64,000 nt of DNA, from assembly GCA_944321965.1 (NCBI GenBank), contig CALUNH010000005.1:35954-99953 (forward strand), read 5' to 3'. Positions 1 to 64,000 of the stretch are shown one piece after another. Every line of letters begins with the position of its first letter. Position 1 is the first letter of the stretch. Below the pieces are notes generated by a model that ran no database searches, was not told the origin of the DNA, and was given only the letters and a program-made list of their open reading frames with translations. A program made the position numbers and the translations under genes. Source of the DNA: an uncultured Alistipes sp. (GTDB lineage Bacteria > Bacteroidota > Bacteroidia > Bacteroidales > Rikenellaceae).

Positions 1-265
1 GAAGCTGGAAATCCGCAGGCCGCAGATCGGGATTTTTCGTCCAGTGGAATTTCCATGATCCGTTGAGACTCAGGTAATAGGGCGATTGTTCGTGGGTCTG
101 GCGGCCCACCTGTTCTTCGGAGGCATAGGGCCAGACGTAGGCGTGCGGTTCGAGTTTGTTCAGCCCGATGGCGTATTGGCTCTGCCATTCGGGCTGCTGC
201 CCGACGGCCGGCCCTGCAAGGCCGACCATCGAGAGCAGTGACAGGTATATACTCCGGTTTTTCAT
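1..265 (-). CDS. GH2-family beta-galactosidase, N-terminal part only (runs off the left edge)
   Basis: The start codon is at 265-263 and the reading frame is open to base 1, giving 88 codons. The protein begins with a basic, hydrophobic signal peptide (MKNRSIYLSLLSMVGLAGPA). Then comes the N-terminal signature of Bacteroidota GH2 beta-galactosidases: a Gly-Leu-Asn-Lys-Leu stretch, a Pro-His-Ala-Tyr-Val stretch, and SPYYLSLNGSWKFHW, the first strand of the sugar-binding domain. The catalytic domain lies outside the window, so activity is inferred from the family. It would remove terminal beta-linked galactose in the periplasm. It starts 21 bp after the GH20 gene in the same direction and is probably the next gene of the same operon. 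Confidence 0.8.
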   Translation of the reverse strand, partial: MKNRSIYLSLLSMVGLAGPAVGQQPEWQSQYAIGLNKLEPHAYVWPYASEEQVGRQTHEQSPYYLSLNGSWKFHWTKNPDLRPADFQL

Positions 266-286
266 GCTTTTCGCGTGTTCGGGTGA

Positions 287-2596
287 TTATTCGATGATGA
301 TTTCGTCCAGATAGAGTTTTGCGCTCTGTCCCGGGCGGACATGTCCTTCGGGGCAACTCCCCGCACCGCGCATCCGTACCCGCACATAGCGGGCTTCGCG
401 CTCCTGCAGGTCGAAGGTCAGCTGCTCGATGAAGGTTCCCTCGCGGAAGATCTCGTTGGGCGAGAAGCTGCGTTCGGCCACCTGCGTGAAGTGTTCGTTG
501 TCATCCGAGAGTTCGATGCCCATCCACGCAGGCAGGTGCACGGCCATGCCGTAATTGGTGATGCACCCCGTTGTGAGGCGCTTCAGCGTGTCGCCCGCTC
601 CGAGGTCGATCGTGAAGGCCACCTCGTCGCACGAATCCCACGTGCACCACTCCGAATCGGTGTACTTGTCGCTTCCGCGCAGTCCGTTGACCAGCAGCCA
701 GTCGTTCGCACCGCCGCCCGAGATGTTTCGGGCCGTAGCCTTGTTGAACGTCAGGGGCAGATCCAGCACTTCGCCCATGCGTTCTCCGTCGCGGAAGGTG
801 GCGCAGCGCAATGTCGTGGACCGTTCGATGCGCAGCGGCACCTCGTAGCGGGCGGAACGGGCCGACGGCTCCTTGCCGTCGGTCGTGTATCGGATCTCGA
901 CGTCGGGGCGGATGCACTCCAGTTCGACGCGCAGTGCGCCGGAGTCGGGACGGATGCACTCCTGAATGTTGTACATCGAACGGGCGTAGCGGACTCCCTG
1001 TACGTCGAGCCGCGGCAGGAAGTGGTCGAGCCGTTCGAGGAATCCCGTCCACTCCTTCGTGCCGCGCGGCTCCCAGGCCACCTCGGCCAGCGCCGCCAGA
1101 CGCGGGAAGAGCAGGTATTCGACATCTTCGGGCGAGTCGCAGAACTCGGTCCACATCGAGGCCTGCACGCCCATGAGCAGCTCTTCATATTCGGGCAGCC
1201 ATCCCTCCTGTACGGGTTCGTAGTCGTAGACGTCCTTCAGCGTGTTGTTTCCGAAATAGGTCAACGGCTCGAAGCGCTGCGGACCCTGATAGCGGATCAG
1301 GTAGAGGACGCGCGCCGGGGTCAGGATGAAGCGGTGTCCTTCGGCTGCGGCCTTCAGGGCGGCCTGGCCGAATCCTTGCCAGCCCATGATGATCACCTTG
1401 TCGGGGAGTGTGCTGTTGGTCAGTTCGTCCCAGCCGATCACCTCGCGGCCCTTCGAACGGACGTAGTTGCAGATGCGGCGCATGAAGTATCCCTGCAGCT
1501 CCTCGGTGGAGGCAAGTCCCTCCTCGCGGATGCGGCGCTGACAGCGCGGGCACCGCTCCCAGTTGCTTTTCCACGCCTCGTCGCCCCCCACGTGGATGTA
1601 GTGCGACGGGAAGAGTTCCAGCACTTCGTCGAAGATGTTTTGCAGGAAGCCGAAGGTCCGTTCGTTGCCGGCGCAGAAGATGATGTCGGCATTCCGGCCG
1701 CCCAGTCCGGGCAGTACGCCGATGTAGCGGTCAACGACCGGGCAGGCATACTCCGGATAGGCCGCCAGGGCAGCGTTCGAGTGGGCGGGGATGTCGATTT
1801 CGGGGATCACCTCGATCTGCCGCTCGGCAGCGTAGGCGACGATTTCGCGGATGTCGTCCTGCGTGTAGAAGCCGCCGACGGGTGTCGGTTCATCCGGTTC
1901 GGGGTTGCGGCGCGCCGGGAACGGAACCCCCGGACGGTCTACGCGCCACGCCCCAACCTCCGTCAGACGCGGGTAACGCTTGATTTCCAGGCGCCAGCCA
2001 TTGTCGTCGGTCAGGTGCAGGTGCAGTTTGTTGAGTTTGAGCTGCGCCATGCACTCGATCAGCCGCAACAGGCGCTCCTTGGGCATGAAGAAGCGTGCCA
2101 CGTCGAGGTGCATACCGCGGTAGGCGAATCGCGGGGCATCCTCGATCCGCACGGCCGGGACACTCCATGCCGCCTGGACCGCCTGATCTCCTTCGAGTTG
2201 GGCGGGCAGCAGCTGCCGCAGGCTCTGCATCGCGTAGAAGAATCCGCGGCAATCGGCGGCCTGCACCGTGATCTGTTTCGGGCGGATATCCAGCACGTAG
2301 GCTTCGGGAGCCAGCGTCGTATCGCTTTCGAAGCGGATATCGCCCGGGGTGTTGCCTTGTGCGACGTGCGGCGTGAAACCTGCCGGGAGGGTCAGGAGCC
2401 GGGCGAAATTCCGGGCCACGGCGGCCTGCTCGTCGTTTTCGACCACGAAGGTCGTCGTCTCCGAGAAGTCGAACCGGCCTGCTGCGGGAGCGGCGCTTGT
2501 CGGAGCGGGGAGGATCCGGATTGGCTCCGGGGTGCGACAGCCGCTCACGGCCGCGCAGCACAGCATTCCTGTCAGAAAGAGGATCGTGCGTCTCAT
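287..2596 (-). CDS. GH20 beta-N-acetylhexosaminidase lipoprotein
   Basis: 769 residues. A lipoprotein signal ends at Cys20 (AVSGC). Residues about 40-150 form the GH20b domain and 155-530 the catalytic TIM barrel. The adjacent acid pair Asp339-Glu340 in HVGGDE is the GH20 catalytic pair used in substrate-assisted hydrolysis. The C-terminal part holds a chitobiase-type beta-sandwich (about 545-630) and a discoidin (F5/8 C)-like carbohydrate-binding domain to the end. It should release terminal beta-GlcNAc or GalNAc at the cell surface or in the periplasm. The start overlaps the stop of the upstream sulfatase gene (ATGA at 2596-2593), so the two are translationally coupled. A GH2 beta-galactosidase follows, which fits alternating removal of Gal and HexNAc. 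Confidence 0.93.
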   Translation of the reverse strand: MRRTILFLTGMLCCAAVSGCRTPEPIRILPAPTSAAPAAGRFDFSETTTFVVENDEQAAVARNFARLLTLPAGFTPHVAQGNTPGDIRFESDTTLAPEAYVLDIRPKQITVQAADCRGFFYAMQSLRQLLPAQLEGDQAVQAAWSVPAVRIEDAPRFAYRGMHLDVARFFMPKERLLRLIECMAQLKLNKLHLHLTDDNGWRLEIKRYPRLTEVGAWRVDRPGVPFPARRNPEPDEPTPVGGFYTQDDIREIVAYAAERQIEVIPEIDIPAHSNAALAAYPEYACPVVDRYIGVLPGLGGRNADIIFCAGNERTFGFLQNIFDEVLELFPSHYIHVGGDEAWKSNWERCPRCQRRIREEGLASTEELQGYFMRRICNYVRSKGREVIGWDELTNSTLPDKVIIMGWQGFGQAALKAAAEGHRFILTPARVLYLIRYQGPQRFEPLTYFGNNTLKDVYDYEPVQEGWLPEYEELLMGVQASMWTEFCDSPEDVEYLLFPRLAALAEVAWEPRGTKEWTGFLERLDHFLPRLDVQGVRYARSMYNIQECIRPDSGALRVELECIRPDVEIRYTTDGKEPSARSARYEVPLRIERSTTLRCATFRDGERMGEVLDLPLTFNKATARNISGGGANDWLLVNGLRGSDKYTDSEWCTWDSCDEVAFTIDLGAGDTLKRLTTGCITNYGMAVHLPAWMGIELSDDNEHFTQVAERSFSPNEIFREGTFIEQLTFDLQEREARYVRVRMRGAGSCPEGHVRPGQSAKLYLDEIIIE

Positions 2597-4179
2597 CGGG
2601 GCATGTCTTTATCGTATTCGGAACCGAAACGTACCGGATCGTGATACTGTTCCTGCAGTTTTCCGAGCCGGGTTTTCAGATCGGCCGTCACCTCCTCAGT
2701 GCCGGGCTGGCCGTAGAGGTTGTGCATCTCCGCCGGGTCGGCTTGCAGGTCGTAGAGTTCCCAGACGTCGATGTCGTTGTAGAAGTGGATCAGCTTCCAG
2801 CGATCCGTACGGATGCCGTAGTGGCGTTTGACCATGTGCTCGGCCGGGTATTCGTAGAAATGGTAGTAGAGTGCATCGCGCCATTCGGCAGGCTGTTCGC
2901 CCCGCAACAGCGGAGCCAGCGACTTGCCGTGCATGTCGTCGGGAACCTCCACGCCGGCCATTTCGAGGAACGTCGGCGCATAGTCGATGTTCTGTACCAG
3001 CTGCGGAATGTCGCCGTGTGCCGCATAGCCCTTCGGCAGGCGCATGATCAGCGGCGTGCGCATCGACTCCTCGTACATGAAGCGTTTATCGAACCAGCCG
3101 TGCTCACCCATGTAGAAGCCCTGATCCGAGGTATAGACCACCAGCGTGTTGTCGAGCATGCCCTTCTCCTCAAGGTAGTCCAGCACGCGGCCCACGTTGT
3201 CGTCCAGCGACTTCACGGTCTTCATATAGTCGCGCATGTAGCGCGTGAATTTCCACTCGGCCAGTTCGCGCCCCTGCGGATTCTTACGGTAGAACTCCTC
3301 GATCACCGGACCGTAGAAGGCGTCCCACGCCGCCCGCTGTTCGGGGTTCATGCGCCCGATGAACTGCTCGTAGAGACTTTTCAGCCGCGTCTCGCGGTCG
3401 GGACGCAGCATTTTCAGGTCGTAGATCATGTCCATGTCGCGCACGATCGACATCTCCTGCGCGGCGGCCGCCGGACGTCCCGCGTAGTCGTCGAAGAAGT
3501 TTTCGGGGAGCGCGAAGGTGCGGTCCTCGTACAGGGCGAGGTTGCACGTGTCGGCCATCCAGTTGCGGTGGATCGCCTTGTGGTGGATCAGCAGGCAGAA
3601 GGGTTTCGAAGGATCGCGCTCCTGCTCCATCCAGCGGATCGCATCGTCCGTGATGATGTTCGTGACGTAGCCCTCGCGACGCACCGTATCGTTCTGCTGC
3701 GTCACAAAATCCGGATTGTAATAGTCGCCCTGTCCCGGGAGGATCTCCCAGAAGTCGAAGCCCGTCGGAAGGCTTTCAAGGTGCCACTTGCCCACCAGTG
3801 CGGTTTGATAACCCGCCTTTTGGAGCAACTTCGGGAAGGTCTGCTGCGAGCCGTCGAAGACGCAGGTCGTGTTGTCGAAAAAGCGGTTCGCGCACGAGTG
3901 CTTGCCCGTGATCATGCAGGCGCGGCTCGGGCCGCTCAACGAGTTGGCCACGAAACTGTTCGTGAAGCGCACTCCGTCACGGGCAATACGGTCCAAATTG
4001 GGCGTCTGCATGTAGCGCGTATCGTAGCAGCTCATCATCTGCGCCGTATGGTCGTCCGTCATGATGTAGACGATGTTGAGGCGGTCGGGCGTCTTCGGCT
4101 GCTCGTGGCAGGCCGTGGCTCCGGCCAGGAGCCCCGTCGTCAGCAGAGCTCCGGTCTTATGGCAGTTCCATTCAATCAT
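2593..4179 (-). CDS. Family S1 sulfatase, serine-type, secreted
   Basis: The start is placed at 4179 because the sequence from there begins MIEWNCHK and continues as a hydrophobic signal peptide with a weak lipobox at Cys24; an in-frame ATG at 4218 only adds a non-hydrophobic leader. The motif S82-G-P-S-R with Thr91-Gly92 is the formylglycine signature of S1 sulfatases with serine as the modified residue. It would need an anaerobic maturase (anSME), which is not in this window. Asp42-Asp43 are the expected metal ligands. About 528 residues is normal for the family. Position between GH16 and GH20 genes suggests that it removes sulfate blocking the exo-glycosidases, for example from 6-sulfo-GlcNAc or sulfo-Gal. 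That substrate is inferred; the S1 subfamily cannot be set by eye. Confidence 0.9.
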   Translation of the reverse strand: MIEWNCHKTGALLTTGLLAGATACHEQPKTPDRLNIVYIMTDDHTAQMMSCYDTRYMQTPNLDRIARDGVRFTNSFVANSLSGPSRACMITGKHSCANRFFDNTTCVFDGSQQTFPKLLQKAGYQTALVGKWHLESLPTGFDFWEILPGQGDYYNPDFVTQQNDTVRREGYVTNIITDDAIRWMEQERDPSKPFCLLIHHKAIHRNWMADTCNLALYEDRTFALPENFFDDYAGRPAAAAQEMSIVRDMDMIYDLKMLRPDRETRLKSLYEQFIGRMNPEQRAAWDAFYGPVIEEFYRKNPQGRELAEWKFTRYMRDYMKTVKSLDDNVGRVLDYLEEKGMLDNTLVVYTSDQGFYMGEHGWFDKRFMYEESMRTPLIMRLPKGYAAHGDIPQLVQNIDYAPTFLEMAGVEVPDDMHGKSLAPLLRGEQPAEWRDALYYHFYEYPAEHMVKRHYGIRTDRWKLIHFYNDIDVWELYDLQADPAEMHNLYGQPGTEEVTADLKTRLGKLQEQYHDPVRFGSEYDKDMPR

Positions 4180-4231
4180 AGTATCGGTGAGGTTTTCGAG
4201 GGATAATGCCGGAAGCACCGTTATCTCCCAA

Positions 4232-4262
4232 TAAAATTAAGCATAAATTCCGGTTTTCGCAA
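4232..4262 (-). promoter_or_regulatory. Possible promoter of the sulfatase-GH20-GH2 unit
   Basis: On the minus strand TTG (4262-4260) lies 20 bp upstream of TAATTTTA (4239-4232). This is one base from the Bacteroidota -7 consensus TAnnTTTG. It sits between a terminator after GH16 and the sulfatase start, so it could give the downstream enzymes their own transcript. Confidence 0.35.
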
Positions 4263-4347
4263 GCGTTTCCGGATTCCGGGGTTCCCGTCCCGGATGCAAA
4301 AAGCGCCCGCGCGAGGCGGATGCCGTACCGGCACCCTCCTGAATCTG

Positions 4348-4390
4348 AAAAAAGCCCGGACGGAGATGATCCCATCGTCCGCCCGGACTC
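4348..4390 (-). terminator. Rho-independent terminator after the GH16 gene
   Basis: Read on the minus strand, a 12-bp stem with two G-U pairs encloses a second small stem and is followed by six U residues. It lies 26 bp downstream of the GH16 stop codon. Confidence 0.75.
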
Positions 4391-4415
4391 ATGAACGGTA
4401 TAGTCAGAGGTCGTG

Positions 4416-6311
4416 TCAGAAGAACTTGCCGGCCGTGTTCACGGCTCCGGCTCCCGCCGTGGTGTAGTTTTCGTTGATCCAGTAGCGGATCCAGTCGATC
4501 TCCATGCGCGGCGTCAGGTCGCTGCTCTTCGACTCCTCGTAGCTCAGGGCCGTGAACTGCGGATCGGCCCACGAGCCGGAATTGATTTCTTCCAGCGTCA
4601 GATCGCCGCACGACCATTCGGCAGCCAGACCTGTCGTCAGCAGGATGTGCAGGCCGTTGGGGTTCATTTCGCGGTTGAAGGCCCACTTGAAGCTGTTGTC
4701 CGCCGAGGTGAAGGTCCGGGTTGTGACGCCGTTGATACCCATGTTGATCGTGTTCTCGTCGACGATCTCCACCCAATAGATGTTCCACTCCGAGGGTTCG
4801 ATGGTCTTGTTGACCGTCGGATTGGCGTGTACGTCGTCGACCGGCGTGCCGTAGTGGAGCGTCTGGTGGACGGTCTTGATCGTTCCGGCGACGTCCGAGG
4901 TCATCACGGGGTTCTCCATGATGTCGATCTCGCCGCAGTCGGGCCATGCAGTCGAGGCGTTGTTGCTGTTGCCCATCAGCCAGATTGCATAGTTGAATCC
5001 CTTCAGTGCGCCGCGGATTCGGGCACGGACCTCGATGCGCGTACCTACGGTGATGACGGTGTGCTGCGGAACGGCGGTGTTTGCACCGATCTTGTTGGCG
5101 TAGAGTGCTGCGGCACCGAAGGTGCGGGTGCGGTCGCCCGATCCCGTGGAGGCTTGTCCCGGAGCCTTGGCCGCCCACATGCGCAGGTAACCGTCGTCGG
5201 TCACATTGGTGAACTTTTCGTTGCTCACATAGCAGGTCTCTTCGATGGCTGCCGTGTTCTGGGCACCCCAGCCGTTAGCCGTCAGTGCGGGACGCACGCC
5301 GTTGGCGTTCAGAACCGTGCGGCTGTAGCTCCAACCGTCCAGAGCCTGGAACTCGACGGCGTTGAGCAGCGTCCACGTGTCGGCCAGCGTCCGGTTCGGG
5401 TGCTTCGAACCCTTGCCGTACTCCGTGCTCTTGGTCATCAGCACGTCACCCTCCTTGTAGGACGGGCAGACCAGGTAGAGAGCCTTCGTGGCCGACGAAT
5501 AGAACGTCCGGTCGGGGTAGTCGTATACCCAGCGTTCGTCGAGCAGACGGTCGCCCTTGGCCAGGTCGGCGTCGATGCGGGTCAGCGTGAATCCACGGAC
5601 GGCATACTTTTCGTTGGCCACCGAGCCCGTGAAGTTCCAGTCGCGGTCGTCCTGCGTCTCGCCGTTGTCCCACGACACGGCGATCTCCGCACTTTCGGCC
5701 ACCGTCTCACCCTTCGCAATGGTCAGCGTCGAGGGGAAGTTCGTGAATTCGGCCGTGGCTGCCTCCTCCTCGGGGGTCAGCGTGATGACCAGATTCGTCG
5801 GTGCCGGGACGGCGATCGAGGCCTGCAGTACGAAACTCTGGCCCTCGATCACATCGTTCGAGGTGGCATTCTTGACCGAAACGGTGACATAGTGGTAGTC
5901 GCTGATCGTCACCGTTTGGGCCGCACCTTCGATGGCGCGTCCCTCGGCGCTCACCCACAACTTCACCGAGTGTTCGCCCGTGATCCCCGACTCCTTGATC
6001 GGGAAGTCGACCGTCACCGATTCGCTGTCGGCCGGGAAGGTGACTTCATAGGGGAATTCCGTGAACAGGTCACAGTGGAGCCCATTGTCGATGGCTTCGA
6101 AATAGAGCGTGAAGTCCGACTGCCGCAGGGCGTCGCCCTCTTCCGTATCGTCAATGCTGACGGTTGCCGTCAGTGTTTCACCCTGGCAGAATGAGGTTGA
6201 ATTGAGGGTCACCTTGAGCGGTGACTTCGGTTCGGCAAGTGCCTCTTCGGTCTTGTCGTCGTTGCAGGCGACGCAGCCCAGAAGGCCCAGAAATATCATC
6301 AGTTTTTTCAT
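4416..6311 (-). CDS. GH16 endo-glycanase lipoprotein with N-terminal beta-sandwich modules
   Basis: 631 residues. The signal peptide has two possible lipoprotein cysteines (LLGC and CVAC). Residues about 30-250 form two Calx-beta or Ig-like modules rich in beta strands. The GH16 catalytic domain follows, with the family motif GEIDIMEN: Glu461 nucleophile, Asp463, Glu466 acid/base. It is third in the operon after SusC and SusD, the usual place for the surface endo-acting enzyme that cuts the polymer before import. GH16 enzymes cut beta-1,3 or beta-1,4 linkages in laminarin, agars, keratan-type chains or mucin O-glycans. The neighbouring GH20, GH2 and sulfatase favour a Gal/GlcNAc substrate; that choice is inference. 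Confidence 0.9.
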   Translation of the reverse strand: MKKLMIFLGLLGCVACNDDKTEEALAEPKSPLKVTLNSTSFCQGETLTATVSIDDTEEGDALRQSDFTLYFEAIDNGLHCDLFTEFPYEVTFPADSESVTVDFPIKESGITGEHSVKLWVSAEGRAIEGAAQTVTISDYHYVTVSVKNATSNDVIEGQSFVLQASIAVPAPTNLVITLTPEEEAATAEFTNFPSTLTIAKGETVAESAEIAVSWDNGETQDDRDWNFTGSVANEKYAVRGFTLTRIDADLAKGDRLLDERWVYDYPDRTFYSSATKALYLVCPSYKEGDVLMTKSTEYGKGSKHPNRTLADTWTLLNAVEFQALDGWSYSRTVLNANGVRPALTANGWGAQNTAAIEETCYVSNEKFTNVTDDGYLRMWAAKAPGQASTGSGDRTRTFGAAALYANKIGANTAVPQHTVITVGTRIEVRARIRGALKGFNYAIWLMGNSNNASTAWPDCGEIDIMENPVMTSDVAGTIKTVHQTLHYGTPVDDVHANPTVNKTIEPSEWNIYWVEIVDENTINMGINGVTTRTFTSADNSFKWAFNREMNPNGLHILLTTGLAAEWSCGDLTLEEINSGSWADPQFTALSYEESKSSDLTPRMEIDWIRYWINENYTTAGAGAVNTAGKFF

Positions 6312-6330
6312 GATTCGTCAGGTTTAAGGA

Positions 6331-8157
6331 TCAATATCCGAAGTTGTTGTCCGTATTGGAGATGGCGGGGTTGGCGTCGATCTCGCTGCTGGGGATCGGC
6401 AGCAGCAGGTTCTTCTTGAGGAAGTCGGCCGAGAGGGCATCCTTCTGTCCCAGATCGAAGAGCCGGTCCGCAAAGTTGTTTACGTTCGTGGCGTAGTTGG
6501 CGTCGGTTGCCACCGTGATCGCGTGGTTGTTGTTCTTCAGCAGCAGCTTCTCCATGTACTCCGTGCCGCGGACGCGCACCATGTCGAAGAGCGAGGGCTC
6601 GCCCATCAGCTCGAACAGACGCTCGAAGTAGAGCTTCTCGGTCACCTCCTCCTTCGAGAGCGACTTCGGCCAGTCGGCCGGCTGTGCCGCTACGTAGGAG
6701 ACGGGCGAGGAGAGCGGAATCGACTTGCGGGCGCGGTCGAGTACCTCGTTGGCCAGGTCGATGGCGCGGTCCTTCTGGTCCAGCTCGTTGTAGACGTCGG
6801 CCATCAGCAGCAGCATCTCCGCATAGCGGTAGACGATCAGGTGCTTGTGGGCGTAGGTACCCGTCTGGGTCTGGTCGTAGAGCTTGCCGAAGTAGGGCCA
6901 CTTTTCGCTGTTGCCCACCTGGGTGAAGTGGGTCCACAACCCCTTGACGTCGTCGGCGTTATCGCCCGTATAGGAGTTGATCTCGGCCTGGGTGGGGTTG
7001 GTCTTGTCGGCGAAGAGTTCGTAGGGGAGTTTGACCACGTAGGCATCGGCTGCGGTGCCGTTCTTCGGCGTGACGAGCCGTTTGGGATAGGAGTAGACCG
7101 AGTCTCCGGGGCAGAGTTCGGCACCCACCTGCGGTTTGGGGTTGGCCTGGTTGTTGCCGTTGCGGGCACGCCACTGCGTCAGGAAGTTGGTCTCCACGCG
7201 CGGATCGCCCGGATAGGTGCCGTAATGCAGGTCATAGGCGTAGCGGGTGGCCCGATAGGTTCCCCAGTTGATACCCGAAGTCGAGGCCTGCGGGGCGAAA
7301 CGGTTGCTGCCGCGGTTGTAGCAGACGCCCGACTCGGCGTTGAAGTTGAACTGGATGATCGCCTCCTTGCTGTTGGTCACGGCTCCGGCCTGGGTGTAGG
7401 GGACGAACAGGCTGTTGAGATTCGGTTCGAGTTCATATCCGGCGTGTTCGTAAACGTCGTCGAACATCGTCTTGGCGTTGGTCAGGTTGGCCGTGCGGTC
7501 GATGTCGAGCATGGCCATCTTGTAGTAGACCTTGCCCAGGAAGGCCTTGGCGGCCCACGAGTTGAGACGTCCCGTCGACGAGGAGGCCGAGATGTTCATG
7601 GCGGCCTTCAGATCATCGACGATCGTGCCGAAGACCGTCACGCGGTCCGTACGCGGCATGGCGATACCGTCCGACGACGAGGCTACCAGTTTCAGGGGCA
7701 CGTCGCCCCACAGCGAAACGAGGTTGTAGTAGGCGATGGCGCGCAGGAAACGGGCCTCGCCGAGTTTTTGCGTTTTGACGGTTTCGTCCAGACTGCTTGC
7801 CTCCATGCTTTCGATAAAGGCATTCACTTCGGCGATCACCTTGTACATGCCGTTCCAGGTCGACGACACCAGTCCGTTGCCGGGGACTACGGCCAGCGAG
7901 GCGAGTCCGTTCTCGTCGCCGCCGTTGCGCTGTCCCCAGGCCAGACCGCTGCCTACCAGGGGCACCTCCTGCCACATCTGGCCATAGGCGCCGTTCGCCG
8001 TCATGTAGCCGTAACATCCCAGCAGGGCCAGTTCGGCATTCTCCTCGTTAGAGAAGATGATCTTGCTGTTCTGCGAGTACTGGGGATCCTCGTCCAGACA
8101 GGAGGTCGTGAAGAGTCCTGCCGCCAGCATCAGTATTCCGTATGCTATCTTTTTCAT
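6331..8157 (-). CDS. susD-like: SusD/RagB-family glycan-binding lipoprotein
   Basis: 608 residues with a lipoprotein signal ending at Cys20 (FTTSC), followed by the SusD-type N-terminal helices (LDEDPQYSQNSKIIF) and a TPR-rich body. SusD proteins cap the SusC barrel at the outer membrane and bind the oligosaccharide before transport. The C-terminal part has the usual PIPSSEIDANPAI-type end of the family. The gene lies 18 bp downstream of susC and 19 bp upstream of the GH16 gene, so it is in the same transcript. Ligand specificity cannot be read from the sequence; its neighbours suggest a sulfated galacto-N-acetylglucosamine chain. Confidence 0.95.
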   Translation of the reverse strand: MKKIAYGILMLAAGLFTTSCLDEDPQYSQNSKIIFSNEENAELALLGCYGYMTANGAYGQMWQEVPLVGSGLAWGQRNGGDENGLASLAVVPGNGLVSSTWNGMYKVIAEVNAFIESMEASSLDETVKTQKLGEARFLRAIAYYNLVSLWGDVPLKLVASSSDGIAMPRTDRVTVFGTIVDDLKAAMNISASSSTGRLNSWAAKAFLGKVYYKMAMLDIDRTANLTNAKTMFDDVYEHAGYELEPNLNSLFVPYTQAGAVTNSKEAIIQFNFNAESGVCYNRGSNRFAPQASTSGINWGTYRATRYAYDLHYGTYPGDPRVETNFLTQWRARNGNNQANPKPQVGAELCPGDSVYSYPKRLVTPKNGTAADAYVVKLPYELFADKTNPTQAEINSYTGDNADDVKGLWTHFTQVGNSEKWPYFGKLYDQTQTGTYAHKHLIVYRYAEMLLLMADVYNELDQKDRAIDLANEVLDRARKSIPLSSPVSYVAAQPADWPKSLSKEEVTEKLYFERLFELMGEPSLFDMVRVRGTEYMEKLLLKNNNHAITVATDANYATNVNNFADRLFDLGQKDALSADFLKKNLLLPIPSSEIDANPAISNTDNNFGY

Positions 8158-8175
8158 TTCCGTGATTTTTTGCGA

Positions 8176-11100
8176 TTAGAAAGTGAGGTTGACACCGATG
8201 ATGTACGAACGCGGCGTGGGGTAGGAACTCATGTCTACTCCGGGTCGCAGACCGTCGAAGGCGAAGCTGTTGACCTCGGGATCATAGCCGCTGTAGTTGG
8301 TGATGATGAAGGCGTTCTTCACCGAGAACGAGAGCGAGCAGTAGTTGAAGCCGATCTTCTTCATCCAGCGCACCGGCAGCGAGTAGCTCAGCGTCAGATC
8401 CGAGCAGCGCAGGTAGCTGGCATCTTCGATGTAGCGGTCCATCGTGTAGTTGCCGACGTTGAACGTCGAGCTCGGATAGCTGTTCGAATGATTCGTCGGG
8501 GTCCACATGCCGAGGTATGCCTCACGGGTGAGGTTGTTGGCGCGCGTTCCGGGCGTATTGATGTAACGGTTGTTGGTGTTGAACCGGTCGATGCCGGACA
8601 CGCCGTTGAACGAGGCCGAGAGCGAAAGACGCCGGAAGGAGAGTTTCGTGGAGAATCCGTATGTGAAGTCGGGATTCGGGTTGCCGATGATCGTACGGTC
8701 GTTTTCGTCGACCACACCGTCACCGTTCGAATCGAAGAACTTGACGTCTCCGGCACTTGGGGTGGCATTGTTGAACGTCGTGTAGTAGCCGACCGTGCCG
8801 TCATCCTTGATGTACTTCACGCCCTGATCCGTGATATCCTCGCTCTGGACGATGCCCTGCGTGCGATAGCCGAAGAACTGTCCCGGAGCCTCGCCTGCCA
8901 GGAAGATGTGGGCCACACCGAAGTGGTCGCCCAGCGAGTTGCCGTAGAAGCCTACACGCTCGCCCAGGCATCCGAAGTCCGAAGGTTCGAGACCCAGGTC
9001 GGTGATCTTCGACTTGTTGAAGCCGATGTTACCGTTGACGCTCCATTTCCAGTTCTTGTTGTCGATGATCTGGGCATTCAGCGACACCTCGACACCCTGG
9101 TTGTCCAGGCCGCCCTGGTTGTAGTAGGTCGAGCCGAAGCCGGCCGAACCGGGCAGCGTGCGCGAGATGAGCAGGTCGCTTGTCTTTTTCTTGTAGATGT
9201 CGATCGTACCGCTGAGGCGCGACTTGAGGAATCCGAAGTCGAGACCGAGGTTCCACGAGGAGGTTTTCTCCCATTTCAGGCCGCTGTTCGAAAGGTTCGT
9301 CACGATCATCGTCGTCAGGGCATCGCCGTTCTGGTCGGCGTAGATCACGTCACCCGACGAGTTCTGGCCGTACATCGAGAAGGTCGAGTAGGGGGCGATC
9401 GACTGGTTACCGGTCACACCGTAGCTGAGGCGGAGTTTCAACTGGTTGAGCCACGACACGTCGCGCAGGAACTCCTCCTGCTCGATACGCCAGGCCACCG
9501 ATGCCGAGGGGAAATAGCCCCAGCGGTTGCCCTTGGCGAACTTCGACGAACCGTCGGCTCGCATCGAGGCCGTCACCAGATAGCGGTCCAGGAACGAGAG
9601 GTTCACACGCGCCAGGTACGAGAAGAGCTGATAGTCTTTCTGTTCGGGCTGCGGGAATTCGGTCACACCGGCCTTGCTCAGGCCGTTTTCGCGCAGTTCG
9701 AAGAAGGAGAACTGGCGGCCGATGGTGTTTTGGTTCAGATAGTTGTAGTCATCGTAGGTAACACCCAGCGTGGCGTCGATGCGGACCAGATCGCCGATCT
9801 TGCCGTTGTAGGTCACCAGGTTCTCCACCGAATAGTTGTTGCGGTTGAGGTCCGAAATCGAGAGCAGACCGTTGTTGTTCATACCCTGGTAGAGTTCCAG
9901 ACCGTACCAGCGTTTGCGGTTGTTGGTCGTCAGGTTGCCGCCCGTACGCAGGTTGTAGCGGAAATTCTTCGAGATGTCCCACGTGAGGTTGAGGCTGGCG
10001 CCGAAGACGCGGTTGACGGCCTTGTCCACATAGTCGTTGAGCCAGCTCTGCACCGTCGTCTTGTTCTCGTCGGAGAAGCTCGGGTCCCCGTCCGGCATTT
10101 CGAACGGAGCATAGTCCAGAGCCGTACGCGACACGGCTCCCGTCGAACCGCCCAGCGTATTACCGCCGGCCATCATGTCGTTCTCGCGGATCGAGCCGTT
10201 GAGCAGCAGTTCGAGTTTCACGCTCCGCGCCAGCTGGGCCGAAAGGTTGGCCCGCAGGTCGCCCTGACGCAGTCCGGTCTGCTTGACCGTACCCTCAATA
10301 TCCTTGAAGTTGGCCGAAATATAATAGGTTACCTTGTCCGAACCGCCGTCGACCGATACCGAGTAGTTCTGCGAGAAGGCCGACGTATAGATCTCCTTCT
10401 GCCAGTTGCGGTTCTTCACGAGGTTGTATGTCGACGGATCTCCCGGATCGTATTTCGACTCCGAGCCGCTGAAGACGTAGCGAAGCTCGTCGCCGACCTT
10501 GTGGAAGGGATACTGCTGGATGTCGCTCACGCGCGAGTTGCGGTAGTCGGCATACTCCGAGAGGTTGATCATTTCGAGCAGGTTCGTCGGCTCGGCGATG
10601 GTGAAGGTCGCCGAGGCGCGCACGCGGGCCGCACCGGCCTGACCGCGCTTGGTGGTGATCAGGATGACGCCGTTGGCACCGCGCGAACCGTAGATGGCCG
10701 TCGAGGAGGCATCTTTCAGGACGGTGATATCGACGATGTCGGCGGGGTTGAGCTGCGCGAGGGGATCCTGCTGGATCTGGAAGTCGCCGCCGATACCCGA
10801 GCTTGAGAATTCACCGGTCGAGGCCTGGGGAACGTTGTCGATGACATAGAGGGGCTGGTTGTCGCCGCGCAGCGAGTTGGCACCGCGGATCGTTACCGAC
10901 GAGGCGGCGCCGACGGCCGACGACGACGAGCTGACGACCAGACCGGCGATCTTGCCTTCGAGCAGGCTGTTGACCGACGGCATGGCGATGTCGCCTTCCG
11001 TGGGTTTGATGTTGGTCAAGGCTCCCGTGACGTCACCCTTGCGGGCCGTACCGTAGGCTACGACGACCACTTCGTCGAGCGTCTGGGCATCCTCCTTGAG

Positions 11101-11391
11101 TTGGACGTCGATCAGCGTCCGGGCTCCGGCGGGGATCTCCTGCGTCGTGTAGCCGATGAAGGAGTAGACCAGCGTCGGGTTGGTTCCCGAGACATTGAGT
11201 TGATACTTGCCGTTGATGTCCGTGGTGGTACCGATCGTGGTACCCTTGACATAGACACTCACACCGGGCATACCGACGTTCTTGTCGTCGGTAACGGTAC
11301 CGCTGACACTTCGTTGCTGGGCAAAGAGCTGGCCGCAGCAAGCCAGAAGGCAGAACGTACCGAGAAGAATAATTGTGTAAATTTTCTTCAT
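8176..11391 (-). CDS. susC-like: SusC/RagA-family TonB-dependent glycan transporter
   Basis: 1071 residues with a signal peptide. A carboxypeptidase-D-like beta domain follows (about 27-105), starting VSGTVTDDKNVGMPGVSVYV. The plug domain (about 110-225) carries the SusC hallmarks TIRGANSLRGDNQPLYVIDN and YGSRGANGVILITTKRG. The rest is a 22-strand outer-membrane barrel ending in the aromatic strand SYIIGVNLTF. There is no N-terminal STN domain, so it is not an anti-sigma-linked type. It imports oligosaccharides with TonB energy and partners with the adjacent SusD. It is the first gene of the operon and is divergent from the regulator across 242 bp. Confidence 0.96.
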   Translation of the reverse strand: MKKIYTIILLGTFCLLACCGQLFAQQRSVSGTVTDDKNVGMPGVSVYVKGTTIGTTTDINGKYQLNVSGTNPTLVYSFIGYTTQEIPAGARTLIDVQLKEDAQTLDEVVVVAYGTARKGDVTGALTNIKPTEGDIAMPSVNSLLEGKIAGLVVSSSSSAVGAASSVTIRGANSLRGDNQPLYVIDNVPQASTGEFSSSGIGGDFQIQQDPLAQLNPADIVDITVLKDASSTAIYGSRGANGVILITTKRGQAGAARVRASATFTIAEPTNLLEMINLSEYADYRNSRVSDIQQYPFHKVGDELRYVFSGSESKYDPGDPSTYNLVKNRNWQKEIYTSAFSQNYSVSVDGGSDKVTYYISANFKDIEGTVKQTGLRQGDLRANLSAQLARSVKLELLLNGSIRENDMMAGGNTLGGSTGAVSRTALDYAPFEMPDGDPSFSDENKTTVQSWLNDYVDKAVNRVFGASLNLTWDISKNFRYNLRTGGNLTTNNRKRWYGLELYQGMNNNGLLSISDLNRNNYSVENLVTYNGKIGDLVRIDATLGVTYDDYNYLNQNTIGRQFSFFELRENGLSKAGVTEFPQPEQKDYQLFSYLARVNLSFLDRYLVTASMRADGSSKFAKGNRWGYFPSASVAWRIEQEEFLRDVSWLNQLKLRLSYGVTGNQSIAPYSTFSMYGQNSSGDVIYADQNGDALTTMIVTNLSNSGLKWEKTSSWNLGLDFGFLKSRLSGTIDIYKKKTSDLLISRTLPGSAGFGSTYYNQGGLDNQGVEVSLNAQIIDNKNWKWSVNGNIGFNKSKITDLGLEPSDFGCLGERVGFYGNSLGDHFGVAHIFLAGEAPGQFFGYRTQGIVQSEDITDQGVKYIKDDGTVGYYTTFNNATPSAGDVKFFDSNGDGVVDENDRTIIGNPNPDFTYGFSTKLSFRRLSLSASFNGVSGIDRFNTNNRYINTPGTRANNLTREAYLGMWTPTNHSNSYPSSTFNVGNYTMDRYIEDASYLRCSDLTLSYSLPVRWMKKIGFNYCSLSFSVKNAFIITNYSGYDPEVNSFAFDGLRPGVDMSSYPTPRSYIIGVNLTF

Positions 11392-11633
11392 GGGTCAGGC
11401 TTTTAGGTTAGTAACTGTTGTTTTTAAAAATTTTTCGGAACTTGTTGGATTCCGATTCCAAAATTAAAAACGGGATCCTGCTTGCATGTTCGAAAATTGT
11501 CTTTCCGTCTCCAAAAATCGTCTAATTGTAGCAAAACGCCGTCAGAAGGGCTTTGCGAGGGGGTTGATTGGTGGCGGGAAAATTGTGATTTCTCTTAAAA
11601 ATTTATAATTTAGAGGTCGGAACCAAACTTGTC
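11392..11633. other. AT-rich divergent promoter region between susC and its regulator
   Basis: These 242 bp hold no gene. The region is clearly richer in A and T than its surroundings and must carry the susC promoter (minus) and the regulator promoter (plus). No convincing TAnnTTTG box was found for susC, which fits activation by the adjacent DNA-binding regulator. An imperfect dyad GGAA-N9-TTCC lies near 11441-11457. Confidence 0.6.
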
Positions 11634-14600
11634 ATGATGAAATCTGTTCATACGATATGCGTGTATCTGCTCTTTTGCGGGCTGTTTCTGACCGTTCCGG
11701 TCCATGCCGTGGGTGAGCAGTACAATTTCCGGTCGATCACGACGCGCGACGGTATGCCTTCGAGTGTACGGTGTATCCATGCCGAGAAACGCGGTTTTGT
11801 CTGGATCGGCTCCTCGAACGAGGGTCTTGTGCGCTACGACAACTTCCTGCCCCGACGCTACACGGCCCGTGAGGGCGACATCCATGCGCTGCCCGGCAAC
11901 CACATAGTCCAGATCGTCGAGGACAGTCTGGCGCAGATCTGGGTGCTGACCAACCGCGGGCTGGCCCGCTACCAACCGGCGAGCGACGATTTCTTCATTC
12001 CGAAGCGGGGTGCGGGACCGTCGGGCGAGAATCTTGTCGTGCAGTGTGCGATGCCCGTGGCGGGAGGAGTCCTGTTCGGATCGCAGAACCAGATTTTTCG
12101 CTACGACTATGCTTCCGACCGAATCGACCTGCTGTTGAGTTTCGAGACCGAACGTCCCTATCCGATTCAGGCGATCTATCCCCAGCAGGACGGCACGCTG
12201 CTCTGTTTCAACCGCTGGCACGGGCTTCTGCAGCTGGATCCCCGCGACGGCGGGGTGCGGCACCCCGATTTCGGATGCCGCAAGGAGAATTCGGCAATGC
12301 TTGTCGACACGAAAGGGCGGATCTGGCTTTCGCCCTACAACCGGGGCATCGAGTGCTATGATGCCCGGGGGCACTGCATTGCCCGTTACAATACGCGGAA
12401 TTCGGCGCTGAGCAACGATGTAGTTCTCTGTATGATCGAGAACGAGAACCGGATCTGGATCGGGACCGATGGCGGAGGTATCAATATTCTCGATCCGGCG
12501 GAGGGTTCGATCGAGGTGTTGAAACACACGCCGGGCGATGTCCGTTCGCTGCCCGGGAATTCGGTCCTCTCGCTCTACTGCGATCCGAACGGCACGATTT
12601 GGGCCGGGCGCGTGCGGGGCGGACTCTTCATCATCCGCAAATCGGCCATGCAGATGTATGTCGGGACGTCGCCGATGGCGACGAACGGGCTGAGCGACGA
12701 ATCGGTTCTCTGCCTCTACCGAGATCCCGGGGCCGACGAGATCTGGATCGGCACCGACGGCGGCGGCATCGACCGTTTCGATCCCCGTACGGGTCGTTTT
12801 ACCCACTATCCGGCCACGTTCGGCAACAAGGTCGCCTCGATTGCCGGTCTTTCGCGCAACGAACTGCTGCTGTCGATCTTCTCCCGGGGGCTTTTTGCCT
12901 TCGACCGGCGGAGCGGTGCACTGCGTCCGGTGGAGTTTGCCGACAGTCTGCTCCGCTACCAGATGACCTATAGCGGGCAGTCGGTCAATCTGCTGCAGGA
13001 GAGTCCGGCAAGCGTACTGCTTCTTTCGTCGCCCCTGCATCGCTATCACCTGGACTCTAAGCGCATGGAGGTCCTTGATTCTCCCGGGAACCTGAATGGA
13101 GGATTCCCGATCGCCACCTTCGGCGGTGCGAGCTATTTCCACGATCAGAGGCGTATCTACCGGGTAAAATGGCGGGCCCGGAAGGTCGAATGCTTCTTCG
13201 AGGTCGGGCGCGGTTCGCTCATCAACAGCGTTGCTTCCTCCGAGGAGGGTATTTTCTGGATCGTTACCGATCGGGGCATACTCCGTTATTCACCTGCGAC
13301 AGCGGATTGCGAGCCGGTTCCGGTTCCTTTTAACAGCTGGGTGCAAAACATTGTCTGCGATACCCGCGGACGGGTCTGGACCGGGACCGATCAAGGGGTC
13401 TTTGCCTGGCTGCCCGACGTCCGGCGCTTCATTCCCTTCGGGGAGTCGGAGGGGGCTGCCTGGAACGAATATCAGTCCAAGGCGCGTCTTGCCACCCCCG
13501 GCGGCGATGTCTATCTGGGCGGTATCGAGGGGTTGCTGCACATCCGAGGGGATCTCTTCTCCTCGATGGCGGCCGATGCGGCCGATGCCCCCGAACTGGA
13601 ACCCCTCGACATCCTGCTCGACGGCGAACGCCTCGACAACGGTCCTGTCGACCGGAAGATCGATCTGCCATGGACCAACAAGTCGCTTGTCGTGCGGATC
13701 CGCGTCCGCGAGAACGACCTTTTCCGCAAGCGCCTCTACCGCTTCCGCGTCACGGGCGACAACTACCGCGAGGTGATCGACTCTTATGATCCGGAATTGA
13801 CGTTGCGCAACCTTGTTCCGGGCAACTATCTCATCGAGGCGACCTGCAACACGCGCGACGGCGAGTGGACACCCTGGAAACCCGTGCTGAACGGAGTGGT
13901 CAATCCGCCGTGGTATCGGACGGGGTGGTTTACGGCGCTGTGGATTCTCGTTGCGGCGGGAGCGATTCTGGGTCTTTTCATGGCGCTGCTGCACCGCAAG
14001 GAGGTCCGTCTGCAGCGGGAACTCGAACGGCACAAGCAGCAGATCGCCGAAGACAAGGTCCGCTTCCTGATCAACATCAGCCACGAATTGCGCACGCCGC
14101 TCACGTTGATTCTCGGACCGCTCGGGCGTCTGATCCGCACGTCCGACGATACGGATGGCGACCGTCCGCTGCTGCGCAAGATCTACAAGCAGGCGCAGCG
14201 CATGAAAGAGTTGATCAACATGGTGCTCACCCTGCGCAAGATGGAGACCGGAACCACCACGCTCCATCCTCAGATGCAGGAATTGAACCGCTGGGTGGAG
14301 GAGGTGGTCGATGATTTCGGTCTTGAGGCTGACGAACGCGGCATTGAGATCCGTCTGGAGGCCGATCCGCGGATCGGTGAGCGGAGTTTCGATGTCGGCA
14401 AGTGCATGATCGTGCTCAGCAATCTGTTGGTCAACGCCCTGAAACACAGCCCGGATCAAAGTCTGATTACGGTCCGAACCGAACTCGACGAGACCAGCCG
14501 TTGTATCCGGATTTCGGTGATCGACCGCGGCTGCGGCCTGAAGGGAGTGGATGTCAGTCGGCTCTTCACCCGTTTTTATCAGGGCGACTATGAGCGAACC

Positions 14601-15581
14601 GGGTCGGGCATCGGACTCTCCTATGCCAAGATTCTGGTCGAACAGCACGGCGGTCGGATCGGTGCCGGGGATAATCCCGAAGGAGGAGCGATCTTCTATT
14701 TCGAACTGCCGGCCGAGTTGTCCGACGACCAGATCGTCTGTCAGCCCCGCAACTATCTCAATGATCTGTTGATGGCCGAGAGCCCGGTCGAGCAGCCGGT
14801 TGCGGAGGCCGATCTCTCGCAGCTGTCACTGCTGATTGTCGAGGACGACGAGGAGTTGATCACCTATCTGAGAGGGGAGTTCGGTCCGCGGGCGCGGCGG
14901 CTTTTCACGGCCCGGGACGGTGTCGAGGCGCTTGAGGTTCTCGAACGCGAAGAGGTGGACGTTGTCGTCAGCGACGTGATGATGCCCCGTATGGACGGAT
15001 ATGAGTTGTGCCAGCAGGTGAAGAGCCGCATTGCCATCAGCCATATTCCGGTGATTCTGCTCACGGCGCGCAACGACGAACGCAGCCAGTTGATCGGCTA
15101 CAACAACGGGGCCGATGCCTATATGGCCAAGCCGTTCGAAGTGGAGATGCTGGCTGCCGTGATTGTCAATCTGCTCCGCAACCGGTCGTTGGTTCGCGAC
15201 CGTTATCGCAATCAGCGGGTGATGCCCACTCCGCAGGAGACGACCTTCAGTTCGGCCGACGAGGAGTTCCTCATGCGCCTCCGCACGTTGATCGAGGCGA
15301 ATCTGCAGCAGGTTGATTTCAATATTCCGTATCTGTGCCGCGAGATTGGGATGAGCCGTACGGTGCTTTACAACAAGTTGAAACTGCTGACGGGGCTCAA
15401 TGTGAAGGAGTACGTGAACAAGATTCGCATCGAGCGGGCCTGCCGACTCATTACGGAGACGGAACTCAGCATTACGGAGGTTGCCGAGCAGACGGGTTTT
15501 TCGTCGGCCCGTTATTTCAGTACGGCATTCAAACAATATATGGGGGTTACCCCGACGCAGTACAAGTCCAATCCGGTCTAA
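11634..15581 (+). CDS. Hybrid two-component system sensor/regulator (HTCS) of the polysaccharide locus
   Basis: 1315 residues in one protein. A signal peptide (residues 1-26) is followed by about 700 residues of two-component-regulator propeller repeats (WIGT/WIGS-type blades) and a Y_Y_Y domain, all periplasmic. One membrane helix lies at about 763-785. The histidine kinase has the H-box HELRTPL with His817, then the N-box and G-boxes. A receiver domain follows with phospho-acceptor Asp1114 (VVSDVMMP). The C-terminal AraC-type helix-turn-helix covers about 1220-1313. HTCS proteins bind an oligosaccharide released from the target glycan and switch on the adjacent susC operon. Its divergent position supports that role. 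The stop codon lies inside a small hairpin (15573-15589), described separately. Confidence 0.96.
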   Translation: MMKSVHTICVYLLFCGLFLTVPVHAVGEQYNFRSITTRDGMPSSVRCIHAEKRGFVWIGSSNEGLVRYDNFLPRRYTAREGDIHALPGNHIVQIVEDSLAQIWVLTNRGLARYQPASDDFFIPKRGAGPSGENLVVQCAMPVAGGVLFGSQNQIFRYDYASDRIDLLLSFETERPYPIQAIYPQQDGTLLCFNRWHGLLQLDPRDGGVRHPDFGCRKENSAMLVDTKGRIWLSPYNRGIECYDARGHCIARYNTRNSALSNDVVLCMIENENRIWIGTDGGGINILDPAEGSIEVLKHTPGDVRSLPGNSVLSLYCDPNGTIWAGRVRGGLFIIRKSAMQMYVGTSPMATNGLSDESVLCLYRDPGADEIWIGTDGGGIDRFDPRTGRFTHYPATFGNKVASIAGLSRNELLLSIFSRGLFAFDRRSGALRPVEFADSLLRYQMTYSGQSVNLLQESPASVLLLSSPLHRYHLDSKRMEVLDSPGNLNGGFPIATFGGASYFHDQRRIYRVKWRARKVECFFEVGRGSLINSVASSEEGIFWIVTDRGILRYSPATADCEPVPVPFNSWVQNIVCDTRGRVWTGTDQGVFAWLPDVRRFIPFGESEGAAWNEYQSKARLATPGGDVYLGGIEGLLHIRGDLFSSMAADAADAPELEPLDILLDGERLDNGPVDRKIDLPWTNKSLVVRIRVRENDLFRKRLYRFRVTGDNYREVIDSYDPELTLRNLVPGNYLIEATCNTRDGEWTPWKPVLNGVVNPPWYRTGWFTALWILVAAGAILGLFMALLHRKEVRLQRELERHKQQIAEDKVRFLINISHELRTPLTLILGPLGRLIRTSDDTDGDRPLLRKIYKQAQRMKELINMVLTLRKMETGTTTLHPQMQELNRWVEEVVDDFGLEADERGIEIRLEADPRIGERSFDVGKCMIVLSNLLVNALKHSPDQSLITVRTELDETSRCIRISVIDRGCGLKGVDVSRLFTRFYQGDYERTGSGIGLSYAKILVEQHGGRIGAGDNPEGGAIFYFELPAELSDDQIVCQPRNYLNDLLMAESPVEQPVAEADLSQLSLLIVEDDEELITYLRGEFGPRARRLFTARDGVEALEVLEREEVDVVVSDVMMPRMDGYELCQQVKSRIAISHIPVILLTARNDERSQLIGYNNGADAYMAKPFEVEMLAAVIVNLLRNRSLVRDRYRNQRVMPTPQETTFSSADEEFLMRLRTLIEANLQQVDFNIPYLCREIGMSRTVLYNKLKLLTGLNVKEYVNKIRIERACRLITETELSITEVAEQTGFSSARYFSTAFKQYMGVTPTQYKSNPV

Positions 15582-15590
15582 GAGACCGGT

Positions 15591-15790
15591 CATTCCCGCG
15601 AAGGCGGGAATCCAGAATCATCGAGGCGCGGAACCGGGTCAGAAACCCGGGATGGTTCTTCCGCCCCTAAAACCGGCTTCTTAAGCCGGTCATTCCCGCG
15701 AAGGCGGGAATCCAGAATCATCGAGGCGCGGAACCGGGTCAGAAACCCGGGATGGTTCTTCCGCCCCTAAAACCGGTTTCTTAAACCGGT
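15591..15790. repeat. Two tandem 100-bp units
   Basis: Units 15591-15690 and 15691-15790 have exactly the same length and differ at two positions only, both in the type A hairpin. C77 to T in the left arm is matched by G to A in the right arm, so base pairing is kept. A third, diverged unit starts at 15791. Confidence 0.95.
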
Positions 15791-15939
15791 CATTTCCGCC
15801 TTGAGCGGAAATCCAGGTTTTCGCAATAATAGATTCCCGCTTTTGGGGGAATGACTGGTTTTTTAGCCGGGGCGGGAGCGCGGAACTGGATCAGAAACCC
15901 GGGATGGCCCTTTCGCCCCTAAAGCCCCTTTCTTAAAGG

Positions 15940-15965
15940 GGTACCTTTTGGTGGCAAAAGGTACC
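15940..15965. repeat. Perfect 11-bp-stem palindrome with GTGG loop
   Basis: GGTACCTTTTG (15940-15950) and CAAAAGGTACC (15955-15965) form a perfect stem. The element abuts a type A hairpin on its left. Confidence 0.8.
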
Positions 15966-15983
15966 ACCAAAACCAGCCGCAAG

Positions 15984-16105
15984 TTGCTTTTCGCGGGGTC
16001 GCAGTTTGGCGTCGCGGAAACGGGCGCCTGACGCGGGTTTGCAAGCAAACCGGCCCCGTTTCTTATCGCTCCGCCTTCGCTGCGTCCTCTTTCCGCGAAA
16101 AGCAA
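15984..16105. repeat. Element bounded by 13-bp perfect inverted repeats
   Basis: TTGCTTTTCGCGG at 15984-15996 is repeated inverted at 16093-16105. A further small dyad (GGTTTG and CAAACC arms) lies between them near 16036-16052. It looks like a small non-autonomous repeat; no open reading frame with family features is inside. Confidence 0.6.
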
Positions 16106-16414
16106 AGTGCGGCGGACATCAGCCGACGCGGATTTACGCTTCGGAACCCCCAATAAGGCTCAGCAGCCCACAAAACGGGCTTCTTAAGCCCGTCATTCCC
16201 CGCTTGACGGGGAATCCAGGATCGCCATAGCGAAGAATGGGATCGGCCCCCTTCACTTGCTGCATTGCCCATAGAGCCCGGCTCTTAGCCGGGTGGATTT
16301 CCGCTCAAGGCGGAAATGACCGAGGGTGTACGGAAATGACAAGGACCGGGGGCGCGGAACTGAATCCGAACCTTTCAACATCCCTCCGCCCATAGAACCC
16401 GCCTCTTAGGCGGG

Positions 16415-17617
16415 TTAAGCGTCGATTACGCCCGAGCCGACCAGTTCGTCGCCATCATACCAGGCGGCAAACTGCCCCGGGGTGATGCCCCGCTGGGGCT
16501 CGTCGAAGAGCAGATATGCCCCGGACTCGCGGATGAACAACCGCGCACCCTGCAGCGGCTGCCGATAACGGATGCGGACCGCGAACCGCGCGCTTTCGCC
16601 GACCCGTAACTCCCGAGCGGGATCCACCCAGTGGATGTCCTCCGGCAACATCCGCAACGCCGGACGCCACAGACCCGGATGGGCGTCGCCCTCACCTACA
16701 TAGATGACGTTCTGCACGGTGTCCGTGGCGAGGATAAACAACGACTCCTTGCGGCCTCCGATTCCGAGTCCTTTCCGCTGACCGATGGTGTAGTAGTGGG
16801 CGCCGTTGTGCTCTCCGATCTTCTTGCCGTCGCGCACGGTGTAGTGCCACGGCTCGGCCAGCCGGGCCAACTGCTCGTCGGAGGGCACCTCGTCGGGCCC
16901 CGGAATCTCCGGCCGCACGTATTTCGGCCATGTGGGGAGTATTTCGTGAATATTGCCGTGTTTGGCGGCGAGTTTCTGCTGGAGGAAGGTCGGCAAATCG
17001 ACCTTGCCCACGAAACAAATGCCCTGTGAATCCTTGCGTTTGGCGGTTGCCAACCCTTGTTCGGCGGCGATGCGGCGCACTTCGGGCTTCAGCAACCCGC
17101 CGACGGGAAACAACGCCCGGCTCAACTGCTCCTGGGAGAGCTGACAGAGGAAATAGCTTTGGTCCTTGTTGGGGTCGCTGCCTGCGAGGAGCTTGTAGAT
17201 GACCCGGCCGTCGGGGAGGGTCTCTTCGGCCTTGCGGCAGTAGTGTCCCGTTGCGACGTAATCGGCTCCGAGTTTGAGGGCTTCGCGCAGGAAGACGTCG
17301 AATTTGATTTCGCGGTTGCACAGCACGTCGGGATTGGGCGTGCGGCCGCGTTCGTACTCGGCGAACATGTAGTCGACGACGCGGGTGCGGTATTCGGCCG
17401 AGAGGTCGACGACATGGAGGGCGATATCGAGTTTACGGGCGACGAGTTCGGCGAAGACACGGTCGTCGTGCCAGGGGCAGTCGCCTTCGAGCGTGCCGGT
17501 TGTGTCGTGCCAGTTGATCATGAAGAGGCCGATGACCTCATGCCCCTGCTCCTTGAGGAGCCAGGCGGCGACCGACGAATCGACGCCGCCCGAGAGACCG
17601 ATTACTACGCGAGCCAT
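16415..17617 (-). CDS. mnmA: tRNA-specific 2-thiouridylase MnmA
   Basis: 400 residues. It makes the 2-thio group of wobble uridine 34 in tRNA-Lys, Glu and Gln, using ATP and sulfur relayed from a cysteine desulfurase. The PP-loop SGGVDSS is at residues 9-15. The two catalytic cysteines are Cys100 (NPDVLCN) and Cys201 (SQGICFVG). The central and C-terminal beta-barrel domains are complete and the length is normal. It starts one base after the rimM stop codon and so shares its transcript. The 3' end runs into the hairpin array, and the last hairpin covers the stop codon. Confidence 0.97.
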   Translation of the reverse strand: MARVVIGLSGGVDSSVAAWLLKEQGHEVIGLFMINWHDTTGTLEGDCPWHDDRVFAELVARKLDIALHVVDLSAEYRTRVVDYMFAEYERGRTPNPDVLCNREIKFDVFLREALKLGADYVATGHYCRKAEETLPDGRVIYKLLAGSDPNKDQSYFLCQLSQEQLSRALFPVGGLLKPEVRRIAAEQGLATAKRKDSQGICFVGKVDLPTFLQQKLAAKHGNIHEILPTWPKYVRPEIPGPDEVPSDEQLARLAEPWHYTVRDGKKIGEHNGAHYYTIGQRKGLGIGGRKESLFILATDTVQNVIYVGEGDAHPGLWRPALRMLPEDIHWVDPARELRVGESARFAVRIRYRQPLQGARLFIRESGAYLLFDEPQRGITPGQFAAWYDGDELVGSGVIDA

Positions 17618-17618
17618 G

Positions 17619-18137
17619 CTATTCGAGCGTTAAGAGACCCTGGGGCAGGACGAGATGGATCGTGCGGCCCTCGAAATCGATGTGTGCGATGAACTCCTCG
17701 ACGGCCGGGACCAATACGCGGCGGCCGTCGATCTCCAGTTCGAAGAGGGGGTTTGCGTCGCTGTCGTAGTAGTCTGCGAGGGTTCCGGCGCGTTTTAGGC
17801 CGGTTCCGGCCTCTTCGGCCACCGCGGCGAATCCGATGAGGTCTTCGAGGTAGAATTCGTCGTCGTCCTCCGCTTCGGGCTCCTCGATGCGGAATTCGAG
17901 TCCCAGCAGCTCTTCGGCGCGGCGTTCGGTATCGAAATCGGCAAAAGTAGCGGTAGCACCCGAGATGCCGCGGCGTTCGAATCGGTCGCACCAGAGCGGG
18001 ACCTCCAGGCCGTCGATAGTGACCATGAGTGGGGTGGTGGCGGGTTCGAAATCATCGGGGAACGCGGGGTAGAGCGAGATCATGACGCCCCCGTCGGTTC
18101 CGAAGAGTTTGTTGATACGTCCAGCGGATAGAGCCAT
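17619..18137 (-). CDS. rimM: Ribosome maturation factor RimM
   Basis: 172 residues from the preferred start at 18137 (MALSAGRINKLFG); an ATG 21 bp upstream would add seven residues. The N-terminal RimM barrel covers about 5-95. The C-terminal PRC-barrel covers about 100-172 with the typical end VLVPAVEEFI then VLPQGLL. RimM binds S19 and the 16S rRNA head during 30S assembly. It lies between rpsP and mnmA, as in many bacteria where rpsP and rimM are linked. An acidic insertion rich in Glu and Asp separates the two domains (about 85-100). Confidence 0.9.
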   Translation of the reverse strand: MALSAGRINKLFGTDGGVMISLYPAFPDDFEPATTPLMVTIDGLEVPLWCDRFERRGISGATATFADFDTERRAEELLGLEFRIEEPEAEDDDEFYLEDLIGFAAVAEEAGTGLKRAGTLADYYDSDANPLFELEIDGRRVLVPAVEEFIAHIDFEGRTIHLVLPQGLLTLE

Positions 18138-18155
18138 TTGCGAAAGGATTTGCGG

Positions 18156-18163
18156 CAAAAATA
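18156..18163 (-). promoter_or_regulatory. Possible -7 box for rimM-mnmA
   Basis: TATTTTTG on the minus strand matches TAnnTTTG and lies directly after the terminator hairpin, 18 bp before the rimM start codon. No clear TTTG -33 element is present. Confidence 0.4.
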
Positions 18164-18205
18164 CAAAAAAAACAGGAAATCCGCCCCTTCGGGCGATCTC
18201 CTGTT
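18164..18205 (-). terminator. Rho-independent terminator between rpsP and rimM
   Basis: The stem is AACAGGAGATCGCCC paired with GGGCGGATTTCCTGTT with one bulge and a four-base loop, followed on the minus strand by a run of eight T. It would reduce read-through from rpsP into rimM. Confidence 0.8.
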
Positions 18206-18227
18206 TTATCGGAATTAAGAACCTGCT

Positions 18228-18431
18228 TGTTCGGCGGGGAATTTCTTACCCCCCCCCTGTTCAGCGGCAGGGAACCTTTTGCCCCTCCCTCCTTTGCAGA
18301 ACTTGTTCAACGGCGGGCAACTTTTCGCTCTCCCTCCTCCTGTTCAGCGGCGGGGAGTTTCTTGCCCCCCCCCTGTTCGGCGGTGGAGCCTCTCGCCCCC
18401 CCCCTTGCCGAATTTACTCAGCGGCGGGAGC
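18228..18431. repeat. Degenerate 31-45 bp tandem repeat starting in the 3' end of rpsP
   Basis: Five imperfect units share a core TGTTC-RGCGGCGGGGA followed by a pyrimidine run. The sixth is the last five codons and stop of rpsP itself (CTCAGCGGCGGGA at 18417-18429). No gene was found in the 276 bp between rpsP and rimM. Confidence 0.75.
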
Positions 18432-18965
18432 TTCGGGAGCAGCCTCCTCGGCGTTTGCAGCCTCGGCAGCGGCAGCTTCGGCGGCCTCACGGGCAGCAGC
18501 TTCGGCAGCAGCCTTCTTCTCGGCGATAGCTGCGGCGCGCTCCTCCTTGATCTTGGTTTCGGCAGCCAGACGGGCTTTTTCGGCCGACTTGGCGTCGGAA
18601 GCGATCTTGTTGGTTTTGGCCTCGATCTTTCCGGTCTTGGCCTCCATCCACTTGTTGAAGCGGGCCTCGGCCTCGGTTTCGGTGAATGCACCTTTGGCCA
18701 CGCCACCCAGCAGGTGTTTCTTGTAGAGTACACCCTTGTAGGAGAGGATAGCCCGACAGGTATCCGTAGGTTGTGCGCCTTTGAGTAACCAATCCAGAGC
18801 TTTCTCGAAGTTCAGATCGATCGTAGCAGGATTCGTGTTGGGGTTGTAGGTACCCAACTTTTCGATGAATTTACCATCACGTGGCGCTCTGCTATCTGCG
18901 GCAACGATGTGATAGAAGGCGTATCCCTTCTTACCGTGACGTGCCAGACGAATTTTAACAGCCAT
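18414..18965 (-). CDS. rpsP: 30S ribosomal protein S16 with long C-terminal tail
   Basis: 183 residues. The first 85 are the conserved S16 fold ([20 protein letters not shown]). The remaining hundred form a Lys/Glu/Ala-rich, probably helical and then disordered tail. E. coli S16 is about 82 residues, but long Ala/Glu tails are usual in Bacteroidota. S16 binds 16S rRNA early in assembly. It has its own promoter and a terminator downstream, so rimM and mnmA may be only partly co-transcribed. Confidence 0.97.
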
Positions 18966-19025
18966 TTGCTATAAAATTTTGTTAATAAAGTAAAAACGCT
19001 CACCCGGTTCGGGCTTTTAAGCGTG

Positions 19026-19056
19026 CAAATGTAGGGAAAAAAAACGGCCTGGCCAA
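19026..19056 (-). promoter_or_regulatory. rpsP promoter
   Basis: TTG (19056-19054), 20-bp spacer, TACATTTG (19033-19026) on the minus strand fit the Bacteroides sigma-ABfr consensus. The predicted leader is about 55 bases. Confidence 0.75.
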
Positions 19057-19073
19057 AAAAAAGGAGAAAAAAG

Positions 19074-19147
19074 TGATCCCGGCGCGGCTCGAACGCGCGA
19101 CCGGCAGATTAGAAATCTGCTGCTCTATCCAACTGAGCTACGGGACC
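19074..19147 (-). tRNA. tRNA-Arg (anticodon TCT)
   Basis: The minus-strand sequence folds as a complete cloverleaf. The acceptor is GGTCCCG with CGGGATC. The D arm contains GCTCAGTTGGATAGAGC. The anticodon stem GCAGA/TCTGC encloses loop TTTCTAA, so the anticodon is TCT, decoding AGA. The T arm contains GTTCGAGCC. CCA is not encoded. A T-rich stretch follows and serves as terminator. Confidence 0.97.
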
Positions 19148-19167
19148 GTTTTCGGGGGAAAACGATG

Positions 19168-19198
19168 CAAAAGTAAGAAAAAATGCGACAAGTGCAAA
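19168..19198 (-). promoter_or_regulatory. tRNA-Arg promoter
   Basis: TTTG (19198-19195), 19-bp spacer, TACTTTTG (19175-19168) on the minus strand. This is a full match to the consensus, about 20 bp before the tRNA 5' end. Confidence 0.8.
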
Positions 19199-19248
19199 GA
19201 TTATTTGCGGGGAAATCCGCGGAAAGGGGCTTTTTGCCATTCGGGGGA

Positions 19249-19279
19249 TTGTTTTTGCCGATTCTGTTGGTTATCTTTG
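19249..19279 (+). promoter_or_regulatory. Promoter of the META-domain gene
   Basis: TTG (19249-19251), 20-bp spacer, TATCTTTG (19272-19279). The start codon lies about 85 bp downstream. It is divergent from the tRNA-Arg promoter. Confidence 0.7.
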
Positions 19280-19364
19280 CGAATCCGGACGCCGGGCAGT
19301 TTTTTTGGCGCGGCTTTTGAGAGTTCCGGGGGCAGAGACAACACCTGTTATTAAATATAGAGAG

Positions 19365-19790
19365 ATGATGAATCGGATTTTTGCAGCCGTGACGCTGCTT
19401 TTCGCCCTGACCGCGTGCGGAGGCTCTTCGCAGAAGGAGTTGCCGCTGGAGGGTACCACATGGAAACTTGCCAGGATGGAGTCGATTCCGGCTTCGGCCG
19501 TCGAAGCTGAGGAGGATGCCTTCACGCTGGAGTTCAATGCCGCCGATACGCTGGTGGCCGGACGCACCAACTGCAACCGCTTCTTCGGCAAATACGAGCT
19601 TGCGGGCAAGAGCCTGAAGATGGGTCCGCTGGGCATGACGCGGATGGCCTGCCCCGAGATGGAGTACGAGGATTCGTTCGTGCGGATGCTCGACGGGGTG
19701 GACGGCTATGAGATCAAGGGTTCGGAGCTGAAGCTGCTCGACGGCGGGCAGGTGGTTGCCGAATTCCGCGGTACGCCGGCAGCCGAATAG
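19365..19790 (+). CDS. META-domain (HslJ-like) lipoprotein
   Basis: About 141 residues. Two adjacent ATG codons at 19365 and 19368 are possible starts; an upstream in-frame ATG at 19305 is rejected because the signal peptide (MMNRIFAAVTLLFALTACG) begins here. The lipobox is LTAC. The rest is one META domain: LEGTTWKLARM, then the turn TNCNRFFGKYEL, then LGMTRMACPEME, as in HslJ and heat-shock-inducible outer-membrane proteins. The precise role of META-domain proteins is not established. It stands alone with its own promoter and a shared bidirectional terminator. Confidence 0.85.
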   Translation: MMNRIFAAVTLLFALTACGGSSQKELPLEGTTWKLARMESIPASAVEAEEDAFTLEFNAADTLVAGRTNCNRFFGKYELAGKSLKMGPLGMTRMACPEMEYEDSFVRMLDGVDGYEIKGSELKLLDGGQVVAEFRGTPAAE

Positions 19791-19846
19791 GGGGTTTCGG
19801 GATCCCGGAGTGATCCCGTGACGCCGCTTTCCCGTTGTGGGGAGGC

Positions 19847-19935
19847 GGCGTTTTCGTGGGACGGCATTTTCCGGAGACTGGCGGAGCTGTTCGACCCTTC
19901 CCCGGCGTTTTCGTGGCGCGGCACTTTTCGGGGAG
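19847..19935. repeat. Two diverged copies of a 57-bp unit
   Basis: GGCGTTTTCGTGGG at 19847 and a near copy at 19904 are each followed by ACGGCATTTT or GCGGCACTTT. They lie between the META gene and the rpmA terminator. Confidence 0.6.
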
Positions 19936-19956
19936 GGTCCGTCCCTGGACCGAAAC

Positions 19957-19995
19957 GAAAAGAGCCCCTTCGCAACTGCGAGGGGGCTCTTTTGT
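19957..19995. terminator. Bidirectional terminator between the META gene and rpmA
   Basis: A 14-bp stem (19961-19974 with 19977-19990) has A-rich sequence on its left and TTTT on its right, so it can end both convergent transcripts. Confidence 0.85.
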
Positions 19996-20022
19996 GAAGT
20001 CGGGGCGTTTCCCGCGAGGGGA

Positions 20023-20283
20023 TTACTCGCTCAGGGGGGTTACGCTGACATACGATTTTCCTTCGCCCTTCTTGCAGAACTCGACGGTTCCGTCTACGAG
20101 TGCGAAGAGCGTGTGGTCCTTGCCCATGCCGACATTCTCACCGGCATTGTGCACCGTTCCGCGCTGGCGAACGATGATGTTGCCCGCCTTTGCGAACTGA
20201 CCTCCGAACAGTTTGATGCCGAGTCGCTTGCTTTCCGACTCACGGCCGTTCTTCGAACTACCTACACCTTTCTTGTGTGCCAT
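20023..20283 (-). CDS. rpmA: 50S ribosomal protein L27
   Basis: 86 residues, starting [20 protein letters not shown], the conserved glycine- and lysine-rich N-terminus that reaches the peptidyl-transferase centre. No N-terminal propeptide of the Firmicutes type is present. It follows rplU by 21 bp, the standard rplU-rpmA operon, and ends at a strong bidirectional terminator. Confidence 0.98.
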
Positions 20284-20304
20284 GATGCTTCAGTTTTTAA
20301 AGGT

Positions 20305-20616
20305 TTATGCAACGATTTCTTCCACGAGGATCTGGGTAAGGTACTGGCGGTGTCCGTTGCACTTCTGATATCCGGTGCGACGTTTCTTTTTGAAAACCAG
20401 AACCTTGTCATCCTTCAGATGCTTGAGGATCTTGCACTTTACTGCGGCGCCTTCTACAACAGGTGCACCGACCTTGACCTGACCGTCGTTGTCTGTGAGC
20501 AGGACTTTGTCGAAACTTACGGACGAATTTTCTTCGCCCTGGAGACGGTGAACATAAAGTTTCCGACCTTTTTCAGCCTTGAACTGCTGACCTGCGATCT
20601 CTACGATTACGTACAT
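20305..20616 (-). CDS. rplU: 50S ribosomal protein L21
   Basis: 103 residues from the start at 20616 ([19 protein letters not shown]). The open frame extends further upstream, but that part has no L21 character and lies beyond the promoter. The C-terminal signature [15 protein letters not shown] is present. L21 contacts 23S rRNA and L20. First gene of the rplU-rpmA operon. Confidence 0.97.
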
Positions 20617-20645
20617 TCTACGTGTAATTGAATGAATTCGGGTTG

Positions 20646-20653
20646 CAAATATA
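20646..20653 (-). promoter_or_regulatory. -7 box of rplU-rpmA
   Basis: TATATTTG on the minus strand, 29 bp before the rplU start codon. The -33 region is TGGTTTC, which is not a clear TTTG. Confidence 0.6.
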
Positions 20654-20870
20654 GGGATATTTTCCGAGAAACCATACGGAAACAAGAAAAAAATCGAGGT
20701 CGTGTGTCCGGGGCATGGTTTTGGCGAGGGCCGGGTGGTTGTTTTCGGATCGAATCTGTGCTCTTTGACGGGAAGAGGGGAGTTGAGGTTCGAAAAATTT
20801 TCCGATCTCATAAATTCTTGTTACCTTTACGATGACAATACAAGTATCCGACCCAAAATTACGAGTGACG

Positions 20871-21716
20871 ATGATCAACGACAAGGTGCGCATGTATCTG
20901 TTGCCGCCGCTTTTCAATGCGGCAGTCAGAGCCGGAGCCTCGATCATGCAAGTATACAAGAATCTTGACGACTACGATATCAGCCTGAAGGACGACCGGA
21001 CCCCGATTACGCAGGCCGACCGGGTTGCGCACCGGACGATCCGGGAGTATCTCGGGCCGACGCGGATTCCGATTCTTTCGGAGGAGGGGCGCGAGATGCG
21101 TTACGAGGAGCGTTGCAACTGGGAGCTTTACTGGCTGGTGGACCCACTGGACGGGACCGTGGAGTTCATCAAGGGGAACAACGAGTTTACGGTGAACATC
21201 GCGCTGATGGAGAACAACGTCTGCATGGGTGCGGTGATCTACGTCCCCTATTATGAGAAGATGTATATTGCGGGACGGGATTCGGGTTCTTACCTCAAGG
21301 AACGGATTGTGCCCGATGCGGGTGCGGAGTACACCTACGAGGAGATCGTGCGTGACTGGACGCCGCTTCCTTTGGCTTCGGAGGCGCACCACGACCACCT
21401 TCGGGTCGCTTTGTCGCGTTCGCACCAGACCCCCGAGACGCACGAACACGTGGCGCGCCTGCGGGAGCGCTACCCGGACCTGGAGATTGTCGAGCAGGGG
21501 AGTTCGTACAAGTTCTGCCTGCTGGCCGAGGGCCGGGTCGACTATTACGTGCGTACGACCCACACCTATGAATGGGATACGGCGGCCGGGGAGCTGATCC
21601 TTTCGGAAGCGGGCGGCACGACACGGTCGCTGCCCGACGACGGGGAGTTGCGCTACAACGAGGAGGACCTGCACAATCCGTGGTTCCACTGCCGTTCGAA
21701 ATTCTGCCCGTTCTGA
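20871..21716 (+). CDS. cysQ: CysQ-like 3'(2'),5'-bisphosphate nucleotidase
   Basis: 281 residues from 20871 (MINDKVRMYLL). An in-frame ATG at 20832 is possible, but only 2 bp separate it from a -7-like box (TACCTTTA, 20822-20829), so it would be leaderless. The inositol-monophosphatase fold is clear. SEEG binds the first metal, DPLDGTVEF is the metal-binding and catalytic loop typical of CysQ (usually DPLDGTKEF), and WDTAAGELI is the C-terminal metal site. CysQ clears 3'-phosphoadenosine 5'-phosphate made in sulfate assimilation. No sulfur-assimilation genes adjoin it here. A terminator follows directly. Confidence 0.88.
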   Translation: MINDKVRMYLLPPLFNAAVRAGASIMQVYKNLDDYDISLKDDRTPITQADRVAHRTIREYLGPTRIPILSEEGREMRYEERCNWELYWLVDPLDGTVEFIKGNNEFTVNIALMENNVCMGAVIYVPYYEKMYIAGRDSGSYLKERIVPDAGAEYTYEEIVRDWTPLPLASEAHHDHLRVALSRSHQTPETHEHVARLRERYPDLEIVEQGSSYKFCLLAEGRVDYYVRTTHTYEWDTAAGELILSEAGGTTRSLPDDGELRYNEEDLHNPWFHCRSKFCPF

Positions 21717-21750
21717 GCGGGCGGCAGAGCGCTCCTGTCTATATTACAGG

Positions 21751-21785
21751 TCCCGGCGTCCGATGCGGATGCCGGGATTTTTCGT
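21751..21785 (+). terminator. Rho-independent terminator of the cysQ-like gene
   Basis: CCCGGCGTCC and GGATGCCGGG form a 10-bp stem with one G-U pair and a five-base loop, followed by ATTTTT. Confidence 0.8.
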
Positions 21786-21857
21786 GGAGCGGGGAACCGT
21801 GTGGGCGGTCGGGATGCCGGGGTTTTTCGTGGAGCGGAGAACCGTGTCGGCCGGTCG
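21768..21857. repeat. Two tandem 45-bp units that copy the terminator 3' arm
   Basis: Units 21768-21812 and 21813-21857 both start GATGCCGGG-RTTTTTCGTGG, the right arm and T-run of the preceding terminator. GC-rich degenerate sequence continues to about 21910. Confidence 0.85.
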
Positions 21858-21916
21858 GGGCGGTATCGGACGGTCGGGGAGGTGTCGGGCGGCCGGGGCT
21901 GTCGATAGCCCGGGAA

Positions 21917-22183
21917 CTATTTGGCGCTCTTGTGTTCGATGTCGCAGGCCCCGCAGTTTCCGGAGCATCCCGTGGCGGAATGGCTGTCGGAGCACTCGGC
22001 CGAACCGTCGGCCTCGCGGGTCTCCTGCACGGCACACTTGATGCCGAGGCGCTGCATGTCCTTGTTGGTGGAGATTTCCGAGTCGATGTGGTGCCCCTTG
22101 ATCATCAGCGTGAGGGACATTCCCACGACGAAGAAGGCGACGGCGGCGATGGCGCAGAGCAGGACGATTAACCAAGCGGGCAT
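21917..22183 (-). CDS. Small single-pass membrane protein with Cys-rich tail, unknown function
   Basis: 88 residues. A hydrophobic helix spans about 4-29 (LIVLLCAIAAVAFFVVGMSL). A soluble tail follows, and its end is rich in Cys and His: C49 (KCAV), then a cluster SAECSDSHSATGCSGNCGAC with final DIEH. Cysteines spaced CxxC and CxxxxxxxC suggest metal or Fe-S binding, but no named family is recognised. It is divergent from trkA and shares a compact promoter with it. Base composition matches the surroundings, so there is no sign of recent transfer. Confidence 0.75.
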   Translation of the reverse strand: MPAWLIVLLCAIAAVAFFVVGMSLTLMIKGHHIDSEISTNKDMQRLGIKCAVQETREADGSAECSDSHSATGCSGNCGACDIEHKSAK

Positions 22184-22212
22184 GGCGGGGCGGGTTTTTG
22201 CGTGTTTAAATT

Positions 22213-22257
22213 TTGGCTTTCGGGGACAAATGTATATATTTGTAGGATAAATTGCAA
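22213..22257. promoter_or_regulatory. Back-to-back divergent promoters of trkA and the Cys-rich membrane protein
   Basis: Plus strand: TTG (22213-22215), 19 bp, TATATTTG (22235-22242), driving trkA. Minus strand: TTG (22257-22255), 20 bp, TACATTTG (22234-22227). The two -7 boxes touch with no base between them and form a near-perfect 16-bp palindrome. Confidence 0.75.
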
Positions 22258-22341
22258 AAATGTTGCCCGGCCGGTAGTGGTATGAAGCCGTACCGTGCTG
22301 AGGGGCAGCGGATTGAATGCGGATTTAATTCGGAGGCGCGT

Positions 22342-23682
22342 ATGAAAATCGTCATAGCGGGAGCCGGGGAGATGGGGAGCCATCTGGCGCGGATGCTCAG
22401 CGGAAACGGACACGACATCACGGTGGTCGACAGCGATCAGAAGCTGCTGGCCGAAGTGGGGGCCCTGGCCGACGTGATCACCGTGGAGGGGGATTCTACG
22501 ACCTTCGCGGTGCTGCGCAAGGCGGCGGTCCGCAAGTGCGACCTGTTCATCGCCGTGAACCACGAGGAGAACGACAATATCGTGGCGGCGATGCTGGCCA
22601 AGAAGCTCGGGGCGCGGAAGTCCATCGCGCGTATCGACAACAACGAATACCTGGAGCCCAACAACAAGGAGATGTTCATCGACATGGGCATCGACTACCT
22701 GTTCTATCCGGAGAAGGTGGCGGCGCGGGAGGTGATCAACCTGCTGGGTCACACTTCGACGACGGAGTACGTGGATTTTTCGAGCGGGAAGCTTTCGCTG
22801 GTTGTTTTCCGGCTGGAGCCGGCTTCGCCGCTGGTGGGTCGGGTGCTTTCGGGCTTCGACGACGACCCGACGCCGCTGAGCTACCGCACGGTGGCGATCA
22901 CGCGGGGCGGGCAGACGATCATCCCGCGCGAGGGCGAGGAGTTCATGGAGGGTGACATGATCTACGTGATTGCGCGTCAGGATGCGGTCCGGGAGGTGAT
23001 GGAGTTTTCGGGACAGACGAACATCGAGATCCGGAACATGATGATCCTCGGGGGATCGCGGATCGGGATCCGGGTGGCCACGGAGTTGCAGGATGAGGTG
23101 AACATCAAGCTCATCGACTACAATGCCGAGAAGGCCTACCGGTTGGCGGAGATGCTGGACAAGACGCTGATCATCAACGAGGACGGCCGCAATACGGATG
23201 CGATGATGGAGGAGGGCCTTTCGAACATGGACGCCTTTGTGGCGGTCACGGGGCGGAGCGAGACGAACATTCTGGCGGCGATGCTGGCCAAGCGGATGGG
23301 GGTGAAGAAGGTGATTGCGGAGGTCGAGAATCTGAACTACATCAATCTGGCCGAATCGATCGGCATCGACACGATCATCAACAAGAAGCTGGTAACGGCG
23401 TCGAACATCTTCCGGTTCACGATGTCGACCGACGTGCAGGCGATCAAGTGCCTGACGGGGAGTGATGCCGAGGTGCTGGAGTTCATCGTGAAGCCGAACT
23501 CTCCGGCGACGAAGGCGCGGATCAAGGATCTGGGCTTGCCGGAGGATACGATCATCGGCGGCATCGTGCGCGGGGACAAGGTTTTCATTGCGGTGGACAA
23601 CATGGAGATCAACCCTTACGACCGGGTGGTGGTTTTTGCCATGCCGGGTTCGGTAGGGAAGGTAGGATACTATTTTAACTGA
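22342..23682 (+). CDS. trkA: Trk potassium uptake regulatory subunit TrkA
   Basis: 446 residues. The start at 22342 is chosen because MKIVIAGAGEMGSHLARML is the first Rossmann strand and nucleotide-binding loop; the 30 upstream codons in frame are not conserved in character. Two RCK units are present, each with a TrkA-N NAD-binding part (starting at about 1 and 229, the second with MILGGSRIGIRVA) and a TrkA-C part. TrkA gates the TrkH/TrkG potassium channel in response to NADH or ATP. The trkH gene usually found next to it is not in the window; a repeat-filled gap follows. Confidence 0.95.
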   Translation: MKIVIAGAGEMGSHLARMLSGNGHDITVVDSDQKLLAEVGALADVITVEGDSTTFAVLRKAAVRKCDLFIAVNHEENDNIVAAMLAKKLGARKSIARIDNNEYLEPNNKEMFIDMGIDYLFYPEKVAAREVINLLGHTSTTEYVDFSSGKLSLVVFRLEPASPLVGRVLSGFDDDPTPLSYRTVAITRGGQTIIPREGEEFMEGDMIYVIARQDAVREVMEFSGQTNIEIRNMMILGGSRIGIRVATELQDEVNIKLIDYNAEKAYRLAEMLDKTLIINEDGRNTDAMMEEGLSNMDAFVAVTGRSETNILAAMLAKRMGVKKVIAEVENLNYINLAESIGIDTIINKKLVTASNIFRFTMSTDVQAIKCLTGSDAEVLEFIVKPNSPATKARIKDLGLPEDTIIGGIVRGDKVFIAVDNMEINPYDRVVVFAMPGSVGKVGYYFN

Positions 23683-23965
23683 CGTGCCGGGGGCCGGGAA
23701 CCGTGGGGCCGGAGAACCGGAGGGCCGGAGAACCGGGGCCGGAGAACTGGGGGACCGGGGGGCTTCGGATGCGGCTGCCGGGTGTAGCGGCTGCCGGGTG
23801 TAGCGGCTGCCGGACGTTGAGGCTGTCGGGCGTTGAGGCTGCCGGGTGTTGCGGCTGCCGGGTGTTGCGGCTGCCGACTGCAATAAGGGATGAATTTGAC
23901 GGGGCGCGGATCGGATCGGGAAATGCCGCCGACCGGGAGTTGCCCCTCTGCTGAATGTTGGAAAA
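23683..23965. repeat. Intergenic region with 16-bp tandem repeats
   Basis: No gene is seen in these 283 bp. From 23771 to 23880 there are 6.9 units of 16 bp based on GCGGCTGCCGGGTGTA. From about 23690 to 23760 there are four looser units based on CCGGAGAACCGGAGGG. The period is not a multiple of three, so the repeat is not coding. Confidence 0.9.
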
Positions 23966-25438
23966 ATGTCTTTACGAAACAGCATACTCAGAGCGTGGTT
24001 TTCGCAGCGGGAGCGGTCGATCGACCGGTTTCGCCGCTATCCGGTCGAGACGCAGATGCGGATGTTCCGCCGCCTGCTGCGCCGGGGGCGAGACACGGAG
24101 TTCGGAGAGCGTTGCGATCTGCGGCGTATCCGTACCGTGGAACAGTTCCAGACGCAGGTCGAGACATTCGACTACGAGCGTTTCAAACCCTATGTGGAGC
24201 GGATGCGCGAAGGGACCCGGAATGTGACGTGGCCGGGTCGGGTGACGTTGTTTGCGCGCTCGTCGGGGACGACCTCGGACCGGAGCAAATACATCCCGGT
24301 AACGACCGAATCGCTGTGGCGGAACCATACGCTGGGGATGCGGGACGTGGCGACGGTCTACGCGGGGAACTACCCGCAGAGCCGGGTCCTGGAGGGCAAG
24401 ACGCTGACGCTGGGCGGTTCGTGCGTGCGGGAGGGTCGCAATCTGGTTGGGGATCTTTCGGCGCTGCTGATCCACGAGACGACGTTCTGGAGCGGCTGGT
24501 TCCGGGCTCCGCGGATCGAGACGGCGATCATCCCGGATTTCGATGCGAAGTGCGAGGCGATCTGCCGCGAATGCACGGGCGAACACATCACGGCCTTTGC
24601 GGGGGTTCCGTCGTGGAACCTGGCGCTGATGCGCCGGGTGCTGGAGTACACCGGGAAGCGGAACCTGCTGGAGGTGTGGCCCGATCTGGAGATGTTCGCC
24701 CACGGGGGTGTTGAATTTACGCCCTACCGGCGTTCGTTCGAGGAGCTGATCCCTTCGGCGGGGATGCACTACATGGAGACCTACAACGCTTCGGAGGGCT
24801 TTTTTGCATTGGCCGATGACCCGGCACGCAGCGACATGCTGCTGATGCTGGATTACGGGACCTTCTTCGAGTTCCGCCACGGCGACGAGATCGTCCCGCT
24901 CGAAGGGGTGGAGTGCGGCAAGGTTTATGCCCTGATAATCACCTCGAACAACGGTCTGTGGCGTTACGAGATCGGCGACACGGTGGAGTTCACCTCGACG
25001 AACCCCTACCGGATCCGCTTTGCGGGCCGCACGAAACAGTATATCAACGTTTTCGGTGAGGAACTGATCGTCGACAACGCCGAACGGGCGCTTGCGGAGA
25101 CGTGCCGGAAGACGGGAGCGGTGGTGAGCGAATATACGGTGGCTCCGTGCTACATGTCGCTGCGCGAGCGGGGTGCCCACGAGTGGCTGGTGGAGTTCGA
25201 CCGGGAGCCGGAGAGCCTGGAGGCGTTTGCGGCGATGCTGGACGAGGAGCTGCGGGCCGTGAATTCGGATTACGACGCCAAGCGGCGCACGACGCTCGAA
25301 CGCCAGCGGTTGATCCGGCTGGAGCGGGGCGAGTTTCTGGCGTGGATGCGGGCCCGCGGGAAGAACAAGGTTCCGCGTCTGATGAACGACCGGCGGGTCA
25401 TCGAGGACGTAAAGGCCTTTGCGGGAATAGAGAATTGA
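23966..25438 (+). CDS. GH3-family (auxin-responsive-type) adenylate-forming enzyme
   Basis: 490 residues. The GH3 fold of acyl-acid amido synthetases is recognised from the ATP motif SSGTTSDRSKYIP (about 96-108), the middle motif METYNASEGFFA, the motif LWRYEIGDTVEF and the C-terminal FGEELIVDNAERAL. In plants such enzymes adenylate hormone acids and couple them to amino acids. Bacterial members are common in Bacteroidota but their substrates are mostly unknown, so the reaction here is only described as carboxylate activation. Downstream genes follow in the same direction after 89 bp. A 14-bp AT-rich repeat overlaps its stop codon. Confidence 0.87.
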   Translation: MSLRNSILRAWFSQRERSIDRFRRYPVETQMRMFRRLLRRGRDTEFGERCDLRRIRTVEQFQTQVETFDYERFKPYVERMREGTRNVTWPGRVTLFARSSGTTSDRSKYIPVTTESLWRNHTLGMRDVATVYAGNYPQSRVLEGKTLTLGGSCVREGRNLVGDLSALLIHETTFWSGWFRAPRIETAIIPDFDAKCEAICRECTGEHITAFAGVPSWNLALMRRVLEYTGKRNLLEVWPDLEMFAHGGVEFTPYRRSFEELIPSAGMHYMETYNASEGFFALADDPARSDMLLMLDYGTFFEFRHGDEIVPLEGVECGKVYALIITSNNGLWRYEIGDTVEFTSTNPYRIRFAGRTKQYINVFGEELIVDNAERALAETCRKTGAVVSEYTVAPCYMSLRERGAHEWLVEFDREPESLEAFAAMLDEELRAVNSDYDAKRRTTLERQRLIRLERGEFLAWMRARGKNKVPRLMNDRRVIEDVKAFAGIEN

Positions 25439-25459
25439 AAATTGAGAATTGAAAATTGA
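25432..25459. repeat. Two 14-bp tandem copies across the GH3-gene stop codon
   Basis: GAATTGAAAATTGA occurs at 25432-25445 and again at 25446-25459. The first copy contains the TGA stop codon (25436-25438). Confidence 0.9.
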
Positions 25460-25527
25460 AAGTGACGGCGATCGGAAACGTTCCGGCGTTCAGATATTTA
25501 TCAAGGAATCTTTAATATTCAGGCCCC

Positions 25528-26148
25528 ATGTACATAGCCATTGCAGGAAATATCGGGAGCGGCAAGACGACGCTGACCCGGATGCTGACGGATCGCTACG
25601 CCGCGAAGTGTTATCTGGAGGAGTGTAACAACCCCTATATCGGTGATTTCTATGAGAATATGAACCGCTGGGCGTTCAACCTGCAGATTTCGTTTCTCGG
25701 GAGCCGGATCCAACAGACGATGGACATGCTCTCGGCCAGCCAGTCGGGCGATATTTTCCAGGACCGGACGATCTACGAGGATGCGCATATCTTCGCGGAC
25801 AACCTCCATGAAATGGGTCTGATGACGACGCGCGACATCGAAACCTACATGAAGATTTTCCGGCTGGTGACGTCGCTCATTCCGCAGCCGGACCTGCTGA
25901 TCTACCTCAAGGCGAGTGTTCCGACGCTGATTTCGCAGATCCGCAAGCGGGGCCGGGAGTACGAGATGAACATCGACGAATCCTACCTGAAACGGCTGAA
26001 CGACAAGTATAACCACTGGATCGACACGATCTACGAGGGGGAGGTGCTGGTCATCGACAAGGACCACGAGGATTTCGTTTCGGACCCGGCGGTTTTCGAG
26101 CGGATCTGTAGCCGTCTCGACGCCCTCAAAGCCCGGGAAGAGCGATGA
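25528..26148 (+). CDS. Deoxynucleoside kinase (deoxyadenosine/deoxycytidine kinase type)
   Basis: 206 residues. The P-loop GNIGSGKT is at residues 7-14. The DRTIYEDAHIFA motif is the ERS/DRS-type catalytic and base-binding region. The LID-like segment KRGREYEMNID contains the arginines that clamp ATP. It phosphorylates salvaged deoxynucleosides; base specificity cannot be told from sequence alone. Its end overlaps the start of the next gene (ATGATG at 26145-26150), so the two are coupled. Confidence 0.92.
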   Translation: MYIAIAGNIGSGKTTLTRMLTDRYAAKCYLEECNNPYIGDFYENMNRWAFNLQISFLGSRIQQTMDMLSASQSGDIFQDRTIYEDAHIFADNLHEMGLMTTRDIETYMKIFRLVTSLIPQPDLLIYLKASVPTLISQIRKRGREYEMNIDESYLKRLNDKYNHWIDTIYEGEVLVIDKDHEDFVSDPAVFERICSRLDALKAREER

Positions 26149-27545
26149 TGCTGCCCGAAGCGTTTACGGCCCGGGTCCTGCGGGACCTCGGGGCGGAGGA
26201 GGGTGCGGCCCTTTGTGCGGCGCTGGAGTCGGAGGCCCCGACGTCCGTGCGGCTGAACCCGGCGAAGGCCCCGGGCGGACCGGTCGGTGAGTTCCCGTGC
26301 GGGGAGCTTCCCAACCTGCAGCCCGAACGCCGGGTTCCGTGGTGCCGGGAGGGGTGGTACCTCGCCGAACGCCCCTCGTTTACGTTCGATCCCGACTTCC
26401 ATGCCGGAGCCTACTACGTGCAGGAGGCTTCGTCGCAGTTCGTGGGGCACCTGCTGGAGGGGGCGCTCCCACCGGGCGCCCGGCTGCTGGACCTCTGTGC
26501 GGCTCCGGGGGGCAAGACGACGCTCTACGCCTCGCTGGTGGGTCCGGAGGGGCTGGTCGTGGCCAACGAAATCGACCGCCGGAGAGCTTCGGTGCTGGCC
26601 GACAACGTGCGCAAGTGGGGCACGGGCAACGTGGCCGTGACGTGCTGTGACGCAGGACCTTTGGGCGATTTCGAAGCGTGGTTTGACGTCGTGGCGGTGG
26701 ATGCCCCCTGCTCGGGCGAAGGGATGTTCCGCAAGGACCCTGCGGCCCGCGGGGAGTGGAGCGAAGCGAACGTGCGGCTCTGTGCGGCGCGTCAGGACGA
26801 GATTCTGCGCGAGGCGTGGCGGGCCTTGAAACCGGGCGGGCTGCTCCTGTACAGCACCTGCACCTTCAACCGCGACGAGGACGAGGGTTCGCTGGAACGC
26901 CTGCTTGCCCGGGTCGGCGACGAGGCGGCGGAAGCGGCTCCGGTCGATGTGGAGGCGTCGTGGGGTGTGGTCTGCGGACGGGTCGGGGCTTTCCGGACCT
27001 TCCGCTTCTATCCCCACCGGGCGTGCGGCGAGGGTTTCTTCGCCGCCGTGGCGCGCAAGTCGGCGGATGTTGGCGGCCGGATGCGGACCCCGAAACCGCG
27101 GCGGACGCTCTTTGCCGCGGTGGACCGGAAAACCGCGGCGGAACTCTCCCGCTGGCTCCGCGAACCGCAGCGGATGCACTTTGCGACGGTGGGGGAGACG
27201 AATTACGCCTGGTATGAGGCGCAGTTCGAGGCGGTGCGGACACTCTCCGAGGCGCTGCCGGTGATCTGTTCGGGGGTGGCGATGGGCCAGCTCTTCAAGG
27301 GGGTGCTGAAACCCGATCCGGCGCTGGCCTTCTGCCCGGAACTGAACCGCGATGCCGTGCCGATGGCCGAGTTGGACGAAGCGGAGGCGCTTCGGTACCT
27401 GCGGCGTCAGGAGATTGCTGCCGCGGGGCTGTCCGAAGGGATGAACCTCGTCGGGGTGCGGGGCCGGGGGCTGGGTTTTGCCAAACGAATCGGGAACAGG
27501 GTGAACAACCTCTATCCCAACTCATTGCGAATCATGAAACAATAG
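26145..27545 (+). CDS. RsmF/NOL1-NOP2-Sun-type rRNA cytosine-C5 methyltransferase
   Basis: 466 residues. An N-terminal RNA-binding segment (1-95) is followed by the SAM-dependent domain: LDLCAAPGGKTT (SAM loop), VDAPCSGEGMFRKDP with the structural/release cysteine, and LYSTCTFNRDEDEG with the catalytic cysteine. The C-terminal 150 residues form the PUA-like domain found in RsmF/YebU-type enzymes. It likely methylates a cytosine in 16S rRNA. The start may be 26145 or 26148. Confidence 0.92.
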   Translation: MMLPEAFTARVLRDLGAEEGAALCAALESEAPTSVRLNPAKAPGGPVGEFPCGELPNLQPERRVPWCREGWYLAERPSFTFDPDFHAGAYYVQEASSQFVGHLLEGALPPGARLLDLCAAPGGKTTLYASLVGPEGLVVANEIDRRRASVLADNVRKWGTGNVAVTCCDAGPLGDFEAWFDVVAVDAPCSGEGMFRKDPAARGEWSEANVRLCAARQDEILREAWRALKPGGLLLYSTCTFNRDEDEGSLERLLARVGDEAAEAAPVDVEASWGVVCGRVGAFRTFRFYPHRACGEGFFAAVARKSADVGGRMRTPKPRRTLFAAVDRKTAAELSRWLREPQRMHFATVGETNYAWYEAQFEAVRTLSEALPVICSGVAMGQLFKGVLKPDPALAFCPELNRDAVPMAELDEAEALRYLRRQEIAAAGLSEGMNLVGVRGRGLGFAKRIGNRVNNLYPNSLRIMKQ

Positions 27546-27547
27546 AT

Positions 27548-28171
27548 ATGGCCGAGAAGATTTTTTATACGATGGGCGAAGTGGCCGAGATGTTCGATGT
27601 GAACACCTCGCTGATCCGCCATTGGGAGTCTCAGTTCTCGATCCTGCGTCCGAAGCGCAACAAGAAGGGCAACCGGCTCTTCACGCCGCAGGATGTCGAG
27701 CACCTGAAAATGATCTACCATCTGGTCAAGGAGTGCGGCATGACGCTCGAAGGGGCGAAGAAGGCCTTGCGGAAAGGCAATGCCGTCACGGCGGTCGGCC
27801 GCGACACGGAACTGATGGAACGCCTGCAGCGGATCCGGTCGCTGCTGGTCGAGGTCCGCGAGGAACTGAAGGCCGGGGCGGGGGAGCTTGTCGAAGGGGG
27901 CGAAGCGCTCTCCGGCGGTGAAGTGTCGGAGCGTCCGGCAGCGGAACCGGCAGCCGAAACGCCGGTCCGCCGGCGTCGGGCCCGGACGGTGGTGAAGATC
28001 GACGAGACGCCGGATGCGGAAACCGCTCCGGAATCGGGCCCGGCTGCTCCCGAGAGCCCGGAGGCGGTGCCCGGACAGCCGACGCGCCAGAGCGGCCGCA
28101 AACCCCGCCGCAAGAAGGAGGAGGTCGAAAACAAGGAACTCTTTGCCTTCTACGAACAGTCGCTCTTCTGA
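27548..28171 (+). CDS. MerR-family transcriptional regulator
   Basis: 207 residues. The N-terminal 75 are a MerR winged helix (YTMGEVAEMFDVNTSLIRHWE, then NRLFTPQDVEHL). A short coiled segment (80-115) follows. The last 90 residues are low-complexity, rich in Glu, Ala, Pro and Arg, ending KPRRKKEEVE. There is no Cys-rich metal site, so it is not a classic metal sensor; this Bacteroidota type is common and its target is unknown. It is 2 bp downstream of the methyltransferase gene. Confidence 0.9.
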   Translation: MAEKIFYTMGEVAEMFDVNTSLIRHWESQFSILRPKRNKKGNRLFTPQDVEHLKMIYHLVKECGMTLEGAKKALRKGNAVTAVGRDTELMERLQRIRSLLVEVREELKAGAGELVEGGEALSGGEVSERPAAEPAAETPVRRRRARTVVKIDETPDAETAPESGPAAPESPEAVPGQPTRQSGRKPRRKKEEVENKELFAFYEQSLF

Positions 28172-28224
28172 TCCGGCGCTGGCCGGGAGTGGCAGACAGT
28201 TGTTTTACGAATTCCCTTATTGCT

Positions 28225-29010
28225 ATGTTGATCAGAGAAATAACCGACGTTATCGAACGTTTTGCTCCGCTTGGGTGGCAGGAATCCTATGACAATGCGG
28301 GTCTTGTCGTCGGGCGTGCGGACGACGAGGTGCACCGGGCCCTGCTGGCCGTGGACGTCACCGAGGAGGTGCTCGACGAGGCCGAAGCCGAGGGCTGCGA
28401 CCTGGTGATCACCCATCACCCGCTGGTTTTCCACGCTATGAAGCGCTTCAATTCGGCGGATCCCGTGCAGCGTTGCGTCGAGCGCGCCATCCGCAGCCGC
28501 ATCGCCCTCTATGCCTGCCATACCAACCTCGACAGCGCCCCCGGCGGCATGAGCTGGCGCCTGGCCGAGATGCTCGGAGTCGGAAACCTCAGCCTGCTGC
28601 AGCCCTCTCCCGTTGCCGAAGGCGTCGGGTTCGGAGTCGTGGGCGAACTCCCCGAAGCCGCTGATCCCCTGGAATTTCTGCGTTTTATCCGCAAACGGCT
28701 TGAGGTGGGCGCCATACGTTACAGTGACATAGCGCGTTCCGAGGTGCGGCGCGTGGCCCTCTGCACCGGGGCCGGGGCCTCGCTGATCCCCGACGCGCTC
28801 CGCGCCGGAGCCGGGCTCTACATCACCGCCGACCTCAGGTACAACGACTTCATGACCCCCGATAAGGGGCTCATTGTAGCGGATATAGGCCATTTTGAAA
28901 GCGAATATTGCGCAATTCAGCTTTTATTTGACGTTTTGTCGAAAAATTTACGTACCTTTGCGGTCCGCAAGAGTGAGCGCTCTCGCAATCCGGTGAATTA
29001 TCTGCTCTGA
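28225..29010 (+). CDS. Nif3-like dinuclear metal centre protein (YbgI family)
   Basis: 261 residues from 28225 (MLIREITDVIERFAPLGWQE). Metal-binding motifs are seen: ITHHPLVFH, a middle CHTNLD, and near the end ADIGHFESE. The length corresponds to the short form without the PII-like insertion. The family forms a toroidal hexamer; its biochemical role remains unclear (older annotations call it GTP cyclohydrolase I type 2). It is followed by the coiled-coil zinc-ribbon gene, a pair conserved in many bacteria. Confidence 0.92.
   Translation: MLIREITDVIERFAPLGWQESYDNAGLVVGRADDEVHRALLAVDVTEEVLDEAEAEGCDLVITHHPLVFHAMKRFNSADPVQRCVERAIRSRIALYACHTNLDSAPGGMSWRLAEMLGVGNLSLLQPSPVAEGVGFGVVGELPEAADPLEFLRFIRKRLEVGAIRYSDIARSEVRRVALCTGAGASLIPDALRAGAGLYITADLRYNDFMTPDKGLIVADIGHFESEYCAIQLLFDVLSKNLRTFAVRKSERSRNPVNYLL
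28953..28960 (+). promoter_or_regulatory. -7 box for the zinc-ribbon gene, inside the nif3 coding end
   Basis: TACCTTTG matches the consensus; TTTTG lies upstream at 28934-28938 with a short 14-bp spacer. The next start codon is 72 bp downstream. Confidence 0.5.
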
Positions 29011-29032
29011 GTCTAAACTATACAATACATAT

Positions 29033-29794
29033 ATGGCAACGCAAAAGAAAACCGCCGACGTTGATTATTCGATGCAGGAGAAGATTCTGGCTCTCTACGA
29101 GTTGCAGAAGATCGACAGCAAGATCGACGAAATCAACAAGGTAAAGGGTGAACTGCCTCTTGAGGTGCAGGACCTCGAAGACGAAATGGCCGGCATGACC
29201 ACGCGCATCGAGCATGTCAATGCCGAGATCGAAGAGCTCAACGCGCTGACCAAACAGCGCAAACGCGAGGTCGATCAGGCGAAAATCATGATCGGCAACT
29301 ACAAGGAGCAGCAGAACAACGTGCGTAACAACCGCGAGTTCGATGCCATCTCCAAGGAGATCGAATACCAGGAACTGGAGATCGAACTGGCCGAAAAACG
29401 GTTGAAAGAGTACGCTGCGGGGATCAAGGGCAAGAAACTCCAGCTCGAAGAGGCCGAAAACCTCTCGAAGGAGCGCGCTGCGGACCTCGCCGCCAAAAAG
29501 GCCGAACTCGACGGTATCGAAGCCGAAACGGCTCCCCAGGTCGCCGAATATGAGGCTCAGCGCGAGCGTGTGCTGGACAAGATCGACGAGCGCCTGCTGG
29601 CCGCTTACGACCGGATCCGCCGCAATGTCCGCAACGGTCTGGCCGTTGTGACCGTCAAGCGCGATGCCTGCGGAGGCTGCTTCAACCGCATCCCGCCCCA
29701 GCGTCAGGTCGATATTCGTCAGGGCAAGAAGATCATTGTCTGCGAGTATTGCGGCCGCATTCTGGTGGCCGATCCCGAGGCCGCCCAGGAGTAA
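29033..29794 (+). CDS. Coiled-coil protein with C4-type zinc ribbon
   Basis: 253 residues. Residues about 15-190 are a long charged coiled coil (heptads such as LYELQKIDSKIDEINKVKG). The C-terminus holds a C4 zinc ribbon, CGGCFNR then CEYCGRI. It resembles the structure of Helicobacter HP0958/FlgZ, but flagella are not expected here, so only the fold is transferable. It follows nif3 by 22 bp and may also have its own promoter. Confidence 0.9.
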   Translation: MATQKKTADVDYSMQEKILALYELQKIDSKIDEINKVKGELPLEVQDLEDEMAGMTTRIEHVNAEIEELNALTKQRKREVDQAKIMIGNYKEQQNNVRNNREFDAISKEIEYQELEIELAEKRLKEYAAGIKGKKLQLEEAENLSKERAADLAAKKAELDGIEAETAPQVAEYEAQRERVLDKIDERLLAAYDRIRRNVRNGLAVVTVKRDACGGCFNRIPPQRQVDIRQGKKIIVCEYCGRILVADPEAAQE

Positions 29795-30220
29795 CCCGGG
29801 GCCGGGTCACCCGGGGCCGTCCGGAGGGGGCTGTCCGAAGGGGGCTGTCCGAAGGGGGGGGAGGGACCGAGGAAGCAGAGATGCCGTAGAGTCCGTGACC
29901 GTCCGGGGGAAAAGATCCCGTGGAGACTGGAACCGCCCGAAGGGCGCAGAGAAGCCGCAAAGCCCGGGGCCGTCCGAAGGGGGGCGCGGAAGCAGAGATG
30001 CTGTAGAGTCCGTAACCGTCCGAGGGGGGGCCGTGGAGACTGGAACCGCCCGAAGGGAGCAGAGACGCTGTAGAGGCTGGGGCCGTCCGGAGGGGGCTGT
30101 GAAACCGGGCGATGGTGTCAGACTGTGAAACCGGGCTGGAGTCAGAAGGTGAAACCGCCGCCGGAGACCTCGGAACTCGCCCGAAATGCTCCGAATGTAC
30201 CTGAAATGAAAAAATAAGTT

Positions 30221-30276
30221 CCGAAACGGGATTCCGACAAACTCCGGAGTCCCGTTTCGGTTTCTTTTTTGTTTTT
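30221..30276 (+). terminator. Rho-independent terminator after the zinc-ribbon gene
   Basis: CCGAAACGGGA pairs perfectly with TCCCGTTTCGG, with an inner TCCG/CGGA stem, followed by TTTCTTTTTTGTTTTT. Confidence 0.9.
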
Positions 30277-30348
30277 AAAGATTTTTGTAAAGTCGCGAAT
30301 GTGAATTTATTAACATCGAAAAGATTTCCGTCTTTTGCAAATAATCCT

Positions 30349-30356
30349 TAAATTTG
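30349..30356 (+). promoter_or_regulatory. -7 box of the nadE-rnf operon
   Basis: TAAATTTG matches TAnnTTTG exactly, 33 bp before the nadE start. A -33 TTTG at the right spacing is not obvious. Confidence 0.55.
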
Positions 30357-30389
30357 CCGCGATGGATTTTTCCGACTTAAATTACTGCC

Positions 30390-31970
30390 ATGAAAATAGC
30401 CATAGCCCAGCTAAATTACACGATCGGTGATATCGACGGCAATACCTCCAAAATCATCGATTCCATCAACAAGGCAAAGGCCCGGCACGCCGATCTGGTG
30501 ATTTTCGCCGAGCAGGCCGTCAGCGGAACTCCGGCATTCGACCTCTTTCGCAAAACCACGTTCCTCGAACTCTGCGAAGATGCTCTCGTTGAAATAGCTT
30601 CCTGTTGCGACGGTATCGCCGCAATCGTCGGCCTCCCGATCCTCACCGCTCAGGGTACCATCAGTGCCGCAGCGCTCATCCAGGATCGAAAGGTCCTCCG
30701 CTATGTCGGTAAAAAATACATTACCGCTCGCCGCGAAATGGGCTTCCTCGCCCCCTCCAAAGGGTATGAATACGCCACGATCAAGGGACACAAGTGCGCG
30801 ATCATCGTCGGCGATGACCTCAGCCGCGAACACGATTTCGACCAGTCCGTCGAAACCATCATCTCCATCAATGCCCGACGATACGGGAAGGGTACCATGA
30901 TCTACCGCTATGAAATGATGCGAAACCTGGCCTTCGTCGAGGGCAAGAACCTCGTCATGGTCAACCAGGTCGGCGGATCCACGGAGATCGTCTACGACGG
31001 CACCTCCGGGGCCCTGAACAAACGCGGTGAACCCGTCCTGATGATGAAGAACTTCGAGGAGGATTTCCAGATCTTCGATACCCGGGCCGAGTACGAGCCG
31101 ATCCTGATCCCTTCGACCTACAACGACCGAAACAGACTCGTCTACGAGGCTGCCCGCTGCGGACTGCGCGACTTCTTCCACAAAAACAACTATGAAAAGG
31201 CCGCCATCGGACTCTCGGGCGGTATCGACTCCGCCGTCGTGGCCTGCATCGCCGCCGACGCCCTCGGCCCCGAAAATGTCCGCGCTCTGCTCATGCCTTC
31301 GCCCTTCTCCTCCGACGAATCCGTCGAGGATGCCAAGGAACTGGCCCGCAACCTCGGAATCGAATACAACGTCATCCCCATCTCGGAGATCTACAACAGC
31401 GTGGTCGATACCCTGAAACCCGTCATCGGCGGAACGGAGTTCGATGCCACGGAGGAGAACATCCAGTCCCGCATCCGCACGGTCCTGCTCATGGCCCTGC
31501 AGAACAAAACCGGATACGTGCTGCTGAACTCCTCGAACAAAAGCGAAAACGCACTGGGTTTCTGCACCCTGTACGGCGATACGGCCGGTGCCTTCAGCCC
31601 CACGGGAGACCTCTACAAGAGCGAAATCTACGACGTCGCCCGCTACATCAACCGCACGCGCGGAAATGTCATCCCCGAGAGCATCCTGACCAAGGAACCC
31701 TCCTCGGAACTCCGACCCGGACAGAAGGACAGCGATATCCTCCCGCCCTACGAGGTCGTCGATGCCATCCTCTTCCGCATGATCGAGGAGGGACAGCACC
31801 GCGAGGAGATCGTCAATGCGGGCTTCGATTCCGAAGTCGTGGAGAAGATCCACTCCATGATCATGCGCAACGAGAAGAAACGTTTCCAGTTCCCGCCCGT
31901 CCTGCGCTTGTCGTCGTGCTCGTTCGGTCACGAACGTCTGATGCCGCTTACGAACAAATACGGAGACTGA
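30390..31970 (+). CDS. nadE: NAD+ synthetase with a degenerate glutaminase domain
   Basis: 526 residues. The C-terminal domain (about 265-526) is an intact ammonia-using NAD synthetase: PP-loop GLSGGIDSAVVA, SSNKSENALGFCTLYGD, and KEPSSELRPGQKDSD. The N-terminal domain (1-230) has the nitrilase-type glutaminase fold. Its catalytic Glu is present (Glu41 in IFAEQAVSGTP) and the Lys probably also (Lys108 or 109 in VGKKYIT). The catalytic Cys is missing: where the family has ICED, this protein has IIVGDD, with Gly141. It should therefore be unable to release ammonia from glutamine and would use free ammonium. The rseC-rnf genes start 3 bp downstream, so NAD supply is transcribed with the NAD-reducing Rnf pump. 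Confidence 0.93.
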   Translation: MKIAIAQLNYTIGDIDGNTSKIIDSINKAKARHADLVIFAEQAVSGTPAFDLFRKTTFLELCEDALVEIASCCDGIAAIVGLPILTAQGTISAAALIQDRKVLRYVGKKYITARREMGFLAPSKGYEYATIKGHKCAIIVGDDLSREHDFDQSVETIISINARRYGKGTMIYRYEMMRNLAFVEGKNLVMVNQVGGSTEIVYDGTSGALNKRGEPVLMMKNFEEDFQIFDTRAEYEPILIPSTYNDRNRLVYEAARCGLRDFFHKNNYEKAAIGLSGGIDSAVVACIAADALGPENVRALLMPSPFSSDESVEDAKELARNLGIEYNVIPISEIYNSVVDTLKPVIGGTEFDATEENIQSRIRTVLLMALQNKTGYVLLNSSNKSENALGFCTLYGDTAGAFSPTGDLYKSEIYDVARYINRTRGNVIPESILTKEPSSELRPGQKDSDILPPYEVVDAILFRMIEEGQHREEIVNAGFDSEVVEKIHSMIMRNEKKRFQFPPVLRLSSCSFGHERLMPLTNKYGD

Positions 31971-31973
31971 GGC

Positions 31974-32396
31974 GTGGAACCCGAGATCATTGAACACGAA
32001 GGCGTCGTGGAGCGCGTCGAAAAGGGCGCCGTCCATGTGAAGATCACCTCCCGGAGCGCCTGCGGTGCCTGCCAGGCCCGTCAGGCCTGCGGTATGGCCG
32101 AGGCGCAGGAGAAGATCGTCGTCGTCCCTGCCCCCGACGCCGCGGATTACCGCCCCGGGCAGGCCGTCTCGGTCGGCGTGCGCAAAAAAACCGGACACAT
32201 CGCCGTCCTGCTGGCCTATGGCGGGGCGCTCGTCGTCCTGTTGGCGGCCCTCGTCCTCGCCGTGGCGGTCTTCGGTGCCAGTGACGGGGTCGGCGTCCTG
32301 GTCGCTTTGGGCAGCGTGGCACTCTACTACGTCGCCCTCTGGATCTGCCGTCGCAAAATAGAACACACAATTCAATTTACAATAACTAAAATCTGA
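31974..32396 (+). CDS. rseC: RseC/SoxR-reducing-system family membrane protein
   Basis: 140 residues with a GTG start at 31974. A cytoplasmic N-terminal part carries the cysteine cluster RSACGACQARQACG, followed by two membrane helices (about 76-98 and 102-122) and a short basic tail. RseC-type proteins accompany Rnf complexes in many bacteria and are thought to help in redox delivery or assembly. It overlaps rnfB by one base (TGATG at 32394-32398), the usual Bacteroidota order rseC-rnfB. Confidence 0.9.
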   Translation: MEPEIIEHEGVVERVEKGAVHVKITSRSACGACQARQACGMAEAQEKIVVVPAPDAADYRPGQAVSVGVRKKTGHIAVLLAYGGALVVLLAALVLAVAVFGASDGVGVLVALGSVALYYVALWICRRKIEHTIQFTITKI

Positions 32397-33409
32397 TGGA
32401 AGTATTACTTTACACGATCCTGACACTGTGCGTGTTGGGTGTGCTCGCTGCCGTGATCCTCTACTTCGTGGCCCAGAAGTTCCGCGTCGAGGAGGATCCC
32501 CGCATCGACGAGGTGGAGAAAATGCTGCCCGGAGCAAACTGCGGCGGTTGCGGTTTCGCCGGTTGTCGCGGTATGGCCGATGCCCTGGTCAAGCGCGATG
32601 ACATCTCCGAGCTATTCTGCCCCGTGGGCGGCGGCGACTGCATGAAGGCCATTGCGGCCTACCTCGGAAAGGCCGCGGCTGAAAAACAGCCCGAAGTCGC
32701 TACGGTCCGTTGCGGCGGAACCTGCGAAAAACGCCCCCGGACCAATGAGTACAACGGCGCCAAATCGTGCGCCGTGGCCGCTTCGCTCTATGCCGGTGAG
32801 ACCGGTTGCGCGTTCGGATGCCTCGGACTGGGGGATTGCGTCGCAGCCTGCGCTTTCGACGCCATTCACATGAATCCCGAAACCGGACTCCCCGAGGTCG
32901 ATCCCGACAAGTGTACCGCCTGCGGTGCCTGCGTCAAGGCCTGCCCCAAGATGGTCATCGAACTGCGCAAAAAGTGGCCCAAAAACCGTGCGGTCTATGT
33001 TTCGTGCGTCTCGAAGGACAAGGGTGCCGTCGTCATGAAGGCCTGCAAGGCCGGATGTATCGGTTGCGGCAAGTGTGAGAAGGTGTGTGCTTTCGGCGCC
33101 ATCACCGTGGAGAACAACCTCGCTTACATCGACCCGCAGAAGTGCAAACTCTGCCGCAAGTGCGTGAACGAGTGCCCGACGGGTGCCATCAAGCTGGTCG
33201 GCATGGACCCGCTGCCCAAGGAGCCCAAGGCTCCCGCCGCCCCGAAAGCCGCTCCTGCGGCTGAAAAGGTCGCCCCGGCCGCCCCGAAGGCTGCTCCGGC
33301 CGCTGAGAAGGCAGTCGAAAAGGCTGCCGAAAAGGCCGCACCCGCTGCTGAAAAGGCCGCCCCGAAAACCGCTCCCGCTGCAACGAAAGAGCCCAGTCAT
33401 GAATCGTAA
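32396..33409 (+). CDS. rnfB: Rnf complex subunit RnfB (ferredoxin-type iron-sulfur protein)
   Basis: 337 residues. An N-terminal membrane helix (3-25) precedes the Fe-S domain with ANCGGCGFAGC. Two further cysteine-rich regions give 4Fe-4S ferredoxin motifs: CTACGACVKAC and CKLCRKCVNEC, plus CIGCGKCEKVC. RnfB is the electron entry from ferredoxin. The last 60 residues are a repetitive Ala/Pro/Lys tail (APAAPKAAPAAEK units), which is unusual in length and probably a flexible linker. Confidence 0.95.
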   Translation: MEVLLYTILTLCVLGVLAAVILYFVAQKFRVEEDPRIDEVEKMLPGANCGGCGFAGCRGMADALVKRDDISELFCPVGGGDCMKAIAAYLGKAAAEKQPEVATVRCGGTCEKRPRTNEYNGAKSCAVAASLYAGETGCAFGCLGLGDCVAACAFDAIHMNPETGLPEVDPDKCTACGACVKACPKMVIELRKKWPKNRAVYVSCVSKDKGAVVMKACKAGCIGCGKCEKVCAFGAITVENNLAYIDPQKCKLCRKCVNECPTGAIKLVGMDPLPKEPKAPAAPKAAPAAEKVAPAAPKAAPAAEKAVEKAAEKAAPAAEKAAPKTAPAATKEPSHES

Positions 33410-33426
33410 AAAACGTTAGCAGAGAT

Positions 33427-34773
33427 ATGAAGACATTTCCAATGGGCGGAGTCCATCCGTCGGAAAACAAACTGAGCAGCGCCAAACCCATCGAGGTGCT
33501 CCCGTTGCCCGAGGTGGTCAATATCCCCCTTGCACAGCATATCGGTGCCCCGGCCGTGGCCAAGGTCGCCAAGGGCGACAAGGTCCTCACGGGCCAGCTC
33601 ATCGCCGAGGCCGGCAGCTTCATGTCGGCGAACATCCACGCCCCGATTTCGGGTACCGTCACGGCCGTCGACATGGTCGCCAACGGTCAGGGCCTGCGCC
33701 AGATGATGATCACCATCAAGCGCGAAGGCGACGAGTGGGCCGAAGGTATCGACCGCTCGGAGACGCTCGTCAAGGAGTGCAGCCTGTCGGCGCAGGAGAT
33801 CATTGCCAAAATCAAGGAGGCCGGTATCGTCGGTATGGGCGGCGCTACCTTCCCCACGCATGTCAAACTCTCGATTCCCGCCGGGAAAAAGGCCGAATGC
33901 GTCATCATTAACGGCGTGGAGTGCGAACCCTACCTCACCTCCGACCACCGCACGATGCTCGAACACGGCGAGGAACTCGTCGTCGGCGTCACGATCCTGA
34001 TGAAGGCCGTCGGCGTCGATAAGGCTTACATCGGCATCGAAAACAACAAGCCCGATGCCATCGCCCATCTCTCGAAGATCGCCGCCCAATACAAGGGCAT
34101 CGAGGTCGTGCCCCTGAAGGTCCGCTACCCGCAGGGCGGCGAGAAGCAGTTGATCGCGGCCGTCACGGGCCGTCAGGTCCCGCCCCCGCCCGCTCTGCCG
34201 ATCGATGTCGGTGCCGTGGTCTGCAACGCCTCGACCACCTTCGCCGTCTACCAGGCCGTGCAGAAGGGAATGCCGCTCATCCAGCGCGTCGTCACCATCA
34301 CCGGCAAGAACCTCAAGGAGCCCAAAAACCTCCTTACGCGCATGGGTACCCCCGTCTCGGCCCTGATCGCCGCCGCCGGAGGTCTGCCCGAAAATGCCGG
34401 CAAAGTCATCAACGGAGGCCCGATGATGGGCCGCGCAATGGTCAACCTCGACTCGCCCGTCACGAAGGGCTGCTCGGGTATTACGGTCATGTCGGAACAG
34501 GATGCCCGCCGCCGGGAGGCTTCCCAGTGCATCAAGTGCGCCAAGTGCGTCTCGGCCTGCCCCATGGGACTGGAGCCCTACTTCCTCTCGAAGATGACCC
34601 AGAAGAAGAACTGGGACGAACTCGAAGCCCGCATGATCACCTCCTGCATCGAGTGCGGCTGCTGCCAGTCCACCTGCCCGGCCTACCTGCCCCTGCTCGA
34701 CTGGGTGCGCCTCGGTAAACAGACCGTCATGGGCCGCATCCGAGCCCGTGCCGCCGCCGCACCCAAAAAATAA
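33427..34773 (+). CDS. rnfC: Rnf complex subunit RnfC (NADH-binding subunit)
   Basis: 448 residues. The glycine-rich NADH/FMN region GIVGMGGATFPTHVK is at about 140-155, and the SLBB domain lies around 250-330. Two 4Fe-4S clusters are at the C-terminus: CIKCAKCVSACP and CIECGCCQSTCP. RnfC carries out NAD+ reduction on the cytoplasmic face. The long Lys/Ala extension of proteobacterial RnfC is absent. Confidence 0.97.
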   Translation: MKTFPMGGVHPSENKLSSAKPIEVLPLPEVVNIPLAQHIGAPAVAKVAKGDKVLTGQLIAEAGSFMSANIHAPISGTVTAVDMVANGQGLRQMMITIKREGDEWAEGIDRSETLVKECSLSAQEIIAKIKEAGIVGMGGATFPTHVKLSIPAGKKAECVIINGVECEPYLTSDHRTMLEHGEELVVGVTILMKAVGVDKAYIGIENNKPDAIAHLSKIAAQYKGIEVVPLKVRYPQGGEKQLIAAVTGRQVPPPPALPIDVGAVVCNASTTFAVYQAVQKGMPLIQRVVTITGKNLKEPKNLLTRMGTPVSALIAAAGGLPENAGKVINGGPMMGRAMVNLDSPVTKGCSGITVMSEQDARRREASQCIKCAKCVSACPMGLEPYFLSKMTQKKNWDELEARMITSCIECGCCQSTCPAYLPLLDWVRLGKQTVMGRIRARAAAAPKK

Positions 34774-34818
34774 CCCGCGGTACGTTAACCCGAAAAATTA
34801 AATTTTACGATAACACTT

Positions 34819-35790
34819 ATGGCAAACAAACTTATTGTCGCTCCCGCACCGCACGTCCAGACCGCACAGTCGACGGCCCGCATCATGCGCGACGTGGTGA
34901 TCGCCCTGATGCCCGCACTGGTCGTCTCGACCATCGTATTCGGGGTCGACGTGCTCCGCGTGACGGCCATCTCGGTCGCTGCCTGCGTGCTGTTCGAATT
35001 CCTGATCCAGAAATTCCTCGTCCGCGGGTCGCTCACCATCTCCAACTGGTCGGCTGTCGTTACCGGCGTGCTGCTGGCCTTCAACCTCCCGGCTTCGATC
35101 CCCTGGTGGATCGTCGTCATCGGGGCCTTCGTCGCCATCGCCATCGCCAAAATGACCTTCGGAGGCCTCGGCAAGAACCCCTTCAACCCGGCACTCGTCG
35201 GCCGTGTCTTCCTGTTGATCGCCTATCCCGTGCAGATGACCGACTGGCCCCTGCCCGTCAACGGCGCCTTCGACGCCCTCTCGGGCGCTACGCCCCTGGC
35301 TGCCGTCAAGCACGGAATCGCAGGCCCCGATGCCCTCGGCGTCCAGAACCTCCTGATCGGAAACATGCCCGGTTCGCTGGGTGAGGTCGCCACGCTGGCC
35401 CTGCTCCTCGGTTTCGTCTACCTGCTCTGGCGCCGCGTCATCACATGGCACATCCCCGTGACGATCCTCGCCACGATGGCTCTCTTCGCCTTCCTCGTGG
35501 CCCTCTGCTCGGGCGAGTCGGGCGAAATGCTCTGGCAGTTGCCCCTGTTCCATGTCCTCGCCGGTGGTGCCATCCTCGGCTCGGTCTTCATGGCCACCGA
35601 CTACTCGACCTCGCCGATGACCGTCCGGGGCGGCGTGATCTTCGCCGTCGGTATCGGCGTCGTCACGATGCTCATCCGTCTCTGGGGTGCCTATCCCGAG
35701 GGTATGTCGTTCGCCATCCTGATGATGAATGCCTGCGTACCCCTGATTAACAAGTATGTCAAACCCAAACGCTTCGGCGTCGTAAAATAG
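34819..35790 (+). CDS. rnfD: Rnf complex subunit RnfD
   Basis: 323 residues with eight to nine predicted membrane helices. The segment ATDYSTSPMTVRGG holds the threonine region where FMN is covalently bound in RnfD/NqrB. It is part of the ion-translocating membrane core with RnfA and RnfE. It follows rnfC by 45 bp. Confidence 0.97.
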   Translation: MANKLIVAPAPHVQTAQSTARIMRDVVIALMPALVVSTIVFGVDVLRVTAISVAACVLFEFLIQKFLVRGSLTISNWSAVVTGVLLAFNLPASIPWWIVVIGAFVAIAIAKMTFGGLGKNPFNPALVGRVFLLIAYPVQMTDWPLPVNGAFDALSGATPLAAVKHGIAGPDALGVQNLLIGNMPGSLGEVATLALLLGFVYLLWRRVITWHIPVTILATMALFAFLVALCSGESGEMLWQLPLFHVLAGGAILGSVFMATDYSTSPMTVRGGVIFAVGIGVVTMLIRLWGAYPEGMSFAILMMNACVPLINKYVKPKRFGVVK

Positions 35791-35802
35791 GAGGAGGCAA
35801 CC

Positions 35803-36516
35803 ATGAAAAGTACACTCGTTAACATGACCTCCGTCCTCTTCGGCATCACGCTCATCGCGTCGGCCGGAGTCGGCGTTGTCAACATGATCACCGAAGAGCC
35901 TATCGAAGTGGCCAGCAAGAATACCGCGACGGCTCTGATTCAGCAGGTGCTGCCGGAAGGCGTAGAGATTTCGCCTGCTGATACGCTGCTCAACATCAAG
36001 GGGAATGTGGTTTACGTTTGCGTCGGTATGCGTGATGGGGAGGTCGCCGGGTATGCCGTCGCCGCCCCGAGTCTGACGAAAGACGGATTTAACGGTAAGG
36101 TCTCCCTGATGGTCGGATTCAAACCCGAAGGAGAGATTTATAATATCCGCGTTTTGCAGCAGAACGAAACCCCCGGTCTGGGAACCAATATGGCCGTTGA
36201 AGGCAACAAACTTTATCAAAGTTTCTTCGACAGGCAGACCGGCGAAGGAAAGAATCCCGGGAACATGAAACTGGAGGTGAACAAGGATGGCGGAGAGGTC
36301 GATGCGCTGACCGCAGCAACGATCTCGTCCAGAGCTTACGTCAATGCCGTAACGACTGCTTATGCCGCCTATCTCAAGAAAGCCGGACATTCGAGCAAAG
36401 AACTCGACCGGATTGCCCGGGATGCCGGATCGACGGCAGAAAACCTCGAAACGGATGATTCCGCAACTGCACAAATCAGTGAGCCTGAGGCTCAGGAAGG
36501 AGGGCAAAATGAATAA
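35803..36516 (+). CDS. rnfG: Rnf complex subunit RnfG (covalent flavoprotein)
   Basis: 237 residues. One N-terminal membrane helix (8-30) anchors a periplasmic FMN-binding domain. The motif DALTAATISS corresponds to the S(T)GAT(S/T) signature; the second Thr is the expected FMN-phosphate attachment site. The last 45 residues are acidic and probably disordered. Codon choice from about 35940 on uses more A- and T-ending codons than rnfD before it and rnfE after it. It overlaps rnfE by 8 bp. Confidence 0.95.
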   Translation: MKSTLVNMTSVLFGITLIASAGVGVVNMITEEPIEVASKNTATALIQQVLPEGVEISPADTLLNIKGNVVYVCVGMRDGEVAGYAVAAPSLTKDGFNGKVSLMVGFKPEGEIYNIRVLQQNETPGLGTNMAVEGNKLYQSFFDRQTGEGKNPGNMKLEVNKDGGEVDALTAATISSRAYVNAVTTAYAAYLKKAGHSSKELDRIARDAGSTAENLETDDSATAQISEPEAQEGGQNE

Positions 36517-37123
36517 ATTGAAAATCGTTATCAGCGGCATCATCAAGAACAACCCGACGTTCGTCCTGGTGCTCGGTATGTGCCCCACGCTGGGGACAAC
36601 CACTTCGGCCGAGAACGGTATGGGTATGGGGCTCGCTACGGCCGCCGTACTCGTCATGTCGAACCTTGTGATCTCGCTCATCAAGAATCTGATCCCCGAC
36701 AAGGTCCGTATTCCGGCCTTCATCGTCGTGATCGCTTCGTTCGTGACCATCATCCAGATGTTGATGCAGGCCTTCGTGCCGCCTCTCTATGCCTCGCTCG
36801 GCGTATTTATCCCGCTGATCGTCGTCAACTGCATCATCCTCGGGCGTGCCGAGGCTTTCGCCTCGAAAAACTCCCCCGTCGACTCGATGCTCGACGGTGT
36901 GGGCATCGGTCTCGGGTTCACCCTGTCGCTGACGGTCATCGGGGCCGTGCGCGAAATTCTCGGGAACGGTTCAATCTTCGGAATACCCCTGCATCTGACC
37001 TACGTGGATGCCGTTTCGGGCGAAACGATGAGCTACATGCCCCTGACATTCGTCCTGGCACCCGGTGCCTTCCTTGTCTTGGGCTATTTGATGATCCTGT
37101 TTAACAAAATTGCCAAGAAATAG
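36509..37123 (+). CDS. rnfE: Rnf complex subunit RnfE
   Basis: 204 residues from 36509 ([20 protein letters not shown]). Six membrane helices; the NqrD/RnfE hallmark [16 protein letters not shown] includes the Cys that helps hold the membrane-embedded iron-sulfur cluster shared with RnfA. The start codon overlaps the rnfG end. Confidence 0.97.
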
Positions 37124-37125
37124 CC

Positions 37126-37761
37126 ATGGGAGAAGATTTGAATATCATCAGTTCGATTCTCGAAACCAAGGAAATGGTCGTTCCTGCCGTTTCCTATTTC
37201 GCAATCATCATCGGCGCCATCTTCGTCAACAACGTCGTCCTGGCCCAGTTCCTCGGCATCTGCCCCTTCCTCGGCGTTTCGTCCAAGGTCGAAACATCGA
37301 TGGGTATGGGCGCCGCCGTTACGTTCGTCATGGCGCTCACGGCTCTCGTCGCATGGCCCATTCAGACCTATATCCTCGTCCCGCTCCACATCGAGTACAT
37401 GCAGACCATCGTCTTCATCCTCGTGATCGCGGCGCTCGTCCAGATGGTCGAAATCATACTCAAGAAACTTTCCCCGTCGCTCTATCAGGCTCTCGGTATC
37501 TTCCTCCCCCTGATCACCACGAACTGCGCCGTGCTCGGCGTGGCCATCCTCATGATCCAGAAGGAGTTCAACCTCCTGCAGAGCGTCACCTACTCGGTCG
37601 CTACGGCCCTCGGATTCGCCCTCGCACTGGTGCTCTTCGCCGGAATCCGCGAACGCCTCGATTTCGAGGATGTCCCCAAGGCTTTCAAGGGAATCCCCAT
37701 CGCCCTGATCACCGCCGGTATTCTGGCCATGGCCTTCATGGGATTCTCCGGCCTCGTATAG
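37126..37761 (+). CDS. rnfA: Rnf complex subunit RnfA
   Basis: 211 residues, six membrane helices in inverted relation to RnfE. The segment [21 protein letters not shown] carries the matching Cys, and a second conserved Cys lies in [10 protein letters not shown]. It is the last gene of the operon, 2 bp after rnfE. Together the genes encode a ferredoxin:NAD+ oxidoreductase that pumps Na+ or H+. Confidence 0.97.
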
Positions 37762-37803
37762 TCCCGGTCGGATAGCCGGTGCCGATACGCCGGTCCGTTG
37801 CGG

Positions 37804-37847
37804 TTCGGTCCGAACGCTGCCCTGCTCGCAGGGCCGTTCGGACCGAA
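37804..37847 (+). terminator. Long hairpin after the rnf operon
   Basis: TTCGGTCCGAACG pairs perfectly with CGTTCGGACCGAA (13 bp), enclosing an inner CCCTG/CAGGG stem. It lacks a clear U-run, so termination is likely but not certain. Confidence 0.6.
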
Positions 37848-37895
37848 TCTTGTAAAAAAACAGCCCCGTTTCTTCGTTTCTTGCCCGCAATTTCC

Positions 37896-37903
37896 TATTT
37901 TTG
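37896..37903 (+). promoter_or_regulatory. -7 box of the hpt operon
   Basis: TATTTTTG matches the consensus, 42 bp before the hpt start codon. Confidence 0.55.
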
Positions 37904-37945
37904 CACAACCGAAATCCCATAAATCCTTAAAAATTCCGAACCGAA

Positions 37946-38488
37946 ATGGAGGATATCATAAAACTTCACGACAGAAAGTTCAAAATCATGATCCCGGCCG
38001 CTGAAATCGACCGCGCCGTCGAAGCCGTCGCCCGGCGGATCAACCAGGATTACGCCGACAAGGAAACACCCCTGTTTCTCGGTATTCTGAACGGTTCGTT
38101 CATGTTCATGAGCGACCTGATCAAGAAAATCGAGTTCCAGAACGAACTCTCGTTCGTGAAACTCGCCTCCTACGAGGGGACCGAATCCTCCGGGCAGGTC
38201 CGCAGCCTCATCGGGTTGAACAACTCCATCGAGGGCCGACACGTGATCATCGTCGAGGACATCGTCGATACCGGTGAGTCGATCGACCACATGATCCGCG
38301 ACCTCGAAGCCCGTAAACCCGCCTCCATCGAGGTCTGCACGCTCTTCTTCAAGCCCGGGTCCTACCGCAAGGAGCGCCCCATCAAGTACAAGGCCATGGA
38401 GATCGGCAACGAATTCATCGTCGGATACGGTCTCGATTACGACCAGCTGGGCCGCAGCCTGAAGGATATTTACGTCGTTACGGAATAA
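37946..38488 (+). CDS. hpt: Hypoxanthine phosphoribosyltransferase
   Basis: 180 residues. The PRPP-binding loop VIIVEDIVDTGESI is at about 107-120, and the flexible loop SYEGTESSG near 71-79. It salvages hypoxanthine (and often guanine) to IMP/GMP. It overlaps queE by one base (TAATG). Confidence 0.96.
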   Translation: MEDIIKLHDRKFKIMIPAAEIDRAVEAVARRINQDYADKETPLFLGILNGSFMFMSDLIKKIEFQNELSFVKLASYEGTESSGQVRSLIGLNNSIEGRHVIIVEDIVDTGESIDHMIRDLEARKPASIEVCTLFFKPGSYRKERPIKYKAMEIGNEFIVGYGLDYDQLGRSLKDIYVVTE

Positions 38489-39123
38489 TGGCTCTCACGA
38501 TCGATCCCGCTCTCTTCGACGGCGGCCGGCGCCTGCCCCTCGTCGAGGATTTCTATACCATTCAGGGCGAGGGATTCCACGCCGGAAAACCCGCCTACTT
38601 TATCCGTTTGGGCGGCTGCGATGTCGGCTGCCGCTGGTGCGACGCCAAGTACACGTGGAATCCGACGCTCTATCCCCCGACCGACGTGCAGACCGTGATC
38701 GACCGTGCCACGGCCTGCCCCGCGCAGGCCATCGTCATCACAGGCGGCGAACCCCTGCTCTATCCGCTGGGCGTGCTGACCGAGGAGTTGCGTGCCAAAG
38801 GACTCGAAATCTTCCTCGAAACCTCCGGCTCGCACCCCTTCAGCGGCGTCTTCGACTGGGTGTGCCTCTCGCCCAAACGCCAGCAGCCCCCTCTGGAGGA
38901 GGCGTTCGCAAGAGCCGACGAACTGAAGGTCATCGTCGAGTCGGAAGCCGATCTGGAGTGGGCCGAACGCAATGCCGCCCGGGTCCGGAAACGCTGCCTG
39001 CTCTACCTCCAGCCCGAATGGAGCGTCGCCGAACAGGTCATGCCCCTGCTGGTCGAGTATGCCAAGGCCCATCCCCGCTGGAATATCTCCATCCAGACCC
39101 ACAAGTACATGCATATCCCATAG
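38488..39123 (+). CDS. queE: 7-carboxy-7-deazaguanine synthase QueE
   Basis: 211 residues. Radical SAM cluster motif GGCDVGCRWCDAKYTW (CxxxCxxC), preceded by YTIQGEGFHAGKPA and followed by the SAM-binding ITGGEPLLYP. It performs the ring contraction to 7-carboxy-7-deazaguanine in the queuosine/preQ0 pathway. The other queuosine genes are not in the window. It is directly followed by divIC with no gap. Confidence 0.96.
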   Translation: MALTIDPALFDGGRRLPLVEDFYTIQGEGFHAGKPAYFIRLGGCDVGCRWCDAKYTWNPTLYPPTDVQTVIDRATACPAQAIVITGGEPLLYPLGVLTEELRAKGLEIFLETSGSHPFSGVFDWVCLSPKRQQPPLEEAFARADELKVIVESEADLEWAERNAARVRKRCLLYLQPEWSVAEQVMPLLVEYAKAHPRWNISIQTHKYMHIP

Positions 39124-39399
39124 ATGAAAATTCAGCTCGGCCGCAGATTCTGGATCGTCCTCACGTCGGTGATCGTCGTCTTTTCGCTCTTCGTGATCGG
39201 ACGAAATGCCATACATGCTGTGAAGATCAAACGGCAGATCAATGCCCTGGAGCACGAGCGGAGTTTCTATGTCGAGAAAATCGCGCTCGACAGCGCCCTC
39301 TTGGAACAGTTGCGGTTCGACGACTATCTCGAAGCCTATGCCCGCGAGCATTACCACATGCAGCGGCGCGACGAGCATGTCTATATCCTCGAAGAGTAG
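39124..39399 (+). CDS. Septum formation initiator, FtsB/DivIC family
   Basis: 91 residues. One membrane helix (10-28), then a short periplasmic coiled coil (33-60: IKRQINALEHERSFYVEKI) and a tail rich in aromatic residues. FtsB/DivIC proteins link the FtsQ and FtsL division proteins. The start codon follows the queE stop codon without a gap. Confidence 0.88.
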   Translation: MKIQLGRRFWIVLTSVIVVFSLFVIGRNAIHAVKIKRQINALEHERSFYVEKIALDSALLEQLRFDDYLEAYAREHYHMQRRDEHVYILEE

Positions 39400-39411
39400 T
39401 TCCTGATTGAA

Positions 39412-39437
39412 GGCCCGCATGGAAAGCGGGCCTTTTT
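39412..39437 (+). terminator. Rho-independent terminator of hpt-queE-divIC
   Basis: GGCCCGC and GCGGGCC with a seven-base loop, followed by five T. Confidence 0.9.
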
Positions 39438-39449
39438 CATGTCGGCGGT

Positions 39450-40388
39450 CTAATAGTGGGAAAAACCGTGCCAGTCGAGTGCTTCGGGGCGTCCGTTGCG
39501 CAGCCACGTCAGGCCCCCGTCCGGAGTGATGCGCCCGATGGGGTGGAGCGGGATGCCGAATTGTGCCTGGAATTCCGCGGCGAGCCGTTCGGCAGCCTCC
39601 GGGGCCGCCGTGAAGAGCAGCTTGTAATCCTCGCCGCCGCAGGCCGCCGTCCGCAGGTCCGAACCCGCGGCGACCGGAATGCGTTCCAGGTCGATCTCCG
39701 CTCCCGTGTGCGAAAGTTCGAGAATGTGCCCCAGGTCCGAGGCCAGGCCGTCCGAAAGGTCCATCATCGCATGAACCTCCGCCCGCCCGCCGAGCCAGAT
39801 CCCCTCGTCGACCTGCGGCTGCGGGTTGCGGTGCACGGCCGCCAGCGGCGTGTCGGGACGCCCCGCCAGAATATCCTGCAGACCCGTTCCCGAAGCCCCC
39901 AGCTCCCCGGCCACGAAGACCGTATCCCCAGCAAGGGCGTCCCGGCGGCGTTTGAGGCAGGGCGCCGCGCCCCGGCCGATTGCCGTGACGTTGATCGTGA
40001 TGCCCGATTCGGAGCGGGTCGTGTCCCCGCCGACGAGCGGCGTGCCGTAGCTGGCCGAGAGCGCCCGGTAACCCTCCATGAACTCCAGCGCCCAACTCCC
40101 CGCGGCATCCCGCGGCAGGGCGATCGACAGCAGCGTCGCAACCGGACGCACGCCCATCGCCGCCACGTCGCTCAGATTTACGGCAAGGCTTTTGCTGCCC
40201 AGTTCCCGGGCCGTGGTCGCCGAACGCAGGAAGTGAACCCCTTCGGTCAGCAGATCCGACGTGAAGACCAGCGCCTCGCCGTCCGTGAGCGGCAGTACGG
40301 CACAGTCGTCGCCGATCCCCTCGAATCCGTTGTCGGGGAGTGCGGCGAAAAGCCTCCGTATTTGGTCGATGAATCCGAATTCGGTCAT
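39450..40388 (-). CDS. thiL: Thiamine-monophosphate kinase
   Basis: 312 residues. Typical ThiL motifs: GIGDDCAVL (metal/nucleotide binding), TSDLLTEGVHF, KSLAVNLSDVAAMG and GGDTTRSESG. It phosphorylates thiamine monophosphate to the diphosphate cofactor. It is transcribed alone, convergent to divIC and divergent from aroQ. Confidence 0.96.
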   Translation of the reverse strand: MTEFGFIDQIRRLFAALPDNGFEGIGDDCAVLPLTDGEALVFTSDLLTEGVHFLRSATTARELGSKSLAVNLSDVAAMGVRPVATLLSIALPRDAAGSWALEFMEGYRALSASYGTPLVGGDTTRSESGITINVTAIGRGAAPCLKRRRDALAGDTVFVAGELGASGTGLQDILAGRPDTPLAAVHRNPQPQVDEGIWLGGRAEVHAMMDLSDGLASDLGHILELSHTGAEIDLERIPVAAGSDLRTAACGGEDYKLLFTAAPEAAERLAAEFQAQFGIPLHPIGRITPDGGLTWLRNGRPEALDWHGFSHY

Positions 40389-40408
40389 GTCTTTGTGGTG
40401 TGGTACGG

Positions 40409-40416
40409 CAAAGATA
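40409..40416 (-). promoter_or_regulatory. -7 box of thiL
   Basis: TATCTTTG on the minus strand, 20 bp before the thiL start codon. Confidence 0.55.
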
Positions 40417-40527
40417 GCAAAGAGAACGGAAACCGCTGCCGGAGATGCCGAAAATTCCTTCCTCGAAATCCGCAGCCGGGTTGTTGCCTATTTTCCGTAA
40501 AGATACCGTTTTTTCGGCGAAAATAAC

Positions 40528-40535
40528 TACCTTTG
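40528..40535 (+). promoter_or_regulatory. -7 box of aroQ
   Basis: TACCTTTG, 54 bp before the aroQ start codon; a T-run near 40509-40514 is the likely -33 region. Confidence 0.55.
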
Positions 40536-40589
40536 TTCCCGAAATGCGCCCCTTGTGCTCCGCACTTCGAATTTTATAGCTGACAACTC

Positions 40590-41015
40590 ATGAAAATATT
40601 GATTCTCAACGGCCCGAACCTCAACCTGCAGGGCCGCCGCGATCCCGAAATCTACGGCTCCCGCACCTTCGAAAGTTTTTTTGAGGAGTTGAAGGGGCGT
40701 TACCCTCACGTGGACCTCGATTATCTCCAGTCGAATCACGAAGGCGTGCTCATCGATACCGTGCAGCAGGCCGACGTCCGCTACGACGGTATCGTCCTCA
40801 ATGCCGGAGGCTATACCCACACCTCCGTGGCCCTGCGCGATGCCGTGGCGGCGGTCTCCGTGCCGGTCGTCGAGGTCCATATCTCCTCGATCCTCGCCCG
40901 AGAGGGGTTCCGCCATACCTCCATGCTCGCTCCCGTGGCCAGGGGCTCCATCATGGGATTCGGACTCGATTCCTATCGCCTGGGAATCGAAGCGCTGCTG
41001 CAGCCGATCCTGTAA
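40590..41015 (+). CDS. aroQ: Type II 3-dehydroquinate dehydratase
   Basis: 141 residues. LILNGPNLNLQGRRDPEIYG carries the catalytic Arg/Tyr loop, NAGGYTHTSVALRDA the active-site Asn and His region, and EVHISSILAREGFR the second His. Third step of the shikimate pathway. pyk follows after 52 bp. Confidence 0.97.
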   Translation: MKILILNGPNLNLQGRRDPEIYGSRTFESFFEELKGRYPHVDLDYLQSNHEGVLIDTVQQADVRYDGIVLNAGGYTHTSVALRDAVAAVSVPVVEVHISSILAREGFRHTSMLAPVARGSIMGFGLDSYRLGIEALLQPIL

Positions 41016-41067
41016 CCCTCACCGTTGAGATACCGAGAGTCGAAAATCATAAAAACTGAAGATTGCC

Positions 41068-42543
41068 ATGTATCGCATGAAAAAAACCAAAATCGTCGCC
41101 ACAATGTCCGATTTCCGCTGTACCGAGGAGTTCGTGCAGAAACTTTTCGACGCCGGAATGGACGTGGTGCGCGTGAACTCCGCCCACGTTACCGAAGAGG
41201 GTGCCACGAAGATCGTCGAAACCGTACACCGGGTCAATCCCGCCATCCCGATCATGATCGACACCAAGGGCCCCGAGATCCGCGTCACGACGATTGCCGA
41301 CGAATACGGAAACAGCATCCGCTTCCAGGCCGGAGACCGGGTCGCCGTGCGCGGCTCCGACGGCTCGGACCGCACGACCCGCAAGGTCGTCTACATGAAC
41401 GTCCCCTCGATCGTCCGCGATATCCCCGTCGGGGCACGGATGCTCATCGCCGACGGTGAACTGGAGATCCGCGTCCTCGGAAAGAACGACGAGGAGCTCG
41501 ACTGCGAATTCGTGATCGGCGGAGCCATGCGCTCCCGTAAGAGCGTCAATGTCCCCGGCGTCTCGATCGACCTCCCCTCCGTCACCGAGAAGGACCGCCG
41601 GTTCATCGAATGGGCCGTGCGCAACGATGTCGACTTCATCGCCCATTCGTTCGTCCGTTCGGCCCGCGACGTCAAGGCCGTGCAGGAGATCCTCGACGCG
41701 CACGGCAGCAAGATCAAGATCATCTCCAAGATCGAGAACCAGGAGGGGCTCGACAATATCGACGAGATCATCGAGGCCTCCTACGGCATCATGGTGGCCC
41801 GCGGCGACCTCGGCGTCGAACTCCCCGCCGAGGCCATTCCCAACGCCCAGCGCCGCATCGTCGAGAAGTGCATCTGCGCCAAGCGTCCCGTGATCATCGC
41901 CACCCAGATGCTCTATTCGATGGTCAAGTCTCCGCGCCCGACCCGTGCCGAGGTCAGCGACGTGGCCAGCGCCATCTACGAACGGGTCGATGCCGTGATG
42001 CTCAGCGACGAAACCGCCATGGGCGACTATCCCGTCGAGGCTGTCGAAACGATGTCCCGCGTGGCCCGCGCCATCGAACGCGATGAGGAGCACTTCCAGC
42101 CCATGATCGACATGAACATGGTCTCGGTGAACCACGAAATCACCGCCCAGCTCGCCCGTTCGGCCGTCCGCGCCTCGACGAACCTCCCGATCAAGTACGT
42201 CGTCCTCGACACCAAAACCGGCCGCACGGGTCGTTATCTGGCCGCTTTCCGCGGTCGCAAAACCGTTATGGCCGTCTGCTACTCGCTCCATGCGCAGCGG
42301 ATTCTCGCCCTCTCCTACGGCGTGGTGCCGATCCTTCGCAACCAGGAGCTCTCGGACCGTTACCACTTCCTGGTCGATGCGCTGGAGTTCATCGATCAGT
42401 ACCGCAAACTCAACGATGACGATCTGCTGGCCATCGTCGGCGGAAGCTTCGGTCCCGACGGCGGCGCTTCCTACGTCGAAATCGCTACCGTGAAGAGCAT
42501 CCGGCACCGCAACGAGGAGATTACGGCCCGGCACAACGCATAG
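41068..42543 (+). CDS. pyk: Pyruvate kinase
   Basis: 491 residues. The barrel begins KIVATMSDFRCTEEFV. The segment DTKGPEIR, the catalytic lysine region IISKIENQEGLDNIDEII and the signature ATQMLYSMVKSPRPTRAEVSD are present. The usual NFSHG potassium-site motif reads VNSAHV, a variant I associate with Bacteroidota enzymes. An in-frame second Met (MKKTKIV, 41077) could be the true start. The flippase gene starts 3 bp downstream. Confidence 0.95.
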   Translation: MYRMKKTKIVATMSDFRCTEEFVQKLFDAGMDVVRVNSAHVTEEGATKIVETVHRVNPAIPIMIDTKGPEIRVTTIADEYGNSIRFQAGDRVAVRGSDGSDRTTRKVVYMNVPSIVRDIPVGARMLIADGELEIRVLGKNDEELDCEFVIGGAMRSRKSVNVPGVSIDLPSVTEKDRRFIEWAVRNDVDFIAHSFVRSARDVKAVQEILDAHGSKIKIISKIENQEGLDNIDEIIEASYGIMVARGDLGVELPAEAIPNAQRRIVEKCICAKRPVIIATQMLYSMVKSPRPTRAEVSDVASAIYERVDAVMLSDETAMGDYPVEAVETMSRVARAIERDEEHFQPMIDMNMVSVNHEITAQLARSAVRASTNLPIKYVVLDTKTGRTGRYLAAFRGRKTVMAVCYSLHAQRILALSYGVVPILRNQELSDRYHFLVDALEFIDQYRKLNDDDLLAIVGGSFGPDGGASYVEIATVKSIRHRNEEITARHNA

Positions 42544-42546
42544 AAG

Positions 42547-43995
42547 TTGGCCGGAGAACTCAAAGAAAAAGTCGCGCAGGGCGTGGCCTGGAGCATGGCC
42601 GAGAAGATCGGTTCCATGCTCCTCACCCTGGCCGTGCGGCTCGTGATCCTGCGCCTGCTGACCCGCGATATCCTCGGCTTCATGTCGATCCCCTCGGCCG
42701 TGGTGACCGTTCTGCTCGTCATCGTCGACGGAGGTTTCTCCCAAAGCCTTATCCGCCACCGGAACCCCCGGGAGTACGACTACAAGTCGGTTTTCCTCTT
42801 CAATATCGCCATGGCGGCCCTGCTCTACGTCGCGGTGCTCGCCCTGTCGCCCCTCGCGGCCCGCTGGTACGACATGCCCGAAATCGCTCGCATCGCACCC
42901 GTCTTCTTCCTCCTCCTGCCCCTCAATGCCCTTTGCTCGGTCCAGAACTCCATCTTCGTCCGGCAGTTCCGCTTCGCACTCCTCTCCAAGGTGACCTTCC
43001 TTTCGGCACTCGTCGGAGGTGTGGCGGCCATCGTCCTGGCATTGACCGGCTGGGGAATCTGGGCCCTTGTCGCCGAACGGCTCCTCGCCGCTGTCGTGCG
43101 CACCCTCCTGCTGTGGTGGCTCAGCGACTGGAGACCCCGCGGCGCTTTCGGGTGGAGGCCCATCCGGAAAATGGCGCCTTTCAGCTTCAGCCTCATGGCC
43201 ACCGACCTGATCTCCAACTTCTACAACAAGATCCCGCAGTTCTTCCTCGGAAAACTCTACGATCCCGCAACCCTCGGATCCTTCGACCAGGCGGTGAAAA
43301 TCAAGGACATGCCCGCAACAACCGGAATGCAGGCCGTACAGAGCGTCACCTTCCCCGCACTGGCGAAGATCGGAGACGACGCCCCGAAATTCGCCGAAAG
43401 CTACCGGCAGATCGTGCTGGTCATCGCCTACGTGATGTTCCCCATCATGCTCGGACTCTCCGCCGTGGCATACGACATGTTTGCCGTATTTCTCGGCGTC
43501 GAGTGGATGCCGACCGTTCCCTATTTCGAGGTCCTCTGTCTCTCCGGAATCTTCTATCCCATCGGGCTCGTCTCCTACAACGTCCTGAAGGTCAAAAGCA
43601 AGGGACCCCTGATCGTCCGGCTCGAAATCCTCAAGAAGATACTGATGACCCTTATCTTCGCCGTGACCATCCCGCACAGCGTCATGGCTGTGGTCTGGGG
43701 CCTGGTCCTGATTGCCGCCTGCGAAATGGCGGTCAACTTCTGGGCGACACGCCGCTTTACGACCTTCACGACCCGCCGCTTCCTGAAAACCCTGCTGCCC
43801 GTGACGCTCGTCTCCCTGGCCATGTATGCCGCCGTGCGCCTGACCGCCGTGGCGCTGCCCGGAAATGCACTCCTCAGACTCACGGCCGAGGTTCTCGTCG
43901 GTATTCTCTCTTACGCCGGGCTTTCGAAACTATTCCGGCTGGAGGCCTTCCGGGAGGTCGTCACCATCCTTAAACAACAGATCGCCCGCAAATAG
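42547..43995 (+). CDS. Polysaccharide flippase of the Wzx/MOP superfamily
   Basis: 482 residues with 12 or more predicted membrane helices. The start is TTG at 42547, chosen because it yields the family-typical amphipathic N-terminus (MAGELKEKVAQGVAWSMAEK); the first ATG (42595) would cut it off. The segment DGGFSQSLIRHRNPREYDYKSVF is typical of WzxC-like exporters, which move lipid-linked glycans across the inner membrane. No glycosyltransferase gene is next to it. A terminator hairpin begins inside its last codons. Confidence 0.9.
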   Translation: MAGELKEKVAQGVAWSMAEKIGSMLLTLAVRLVILRLLTRDILGFMSIPSAVVTVLLVIVDGGFSQSLIRHRNPREYDYKSVFLFNIAMAALLYVAVLALSPLAARWYDMPEIARIAPVFFLLLPLNALCSVQNSIFVRQFRFALLSKVTFLSALVGGVAAIVLALTGWGIWALVAERLLAAVVRTLLLWWLSDWRPRGAFGWRPIRKMAPFSFSLMATDLISNFYNKIPQFFLGKLYDPATLGSFDQAVKIKDMPATTGMQAVQSVTFPALAKIGDDAPKFAESYRQIVLVIAYVMFPIMLGLSAVAYDMFAVFLGVEWMPTVPYFEVLCLSGIFYPIGLVSYNVLKVKSKGPLIVRLEILKKILMTLIFAVTIPHSVMAVVWGLVLIAACEMAVNFWATRRFTTFTTRRFLKTLLPVTLVSLAMYAAVRLTAVALPGNALLRLTAEVLVGILSYAGLSKLFRLEAFREVVTILKQQIARK

Positions 43996-44012
43996 GCGAT
44001 CTGTCATTTTTC
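43978..44012 (+). terminator. Terminator overlapping the flippase stop codon
   Basis: CAGATCGCC and GGCGATCTG form a perfect 9-bp stem around an eight-base loop, followed by TCATTTTT. The TAG stop codon (43993-43995) lies at the edge of the right arm. Confidence 0.88.
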
Positions 44013-44046
44013 CCGGCATCCGCATCCGGCAGGTATGTATGGCGAT

Positions 44047-44138
44047 TCCGTCCGCGTCAGCCGCAGCCTCCGCTATGGCCTGTCCGTCTCAGCGTAGTCC
44101 CCGTATTATCCGTCCGCGTCAGCCGCAGCCTCCGCTAT
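44047..44138. repeat. 30-bp direct repeat ending in the buk stop codon
   Basis: The 30 bp at 44047-44076 recur exactly at 44109-44138 (period 62). The second copy contains the buk stop codon at 44135-44137. Confidence 0.9.
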
Positions 44139-45202
44139 TGGTAGACCTTCGGCGTGATGACGCCCCGGAGCACCACCAGCGCATTCTGGACCAGCGATTC
44201 GAGCTCGTTCTCTCCCGCGTAGACCGTGACCGGAGCGATGAACCCGCAATGGCGCCGGATGTAATCCACCACCGGTTCGTTGTAGGCGATGCCGCCCGTC
44301 AGCAGAATCCCGTCCACCCGGCCTTCGAGCACCGCAGCCATCGCGCCGACCTGTTTCGAAATGTTGTAGCACATCGCATCCAGCACCTTCCGGGCCCGCT
44401 GGTCTCCCTGCGCAATGCGCTCCATCACCTGAATCACGGAGTTCGTCCCCAGGTAGGCGACCAGCCCGCCCTTGCTCGAAACGAACTTCAGCAGCTCCTC
44501 CTTCGTGTACTGCCCCGAAAAGCAGACCTTGATCAGCTCGCTCGACGGAATGCTCCCCGCCCGGTCCGGAGCGAAGGGCCCGTCGCCGTCCAGGGCGTTG
44601 TTCACGTCCACGATCCGGCCCCGGCGGTGGGCCGCCACCGAGATGCCTCCGCCCATGTGGGCCACGATCAGGTTCGTCTCCTCGTAGATTCGCCCCGTCT
44701 TCGCGCAGTGCAGACGCGCAATCGCCTTCTGGTTCAGGGCGTGGAAGACCGATTTCCGCGGGCACATCGGCATTCCCGTGATCCGCGCCCGGTCGTCCAT
44801 CTCGTCCACGACCGGAGGATCGGCTATATAGGCCTTCACCTTGGCCATGTGCGCAATCTGCGCCGCAAGAAGACCGCCCAGGTTGCAGGCGTGCTTCATC
44901 ACCGCGTGGCGCAGGTCGTAGCGCATCCGTGAATTCACTTCGTAGACCCCCGCCGGAATCGGACGGATCAATCCGCCGCGTCCGATGACCGCCGAAAGAT
45001 CCCGCAACGGAAATTCCGCATCCCGGAGTGCAGAAAGTATCAGGCCCCGACGCCAGTCCAGCTGGTCGATCACATCGGTGAAGCGTTGGAGCTCCTCCGT
45101 GGAGTGACGCAGGGTCAGATCCAACAAAGGCCGCTCCTCGTCGTAGAGGGCGACCTTTGTGGATGTTGAGCCGGGATTTATCGCTAAAATCTTGTAGCCC
45201 AT
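44135..45202 (-). CDS. buk: Butyrate kinase (acyl kinase of the ASKHA fold)
   Basis: 355 residues. The N-terminus KILAINPGSTSTKVALYDE is the phosphate-1 motif of the acetokinase family. VIGRGGLIRPIPAGVYEVN and VAHMGGGISVAAHRRGRIVD are characteristic of Buk, and GILLTGGIAYNE is the adenosine motif. It converts butyryl-phosphate and ADP to butyrate and ATP; branched-chain acyl phosphates are also used by the family. It follows ptb by 57 bp. Confidence 0.95.
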   Translation of the reverse strand: MGYKILAINPGSTSTKVALYDEERPLLDLTLRHSTEELQRFTDVIDQLDWRRGLILSALRDAEFPLRDLSAVIGRGGLIRPIPAGVYEVNSRMRYDLRHAVMKHACNLGGLLAAQIAHMAKVKAYIADPPVVDEMDDRARITGMPMCPRKSVFHALNQKAIARLHCAKTGRIYEETNLIVAHMGGGISVAAHRRGRIVDVNNALDGDGPFAPDRAGSIPSSELIKVCFSGQYTKEELLKFVSSKGGLVAYLGTNSVIQVMERIAQGDQRARKVLDAMCYNISKQVGAMAAVLEGRVDGILLTGGIAYNEPVVDYIRRHCGFIAPVTVYAGENELESLVQNALVVLRGVITPKVYQ

Positions 45203-45259
45203 AAAGTTCTCGGTTCAGCAGGTTAGGTGGGTTGGATTTGTTTCGTTTCCTGCCGCGGC

Positions 45260-46168
45260 TTATTGTTTCACGGCCAGGCAGGCCAGCGCAATCGAATAGA
45301 GTTTCGTCCGGCTGCTGTCGCCGCGCGACGTCAGCACGCACGGTACCTTCGTACCCATCACCATGGCAGCCAGCTCGCCGCCGCACAGGTGCGTCGTGCT
45401 CTTGAAGAAGACGTTCGCAGACTCCAGGTTCGGGAAGAGCAGGCAGTCCGGATCTCCGGCTACCGACGAGCCCTTCACCTTCTTGTGCTCGGCAACCTCC
45501 TTGTAGAGCGCTACGTCCAGCGACAGCGGACCGTCGACGATCACGTTGCCCAACTGGCCGCGGTCGCCCATCTTCGCAAGCAGAGCCCCCTCCGTCGAGG
45601 AGATCACGTTCGGAAGAACCTGCTCCGACGGCGCAATGCAGGCGATCTTCGGCGTCGTGATGCCCAGCAGGTTGGCTGTCTGGGCCAGGTAGCCGATCTG
45701 CTTCATCTTCTGCTTGAAGTCCGGAAGCGGAATCACCGCCACGTCCGAAATGATCAGCAGCTTGTGGTAGCACGGCATCTCCACGATCGAAACGTGGCTC
45801 AGCACGCCCTTCGGCGGGAACAGACCCGCATCTTTGTTCAGAATCCCGCGCATGTACTTGTCCGTCGAGACCAGTCCCTTCATCAGCACGTCGGCGTTCC
45901 CTGCGACCACGGCAGCAACAGCCTGCTGCACGCACTTCACGTCATTCGGTTCGTCCACGATGTTGAAGGCCTTGATGTCGAGATTGCTCTCCGCGCAGAC
46001 CTGTTCGATCACCTTCTTGTCGCCGTAGAGCGTCGGCTCCACAAGCCCCTCCTTGTAGGCGTTGTAAACCGCCTCCAACGTGTGCGAATCCTGGCCGTAG
46101 GCTACGGCAAGACGTTTTTTACCCCGTTTTCTCGCCTCTTCGACGATCTCGGTAAGATGCTGAATCAT
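45260..46168 (-). CDS. ptb: Phosphate butyryl/acetyltransferase
   Basis: 302 residues of the PTA/PTB fold. Conserved features include VLMKGLVSTDKYMRGILNK, LSHVSIVEMPCYHKLL and the glycine-rich VKGSSVAGDPDCLLFPNLESAN. The length fits Ptb rather than the long Pta of Bacteroides. Its position between ackA and buk leaves its preferred acyl-CoA open; it may feed both kinases. Confidence 0.92.
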   Translation of the reverse strand: MIQHLTEIVEEARKRGKKRLAVAYGQDSHTLEAVYNAYKEGLVEPTLYGDKKVIEQVCAESNLDIKAFNIVDEPNDVKCVQQAVAAVVAGNADVLMKGLVSTDKYMRGILNKDAGLFPPKGVLSHVSIVEMPCYHKLLIISDVAVIPLPDFKQKMKQIGYLAQTANLLGITTPKIACIAPSEQVLPNVISSTEGALLAKMGDRGQLGNVIVDGPLSLDVALYKEVAEHKKVKGSSVAGDPDCLLFPNLESANVFFKSTTHLCGGELAAMVMGTKVPCVLTSRGDSSRTKLYSIALACLAVKQ

Positions 46169-46220
46169 AATTTTCGAATTTTAGTGTTTGTGTTTCTTCT
46201 TCAGTTTGTTGTGTGCCGAT

Positions 46221-46313
46221 ATCGGCCCGGCGGCCTGCTGGCCCTCCCGGTTCCCGGTATCGGCCCGGCGGCCTGCTGGTCCTCCCGGTTCCCGGTGTCG
46301 GCCCCGCGGCCTA
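46221..46313. repeat. 38-bp tandem repeat running up to the ackA stop codon
   Basis: Units at 46221-46258 and 46259-46296, and a partial third (46297-46313) that ends in the ackA stop codon (46311-46313). It fills most of the 142-bp gap between ackA and ptb. Confidence 0.9.
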
Positions 46314-47513
46314 TTTGACCAGGTTGTAGGTGTCCGTGGCGATCATCAGCTCCTCGTCGGTGGCGATCACGGCCACCTTCACCTTCGAATCCGCAGCCGA
46401 AAGCAGTTTGTTCACGCCCCGGGCCCCCTTGTTGGCTTCGGTGTCGAACTTCACGCCCATGAACTCCAGACCCGTGCAGACCGATTCGCGCATGTCGCTC
46501 GAATTCTCGCCCACACCGCCCGTGAAGACGATCAGGTCCACGCCGCCCATCTCCGCGGCGTATTCGCCCACGAACTTCTTGACCCGGCGGTAGTACATGT
46601 CACGCGCCAGGATCGCACGCGGGTTGCCCTCCTCGTAGGCGTGGTCGATGTCGCGCATGTCGCTCGAAATCCCCGTCAGACCCATGACGCCCGACTTCTT
46701 GTTCATCATCGACTCCAGCTCGGCATAGCTCATGCCCTCCTTCTCGCCGATGAAGGTGATGGCGCTGGCATCCACCTGCCCGCAGCGCGTGCCCATCACC
46801 AGACCGTCGAGCGGCGAAAAGCCCATCGACGTGTCGAACGACTTGCCGTTCAGCACCGCCGTTACCGAGCCTCCGTTGCCGATGTGGCAGGTGATGATCT
46901 TCGAGTGCTCGAAGTCCAGACCGGCCAGCTCGGCTCCCACTCGTGCCACGTACTTGTGGCTCGTGCCGTGGAAGCCGTACTTCCGCACGCGGTACTTTTC
47001 ATAGTATTCGTACGGCAGGGCGTACATGTAGTTTACGGCGGGGATCGTCTGGTGGAACGACGTGTCGAAGACCGTCACCTGCGGCGTCCCCGGGAGCACC
47101 TTCTCCACGGCGTTGATCCCTTCGAGGCTGGCCGGGTTGTGCAGCGGCGCGATCTGGCACAGCGAACGGATCTTCTCCTTCACGTCATCGTTCACCAGGC
47201 AGCTGGCCGGGAAATATTCCCCGCCGTGTGCCACGCGGTGGCCGACGGCCTTCACCTCGTCGAGCGACGCGATGACGCCGTGTACGGGGTCCGTCAGGGC
47301 GTCGAGAACCAGTTTGATACCCGTCGTATGGTCGGGAATCGGCTGGTGCACCTCGAACGGCGTCTTGCCCACGGGTTTGTGGGTCAGGTCGCCCTCCGGA
47401 AGTCCGATGCGTTCCACGAGTCCTTTGGCGAGCAGTTTGCCCGAAGCGGCCGTCATGTCGATCACCTGATATTTGATCGACGAAGAGCCGCAGTTCAATA
47501 CGAGAATTACCAT
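46311..47513 (-). CDS. ackA: Acetate kinase
   Basis: 400 residues. Family motifs: VLNCGSSSIKYQVID, HRVAHGGEYF, VFDTSFHQTIP, YGFHGTSHKYV, ITCHIGNGGSVTAV and FTGGVGENSSDMRE. It makes acetate and ATP from acetyl-phosphate. It lies 41 bp after crcB and 142 bp before ptb, giving the unit crcB-ackA-ptb-buk. Confidence 0.98.
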   Translation of the reverse strand: MVILVLNCGSSSIKYQVIDMTAASGKLLAKGLVERIGLPEGDLTHKPVGKTPFEVHQPIPDHTTGIKLVLDALTDPVHGVIASLDEVKAVGHRVAHGGEYFPASCLVNDDVKEKIRSLCQIAPLHNPASLEGINAVEKVLPGTPQVTVFDTSFHQTIPAVNYMYALPYEYYEKYRVRKYGFHGTSHKYVARVGAELAGLDFEHSKIITCHIGNGGSVTAVLNGKSFDTSMGFSPLDGLVMGTRCGQVDASAITFIGEKEGMSYAELESMMNKKSGVMGLTGISSDMRDIDHAYEEGNPRAILARDMYYRRVKKFVGEYAAEMGGVDLIVFTGGVGENSSDMRESVCTGLEFMGVKFDTEANKGARGVNKLLSAADSKVKVAVIATDEELMIATDTYNLVK

Positions 47514-47554
47514 AAAGCGTTTATCGTTAAAGTTTTACATGATCTCATGCTGCC

Positions 47555-47926
47555 TCAGCCCTTCGCCTGCGAGCCGAGGTACATTCCCAGCATCGTGAAG
47601 GCGAGGCATACTCCCACACTCAAAACCACATAACCTGCCGCGGGTCCGTAATCTCCGGCCCGGAGCAGGCGCACGGTATCTGCCGAGAAGGTCGAGAAGG
47701 TCGTGAAACCTCCGCAGAAGCCCGTCACGAGCAGCCAGCCCGCCGTCGACGACGTGAGCGTCTGCAGCAGGATGCCGATCAGCAGCGATCCCGCGGCATT
47801 GACGACGAACGTCCCCGCCGGGAATCCCAGAATCGTCTGGCCCCCCAGCGTCCACGTCGAAAGCAGGTAGCGGGCCACGCTCCCCGCAGCACCTCCGAGA
47901 CCCACGCAGAAAAGTGCACGAATCAT
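47555..47926 (-). CDS. crcB: Fluoride exporter CrcB/Fluc
   Basis: 123 residues, four membrane helices. GGAAGSVARYLLS, FVVNAAGSLLIG and the pore motif GFCGGFTTFSTFS (phenylalanine-lined fluoride path and central Na+ site) are all present. A single gene, so a homodimer is expected. No fluoride riboswitch was recognised upstream. A -7-like box lies only 4 bp before the start codon. Confidence 0.95.
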   Translation of the reverse strand: MIRALFCVGLGGAAGSVARYLLSTWTLGGQTILGFPAGTFVVNAAGSLLIGILLQTLTSSTAGWLLVTGFCGGFTTFSTFSADTVRLLRAGDYGPAAGYVVLSVGVCLAFTMLGMYLGSQAKG

Positions 47927-47930
47927 AAGC

Positions 47931-47962
47931 TAAATATAGGTATTATTTTACAGACTTGCAAA
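47931..47962 (-). promoter_or_regulatory. Possible crcB promoter
   Basis: TTTG (47962-47959), 20 bp, TATATTTA (47938-47931) on the minus strand. This would start transcription at or next to the ATG. A second box, TAAATTTG (47966-47959), overlaps the -33 element and is an alternative. Confidence 0.5.
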
Positions 47963-48030
47963 TTTAGCAACAAAATGATTACGGATCGTTCGGTTTTTTG
48001 TCCGAAAACCGGGATTTTTTGTCGAATCCG

Positions 48031-49287
48031 TCAGGCCGGCCGCGTCTGCCCGTCGCCCGAGATGACGTATTTGTAGGTCGTCAGCTCCGGAAGACCCATC
48101 GGACCCCGGGCGTGGAGCTTCTGCGTCGAGATCCCCACCTCGGCGCCGAATCCGAACTGTCCGCCGTCGGTGAAGGCCGTCGAGACGTTCACGTAGACGC
48201 ACGCCGCATCCACCCGCCGCGTGAAGGCGTCGGCGGCCGCCGCATCCTCGGTGACGATCGCCTCGCTGTGCCGCGACGAGTAGCGGGCGATGTGCGCCAG
48301 CGCCTCGTCGAACGACGATACGCTCTTCACGGCCAGTTTGTAGTCCAGGAACTCCGTGCCGTAGTGCTCCTCCGCGGCCGGGGCGAGCAGCGCGGCAGGG
48401 TAGTGACCCTTCAGGGCGTCGAGGGCCGGGGCGTCGGCGTAGATCGTGACCCGGTGCTCGGCCAGCGGCGCACACAGCGCGGCGAGGTCCCCGAGCCGGT
48501 CGCGGTGGATGATGAGGCAGTCCAGGGCGTTGCAGACGCTCACGCGCCGCGTCTTGGCGTTGCAGATCACCGCACGGCCCTTCTCCAGATCGCCCGCGGC
48601 ATCGAAGTAGGTGTGGACGATCCCCGCACCGGTCTCGATTACCGGAACCCGGGCGTTCTCCCGCACGAAGCGGATCAGTCCCGCCCCGCCTCGCGGAATC
48701 ACCACGTCGACGTAGCCCACGGCTCCCAGCAGCTCGGCCACGGCCGCATGGTCCGACGGCAGCAGCGTGAAGGCCGCCTCGTCGAGCCCTTCGCGGCGGA
48801 GCGCTTCGTGGAGCCGGGCCGCAATCGCCTCGTTCGAGCGGCGGGCGTCGCTCCCGCCCTTCAGCACGCAGGCGTTCCCCGTCTTCAGGCAGAGCGAGAA
48901 GATGTCCGCCGTGACGTTCGGACGCGCCTCGCAGACCATCCCCACCACGCCGAACGGTACCCGAACCTTGCGCAGCTGCATCCCGTTCGGACGGCTCCAG
49001 GCGGCAAGCGTCTCGCCCTGCGGCGAGGGAAGCGCCGCAACCGACTCCATGTCCGCGGCGATGGCGGCGATCCGTTCCGGGGTCAGCCGCAGGCGGTCGC
49101 ACAGCGGGGAGGCCGGGTCCATGGCCGCAAGGTCCTCGGCATTGGCCGCCAGGATCTCGTCGGTGTGGGTGCGGAGCAGCCCGGCTGCCGTGCGGACGGC
49201 CGAAGCGAGTTGCTCAACGGGGGTATTGGAGAGGGCGGTGCCGGCCCGGCGTGCCGCCTCGAAAAGTGCGCGGTAGTTTGTTTCCAT
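48031..49287 (-). CDS. proA: Gamma-glutamyl phosphate reductase
   Basis: 418 residues of the aldehyde-dehydrogenase fold. ACVLKGGSDARRSNEAI binds NADPH, and NAKTRRVSVCNALDCLIIH holds the catalytic Cys. It reduces glutamyl-5-phosphate to glutamate semialdehyde in proline synthesis. It begins 4 bp after proB. Confidence 0.97.
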   Translation of the reverse strand: METNYRALFEAARRAGTALSNTPVEQLASAVRTAAGLLRTHTDEILAANAEDLAAMDPASPLCDRLRLTPERIAAIAADMESVAALPSPQGETLAAWSRPNGMQLRKVRVPFGVVGMVCEARPNVTADIFSLCLKTGNACVLKGGSDARRSNEAIAARLHEALRREGLDEAAFTLLPSDHAAVAELLGAVGYVDVVIPRGGAGLIRFVRENARVPVIETGAGIVHTYFDAAGDLEKGRAVICNAKTRRVSVCNALDCLIIHRDRLGDLAALCAPLAEHRVTIYADAPALDALKGHYPAALLAPAAEEHYGTEFLDYKLAVKSVSSFDEALAHIARYSSRHSEAIVTEDAAAADAFTRRVDAACVYVNVSTAFTDGGQFGFGAEVGISTQKLHARGPMGLPELTTYKYVISGDGQTRPA

Positions 49288-49291
49288 GATC

Positions 49292-50383
49292 TTATTCCAG
49301 GTAAAGGTAATCGCAGTGGATCAGTGGTTTGAGGCCTTTGCGGCCCAGGTTGCGGCGCGCCGTGGCGCTGTCGCACGAGATGCGCCCCACGCCCAGCTGG
49401 GTGCCCTCCGGCGAGAGGATCCGCACGATGTCGTCCCGCTCGAAATCCCCCTCGACCTCCGTGACGCCCACGGCCAGCACGCTCGCCGCCTTGCTCCGGC
49501 TCACCGCGGCCGCCGCCCCGGCGTCGAGGCGCAGCGCCCCCTTGGCGAAACCTTCGCTGCTGGCAATCCACTTCTTGACGCCCGAAGCGGCGTGACGGGC
49601 CGCCTCGAAGCGCGTGCAGACCACGTCGCGGTCCGTCAGCACGAGGTCCGTGAGGATCTCGTCGCGACGTCCGTTGGCAATCACCACCTCGATCCCTTCG
49701 CCCGCCACGCGGCTCGAAATCCGGCTCTTGGAGGTCATGCCCCCGCGTCCGCGCGACGAGCGTGTCGTATCGATATACTGTGAAAGGTCGCGCCCCGGCG
49801 CCACGCACCGGATCACCTGCGACGACGGATCGGCGGGCGAACCGTCGTAGATGCCGTCGATGTTGCTCAGGATCAGCAGCGCATCGGCGTCCATCATCGC
49901 TGCGACGAGTCCCGACAGTTCGTCGTTGTCGGTGAACATCAGCTCCGTGACGGAGATCGTGTCGTTCTCGTTCACGATCGGGATCACCCCCGCGGCCAGC
50001 ATCGCCTCCATGCAGTTGCGCTGGTTGAGGTACTGGCGCCGCGTCGAGAGGCTCTCCTTCGTGGTGAGCACCTGCCCGCACGCGATGCCGTAGTCGTTGA
50101 AGAGGTCGTAGTAGCGGTTCAGCAGCTTCACCTGCCCGACCGCCGAGTAGAGCTGGCGCGCCGAAACCGTGTCGATGCGCCCCACGCGCGACTCCAGCAG
50201 GCTGCGCCCCGAAGCAACCGCCCCCGACGAGACAAGAACCACCTCCACACCCGCCCGGTGCAGGCGTGCAATCTGGTCCACAAGCGCCGAAATGCGCGTC
50301 GTGTCGGGGTGGCCGTCATCGCGCGTCAGCACGTTGCTGCCGATCTTGATCACGATGCGGCGGTATTTCCCTGAATTTTTCAT
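49292..50383 (-). CDS. proB: Glutamate 5-kinase
   Basis: 363 residues. The amino-acid-kinase domain (1-255) has IVIKIGSNVLT, VSSGAVASGR, PIVNENDTIS and RGRGGMTSKSR; the C-terminal PUA domain (275-363) is complete. It phosphorylates glutamate and is the point of proline feedback control. It follows the response regulator by 49 bp. Confidence 0.97.
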   Translation of the reverse strand: MKNSGKYRRIVIKIGSNVLTRDDGHPDTTRISALVDQIARLHRAGVEVVLVSSGAVASGRSLLESRVGRIDTVSARQLYSAVGQVKLLNRYYDLFNDYGIACGQVLTTKESLSTRRQYLNQRNCMEAMLAAGVIPIVNENDTISVTELMFTDNDELSGLVAAMMDADALLILSNIDGIYDGSPADPSSQVIRCVAPGRDLSQYIDTTRSSRGRGGMTSKSRISSRVAGEGIEVVIANGRRDEILTDLVLTDRDVVCTRFEAARHAASGVKKWIASSEGFAKGALRLDAGAAAAVSRSKAASVLAVGVTEVEGDFERDDIVRILSPEGTQLGVGRISCDSATARRNLGRKGLKPLIHCDYLYLE

Positions 50384-50432
50384 GTCGATTCTCCTTAACC
50401 TCTAACTAACTCGATGAACGCATTTCTCGGGA

Positions 50433-51104
50433 TTACGGCTCGTACTTGTAGCCCACGCCCTTGACCGTGACGATCCGTTCGTCGCCGATCTTCTGCCGCA
50501 GTTTCCGGATATGCACGTCGATCGTGCGGTCGCCCACGACTACCTCCGTGCCCCAGATCTTCGCGTAGATCTCCTCCCGCGGAATCAGACGCCCCGGCGA
50601 CGAATAGAGCAGCTCCAGCAGCGCAAACTCCTTGCGCGGAAGGGTGATCTCCTCGCCGTCGCGGATCACCGTGTAGCGCTCCCGGTCCACCGTAATGCCC
50701 GTCGGGGCCGGTTTCTCCGGAATCGGGTCCGCATCGATCCGCTTCAGGATCGCCTGCACGCGGCTGACCAGCAGCTTCATCTTGATCGGCTTGGTCAGGT
50801 AGTCGTCGGCCCCCACACCGAAACCCGCCAGCTGCTGCTCCTCCTCGCCCAGCGCCGAGAGAAAAACCACCATCGTATCCTTCAACTCCGGATTCGCACG
50901 GATCGCCCGGCACGTCTGCGCCCCGTCCATCACCGGCATCATCATGTCCAGCAGGATCAGGTGCGGATGGCACTCCGCGGCGACCTTCAGCGCCTCGGCG
51001 CCGTTCTGCGCCGTGTAGACCTCGTAACCCTCGCGGACAAGGTTATAGCGGACAAATTCCAGGATGTCGACTTCGTCGTCGACCAGCAGGATGCGGTGGC
51101 TCAT
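50433..51104 (-). CDS. OmpR/PhoB-type response regulator
   Basis: 223 residues from 51104 (MSHRILLVDDEVDILEFVRY); the upstream in-frame extension is not conserved in character. Receiver domain 1-120 with phospho-Asp53 (LILLDMMMPVMDG) and the Lys of LTKPIKMK. Winged-helix DNA-binding domain about 130-223 ending in RKLRQKIGDERIVTVKGVGYKYEP-type sequence. No histidine kinase gene adjoins it, so its sensor and targets are unknown. Confidence 0.93.
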   Translation of the reverse strand: MSHRILLVDDEVDILEFVRYNLVREGYEVYTAQNGAEALKVAAECHPHLILLDMMMPVMDGAQTCRAIRANPELKDTMVVFLSALGEEEQQLAGFGVGADDYLTKPIKMKLLVSRVQAILKRIDADPIPEKPAPTGITVDRERYTVIRDGEEITLPRKEFALLELLYSSPGRLIPREEIYAKIWGTEVVVGDRTIDVHIRKLRQKIGDERIVTVKGVGYKYEP

Positions 51105-51303
51105 GGTTGCGGTTTCAGGGCGGGCGCACACCAGGCGCCCGCGCGGTGGATAACTTTGCGAAGATACGAATTTTTCCGCGAATTCGTGCATCTTTTTCCC
51201 GCCCGCCCGCCGAATCTCCGATCCTCTCCCGCCGCTCCTCTCCCGGATTGCACCGTTGTTGCAGGTTTTGTCGATTTCTCTTTCGGGTTCCGCGGAAAAT
51301 AAG

Positions 51304-51311
51304 TATATTTG
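51304..51311 (+). promoter_or_regulatory. -7 box of the DUF349 gene
   Basis: TATATTTG, with TTTC at 51281-51284 at the -33 position (19-bp spacing). The start codon is 49 bp downstream. Confidence 0.6.
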
Positions 51312-51360
51312 CGAGATTTATGTACCCCCGCTTGTCCGGGAATCAAAAACATCAACTGAG

Positions 51361-53778
51361 ATGGCTACTGAAAAACCGACACTTTCTGCTCCCGAGGAGC
51401 AAGTCAGCCCCCTGGCTGAAGATGCGCAGACGAGTCCCGTGGCGACTCCCGAAACCTCCGAATCCCAAATCCCGGCCGGGGAGGCGGCTCCCGCGGAGTC
51501 CGCTGTGACCTCCGCCCCTGAAGAGACCCCTGCCTCCGAGGCTCCCGCGGTCGAAAAGGCCCCCGAGACCGAATCCGCCGGGGAGGAAAAAACACCGGAA
51601 ACCCCCGAGGCCCCCGCAGAGACTTCGGCCGAAACGCCCGCCGACATCGAAACGGCGGCACCTGTGGCGGAGCCCGCGCAGGAACCGGTGGAGGAGGCTG
51701 CGTCGGAGCCTGTGCAGGAACCCGTGGGGGAGGCTGCTCCCGAAGCCGTCTCCGAGCCTGTGCAGGAACCCGTGGAGGAGGCTGCTCCCGAGAAAGTTTC
51801 CGAGACCGTGTCCGAGGCTGTGCAGGAATCGGTCGGTGGTGACGCCGCACCCCGCCCCAAGCGTGCGCGGATCAAGTCCGCGGCGGAGCCTGTAGCCGAT
51901 TTCGAAGAGGAGGAGGCCCCCGAAGAGGTGCGGATGGATTTCGCCGATGAGGAGGCGGCCCTCGCCGCTCAGGATGCCGGACTCGAACTCGAAGGCGAAA
52001 CCGCCGAAGAGGCCGAGGCCGAGCAGCGCGCTGCCGAGGAGAAGGAAACCCCCGAGGAGAAATTCGCCGGGAAAGGAAAGGAGGAACTGGTCGCCATGTT
52101 CGCCCGGATGCTCGAAGAGCAGCCCGTACAGTCGATCCGCCGCGACGTCGAGGCCCTGAAGATCGCCTTCTACCGCATCCGCCGTTCGGAGGTTGAGGCC
52201 GCCCGCCGCCGCTTCCTCGAAGAAGGGGGCGCCGAGGAGGATTTCGCTCCCGCAGTCGACGGGGCCGAAGTGCAGCTCAAGGAGCTCTTCAAGGAGTACC
52301 GCCGCCGCCGCGACCTCTTCATCGCCAACCTCGAAGCCGAAAAGGAGGCCAATCTCAAGGTCAAACAGCAGATCATCGAGGAGTTGAAGGAGCTGGTCAA
52401 CTCCGACGAGACGCTCAACCATACCTTCAACAAGTTCCGCGAACTCCAGCAGCGCTGGCGCGATACCGGCCCGGTGCCCCAGGCCTACATCAAGGACCTC
52501 TGGGAGACCTACAACCTCCATGTCGAGAACTTCTACAACTTCATCAAGATCAACAAGGAGCTGCGCGATCTCGACCTGAAGAAGAACTACGAGCAGAAGG
52601 TCGCCCTCTGCGAACAGGCCGAAGCCCTGCTGCTCGAACCCTCGGTCGTCGAGGCCTTCCACAAACTGCAGAAACTCCACGACGAGTGGCGCGAGACGGG
52701 TCCCGTGGCCAACGAGTACAAGGAGGCTCTCTGGGAGCGCTTCAAGGCCGCGTCGAGCCGAATCAACAAACTCCATCAGGAGCATTTCGAAGCCCTCAAG
52801 GGCGAGCAGCTCAAGAACCTCGAACTCAAAACCGGACTCTGCGAGGCCACCGAAGAGCTCGCCGCACAGCCCCTCACGACCCGCAAGGAGTGGAACAGGG
52901 CCAGCGACAAACTCCTGGAGATCCAGAAAACCTGGAAGACCATCGGCTTCGCACCCAAGAAGGACAACAACCGCATCTACGAGCGTTTCCGCACCGCCTG
53001 CGACCGCTTCTTCGAGGCCAAACGCCAGTTCTATGCCGGGCTGAAGGCCGAGATGGACCACAACCTCCAGCTCAAGAACGAGATCTGCGAGGCCGCCGAG
53101 TCGCTCGTGAACAGCGAGGAGTGGAAAAAGACCACCGACGAACTGATCTCCCTCCAGGCCCGCTGGAAGCAGATCGGGGCCGTGTCGCGCCGCCACTCCG
53201 AAGCCGTCTGGAAGCGCTTCCGCGCCGCCTGCGACCGCTTCTTCGAACGCAAGGCCGCCCATTTCGCAACGGTCGACGGCGAGTATGAGGAGAACCTCCG
53301 CAAGAAACTCGCCCTGCTCGACGAAATGGCCGCCGCCGATGTCCGCACCGGCGGTTACGAGGTGATCCGCGACTTCCAGCGCCGCTGGAGCGAAATCGGA
53401 TTCGTGCCCATCAAGCAGAAGGATGCCATCCAGAAACGTTACAAGGCTGCCGTCGACGAACTGTTCAACGTCCTGCGCGGCTCCGAACGCGACCGCTCGA
53501 TGGGCCGCTTCCGCGAAAAACTCTCCTCGATGAAGGGCGCCGGGGACCGCCGTCTCCGTTCCGAACGCGAACGCCTCTACAACAAGGTCCGCCAGCTGGA
53601 ACAGGAGATCGCCCTGCTGGAGAACAACATCGGATTCTTCGCCAAGTCGAAAAACGCCGAGTCGCTCGTCGCCGACGTGCGCGCCAAGATCGAACGCGCC
53701 CGCGAGGAGATGAACGCAACCATCGAAAAGGTCCGCATGATCGACAGCCAGGAAACCGAAAACAAGGAGAATGCCTGA
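51361..53778 (+). CDS. DUF349-repeat protein with acidic low-complexity N-terminus
   Basis: 805 residues from 51361 (MATEKPTLSAPEEQ). Residues about 10-200 are low-complexity, rich in Glu, Pro, Ala and Val, with repeats around EPVQEPVEEAA; they are likely disordered. Residues about 290-740 hold five DUF349 helical repeats, each marked by Trp then Gly (WRDTGPV, WRETGPV, WKTIGFA, WKQIGAV, WSEIGFV). The C-terminus is a coiled coil. DUF349 proteins are general in Bacteroidota; their role is not settled. No signal peptide, so cytoplasmic. Confidence 0.9.
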   Translation: MATEKPTLSAPEEQVSPLAEDAQTSPVATPETSESQIPAGEAAPAESAVTSAPEETPASEAPAVEKAPETESAGEEKTPETPEAPAETSAETPADIETAAPVAEPAQEPVEEAASEPVQEPVGEAAPEAVSEPVQEPVEEAAPEKVSETVSEAVQESVGGDAAPRPKRARIKSAAEPVADFEEEEAPEEVRMDFADEEAALAAQDAGLELEGETAEEAEAEQRAAEEKETPEEKFAGKGKEELVAMFARMLEEQPVQSIRRDVEALKIAFYRIRRSEVEAARRRFLEEGGAEEDFAPAVDGAEVQLKELFKEYRRRRDLFIANLEAEKEANLKVKQQIIEELKELVNSDETLNHTFNKFRELQQRWRDTGPVPQAYIKDLWETYNLHVENFYNFIKINKELRDLDLKKNYEQKVALCEQAEALLLEPSVVEAFHKLQKLHDEWRETGPVANEYKEALWERFKAASSRINKLHQEHFEALKGEQLKNLELKTGLCEATEELAAQPLTTRKEWNRASDKLLEIQKTWKTIGFAPKKDNNRIYERFRTACDRFFEAKRQFYAGLKAEMDHNLQLKNEICEAAESLVNSEEWKKTTDELISLQARWKQIGAVSRRHSEAVWKRFRAACDRFFERKAAHFATVDGEYEENLRKKLALLDEMAAADVRTGGYEVIRDFQRRWSEIGFVPIKQKDAIQKRYKAAVDELFNVLRGSERDRSMGRFREKLSSMKGAGDRRLRSERERLYNKVRQLEQEIALLENNIGFFAKSKNAESLVADVRAKIERAREEMNATIEKVRMIDSQETENKENA

Positions 53779-53819
53779 ATCCCGGCTGCAGACCCTGAAA
53801 CGGACAACGCTTACATTGA

Positions 53820-55466
<1,647 letters not shown>

Positions 55467-55565
55467 GCGGCAGAAACTGCAATCCCTTGGGCGGGAGAGA
55501 CCGCAATCCCTGAAAAAAGCACGCTCCCGCCGTTTTACTCACTCGAAACAAACAACTGCGTTTGA

Positions 55566-57509
55566 ATGGATAAAAAATCGATTATCGGTATTGCCGTCGT
55601 GGCGCTCCTCTTCCTCGGATTCGCCTACTTCAGCAATAAGGAACAACAGGAATTTCAACAACAGAAAGCCCTCTATGACGCCTATATGGATTCGGTGGCC
55701 CGCGCCTCGAATCCCGCACCCCTGGCCGACCCCGTGTCGCAGGAGTCGCTGATCGCCGATCCCGCCGATGCGGATTCGATCGCCTCGGCGGCCCGTCAGC
55801 GACAGGTCGAAACCCTCGGGGCTACGCTCGCCGCAGCCCGCGATGCCAGGCCCGAAGAGTTCTCGGTCGAGAACGACGTGCTGGCGGTGACCTTCTCGAC
55901 GCGCGGCGGACAGGTCAAAAGCGTCACGCTCAAGGATTACACCAAATATGCCCCCCGCGCGGAACGCAACCGGCCCGTCGAACTCATGGACCCCGCAACC
56001 TCCCGGTTCGCAATGCTGTTCTACGTGAAAAACGGGCTGAGGAACATCCCCGTCAACACGATGGACTATGTGTTTGAGATCGATTCCGTCGACACCGCGG
56101 CCGAGGGCGCGAAGCAGGTCGTCATGCGTCTGCCCGTGACCGCACAGGCCGCACTCGAATACCGATACCTTATATATGATACGAAGTCGCCCGAACGCGA
56201 CTATCTCGTCGATTTCGACGTGCGCCTGGTGAACATGGCCCCCGAAATGGCCAACCAGACCCAGATTCAGATCGACTGGTCGAATACCTCCTACCAGAAC
56301 GAACGGGGTTTCAAGAACGAGAACATGTACACCACGCTGGCGTACCGTTTCCCGGGCGAAAGCTCGATCGAGGAGCTCGGCATGAGCGAGGAGTCCAAAT
56401 CGAAGGAGGTGACCACCCAGGTCAACTGGGTGGCTTTCAAGCAGCAGTTCTTCTCGTCGGTCTTCATCGCTCCCGGGAATGTCACCTACGCCAACCTCCG
56501 GTTCGATACGGCAATGCCCGAGTCGGATCTGCTCAAGAGCTTCTCCGCGCAGATGGCCGTCCCCTACACGCCCCAGACCGAAGGGTATGACTTCGCCTTC
56601 TATTTCGGACCCAACAAGTATTCGATCCTCAAGAAGGTCGAATTCCCCGCTGGCGACGACATCCACCTCGAACGCCTCGTGCCGCTGGGCTGGGGAATCT
56701 TCGGATGGGTCAACCGCTGGTGCGTGATCCCGGTCTTCGACTTCCTCAGAAACTACATCTCCAGTTTCGGCATCATCATCCTGATCCTCGTAATCCTGGT
56801 CAAGATCGTGATCTTCCCGATGACCTACAAGAGCTATGTCTCGATGGCCAAGATGCGGCTGATCAAACCCCAGGTCGACGAACTCAACAAGAAGTATCCC
56901 AAGCAGGAGGATGCCATGAAGCGCCAGCAGGCCACCATGGAACTCTACAAGAAGGCCGGTATCAATCCCATGGGCGGTTGCATCCCGATGCTCATCCAGC
57001 TGCCGATCCTGATCGCCATGTTCCGCTTCTTCCCCGCATCGATCGAGTTGCGCGGGCAGTCCTTCCTCTGGGCCGACGACCTCTCGTCGTATGACAGCGT
57101 CCTGAACCTGCCCTTCTCGATCCCGTTCTACGGGGACCACGTCTCGTTGTTCGCCCTGTTGATGGCCGTGTCGCTCTTCGGCTACTCGTGGTTCAACTAC
57201 CAGCAGACCGCCTCGTCCCAGCCCCAGATGGCCGGTATGAAGTTCATGATGGTCTATCTCATGCCGATCATGATGCTCCTCTGGTTCAACGACTATTCCA
57301 GCGGTTTGTGCTACTATTACCTGCTCTCGAACCTCTTCACCATCGCCCAGACGCTCGTCATCCGCCGCATGGTCGACGATGATAAGATTCATGCCATCAT
57401 GCAGGCCAATGCCGCGAAGAAGTCCAAAGGCAAAAAATCGAAATTCCAGCAGCGTTACGAAGAGCTGCTCCGCCAGCAGGAGGCTCAGCAGCGCGCCCGC
57501 CGCAAATAG
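55566..57509 (+). CDS. yidC: Membrane protein insertase YidC
   Basis: 647 residues. N-terminal membrane anchor (5-21), large periplasmic beta-sandwich domain (about 60-355), then five membrane helices (from about 365) with the 60KD_IMP domain: MTYKSYVSMAKMRLIKPQVD, NPMGGCIPMLIQLPILIAMF. The C-terminal tail is Lys/Gln/Arg rich. It inserts inner-membrane proteins with or without SecYEG. The pyrG-yidC pair is frequent in Bacteroidota. Confidence 0.98.
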   Translation: MDKKSIIGIAVVALLFLGFAYFSNKEQQEFQQQKALYDAYMDSVARASNPAPLADPVSQESLIADPADADSIASAARQRQVETLGATLAAARDARPEEFSVENDVLAVTFSTRGGQVKSVTLKDYTKYAPRAERNRPVELMDPATSRFAMLFYVKNGLRNIPVNTMDYVFEIDSVDTAAEGAKQVVMRLPVTAQAALEYRYLIYDTKSPERDYLVDFDVRLVNMAPEMANQTQIQIDWSNTSYQNERGFKNENMYTTLAYRFPGESSIEELGMSEESKSKEVTTQVNWVAFKQQFFSSVFIAPGNVTYANLRFDTAMPESDLLKSFSAQMAVPYTPQTEGYDFAFYFGPNKYSILKKVEFPAGDDIHLERLVPLGWGIFGWVNRWCVIPVFDFLRNYISSFGIIILILVILVKIVIFPMTYKSYVSMAKMRLIKPQVDELNKKYPKQEDAMKRQQATMELYKKAGINPMGGCIPMLIQLPILIAMFRFFPASIELRGQSFLWADDLSSYDSVLNLPFSIPFYGDHVSLFALLMAVSLFGYSWFNYQQTASSQPQMAGMKFMMVYLMPIMMLLWFNDYSSGLCYYYLLSNLFTIAQTLVIRRMVDDDKIHAIMQANAAKKSKGKKSKFQQRYEELLRQQEAQQRARRK

Positions 57510-57579
57510 TGGCCGATGGCGGCGTGAAACAACTTTGAATTTCACCCCCCCCCACCCTGATTCCGGGGCCGGACGATAT

Positions 57580-57617
57580 GAAAAAGCCCCTCCCGATTTT
57601 TTCGGGAAGGGCTTTTC
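57580..57617. terminator. Bidirectional terminator between yidC and the rlmI-like gene
   Basis: AAAAGCCC-TCCCGA and TCGGGAAGGGCTTTT pair over about 15 bp around T residues, with A-runs and T-runs on the two sides. Pairing is best on the minus-strand transcript (U-G instead of C-A mismatch). Confidence 0.8.
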
Positions 57618-57674
57618 GTGGAATATGGGGATGGGGCGGCTGCGGTCGACGGGTTGAGGTCCGGCTGCCGCCGT

Positions 57675-58874
57675 CTATTCGACATAGAGAACCAGTCCCT
57701 TGAGGTATTCGCCTTCGGGGTGGTAGATGTTGATCGGGTGGTCGGCGGGCTGCGAAAGCTGGTGCAGGATCCGCACCTTCCGACCCGCGATTGCCGCCGC
57801 CGAGAAGACCGTCGTGCGGAACAGCTCCTTCGAAACGGCCTGCGAACACGAGAAGGTGAAGAGGATCCCGCCCGGCCGGATTTGCGACAGTGCCCGGGCA
57901 TTCAGCCGCCGGTAACCCTGCATGGCGTTGCTCAGCACCTTGTGGTGCTTGGCGAAGGCCGGCGGGTCGAGGATGATCAGGTCGTAGCGGTCGCCGATCT
58001 CCTTGAGGTACTCCACGGCGTCGGCCGCAATCTCCGTATGGCAGGCCGTATCGCCGAAATTCAGCCTCATGTTTTCGGTGGCCAGCTCCACGGCCCGCTC
58101 CGACGAGTCGACCGAAACCACCTCCTTCGCCCCGCCCGAAAGCGCATAGACCGAAAATCCGCCCGTATAGCAGAACGTGTTCAGTACGGTGCGGCCTTTT
58201 GCGTAGCGTTTCACCAGTTCGCGGTTCTCGCGCTGGTCGAGGAAGAAGCCCGTCTTCTGCCCCTGCTCCCAGTTGACGAGAAACTGCTCGCCGTTCTCGA
58301 ACACCACCTGCGAGGTGTGGTCCGAGTGGCCCCAGAGGTAGCCGTCCACGGCCCCCAGGTCGGCCTTGTAGGGGAGTGTCTGCGACGATTTGTCGTAGAT
58401 GGCCGTCAGCCGTTCGCCGTAGGTTGCGCGCAGCGCCTCGGCGATCTCCATCCGCGAGCGGTACATCCCCACCGAATGGCACTGAATGACCGCCGTCGTG
58501 CCGTAGATGTCCACCACCAGCCCCGGCAGCGAATCCCCTTCGCCGTGTATGAGCCGGTAGCAGGTCGTCTGCGGGTTCTCCGTAAGCCCCAGCGTGCGCC
58601 GCACGTCGTGGGCCACGGAGATGCGCCGGTTCCACCACGCCTGGTCGATCGGCTCGCGCTCGAACGACAGCACCCGCACGGCAATCGAGCCGATCTGGTA
58701 GTGCCCCTGGGCGATGAACTCCCCGGAACGGTTGCACACCTCCACAAGGGCCCCCTCGGCGAAATCCGACTCCTCCTCGGCTCGGATGTGGTCGATGGCC
58801 CCCGAGAAGATCCACGGGTGGCGGCGAAGAAGCGATTCCTCCTTGCCTTTGCGCAGGATGATTTGTGGTATCAT
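57675..58874 (-). CDS. rlmI: RlmI-like 23S rRNA cytosine-C5 methyltransferase
   Basis: 399 residues from 58874 (MIPQIILRKGKEESLLRRHP). N-terminal PUA domain (1-75), central EEHEE-like domain, then a SAM-dependent Rossmann domain with TVLNTFCYTGGFSVYA, SVDSSERAVELA and ILDPPAFAK. In E. coli RlmI makes m5C1962 in 23S rRNA. The start overlaps the exonuclease stop (ATGA at 58874-58871). Confidence 0.9.
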   Translation of the reverse strand: MIPQIILRKGKEESLLRRHPWIFSGAIDHIRAEEESDFAEGALVEVCNRSGEFIAQGHYQIGSIAVRVLSFEREPIDQAWWNRRISVAHDVRRTLGLTENPQTTCYRLIHGEGDSLPGLVVDIYGTTAVIQCHSVGMYRSRMEIAEALRATYGERLTAIYDKSSQTLPYKADLGAVDGYLWGHSDHTSQVVFENGEQFLVNWEQGQKTGFFLDQRENRELVKRYAKGRTVLNTFCYTGGFSVYALSGGAKEVVSVDSSERAVELATENMRLNFGDTACHTEIAADAVEYLKEIGDRYDLIILDPPAFAKHHKVLSNAMQGYRRLNARALSQIRPGGILFTFSCSQAVSKELFRTTVFSAAAIAGRKVRILHQLSQPADHPINIYHPEGEYLKGLVLYVE

Positions 58875-59479
58875 GGGCGTAACGGTTTTTGCGGCGTGCG
58901 CAGCAGTTGTTCGTAGATGCGGATGCAGACCCAGGCGTCCGTGGCGGCGTAGAGCTGCTGCTTGTCGGTCAGCGTCGCGGCCTCCCAGTTGCTCAGACGC
59001 TGGGCCTTCGAGACCCGCTGTCCCAGCACGATGGACGAGAGTTTGCGCAGGCTCTTTTCGCCGATGCCCCACTGCGGGGCGATCGTCTGCAGGTCGATGA
59101 ACCCCGCATCGCGGAAGTGCCGGATCTGGCGCAGCGAGCGAAGGTCCCCCGCCACGTCGGCGCCGATCTTCAGCAGCTGCCGGTTCTCGAAAAGTTGGAT
59201 GATCGGTTTGGCCAGCGGAATCTTGTTCAGCCGGAACAGGTAGCAGACCGTCGGCGTCGAGAGCTGCAGCAACGATACCCGGAACGTTACGCCCGGGCGG
59301 AACGACGGCCGCGTCTCGGTGTCGAAACCGATCACCGGTTCCGCGGCAAGCGCCTTGCAGGCTGGGGCGATATCGCGTTCGTGCTCGACGATGCGGATTG
59401 CACCCCCGAACTCGATGGCCGGGAGCTGGGCCGCCTCTTCATTGCTGATTTTATCCGTAAAGTTGTTGACTGTGGTCAT
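58871..59479 (-). CDS. DEDD-type 3'-5' exonuclease domain protein
   Basis: 202 residues. The four acidic residues of the DEDDy class are visible: Asp53 and Glu55 in GFDTETRPSF, an Asp in GADVAGDLRSL, and Asp in YAATDAWVCIR with its Tyr four residues before. It is a single RNase D-like nuclease domain without HRDC or polymerase parts. Likely substrate RNA or DNA 3' ends. It lies 24 bp after recQ and overlaps rlmI. Confidence 0.9.
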   Translation of the reverse strand: MTTVNNFTDKISNEEAAQLPAIEFGGAIRIVEHERDIAPACKALAAEPVIGFDTETRPSFRPGVTFRVSLLQLSTPTVCYLFRLNKIPLAKPIIQLFENRQLLKIGADVAGDLRSLRQIRHFRDAGFIDLQTIAPQWGIGEKSLRKLSSIVLGQRVSKAQRLSNWEAATLTDKQQLYAATDAWVCIRIYEQLLRTPQKPLRP

Positions 59480-59503
59480 CCCGAAGTGAATGTTCCTGCA
59501 AAA

Positions 59504-61576
59504 TTACGCAATAATTTTCAATATCCCGCCCTTGTCGCCGACGATTTTGCCCTCGGCAAGCAATTCCCGGATCGCTTCCGCCACCCGCTCGGGCGGGCAC
59601 GCGCAGGCTGCCGCCAGCTGCTGCGGATCGGACGGCGCCGCGGAGAGCAGTCCGAGCAGCCTTTCGCGGAGCGGCATCGCCGCAGTGGGGGAATTTTCCG
59701 GAGTGACCTCCGGAACGGCTGCACCGCCGTCCGGAGCGGAGGGGTCGGCCGTCCGGACTGTTTCGACGGCCCGTACTGTTTCGGTATCTTGGGTCCCCTG
59801 GGTCCCCTGGGCCCCCTGGGCTCCCCGGGCCTTCTGAGCGGCTTTGGCGGCCCGCTTCCGGGCCAGGCACACGTCGCAGATCCCGCACGCGGCCGACGAT
59901 CCCGCTCCGAAATAGCGCTCCAGCACCGTGCTCCGGCACTCCTCCTCGTTGGAGGCATAGGCCAGCATCCGCGCGAAGCGTTCGTGCATCAGCTCCCGGC
60001 GCCGCCGGTAGGTCTCCGGCGCAATGTAGAGGTCCGCACGCGGCAGCCGCTCCTCGTTCAGGAACAGAAGCGGCGAGCGGTTCGACGGAATGTAGCGGAT
60101 CACCCGCAGCAGCCACAACTGTTTCAGCAGTTCCTTCACCCGTTCCACCGTATAGCCGCTCCAGGTTGCCAGTTCGCCCTCGTCGATCGGCCGGAAGTCG
60201 TTGAAAATCCCGTTGTAGAGCCGCAGCAGCGTGCGGATGAAGTGGTCCAGGTCATCGCGCTGCACGCGCAGCCGGTACAGCGCGTCGCGGCTCACGCAGA
60301 ACATCACCCGGGCCGGATGGTCCTGGGCGTCGCTCAGCGTCATGTAGCCGTTCTGCTGGAGGAGCTTCAGGGCGCTCAGCACCTTCCCCGAATAGAGGTG
60401 TTCCCGGGCGCAGAAGTCCGAAAGGTTGAACTGGTAGCTGCATTCGCCCCCTTCGCCGATCCCGATCTGCAGGTAGGAGCAGATCCGTTCGTAGATCTCC
60501 TTGACCTGCTCCAGCGGCGGGAACTCCTGGTCGAAACGCTGCGCAATGCGTTCTCCGTCGTCCGAGGCCACCAGCAGCAGCGCATAGGCCCGCTGTCCGT
60601 CGCGCCCGGCACGCCCGGCCTCCTGGTAGTAGCTCTCCAGCGAGTCGCACATCGAGTAGTGCACCACGAACCGCACGTCGGGCTTGTCGATGCCCATGCC
60701 GAAGGCGTTCGTGGCGACCATCACCCGCACCTTGTCCTTCAACCACGACTCCTGGCGCTGCGTGCGGTCAGCATGTCCCAGCCCGCCGTGGTAGGCCGCC
60801 GCCGCGATCCCTTCGTCGCGCAGCTGTTCGGCCAGCTGTTCGGTACCCTCCCGCGTCCGCATGTAGACGATCCCCGAGCCGGGGACGTTCCGCAGCAGCC
60901 GCAGCAGCTGTCCGTTCTTGTCGTCCGTGTGGCGGACGCTGTAGGAGAGGTTCGGGCGGGCGAAGCTGCTTCGCAGCAGGTGCGGTTCGGAGAATTTCAG
61001 GTGGTGCATGATGTCTTCGGCCACGACCTCCGTCGCCGAGGCCGTCAGCGCCAGCACCGGGACGCCCGGAAGCCGTTCGCGCAGCTCCGCGATCCGCAGG
61101 TACGACGGCCGGAAGTCGTAGCCCCACTGCGAGATGCAGTGCGCCTCGTCGACCGCGATCAGCGAGACGTTCATCCGCACGACCCGCAGCCGGAAGGCTT
61201 CGCTCGTCAGCCGCTCCGGCGCCACGTAGAGGAATTTCACGTCGCCGTAGACGCAGTTGTCCAGCGCGATGTCGATCTGCCGCGGCGAGAGCCCCGAGTG
61301 GATCGCCACGGCCGGGATTCCCAGACGCCGGAGCCGGTCGGTCTGGTCCTTCATCAGCGCAATGAGCGGCGTGACCACGATGCACACCCCTGCCCGGGCC
61401 AGGGTCGGAACCTGATAGGTCAGCGACTTACCCCCGCCGGTCGGCATCAGCGCCAGCGTGTCGCGCCCCGCAAGTACCGCGCGGATGATCTGCTCCTGCA
61501 CGGGCCGGAACGCCCGAAAACCCCAGTAACGCTGCAGAATCGCATGTATGTCCGTATGCTCCGTGGTCGGTTCCAT
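59504..61576 (-). CDS. recQ: RecQ-family ATP-dependent DNA helicase
   Basis: 690 residues. Walker A LMPTGGGKS (Lys50), Walker B DEAHCISQWGYDFR (143-156), motif VI YYQEAGRAGRDG, and a RecQ zinc-binding region with ECR then CGICDVC. After the zinc region comes a linker with in-frame 9-bp repeats (GAQGAQGTQGTQ) and then a small C-terminal winged-helix-like domain (about 625-690). A typical HRDC domain is not recognised. It unwinds DNA in recombination and repair. A -7 box (TACCTTTG) lies only 4 bp before the ATG. Confidence 0.95.
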   Translation of the reverse strand: MEPTTEHTDIHAILQRYWGFRAFRPVQEQIIRAVLAGRDTLALMPTGGGKSLTYQVPTLARAGVCIVVTPLIALMKDQTDRLRRLGIPAVAIHSGLSPRQIDIALDNCVYGDVKFLYVAPERLTSEAFRLRVVRMNVSLIAVDEAHCISQWGYDFRPSYLRIAELRERLPGVPVLALTASATEVVAEDIMHHLKFSEPHLLRSSFARPNLSYSVRHTDDKNGQLLRLLRNVPGSGIVYMRTREGTEQLAEQLRDEGIAAAAYHGGLGHADRTQRQESWLKDKVRVMVATNAFGMGIDKPDVRFVVHYSMCDSLESYYQEAGRAGRDGQRAYALLLVASDDGERIAQRFDQEFPPLEQVKEIYERICSYLQIGIGEGGECSYQFNLSDFCAREHLYSGKVLSALKLLQQNGYMTLSDAQDHPARVMFCVSRDALYRLRVQRDDLDHFIRTLLRLYNGIFNDFRPIDEGELATWSGYTVERVKELLKQLWLLRVIRYIPSNRSPLLFLNEERLPRADLYIAPETYRRRRELMHERFARMLAYASNEEECRSTVLERYFGAGSSAACGICDVCLARKRAAKAAQKARGAQGAQGTQGTQDTETVRAVETVRTADPSAPDGGAAVPEVTPENSPTAAMPLRERLLGLLSAAPSDPQQLAAACACPPERVAEAIRELLAEGKIVGDKGGILKIIA
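59791..59830. repeat. 9-bp in-frame repeat inside recQ
   Basis: About four units of GGGTCCCCT-type sequence. The unit length is a multiple of three, so copy-number changes would alter only linker length. Confidence 0.85.
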
Positions 61577-61580
61577 GTTA

Positions 61581-61588
61581 CAAAGGTA
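61581..61588 (-). promoter_or_regulatory. -7 box next to the recQ start codon
   Basis: TACCTTTG on the minus strand ends 4 bp before the ATG (61576-61574), which would place the transcription start at the ATG itself. Confidence 0.5.
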
Positions 61589-61595
61589 GGAAAAA

Positions 61596-61627
61596 TTGGG
61601 CGGTTCGGAGAATTTTTCCTATTTTTG
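61596..61627 (+). promoter_or_regulatory. Promoter of the PqqD-like gene
   Basis: TTG (61596-61598), 21-bp spacer, TATTTTTG (61620-61627); start codon 18 bp downstream. Divergent from the recQ promoter. Confidence 0.6.
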
Positions 61628-61645
61628 CGGGCGTACAAGGTTCGC

Positions 61646-61921
61646 ATGATGAAGATTCGTCCCGAATACAGGCTTCGCGAAATGGCCGGGGAGCATGTCG
61701 TCGTGGTCCCCGCGCCCGACGGCGCCGCCGATCTCACGCGCCTCGTCTCGCTCAACGAGTCGGCCTGCTGGCTCTGGGAGAAGCTGCGCGACCGGGCATT
61801 TTCCGAAGAAGAGGCCGCGCAGCTCCTCATCGCGCGTTACGACGTCGCGCCCGAGGTTGCACGGCGCGATGCCCGGGCCTGGATCGAACGACTTGCGGCC
61901 TGCGGAATCATCGGGGATTGA
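61646..61921 (+). CDS. PqqD-family protein (RiPP-recognition-type fold)
   Basis: 91 residues (second ATG at 61649 also possible). The PqqD pattern is clear: REMAGEHVVVVPAPDGAADLTRLVSLNESACWLWEKL, an Arg/Asp-rich turn, then a three-helix part ending LAACGIIGD. In PQQ and other peptide pathways this winged-helix fold holds the precursor peptide for a radical SAM enzyme. Stand-alone members are common in Bacteroidota with unknown partners. No radical SAM maturase is next to it (QueE is far away and unrelated). It lies 7 bp before the Cys-rich secreted protein gene. Confidence 0.85.
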   Translation: MMKIRPEYRLREMAGEHVVVVPAPDGAADLTRLVSLNESACWLWEKLRDRAFSEEEAAQLLIARYDVAPEVARRDARAWIERLAACGIIGD

Positions 61922-61928
61922 CGCCGAC

Positions 61929-62369
61929 ATGAAGCTGAAACGATATATCGCCCTTCTGCTCTGTGCACTCTACGTCTCGGCAACCGCCGGGACGGCTCTG
62001 GCGTCGCTGACCTGCAAGTGCCCGGGTATGAAGGCTCCGGTCGAGCACCGCTGTACGGGTTGCTGCCACCTTTCCGAAAACGGCGGGACGGACCTCCGGG
62101 ACGCCTGTCCGGACTGCTCGCTGAGAACGTCCTGCGGCTGCGAACTCCACTCCACCGAAATCGATCTCTACACGTCGTCGCACTCCGACGACAGCGAAAA
62201 ATACGTCCGGTGCATTGTCGCGGAACTGCCGCCCTCGCTGGCGGCCGAAATTGCGCTGGATACTCCCGTCGGTTCTTCGGCGGGGTATGGCCTGCTCCGC
62301 AATCTCCCGCTTCCCCGCGAGGTATGTCGGACCGTTGCCGGTCTGAGGGCTCCGCCCGTTGCGGCTTGA
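61929..62369 (+). CDS. Secreted Cys-rich protein, probably metal-related
   Basis: 146 residues. Signal peptide MKLKRYIALLLCALYVSATA, cleavage near TALAS. The mature part has eleven cysteines, nine of them within residues 29-71: CKC, C42, CC at 45-46, CPDC, CGC, followed by HSTEIDLYTS and a Cys at 95. The spacing and the following regulator and TonB receptor recall the small Cys-rich secreted proteins found beside metal-linked receptors in Bacteroidota, but I cannot name the family. Copper or zinc binding is inferred from the cysteines only. Confidence 0.75.
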   Translation: MKLKRYIALLLCALYVSATAGTALASLTCKCPGMKAPVEHRCTGCCHLSENGGTDLRDACPDCSLRTSCGCELHSTEIDLYTSSHSDDSEKYVRCIVAELPPSLAAEIALDTPVGSSAGYGLLRNLPLPREVCRTVAGLRAPPVAA

Positions 62370-62501
62370 TCCCGCGCTGCTCCGGATTACTCCGGGACGC
62401 GCCTGTCCCTGCGGCCCCGGCCGTACGGAAAATATCCCGCTTATCATCAACCCGCAACCTTTTGTGCGCCGACGGTGTTCGTCTGGCGCTCATCCCCGAA
62501 A

Positions 62502-62924
62502 ATGAACAGCAGTCATTGTGAAGAGTTCCTGCTGAAGCATGGAATCCGGCCTACGGCCGTCCGAATGCTGGTGCTTGAGGCCATGGAGCGCTTCGAGCAT
62601 ACGTTCAGCCTGTCCGATCTCGAAACCGAGGCCGATACGCTGGACAAATCGTCGATCTTTCGCTCGCTGACTCTTTTTGCGGAGCATCATCTGCTGCATG
62701 TCATCGAGGATGGAAGCGGTGCCACAAAATATTGCCTCTGTCACAACGACCATGCTTGTCGGATCGAGGAACTGCACTGCCATTTCCATTGCGAGGTCTG
62801 CGGGAAGACTTTCTGCCTGGACGATGTTCATATCCCCGTGATCCATTATCCCGCTGGGTACGAAGTCCGGGAAATCAACTATCTGGTCAAGGGACGTTGT
62901 CCCGACTGCCGATCCAAGAGGTGA
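62502..62924 (+). CDS. Fur-family metal-responsive repressor
   Basis: 140 residues from 62502 (MNSSHCEEFLLKHGIRPTAV). Winged helix about 8-80 (KSSIFRSLTLFAEHHLL). The dimerisation part has the metal ligands HCHFHCEVCGKTFCLDD and GRCPDC, the two CxxC pairs of a structural zinc site. Which metal it senses (Fe, Zn or other) cannot be decided from sequence; the Cys-rich protein before it and TonB receptor after it are likely targets. Confidence 0.92.
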   Translation: MNSSHCEEFLLKHGIRPTAVRMLVLEAMERFEHTFSLSDLETEADTLDKSSIFRSLTLFAEHHLLHVIEDGSGATKYCLCHNDHACRIEELHCHFHCEVCGKTFCLDDVHIPVIHYPAGYEVREINYLVKGRCPDCRSKR

Positions 62925-62946
62925 GCCTCGCGCTCCGAAGCGGTAA

Positions 62947-62983
62947 TTTGCAATCGGGTTGCAATTGCGGCTGGCTATCTTTG
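62947..62983 (+). promoter_or_regulatory. TonB-receptor promoter with paired TTGCAA operator candidate
   Basis: TATCTTTG (62976-62983) is the -7 box. Upstream, TTGCAA occurs at 62948-62953 and 62959-62964, 11 bp apart (about one helical turn), forming a short dyad. It is a candidate site for the Fur-family protein encoded just before it. Confidence 0.5.
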
Positions 62984-63008
62984 TCGGCGAAATAAAACCG
63001 AAGATATT

Positions 63009-64000
63009 ATGAAGAAATTACAAACCTTGATGGCTCTTTGTGCCGTGTTGTGCTGCCTGGGAAGCTCCCGCGCCCAGGACCTGCGCGGCGTGGTGCGCGA
63101 CGCCGACAACCAGCCCCTCGTCGGTGCCTCGGTCTACTGGGCCGGCACGACCATCGGCGCAAGCACCGATGCTCAGGGGGCATTCCTCCTTCACCGTGTC
63201 AAGGGCTATGACCGTCTCGTGGCCTCGTACCTCGGTTATGTCAACGATACGATCCGCGTCGAAAACGCGGCGGAACACCTCGATTTCGCACTCCGCGCCG
63301 AAGGCGTCGCGCTGGAGGATGTCGTCGTCGAGGGCGCCATGAGCGGCAACTTCGTCAAACGCGACGGAATCGTCAAGGGCGAGATGATCTCCTTTGCGGG
63401 CCTCTGCAAGATGGCCTGCTGCAACCTCGCCGAATCGTTCGAAAACTCCGCCTCGGTGACCGTCGGCTACAGCGACGCCATCTCCGGGGCCCGGCAGATC
63501 AAGATGCTCGGACTGGCCGGAACCTACACCCAGATCCTCGACGAGAACCGCCCGATCATGCACGGTCTGAGCGCTCCCTACGGGTTGAGCTACACGCCCG
63601 GCATGTGGCTCAATTCGATCCAGGTCTCGAAGGGCGTCGCCTCCGTCACCGCCGGGCACGAGGCCATCACCGGGCAGATCAACCTCGAACACCGCAAGCC
63701 CACCGACGACGAGCGGCTCTTCCTGAACCTCTACCTCGATGACGAACTGCGCCCCGAGATCAATCTTTCGTCGGCCTTCCCCGTGACGAAGGACAAGAAG
63801 CTCACGAGCGTCGTCCTGCTCCACGGTTCGATGGACACCGACGCGCGCAGGATGGACCACAACGACGACGGTTTTCGGGATCTGCCCCTCTCGGATCAGA
63901 TCAACGTGGCGAACAAATGGCTCTATGCTGCCGACAACGGCACGCAGATCCGCTGGGGCTGGAAATTCGTCCAGGAGAACCGCCTCGGCGGAATGCTCGA
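63009..64000 (+). CDS. TonB-dependent receptor, N-terminal part (runs off the right edge)
   Basis: 331 codons are visible. Signal peptide MKKLQTLMALCAVLCCLGSS, then a carboxypeptidase-D-like domain (DLRGVVRDADNQPLVGASVYW) and a plug domain with CKMACCNLAESFENSASVTV and ISGARQIKMLGLAGTYTQIL, followed by the first barrel strands. It is not a SusC type: there is no SusD partner and the plug sequence is that of the group often found with heavy-metal genes in Bacteroidota. The ligand is unknown; the Fur-family gene 84 bp upstream suggests a metal or metal complex. Confidence 0.92.
   Translation, partial: MKKLQTLMALCAVLCCLGSSRAQDLRGVVRDADNQPLVGASVYWAGTTIGASTDAQGAFLLHRVKGYDRLVASYLGYVNDTIRVENAAEHLDFALRAEGVALEDVVVEGAMSGNFVKRDGIVKGEMISFAGLCKMACCNLAESFENSASVTVGYSDAISGARQIKMLGLAGTYTQILDENRPIMHGLSAPYGLSYTPGMWLNSIQVSKGVASVTAGHEAITGQINLEHRKPTDDERLFLNLYLDDELRPEINLSSAFPVTKDKKLTSVVLLHGSMDTDARRMDHNDDGFRDLPLSDQINVANKWLYAADNGTQIRWGWKFVQENRLGGML

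Follow-up and report, generated by a model that had tools for sequence, protein, structure and literature searches.

Fixed-loop hairpins at gene 3′ ends in Alistipes, a probable REP/REPIN-like repeat family

REPINs and BIMEs are composite units in which two inverted copies lie at a fixed spacing, and they form tandem and inverted mosaics. The GTAG- and CGTC-tagged REPs, as presented in the available sections of Di Nocera et al. (2013, PMC3733652), are short palindromes whose stems vary. They have been described chiefly from Proteobacteria, and what defines them is an unpaired terminal motif that stays fixed. According to the same sections, these REPs are mostly intergenic, most of the convergent ones lie no more than 20 bp from the 3′ end of an ORF, and those tagged GTAG often provide a TAG stop codon. 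CGTC REPs are described there as having no known dedicated transposase and as already reported in Bacteroidetes; the CGTC motif is changed to TGTC or CCTC in some reported copies, and in Neisseria the CGTC-1 (dRS3) palindromes belong to mosaic intergenic arrays of short repeats (PMC3733652). For Bacteroidetes of the human microbiome, the accessible part of PMC8040213 gives 250 palindromic candidate RNAs, 230 of which are predicted to hold terminators, and mentions one 132-bp candidate found mostly in Bacteroidetes.

We analyzed a 64,000-nucleotide stretch of Alistipes DNA (the window), where the interval 15573–16417 between the convergent regulator and mnmA genes contains seven perfect hairpins and one degenerate one, here called H (Table 1). 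The tip of the perfect hairpins is T-AAG-A, so that the pentamer TAAGA (i.e., the closing T-A pair plus the loop AAG) is common to all seven, and their stems vary as given in array order in Table 1. AAG lies on the plus strand in H1 only and on the minus strand in H2–H7. A preliminary description of this DNA had counted eight hairpins, one of them degenerate, with varying stems and a constant CTT or AAG loop, and had noted shared spacer motifs and intervening ATTCCC-type palindromes. All of this is confirmed, the spacer motifs by direct repeats of 65 and 100 nt and the palindromes by the six that we located, one of them imperfect. The AAG-loop hairpins in the window are not due to chance. About 372 kb of the source genome, picked around BLAST matches and including a 3.9-kb overlap of one locus (L014) with the window, holds 124 perfect triloop hairpins, and in 66 of these the loop is AAG/CTT.

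Table 1. Hairpins (H), partner palindromes and repeats between the regulator gene and mnmA, in order of window position
Feature	Position	Strand	Basis or remark
H1, CCGGTCT-AAG-AGACCGG	15573..15589	+	hairpin scan of window
Tandem repeat, 100-bp unit (H + CGTC-like REP + spacer)	15585..15799	.	2.2 copies, 96% matches
CGTC-1-like (dRS3-like) REP: stem ATTCCCGC, loop GAAG, tail CCAG	15592..15611	+	features from available sections of PMC3733652
Half-unit (spacer + tail + H2)	15626..15690	-	repeat search; other copies 15726-15790, 15878-15942
H2, ACCGGCTT-AAG-AAGCCGGT, tail TTTAGGGGC	15672..15690	-	hairpin scan of window
Second copy of the CGTC-1-like REP at 15592-15611	15692..15711	+	sequence and repeat search
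H3, ACCGGTTT-AAG-AAACCGGT	15772..15790	-	hairpin scan of window
CGTC-2-like REP: stem ATTTCCGC, loop CTTGA	15792..15812	+	motif scan and available sections of PMC3733652
Imperfect ATTCCC palindrome	15833..15852	-	read by eye
Degenerate H: loop TTT, stem mostly lost, poor pairing	15855..15871	-	read by eye
Repeat of about 200 bp with its own palindromes	15915..16115	+	copies, 90-95% identity, at three other source-genome loci
H4, CCCCTTT-AAG-AAAGGGG	15925..15941	-	hairpin scan of window
H5, ACGGGCTT-AAG-AAGCCCGT	16175..16193	-	hairpin scan of window
CGTC-2-like REP: stem ATTCCCCG, loop CTTGA	16195..16215	+	motif scan and available sections of PMC3733652
H6, CCCGGCT-AAG-AGCCGGG	16277..16293	-	hairpin scan of window
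CGTC-2-like REP, reverse complement of 15792-15812	16297..16317	-	repeat search and motif scan
H7, AACCCGCCT-AAG-AGGCGGGTT; overlaps mnmA stop codon (16415-16417)	16396..16416	-	hairpin scan

The ATTCCC partners of H resemble both CGTC-1 and CGTC-2. Read against the available sections of PMC3733652, five of the six palindromes have an 8- to 9-bp stem starting with AT, a loop of 4–5 nt and a CCA tail, the sixth being the imperfect one, and the terminal motif of the perfect palindromes is CGTC in the copy at 16195 and GGTC in the other four. We give them weight because of this likeness to the described family and not because of the motif scan, in which ATTCCC palindromes (9-base gap, two mismatches) were in no excess, with 3 found versus 3.28 expected by chance. 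Like the neisserial dRS3 mosaics, this intergenic region combines palindromes of the CGTC-1 kind with other short repeats in an array, but here the partner repeat is the loop-fixed hairpin (PMC3733652, same sections). The interval is probably a mosaic in which H units, CGTC-like REPs and the 200-bp repeat accumulated between two convergent genes. The preliminary description knew no named system of this composition in Bacteroidota; that is too broad for the CGTC-like partners and for the placement of H, since REPs have already been described as lying no more than 20 bp from the 3′ ends of genes and as supplying stop codons (PMC3733652, same sections). Of H itself we found no description in the open-access literature searched, supplementary files aside; the accessible part of PMC12306157 does not name Alistipes.

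The hairpins probably belong to a family of short palindromic repeats in Alistipes whose mode of working is that of REP/REPIN elements. The core of H is a 7-bp GC-rich stem of variable sequence with TAAGA, followed by an unpaired 3′ motif of about TTTTA, and across copies the tip is T-AA(G/A)-A. The spacer after the TTTTA motif differs between lineages, and the identical core is joined to other spacers in G014, G015, G017, G139, G140, G167, and G170. H shares with the tagged REPs its varying stems, a fixed unpaired motif, siting at gene 3′ ends and the supply of stops, and it shares with CGTC REPs that no dedicated transposase was found (PMC3733652, same sections). Unlike them, it has neither GTAG nor CGTC at its unpaired end by tail counts, the fixed motifs being the loop TAAGA and the TTTTA tail; its stop codon lies in the loop or the tail, and in the collections searched it was found in Alistipes only. 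We class H as a new, fixed-loop family of the REP/REPIN-like kind; it could be among the palindromic candidates of PMC8040213.

Copies in related genomes, for which the preliminary description had proposed a search, were found in 18 of 180 genus genomes by a strict H pattern and in 35 carriers by a covariance model, several of the carriers being incomplete MAGs. The strict pattern read backwards gave no match in any of the 180 genomes, and G000 alone has 48 strict copies. In a collection of 84,980 species, 74 of 75 matching stretches are titled Alistipes, and the carriers there include Alistipes sp. An66, whose title does not mark it as a MAG; a cyanobacterial match (L242) has an imperfect stem and falls within the few that we estimate would be expected by chance. 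The one match in viral_contigs (L263) pairs poorly, so we read it as chance and not as phage carriage. Among 393 genomes of the order, only the source genome matched, no other genus member being among the rows listed. By crude gene calls, 396 of 447 H lie outside ORFs; H is short, multi-copy and mostly extragenic, as REPs are. A model of the downstream tail, with no hairpin in it, gave 351 matches. We kept the 245 with E ≤ 0.001 that begin at the model start, from loci of 11 genomes, and 229 of these have at least six of the seven stem pairs when the hairpin is allowed a shift of up to 3 nt. The loop is AAG in 205 of 239 tail-found copies and differs in 34, AAA accounting for 21 of these. Tail-like copies with the loops GGG (L271) and GAA (L277) also occur.

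Position relative to stop codons, a check that the preliminary description had called for, shows H mostly in sense. Between −30 and +15 nt of stops, there are 81 sense copies in 57 gene families versus 14 antisense copies in 13 families (placement counts drop H inside ORFs, and the two array sets also drop contig-edge clusters, 12 and 1). Less than 60 nt from stops, H is in sense in 31/33 cases in the first locus set and 22/26 in the second. Counting against the REP/REPIN-like explanation, only 29 of 70 gene sides have their outermost hairpin in sense at distances of more than 60 nt (18/44 plus 11/26); crude gene calls also put 8 of 62 arrays of the first set and 10 of 48 of the second between divergent genes, and place five H clusters inside an ORF. 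In the 57 sense families, the stop precedes H in 27, lies in the loop in 16 and in the tail in 13, and is elsewhere in 1; H supplies the stop codon in 29 of them, as TAA in the loop or as TAA or TAG in the tail. H thus resembles REPs in lying near gene 3′ ends and supplying stops. In the window, the hybrid regulator gene 11634–15581 takes its stop codon from the TAA of the H1 loop (15579–15581), and relatives of this regulator in G002, G152, and G149 continue past the point where it ends in H1. Next to genes, H sits in sense at the 3′ end and either abuts the stop or overwrites the coding end and supplies a stop. The hairpin in the mRNA may cap or stabilize the 3′ end or aid termination.

Orthologous gene ends keep H with other stems. 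This is clear in 7 of 13 multi-genome families; two more have a blank extraction, and blank entries affect 3 of the 13 in all. A separate orthologue grouping merged 112 members into one group through repeats, so from it only groups that could be read by hand are quoted. Overwriting is also illustrated by a gene that carries H at its end in G016 and G002, with no H in the 75 nt listed for G153, G014, and G015.

Stems that vary should, by the preliminary description, stay complementary, and they do: in addition to the 229 well-paired copies above, six of the seven pairs covary. In 226 of the 245 copies (those with at least five pairs and the loop AAG or AAA), 98.2% of cells are paired versus 68.1% after arm shuffling. 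In an alignment of 88 copies, less than 80% identical and taken from 241 candidates, 97.4% of cells are paired versus 72.6% when shuffled, two-sided changes occur at 6/7 pairs versus 4.7, and covariation is 0.642 versus 0.179. The preliminary description had gone further and taken stem variation with a fixed loop as in itself the mark of selection on structure. This we do not accept as proof because template switching or copy-to-copy conversion also compensates stems. It is possible, if not our preferred explanation, that such events rewrite both arms neutrally, without selection on structure, and leave the loop untouched; this would be compatible with a REP/REPIN-like reading, the two not being exclusive. 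In its favor, positions 3 and 4 of the stem vary mostly by C-G/G-C swaps, which under point mutation need a mismatched intermediate; imperfect stems are few, and G·U intermediates, counted as a sign of RNA-level selection, are not clearly favored over A·C (16 versus 10 by direct count in the 226-copy set; 12 versus 8, p 0.50, for loops starting with AA only, or 6.5 versus 3.0, p 0.51, when deduplicated; 20 versus 4 by RNAalifold on a partly misaligned alignment). At one locus where two species are 98% identical, the stem and part of its spacer have been swapped together as a tract, and template switching can create and maintain hairpins according to the accessible part of PMC8794818. Neutral rewriting does not, however, account for the constancy of loop and tail across lineages with differing spacers, for the sense bias at gene ends, or for the keeping of H at orthologous gene ends. 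In a REP/REPIN-like family, perfect stems may owe their upkeep to selection for the hairpin acting jointly with template switching or conversion.

Comparison with other hairpins of the same genomes makes it unlikely that H units are intrinsic (Rho-independent) terminators that were duplicated by recombination and whose loop is fixed for termination. They do have the GC-rich stem, the short T-run (at least three T in the first 5 tail nt for 351 of 396 H, H within ORFs being dropped) and the sense orientation after genes, seen above within 60 nt of stops, that such terminators would have. In loci of 11 genomes, however, 53 other T-tailed hairpins near stops are mostly longer-stemmed (10–15 bp in 30 of 53) and stronger, with a mean energy of −17.9 kcal/mol versus −10.2 kcal/mol for 53 H, and they start farther from the stop (median 23 nt versus 5 nt) and have many different loops, unlike the fixed loop of H; this comparison searched 90 nt, took one hairpin per gene end with longer T-tailed ones preferred, and omitted 91 hairpins without a T-tail. 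In addition, many H lie within arrays away from genes, and the tail and spacer of H are repeats.

H units vary in number and order between species, and facing copies form doublets. In loci of five genomes, the spacing is 124–131 bp for 29 of 41 facing pairs less than 1 kb apart and 62–65 bp for 20 of 78 same-strand pairs, and in loci of G014, G015, and G167, with H inside ORFs again dropped, 7 of 9 facing pairs under 400 bp are spaced 138–149 bp. H doublets are thus two inverted copies at a fixed spacing, as in REPINs and BIMEs, and occur in similar tandem and inverted mosaics, but their two ends differ in stem in 32 of 35 cases, unlike those of a simply copied REPIN. Facing doublets, a multi-copy unit and an unpaired end with a fixed motif would all suit a classical REPIN moved by RAYT, yet we consider this very improbable: H has no GTAG motif, and Y1_Tnp (PF01797; RAYT) was found in 0/1 for the source genome and in 2 of 180 genus genomes, neither of which is one of the 35 carriers that the covariance model identified. 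IS110 (PF01548; 9/44 genomes, 6/22 carriers versus 3/22 others) and IS1595 (PF12762; 5/44 genomes, 3/22 carriers versus 2/22 others) do not track H either. In G013, an 895-bp interval flanked by facing copies was set aside as an autonomous element: it contains a gene for a membrane protein, pnuC-like by our reading, and no transposase that we recognized. Neither a target-site duplication nor a clean single-unit insertion was seen for H, and the listed part of 32 locus-pair alignments contains no clean empty site for a doublet and one informative indel, of 287 bp, which looks like unequal recombination. The units have probably multiplied in the genome as singles, as tandems about 64 bp apart and as facing doublets about 126 bp apart (138–149 bp in loci of G014, G015, and G167), and some enzyme or plain recombination may spread them.

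Conserved hairpins arranged in arrays would fit an integron-like attC array or a structured RNA acting in trans, but both are scarcely credible, since no Rfam family exceeds its gathering threshold in the window except a tRNA at 19074–19147, the consensus fold of the 88 copies is a single 7-bp hairpin and nothing else, and unit number and order differ between species.

The preliminary description had offered a structured RNA, a protein-binding array for mRNA 3′ ends or a repeat family spread by a transposase. Of these, a repeat family that has spread and that places a hairpin at the 3′ ends of mRNAs fits best; none of the three transposase families searched tracks H. More speculatively, and with low confidence, H could be a spreading palindrome that ends genes: its invariant loop would be a UAA stop and its tail would hold a further stop in a different frame, closing the frame and capping the mRNA wherever H lands at the end of a gene; hosts would have become dependent on it at particular genes, where orthologous ends keep H while the stem changes concertedly, and a mobilizing or copying enzyme unlike RAYT would read the loop and not an end tag. 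A REP-like family whose fixed motif is in the loop, from a gut Bacteroidota genus and with no RAYT detected, would broaden the notion of a REP. An old question also becomes testable, namely whether compensated stems are kept by RNA selection or by template switching and gene conversion; orthologous gene ends that share the loop but differ in stem offer suitable material. One such pair is G014 and G167, with CCCTTTT and CCCGTTT, respectively, directly after the same stop.

Between the regulator and mnmA genes, the window holds an array of hairpins that belong to one family, here called H, with a 7-bp stem, the tip TAAGA and a tail near TTTTA. The preliminary description of eight hairpins with variable stems and a constant CTT or AAG loop holds: seven of the hairpins are perfect, each tipped by T-AAG-A, and the eighth is degenerate. 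Interspersed with them are shared spacers and six palindromes of the ATTCCC type, one of which is imperfect. The AAG strand is the forward strand in the first hairpin and the reverse strand in the remaining six perfect ones. The loop of the first hairpin is the TAA stop codon of the regulator gene, and the last hairpin overlaps, at its outer end, the mnmA stop codon. Rfam gave nothing above threshold over the array. The 200-bp repeat in the table has palindromes of its own, of the GGTACCTTTTG...CAAAAGGTACC type, and partial matches in two other genomes, one of which (G004, the other being G011) is without any H found. Units of 16 and 113 bp are among the other tandem repeats found with TRF.

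Features of the window around the hairpin array
Feature	Position	Strand	Remark
Hybrid two-component regulator	11634-15581	+	ORF; name from the preliminary description and our own reading
Example of a gene gaining a C-terminal tail	15570-15581
First H hairpin	15573-15589	+
200-bp repeat	15915-16115
mnmA	16415-17617	-	ORF; right neighbour of the array
Other tandem repeat	23687-23876
Other tandem repeat	29813-30157

Further copies, which the preliminary description had proposed to look for in related genomes, were found. Used as a query, the array stretch has 79 matches, itself included, in its own 2.6-Mb, 85% complete assembly. In the window and 20 stretches around matches in that genome, AAG/CTT is the loop of 66 of the 124 perfect triloop hairpins, and the closing pair is T-A in 65 of the 69 AAG-loop hairpins with at least six pairs. 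Among 180 genomes of the genus (the genomes compared are mostly MAGs), a pattern with three stem pairs left free is present in 18 and its reversed control in none; a covariance model of 88 copies, with 30 candidates scored per genome, has matches in 35 at an E value of 0.001. With the search relaxed to stem, TAAGA and NTTTA, 42 of the 180 are hit, some by single matches at control level. The strict pattern hits 75 stretches across 84,980 species, each represented by one genome, 74 of them titled Alistipes, and among 393 genomes sampled from the order it is found only in the window's own.

The stems of H covary. To avoid picking copies by their hairpins, we modelled the 48 nt downstream alone and searched with that model, which was trained on the tails of perfect hairpins and is thus biased to their close relatives. 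This gave 351 matches in loci of 11 genomes, 245 of them usable, with a hairpin shift of up to 3 nt permitted. All seven stem pairs form in 205 of these copies, six in 24, five in 10 and fewer in 6; in the 239 with at least five pairs the loop is AAG in 205, AAA in 21, CTT in 4 and something else in 9. When the right arms were re-dealt among 226 of the copies, pairing fell from 98.2% to 68.1%, so that both the tail-found copies and the re-dealing bear out the earlier expectation that stems remain complementary while varying. In the 88-copy set (copies less than 80% identical), 97.4% of cells are paired and six of the seven stem pairs show two-sided changes, with one such change at the outermost pair and none at the closing T-A pair. 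The consensus fold of these 88 copies has no structure besides the one hairpin.

In the window's species group, H is followed by a motif near TYTAKGGGC and then by one of a few spacers, giving a unit of about 64 bp. Loci of five genomes contain 41 facing pairs of such units less than 1 kb apart, of which 29, spaced 124-131 bp centre to centre, make doublets; the stems at the two ends of a doublet are unlike in 32 of 35. In seven other genomes (G014, G015, G017, G139, G140, G167 and G170), different spacers come after the hairpin and its T-rich tail, which ends near TTTA, and the stems include CCCGTTT, CCCCGTT, CCGCGTT and CACCTTT; in loci of G014, G015 and G167, the facing pairs less than 400 bp apart number nine, seven of them spaced 138-149 bp. 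Since the same hairpin and tail stand beside differing spacers, the part fixed across lineages is the stem, TAAGA and the tail near TTTTA. Loop exceptions are GGG (locus L271, G011) and GAA (L277, G010). In G015, G139 and G140, H is part of a longer intergenic element that has AGATTCAGCAATCC and CAGTCTGCCG at its borders, seen around 1250-1850 of loci L281, L275 and L285.

Orthologous intergenic sites carry arrays in five related genomes, with unlike contents. In two genomes that are 98% identical around one site, the stem is CGGGCTT in one and CCGGTCT in the other with part of the spacer swapped along, which points to conversion between copies; a neighbouring hairpin has decayed in one of the two. 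Perfect stems are also known to arise by template switching, as described in PMC8794818. Counts of G.U pairs do not set RNA-level selection apart from conversion or template switching.

Placement was surveyed with a crude ORF caller on loci of 14 genomes, and the 51 of 447 H copies inside ORFs were dropped. Within -30 to +15 nt of a stop codon, 81 copies (57 gene families) lie in sense and 14 (13 families) in antisense, counts that are not genome-wide rates because the loci were fetched for carrying matches. Three positions stand out: 0 to 7 nt past the stop codon; -9, where the reading frame closes at the loop TAA; and -23, where a TAG or TAA in the tail closes it. The last two positions are dictated by frame once the coding sequence enters H, and the informative part is how many genes do so (stop before H in 27 families, in the loop in 16, in the tail in 13, other in 1). 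In the first five genomes, 23 arrays lie between convergent genes, 31 between tandem genes, 8 between divergent genes, 12 at contig edges and 3 inside ORFs; in six more genomes the numbers are 14, 24, 10, 1 and 2, respectively. Up to 60 nt from a gene, the outermost hairpin is in sense on 31 of 33 gene sides in the first five genomes and on 22 of 26 in the six more; farther away the figures are 18 of 44 and 11 of 26, so the sense rule is valid next to genes only.

Comparison of orthologues indicates that H overwrites gene ends. The window regulator stops at ...QYKSNPV in the first hairpin, and its relatives in G002, G152 and G149 continue with their own C-terminal tails. In G153, G014 and G015 a gene ending in ...RPQHQ has its own stop and the 75 nt shown contain no H; in G002 H begins one base past the stop, and in G016 it replaces the stop. 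Among 20 mnmA genes of relatives with a readable 3′ end, from 21 loci, H directly follows the stop in G009 and G153 as well as in the window's own genome, and G007 has hairpins further downstream. H can stand at the orthologous gene ends of different species with unlike stems; immediately past a shared stop codon, for example, the stem is CCCTTTT in G014 and CCCGTTT in G167. Genes running into H gain short C-terminal tails that H encodes, such as PV, PA, RA, PL or GLRNRF.

We judge REP/REPIN-like repeats (a REPIN being a facing REP pair) to be the best description of H, which resembles them in placement, palindromy, doublets and the supply of stop codons but has neither tag, GTAG or CGTC. CGTC REPs were previously found in Bacteroidetes, according to PMC3733652, and the palindromic candidates presented in PMC8040213 might include H. 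No RAYT, the Y1 transposase (PF01797), was detected in 35 H carriers, several of which are incomplete MAGs. Other T-tailed hairpins of the same genomes mostly have longer stems, varied loops and a later start, with energies near -18 kcal/mol versus about -10 for H, and we therefore do not class H as an ordinary terminator; a terminator or 3′-end effect is nevertheless likely for copies adjoining genes. In the single-contig H carrier G153, nine places match an IS110-type transposase gene; the closely related G152 has a single weak match.

From sequence comparison, gene clusters may be gained or lost at H arrays. About 23 kb of the window's genome, including the window's hybrid regulator gene and a gene in it that we read as SusC-like, lies between two arrays, from about 9330 of locus L014 (G000:C5:29.3k) to about 16398 of the window (G000:C5:52.3k). 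In G153 (L096) and G009 (L109), no more than about 1 kb separates the outer flanks of this segment.
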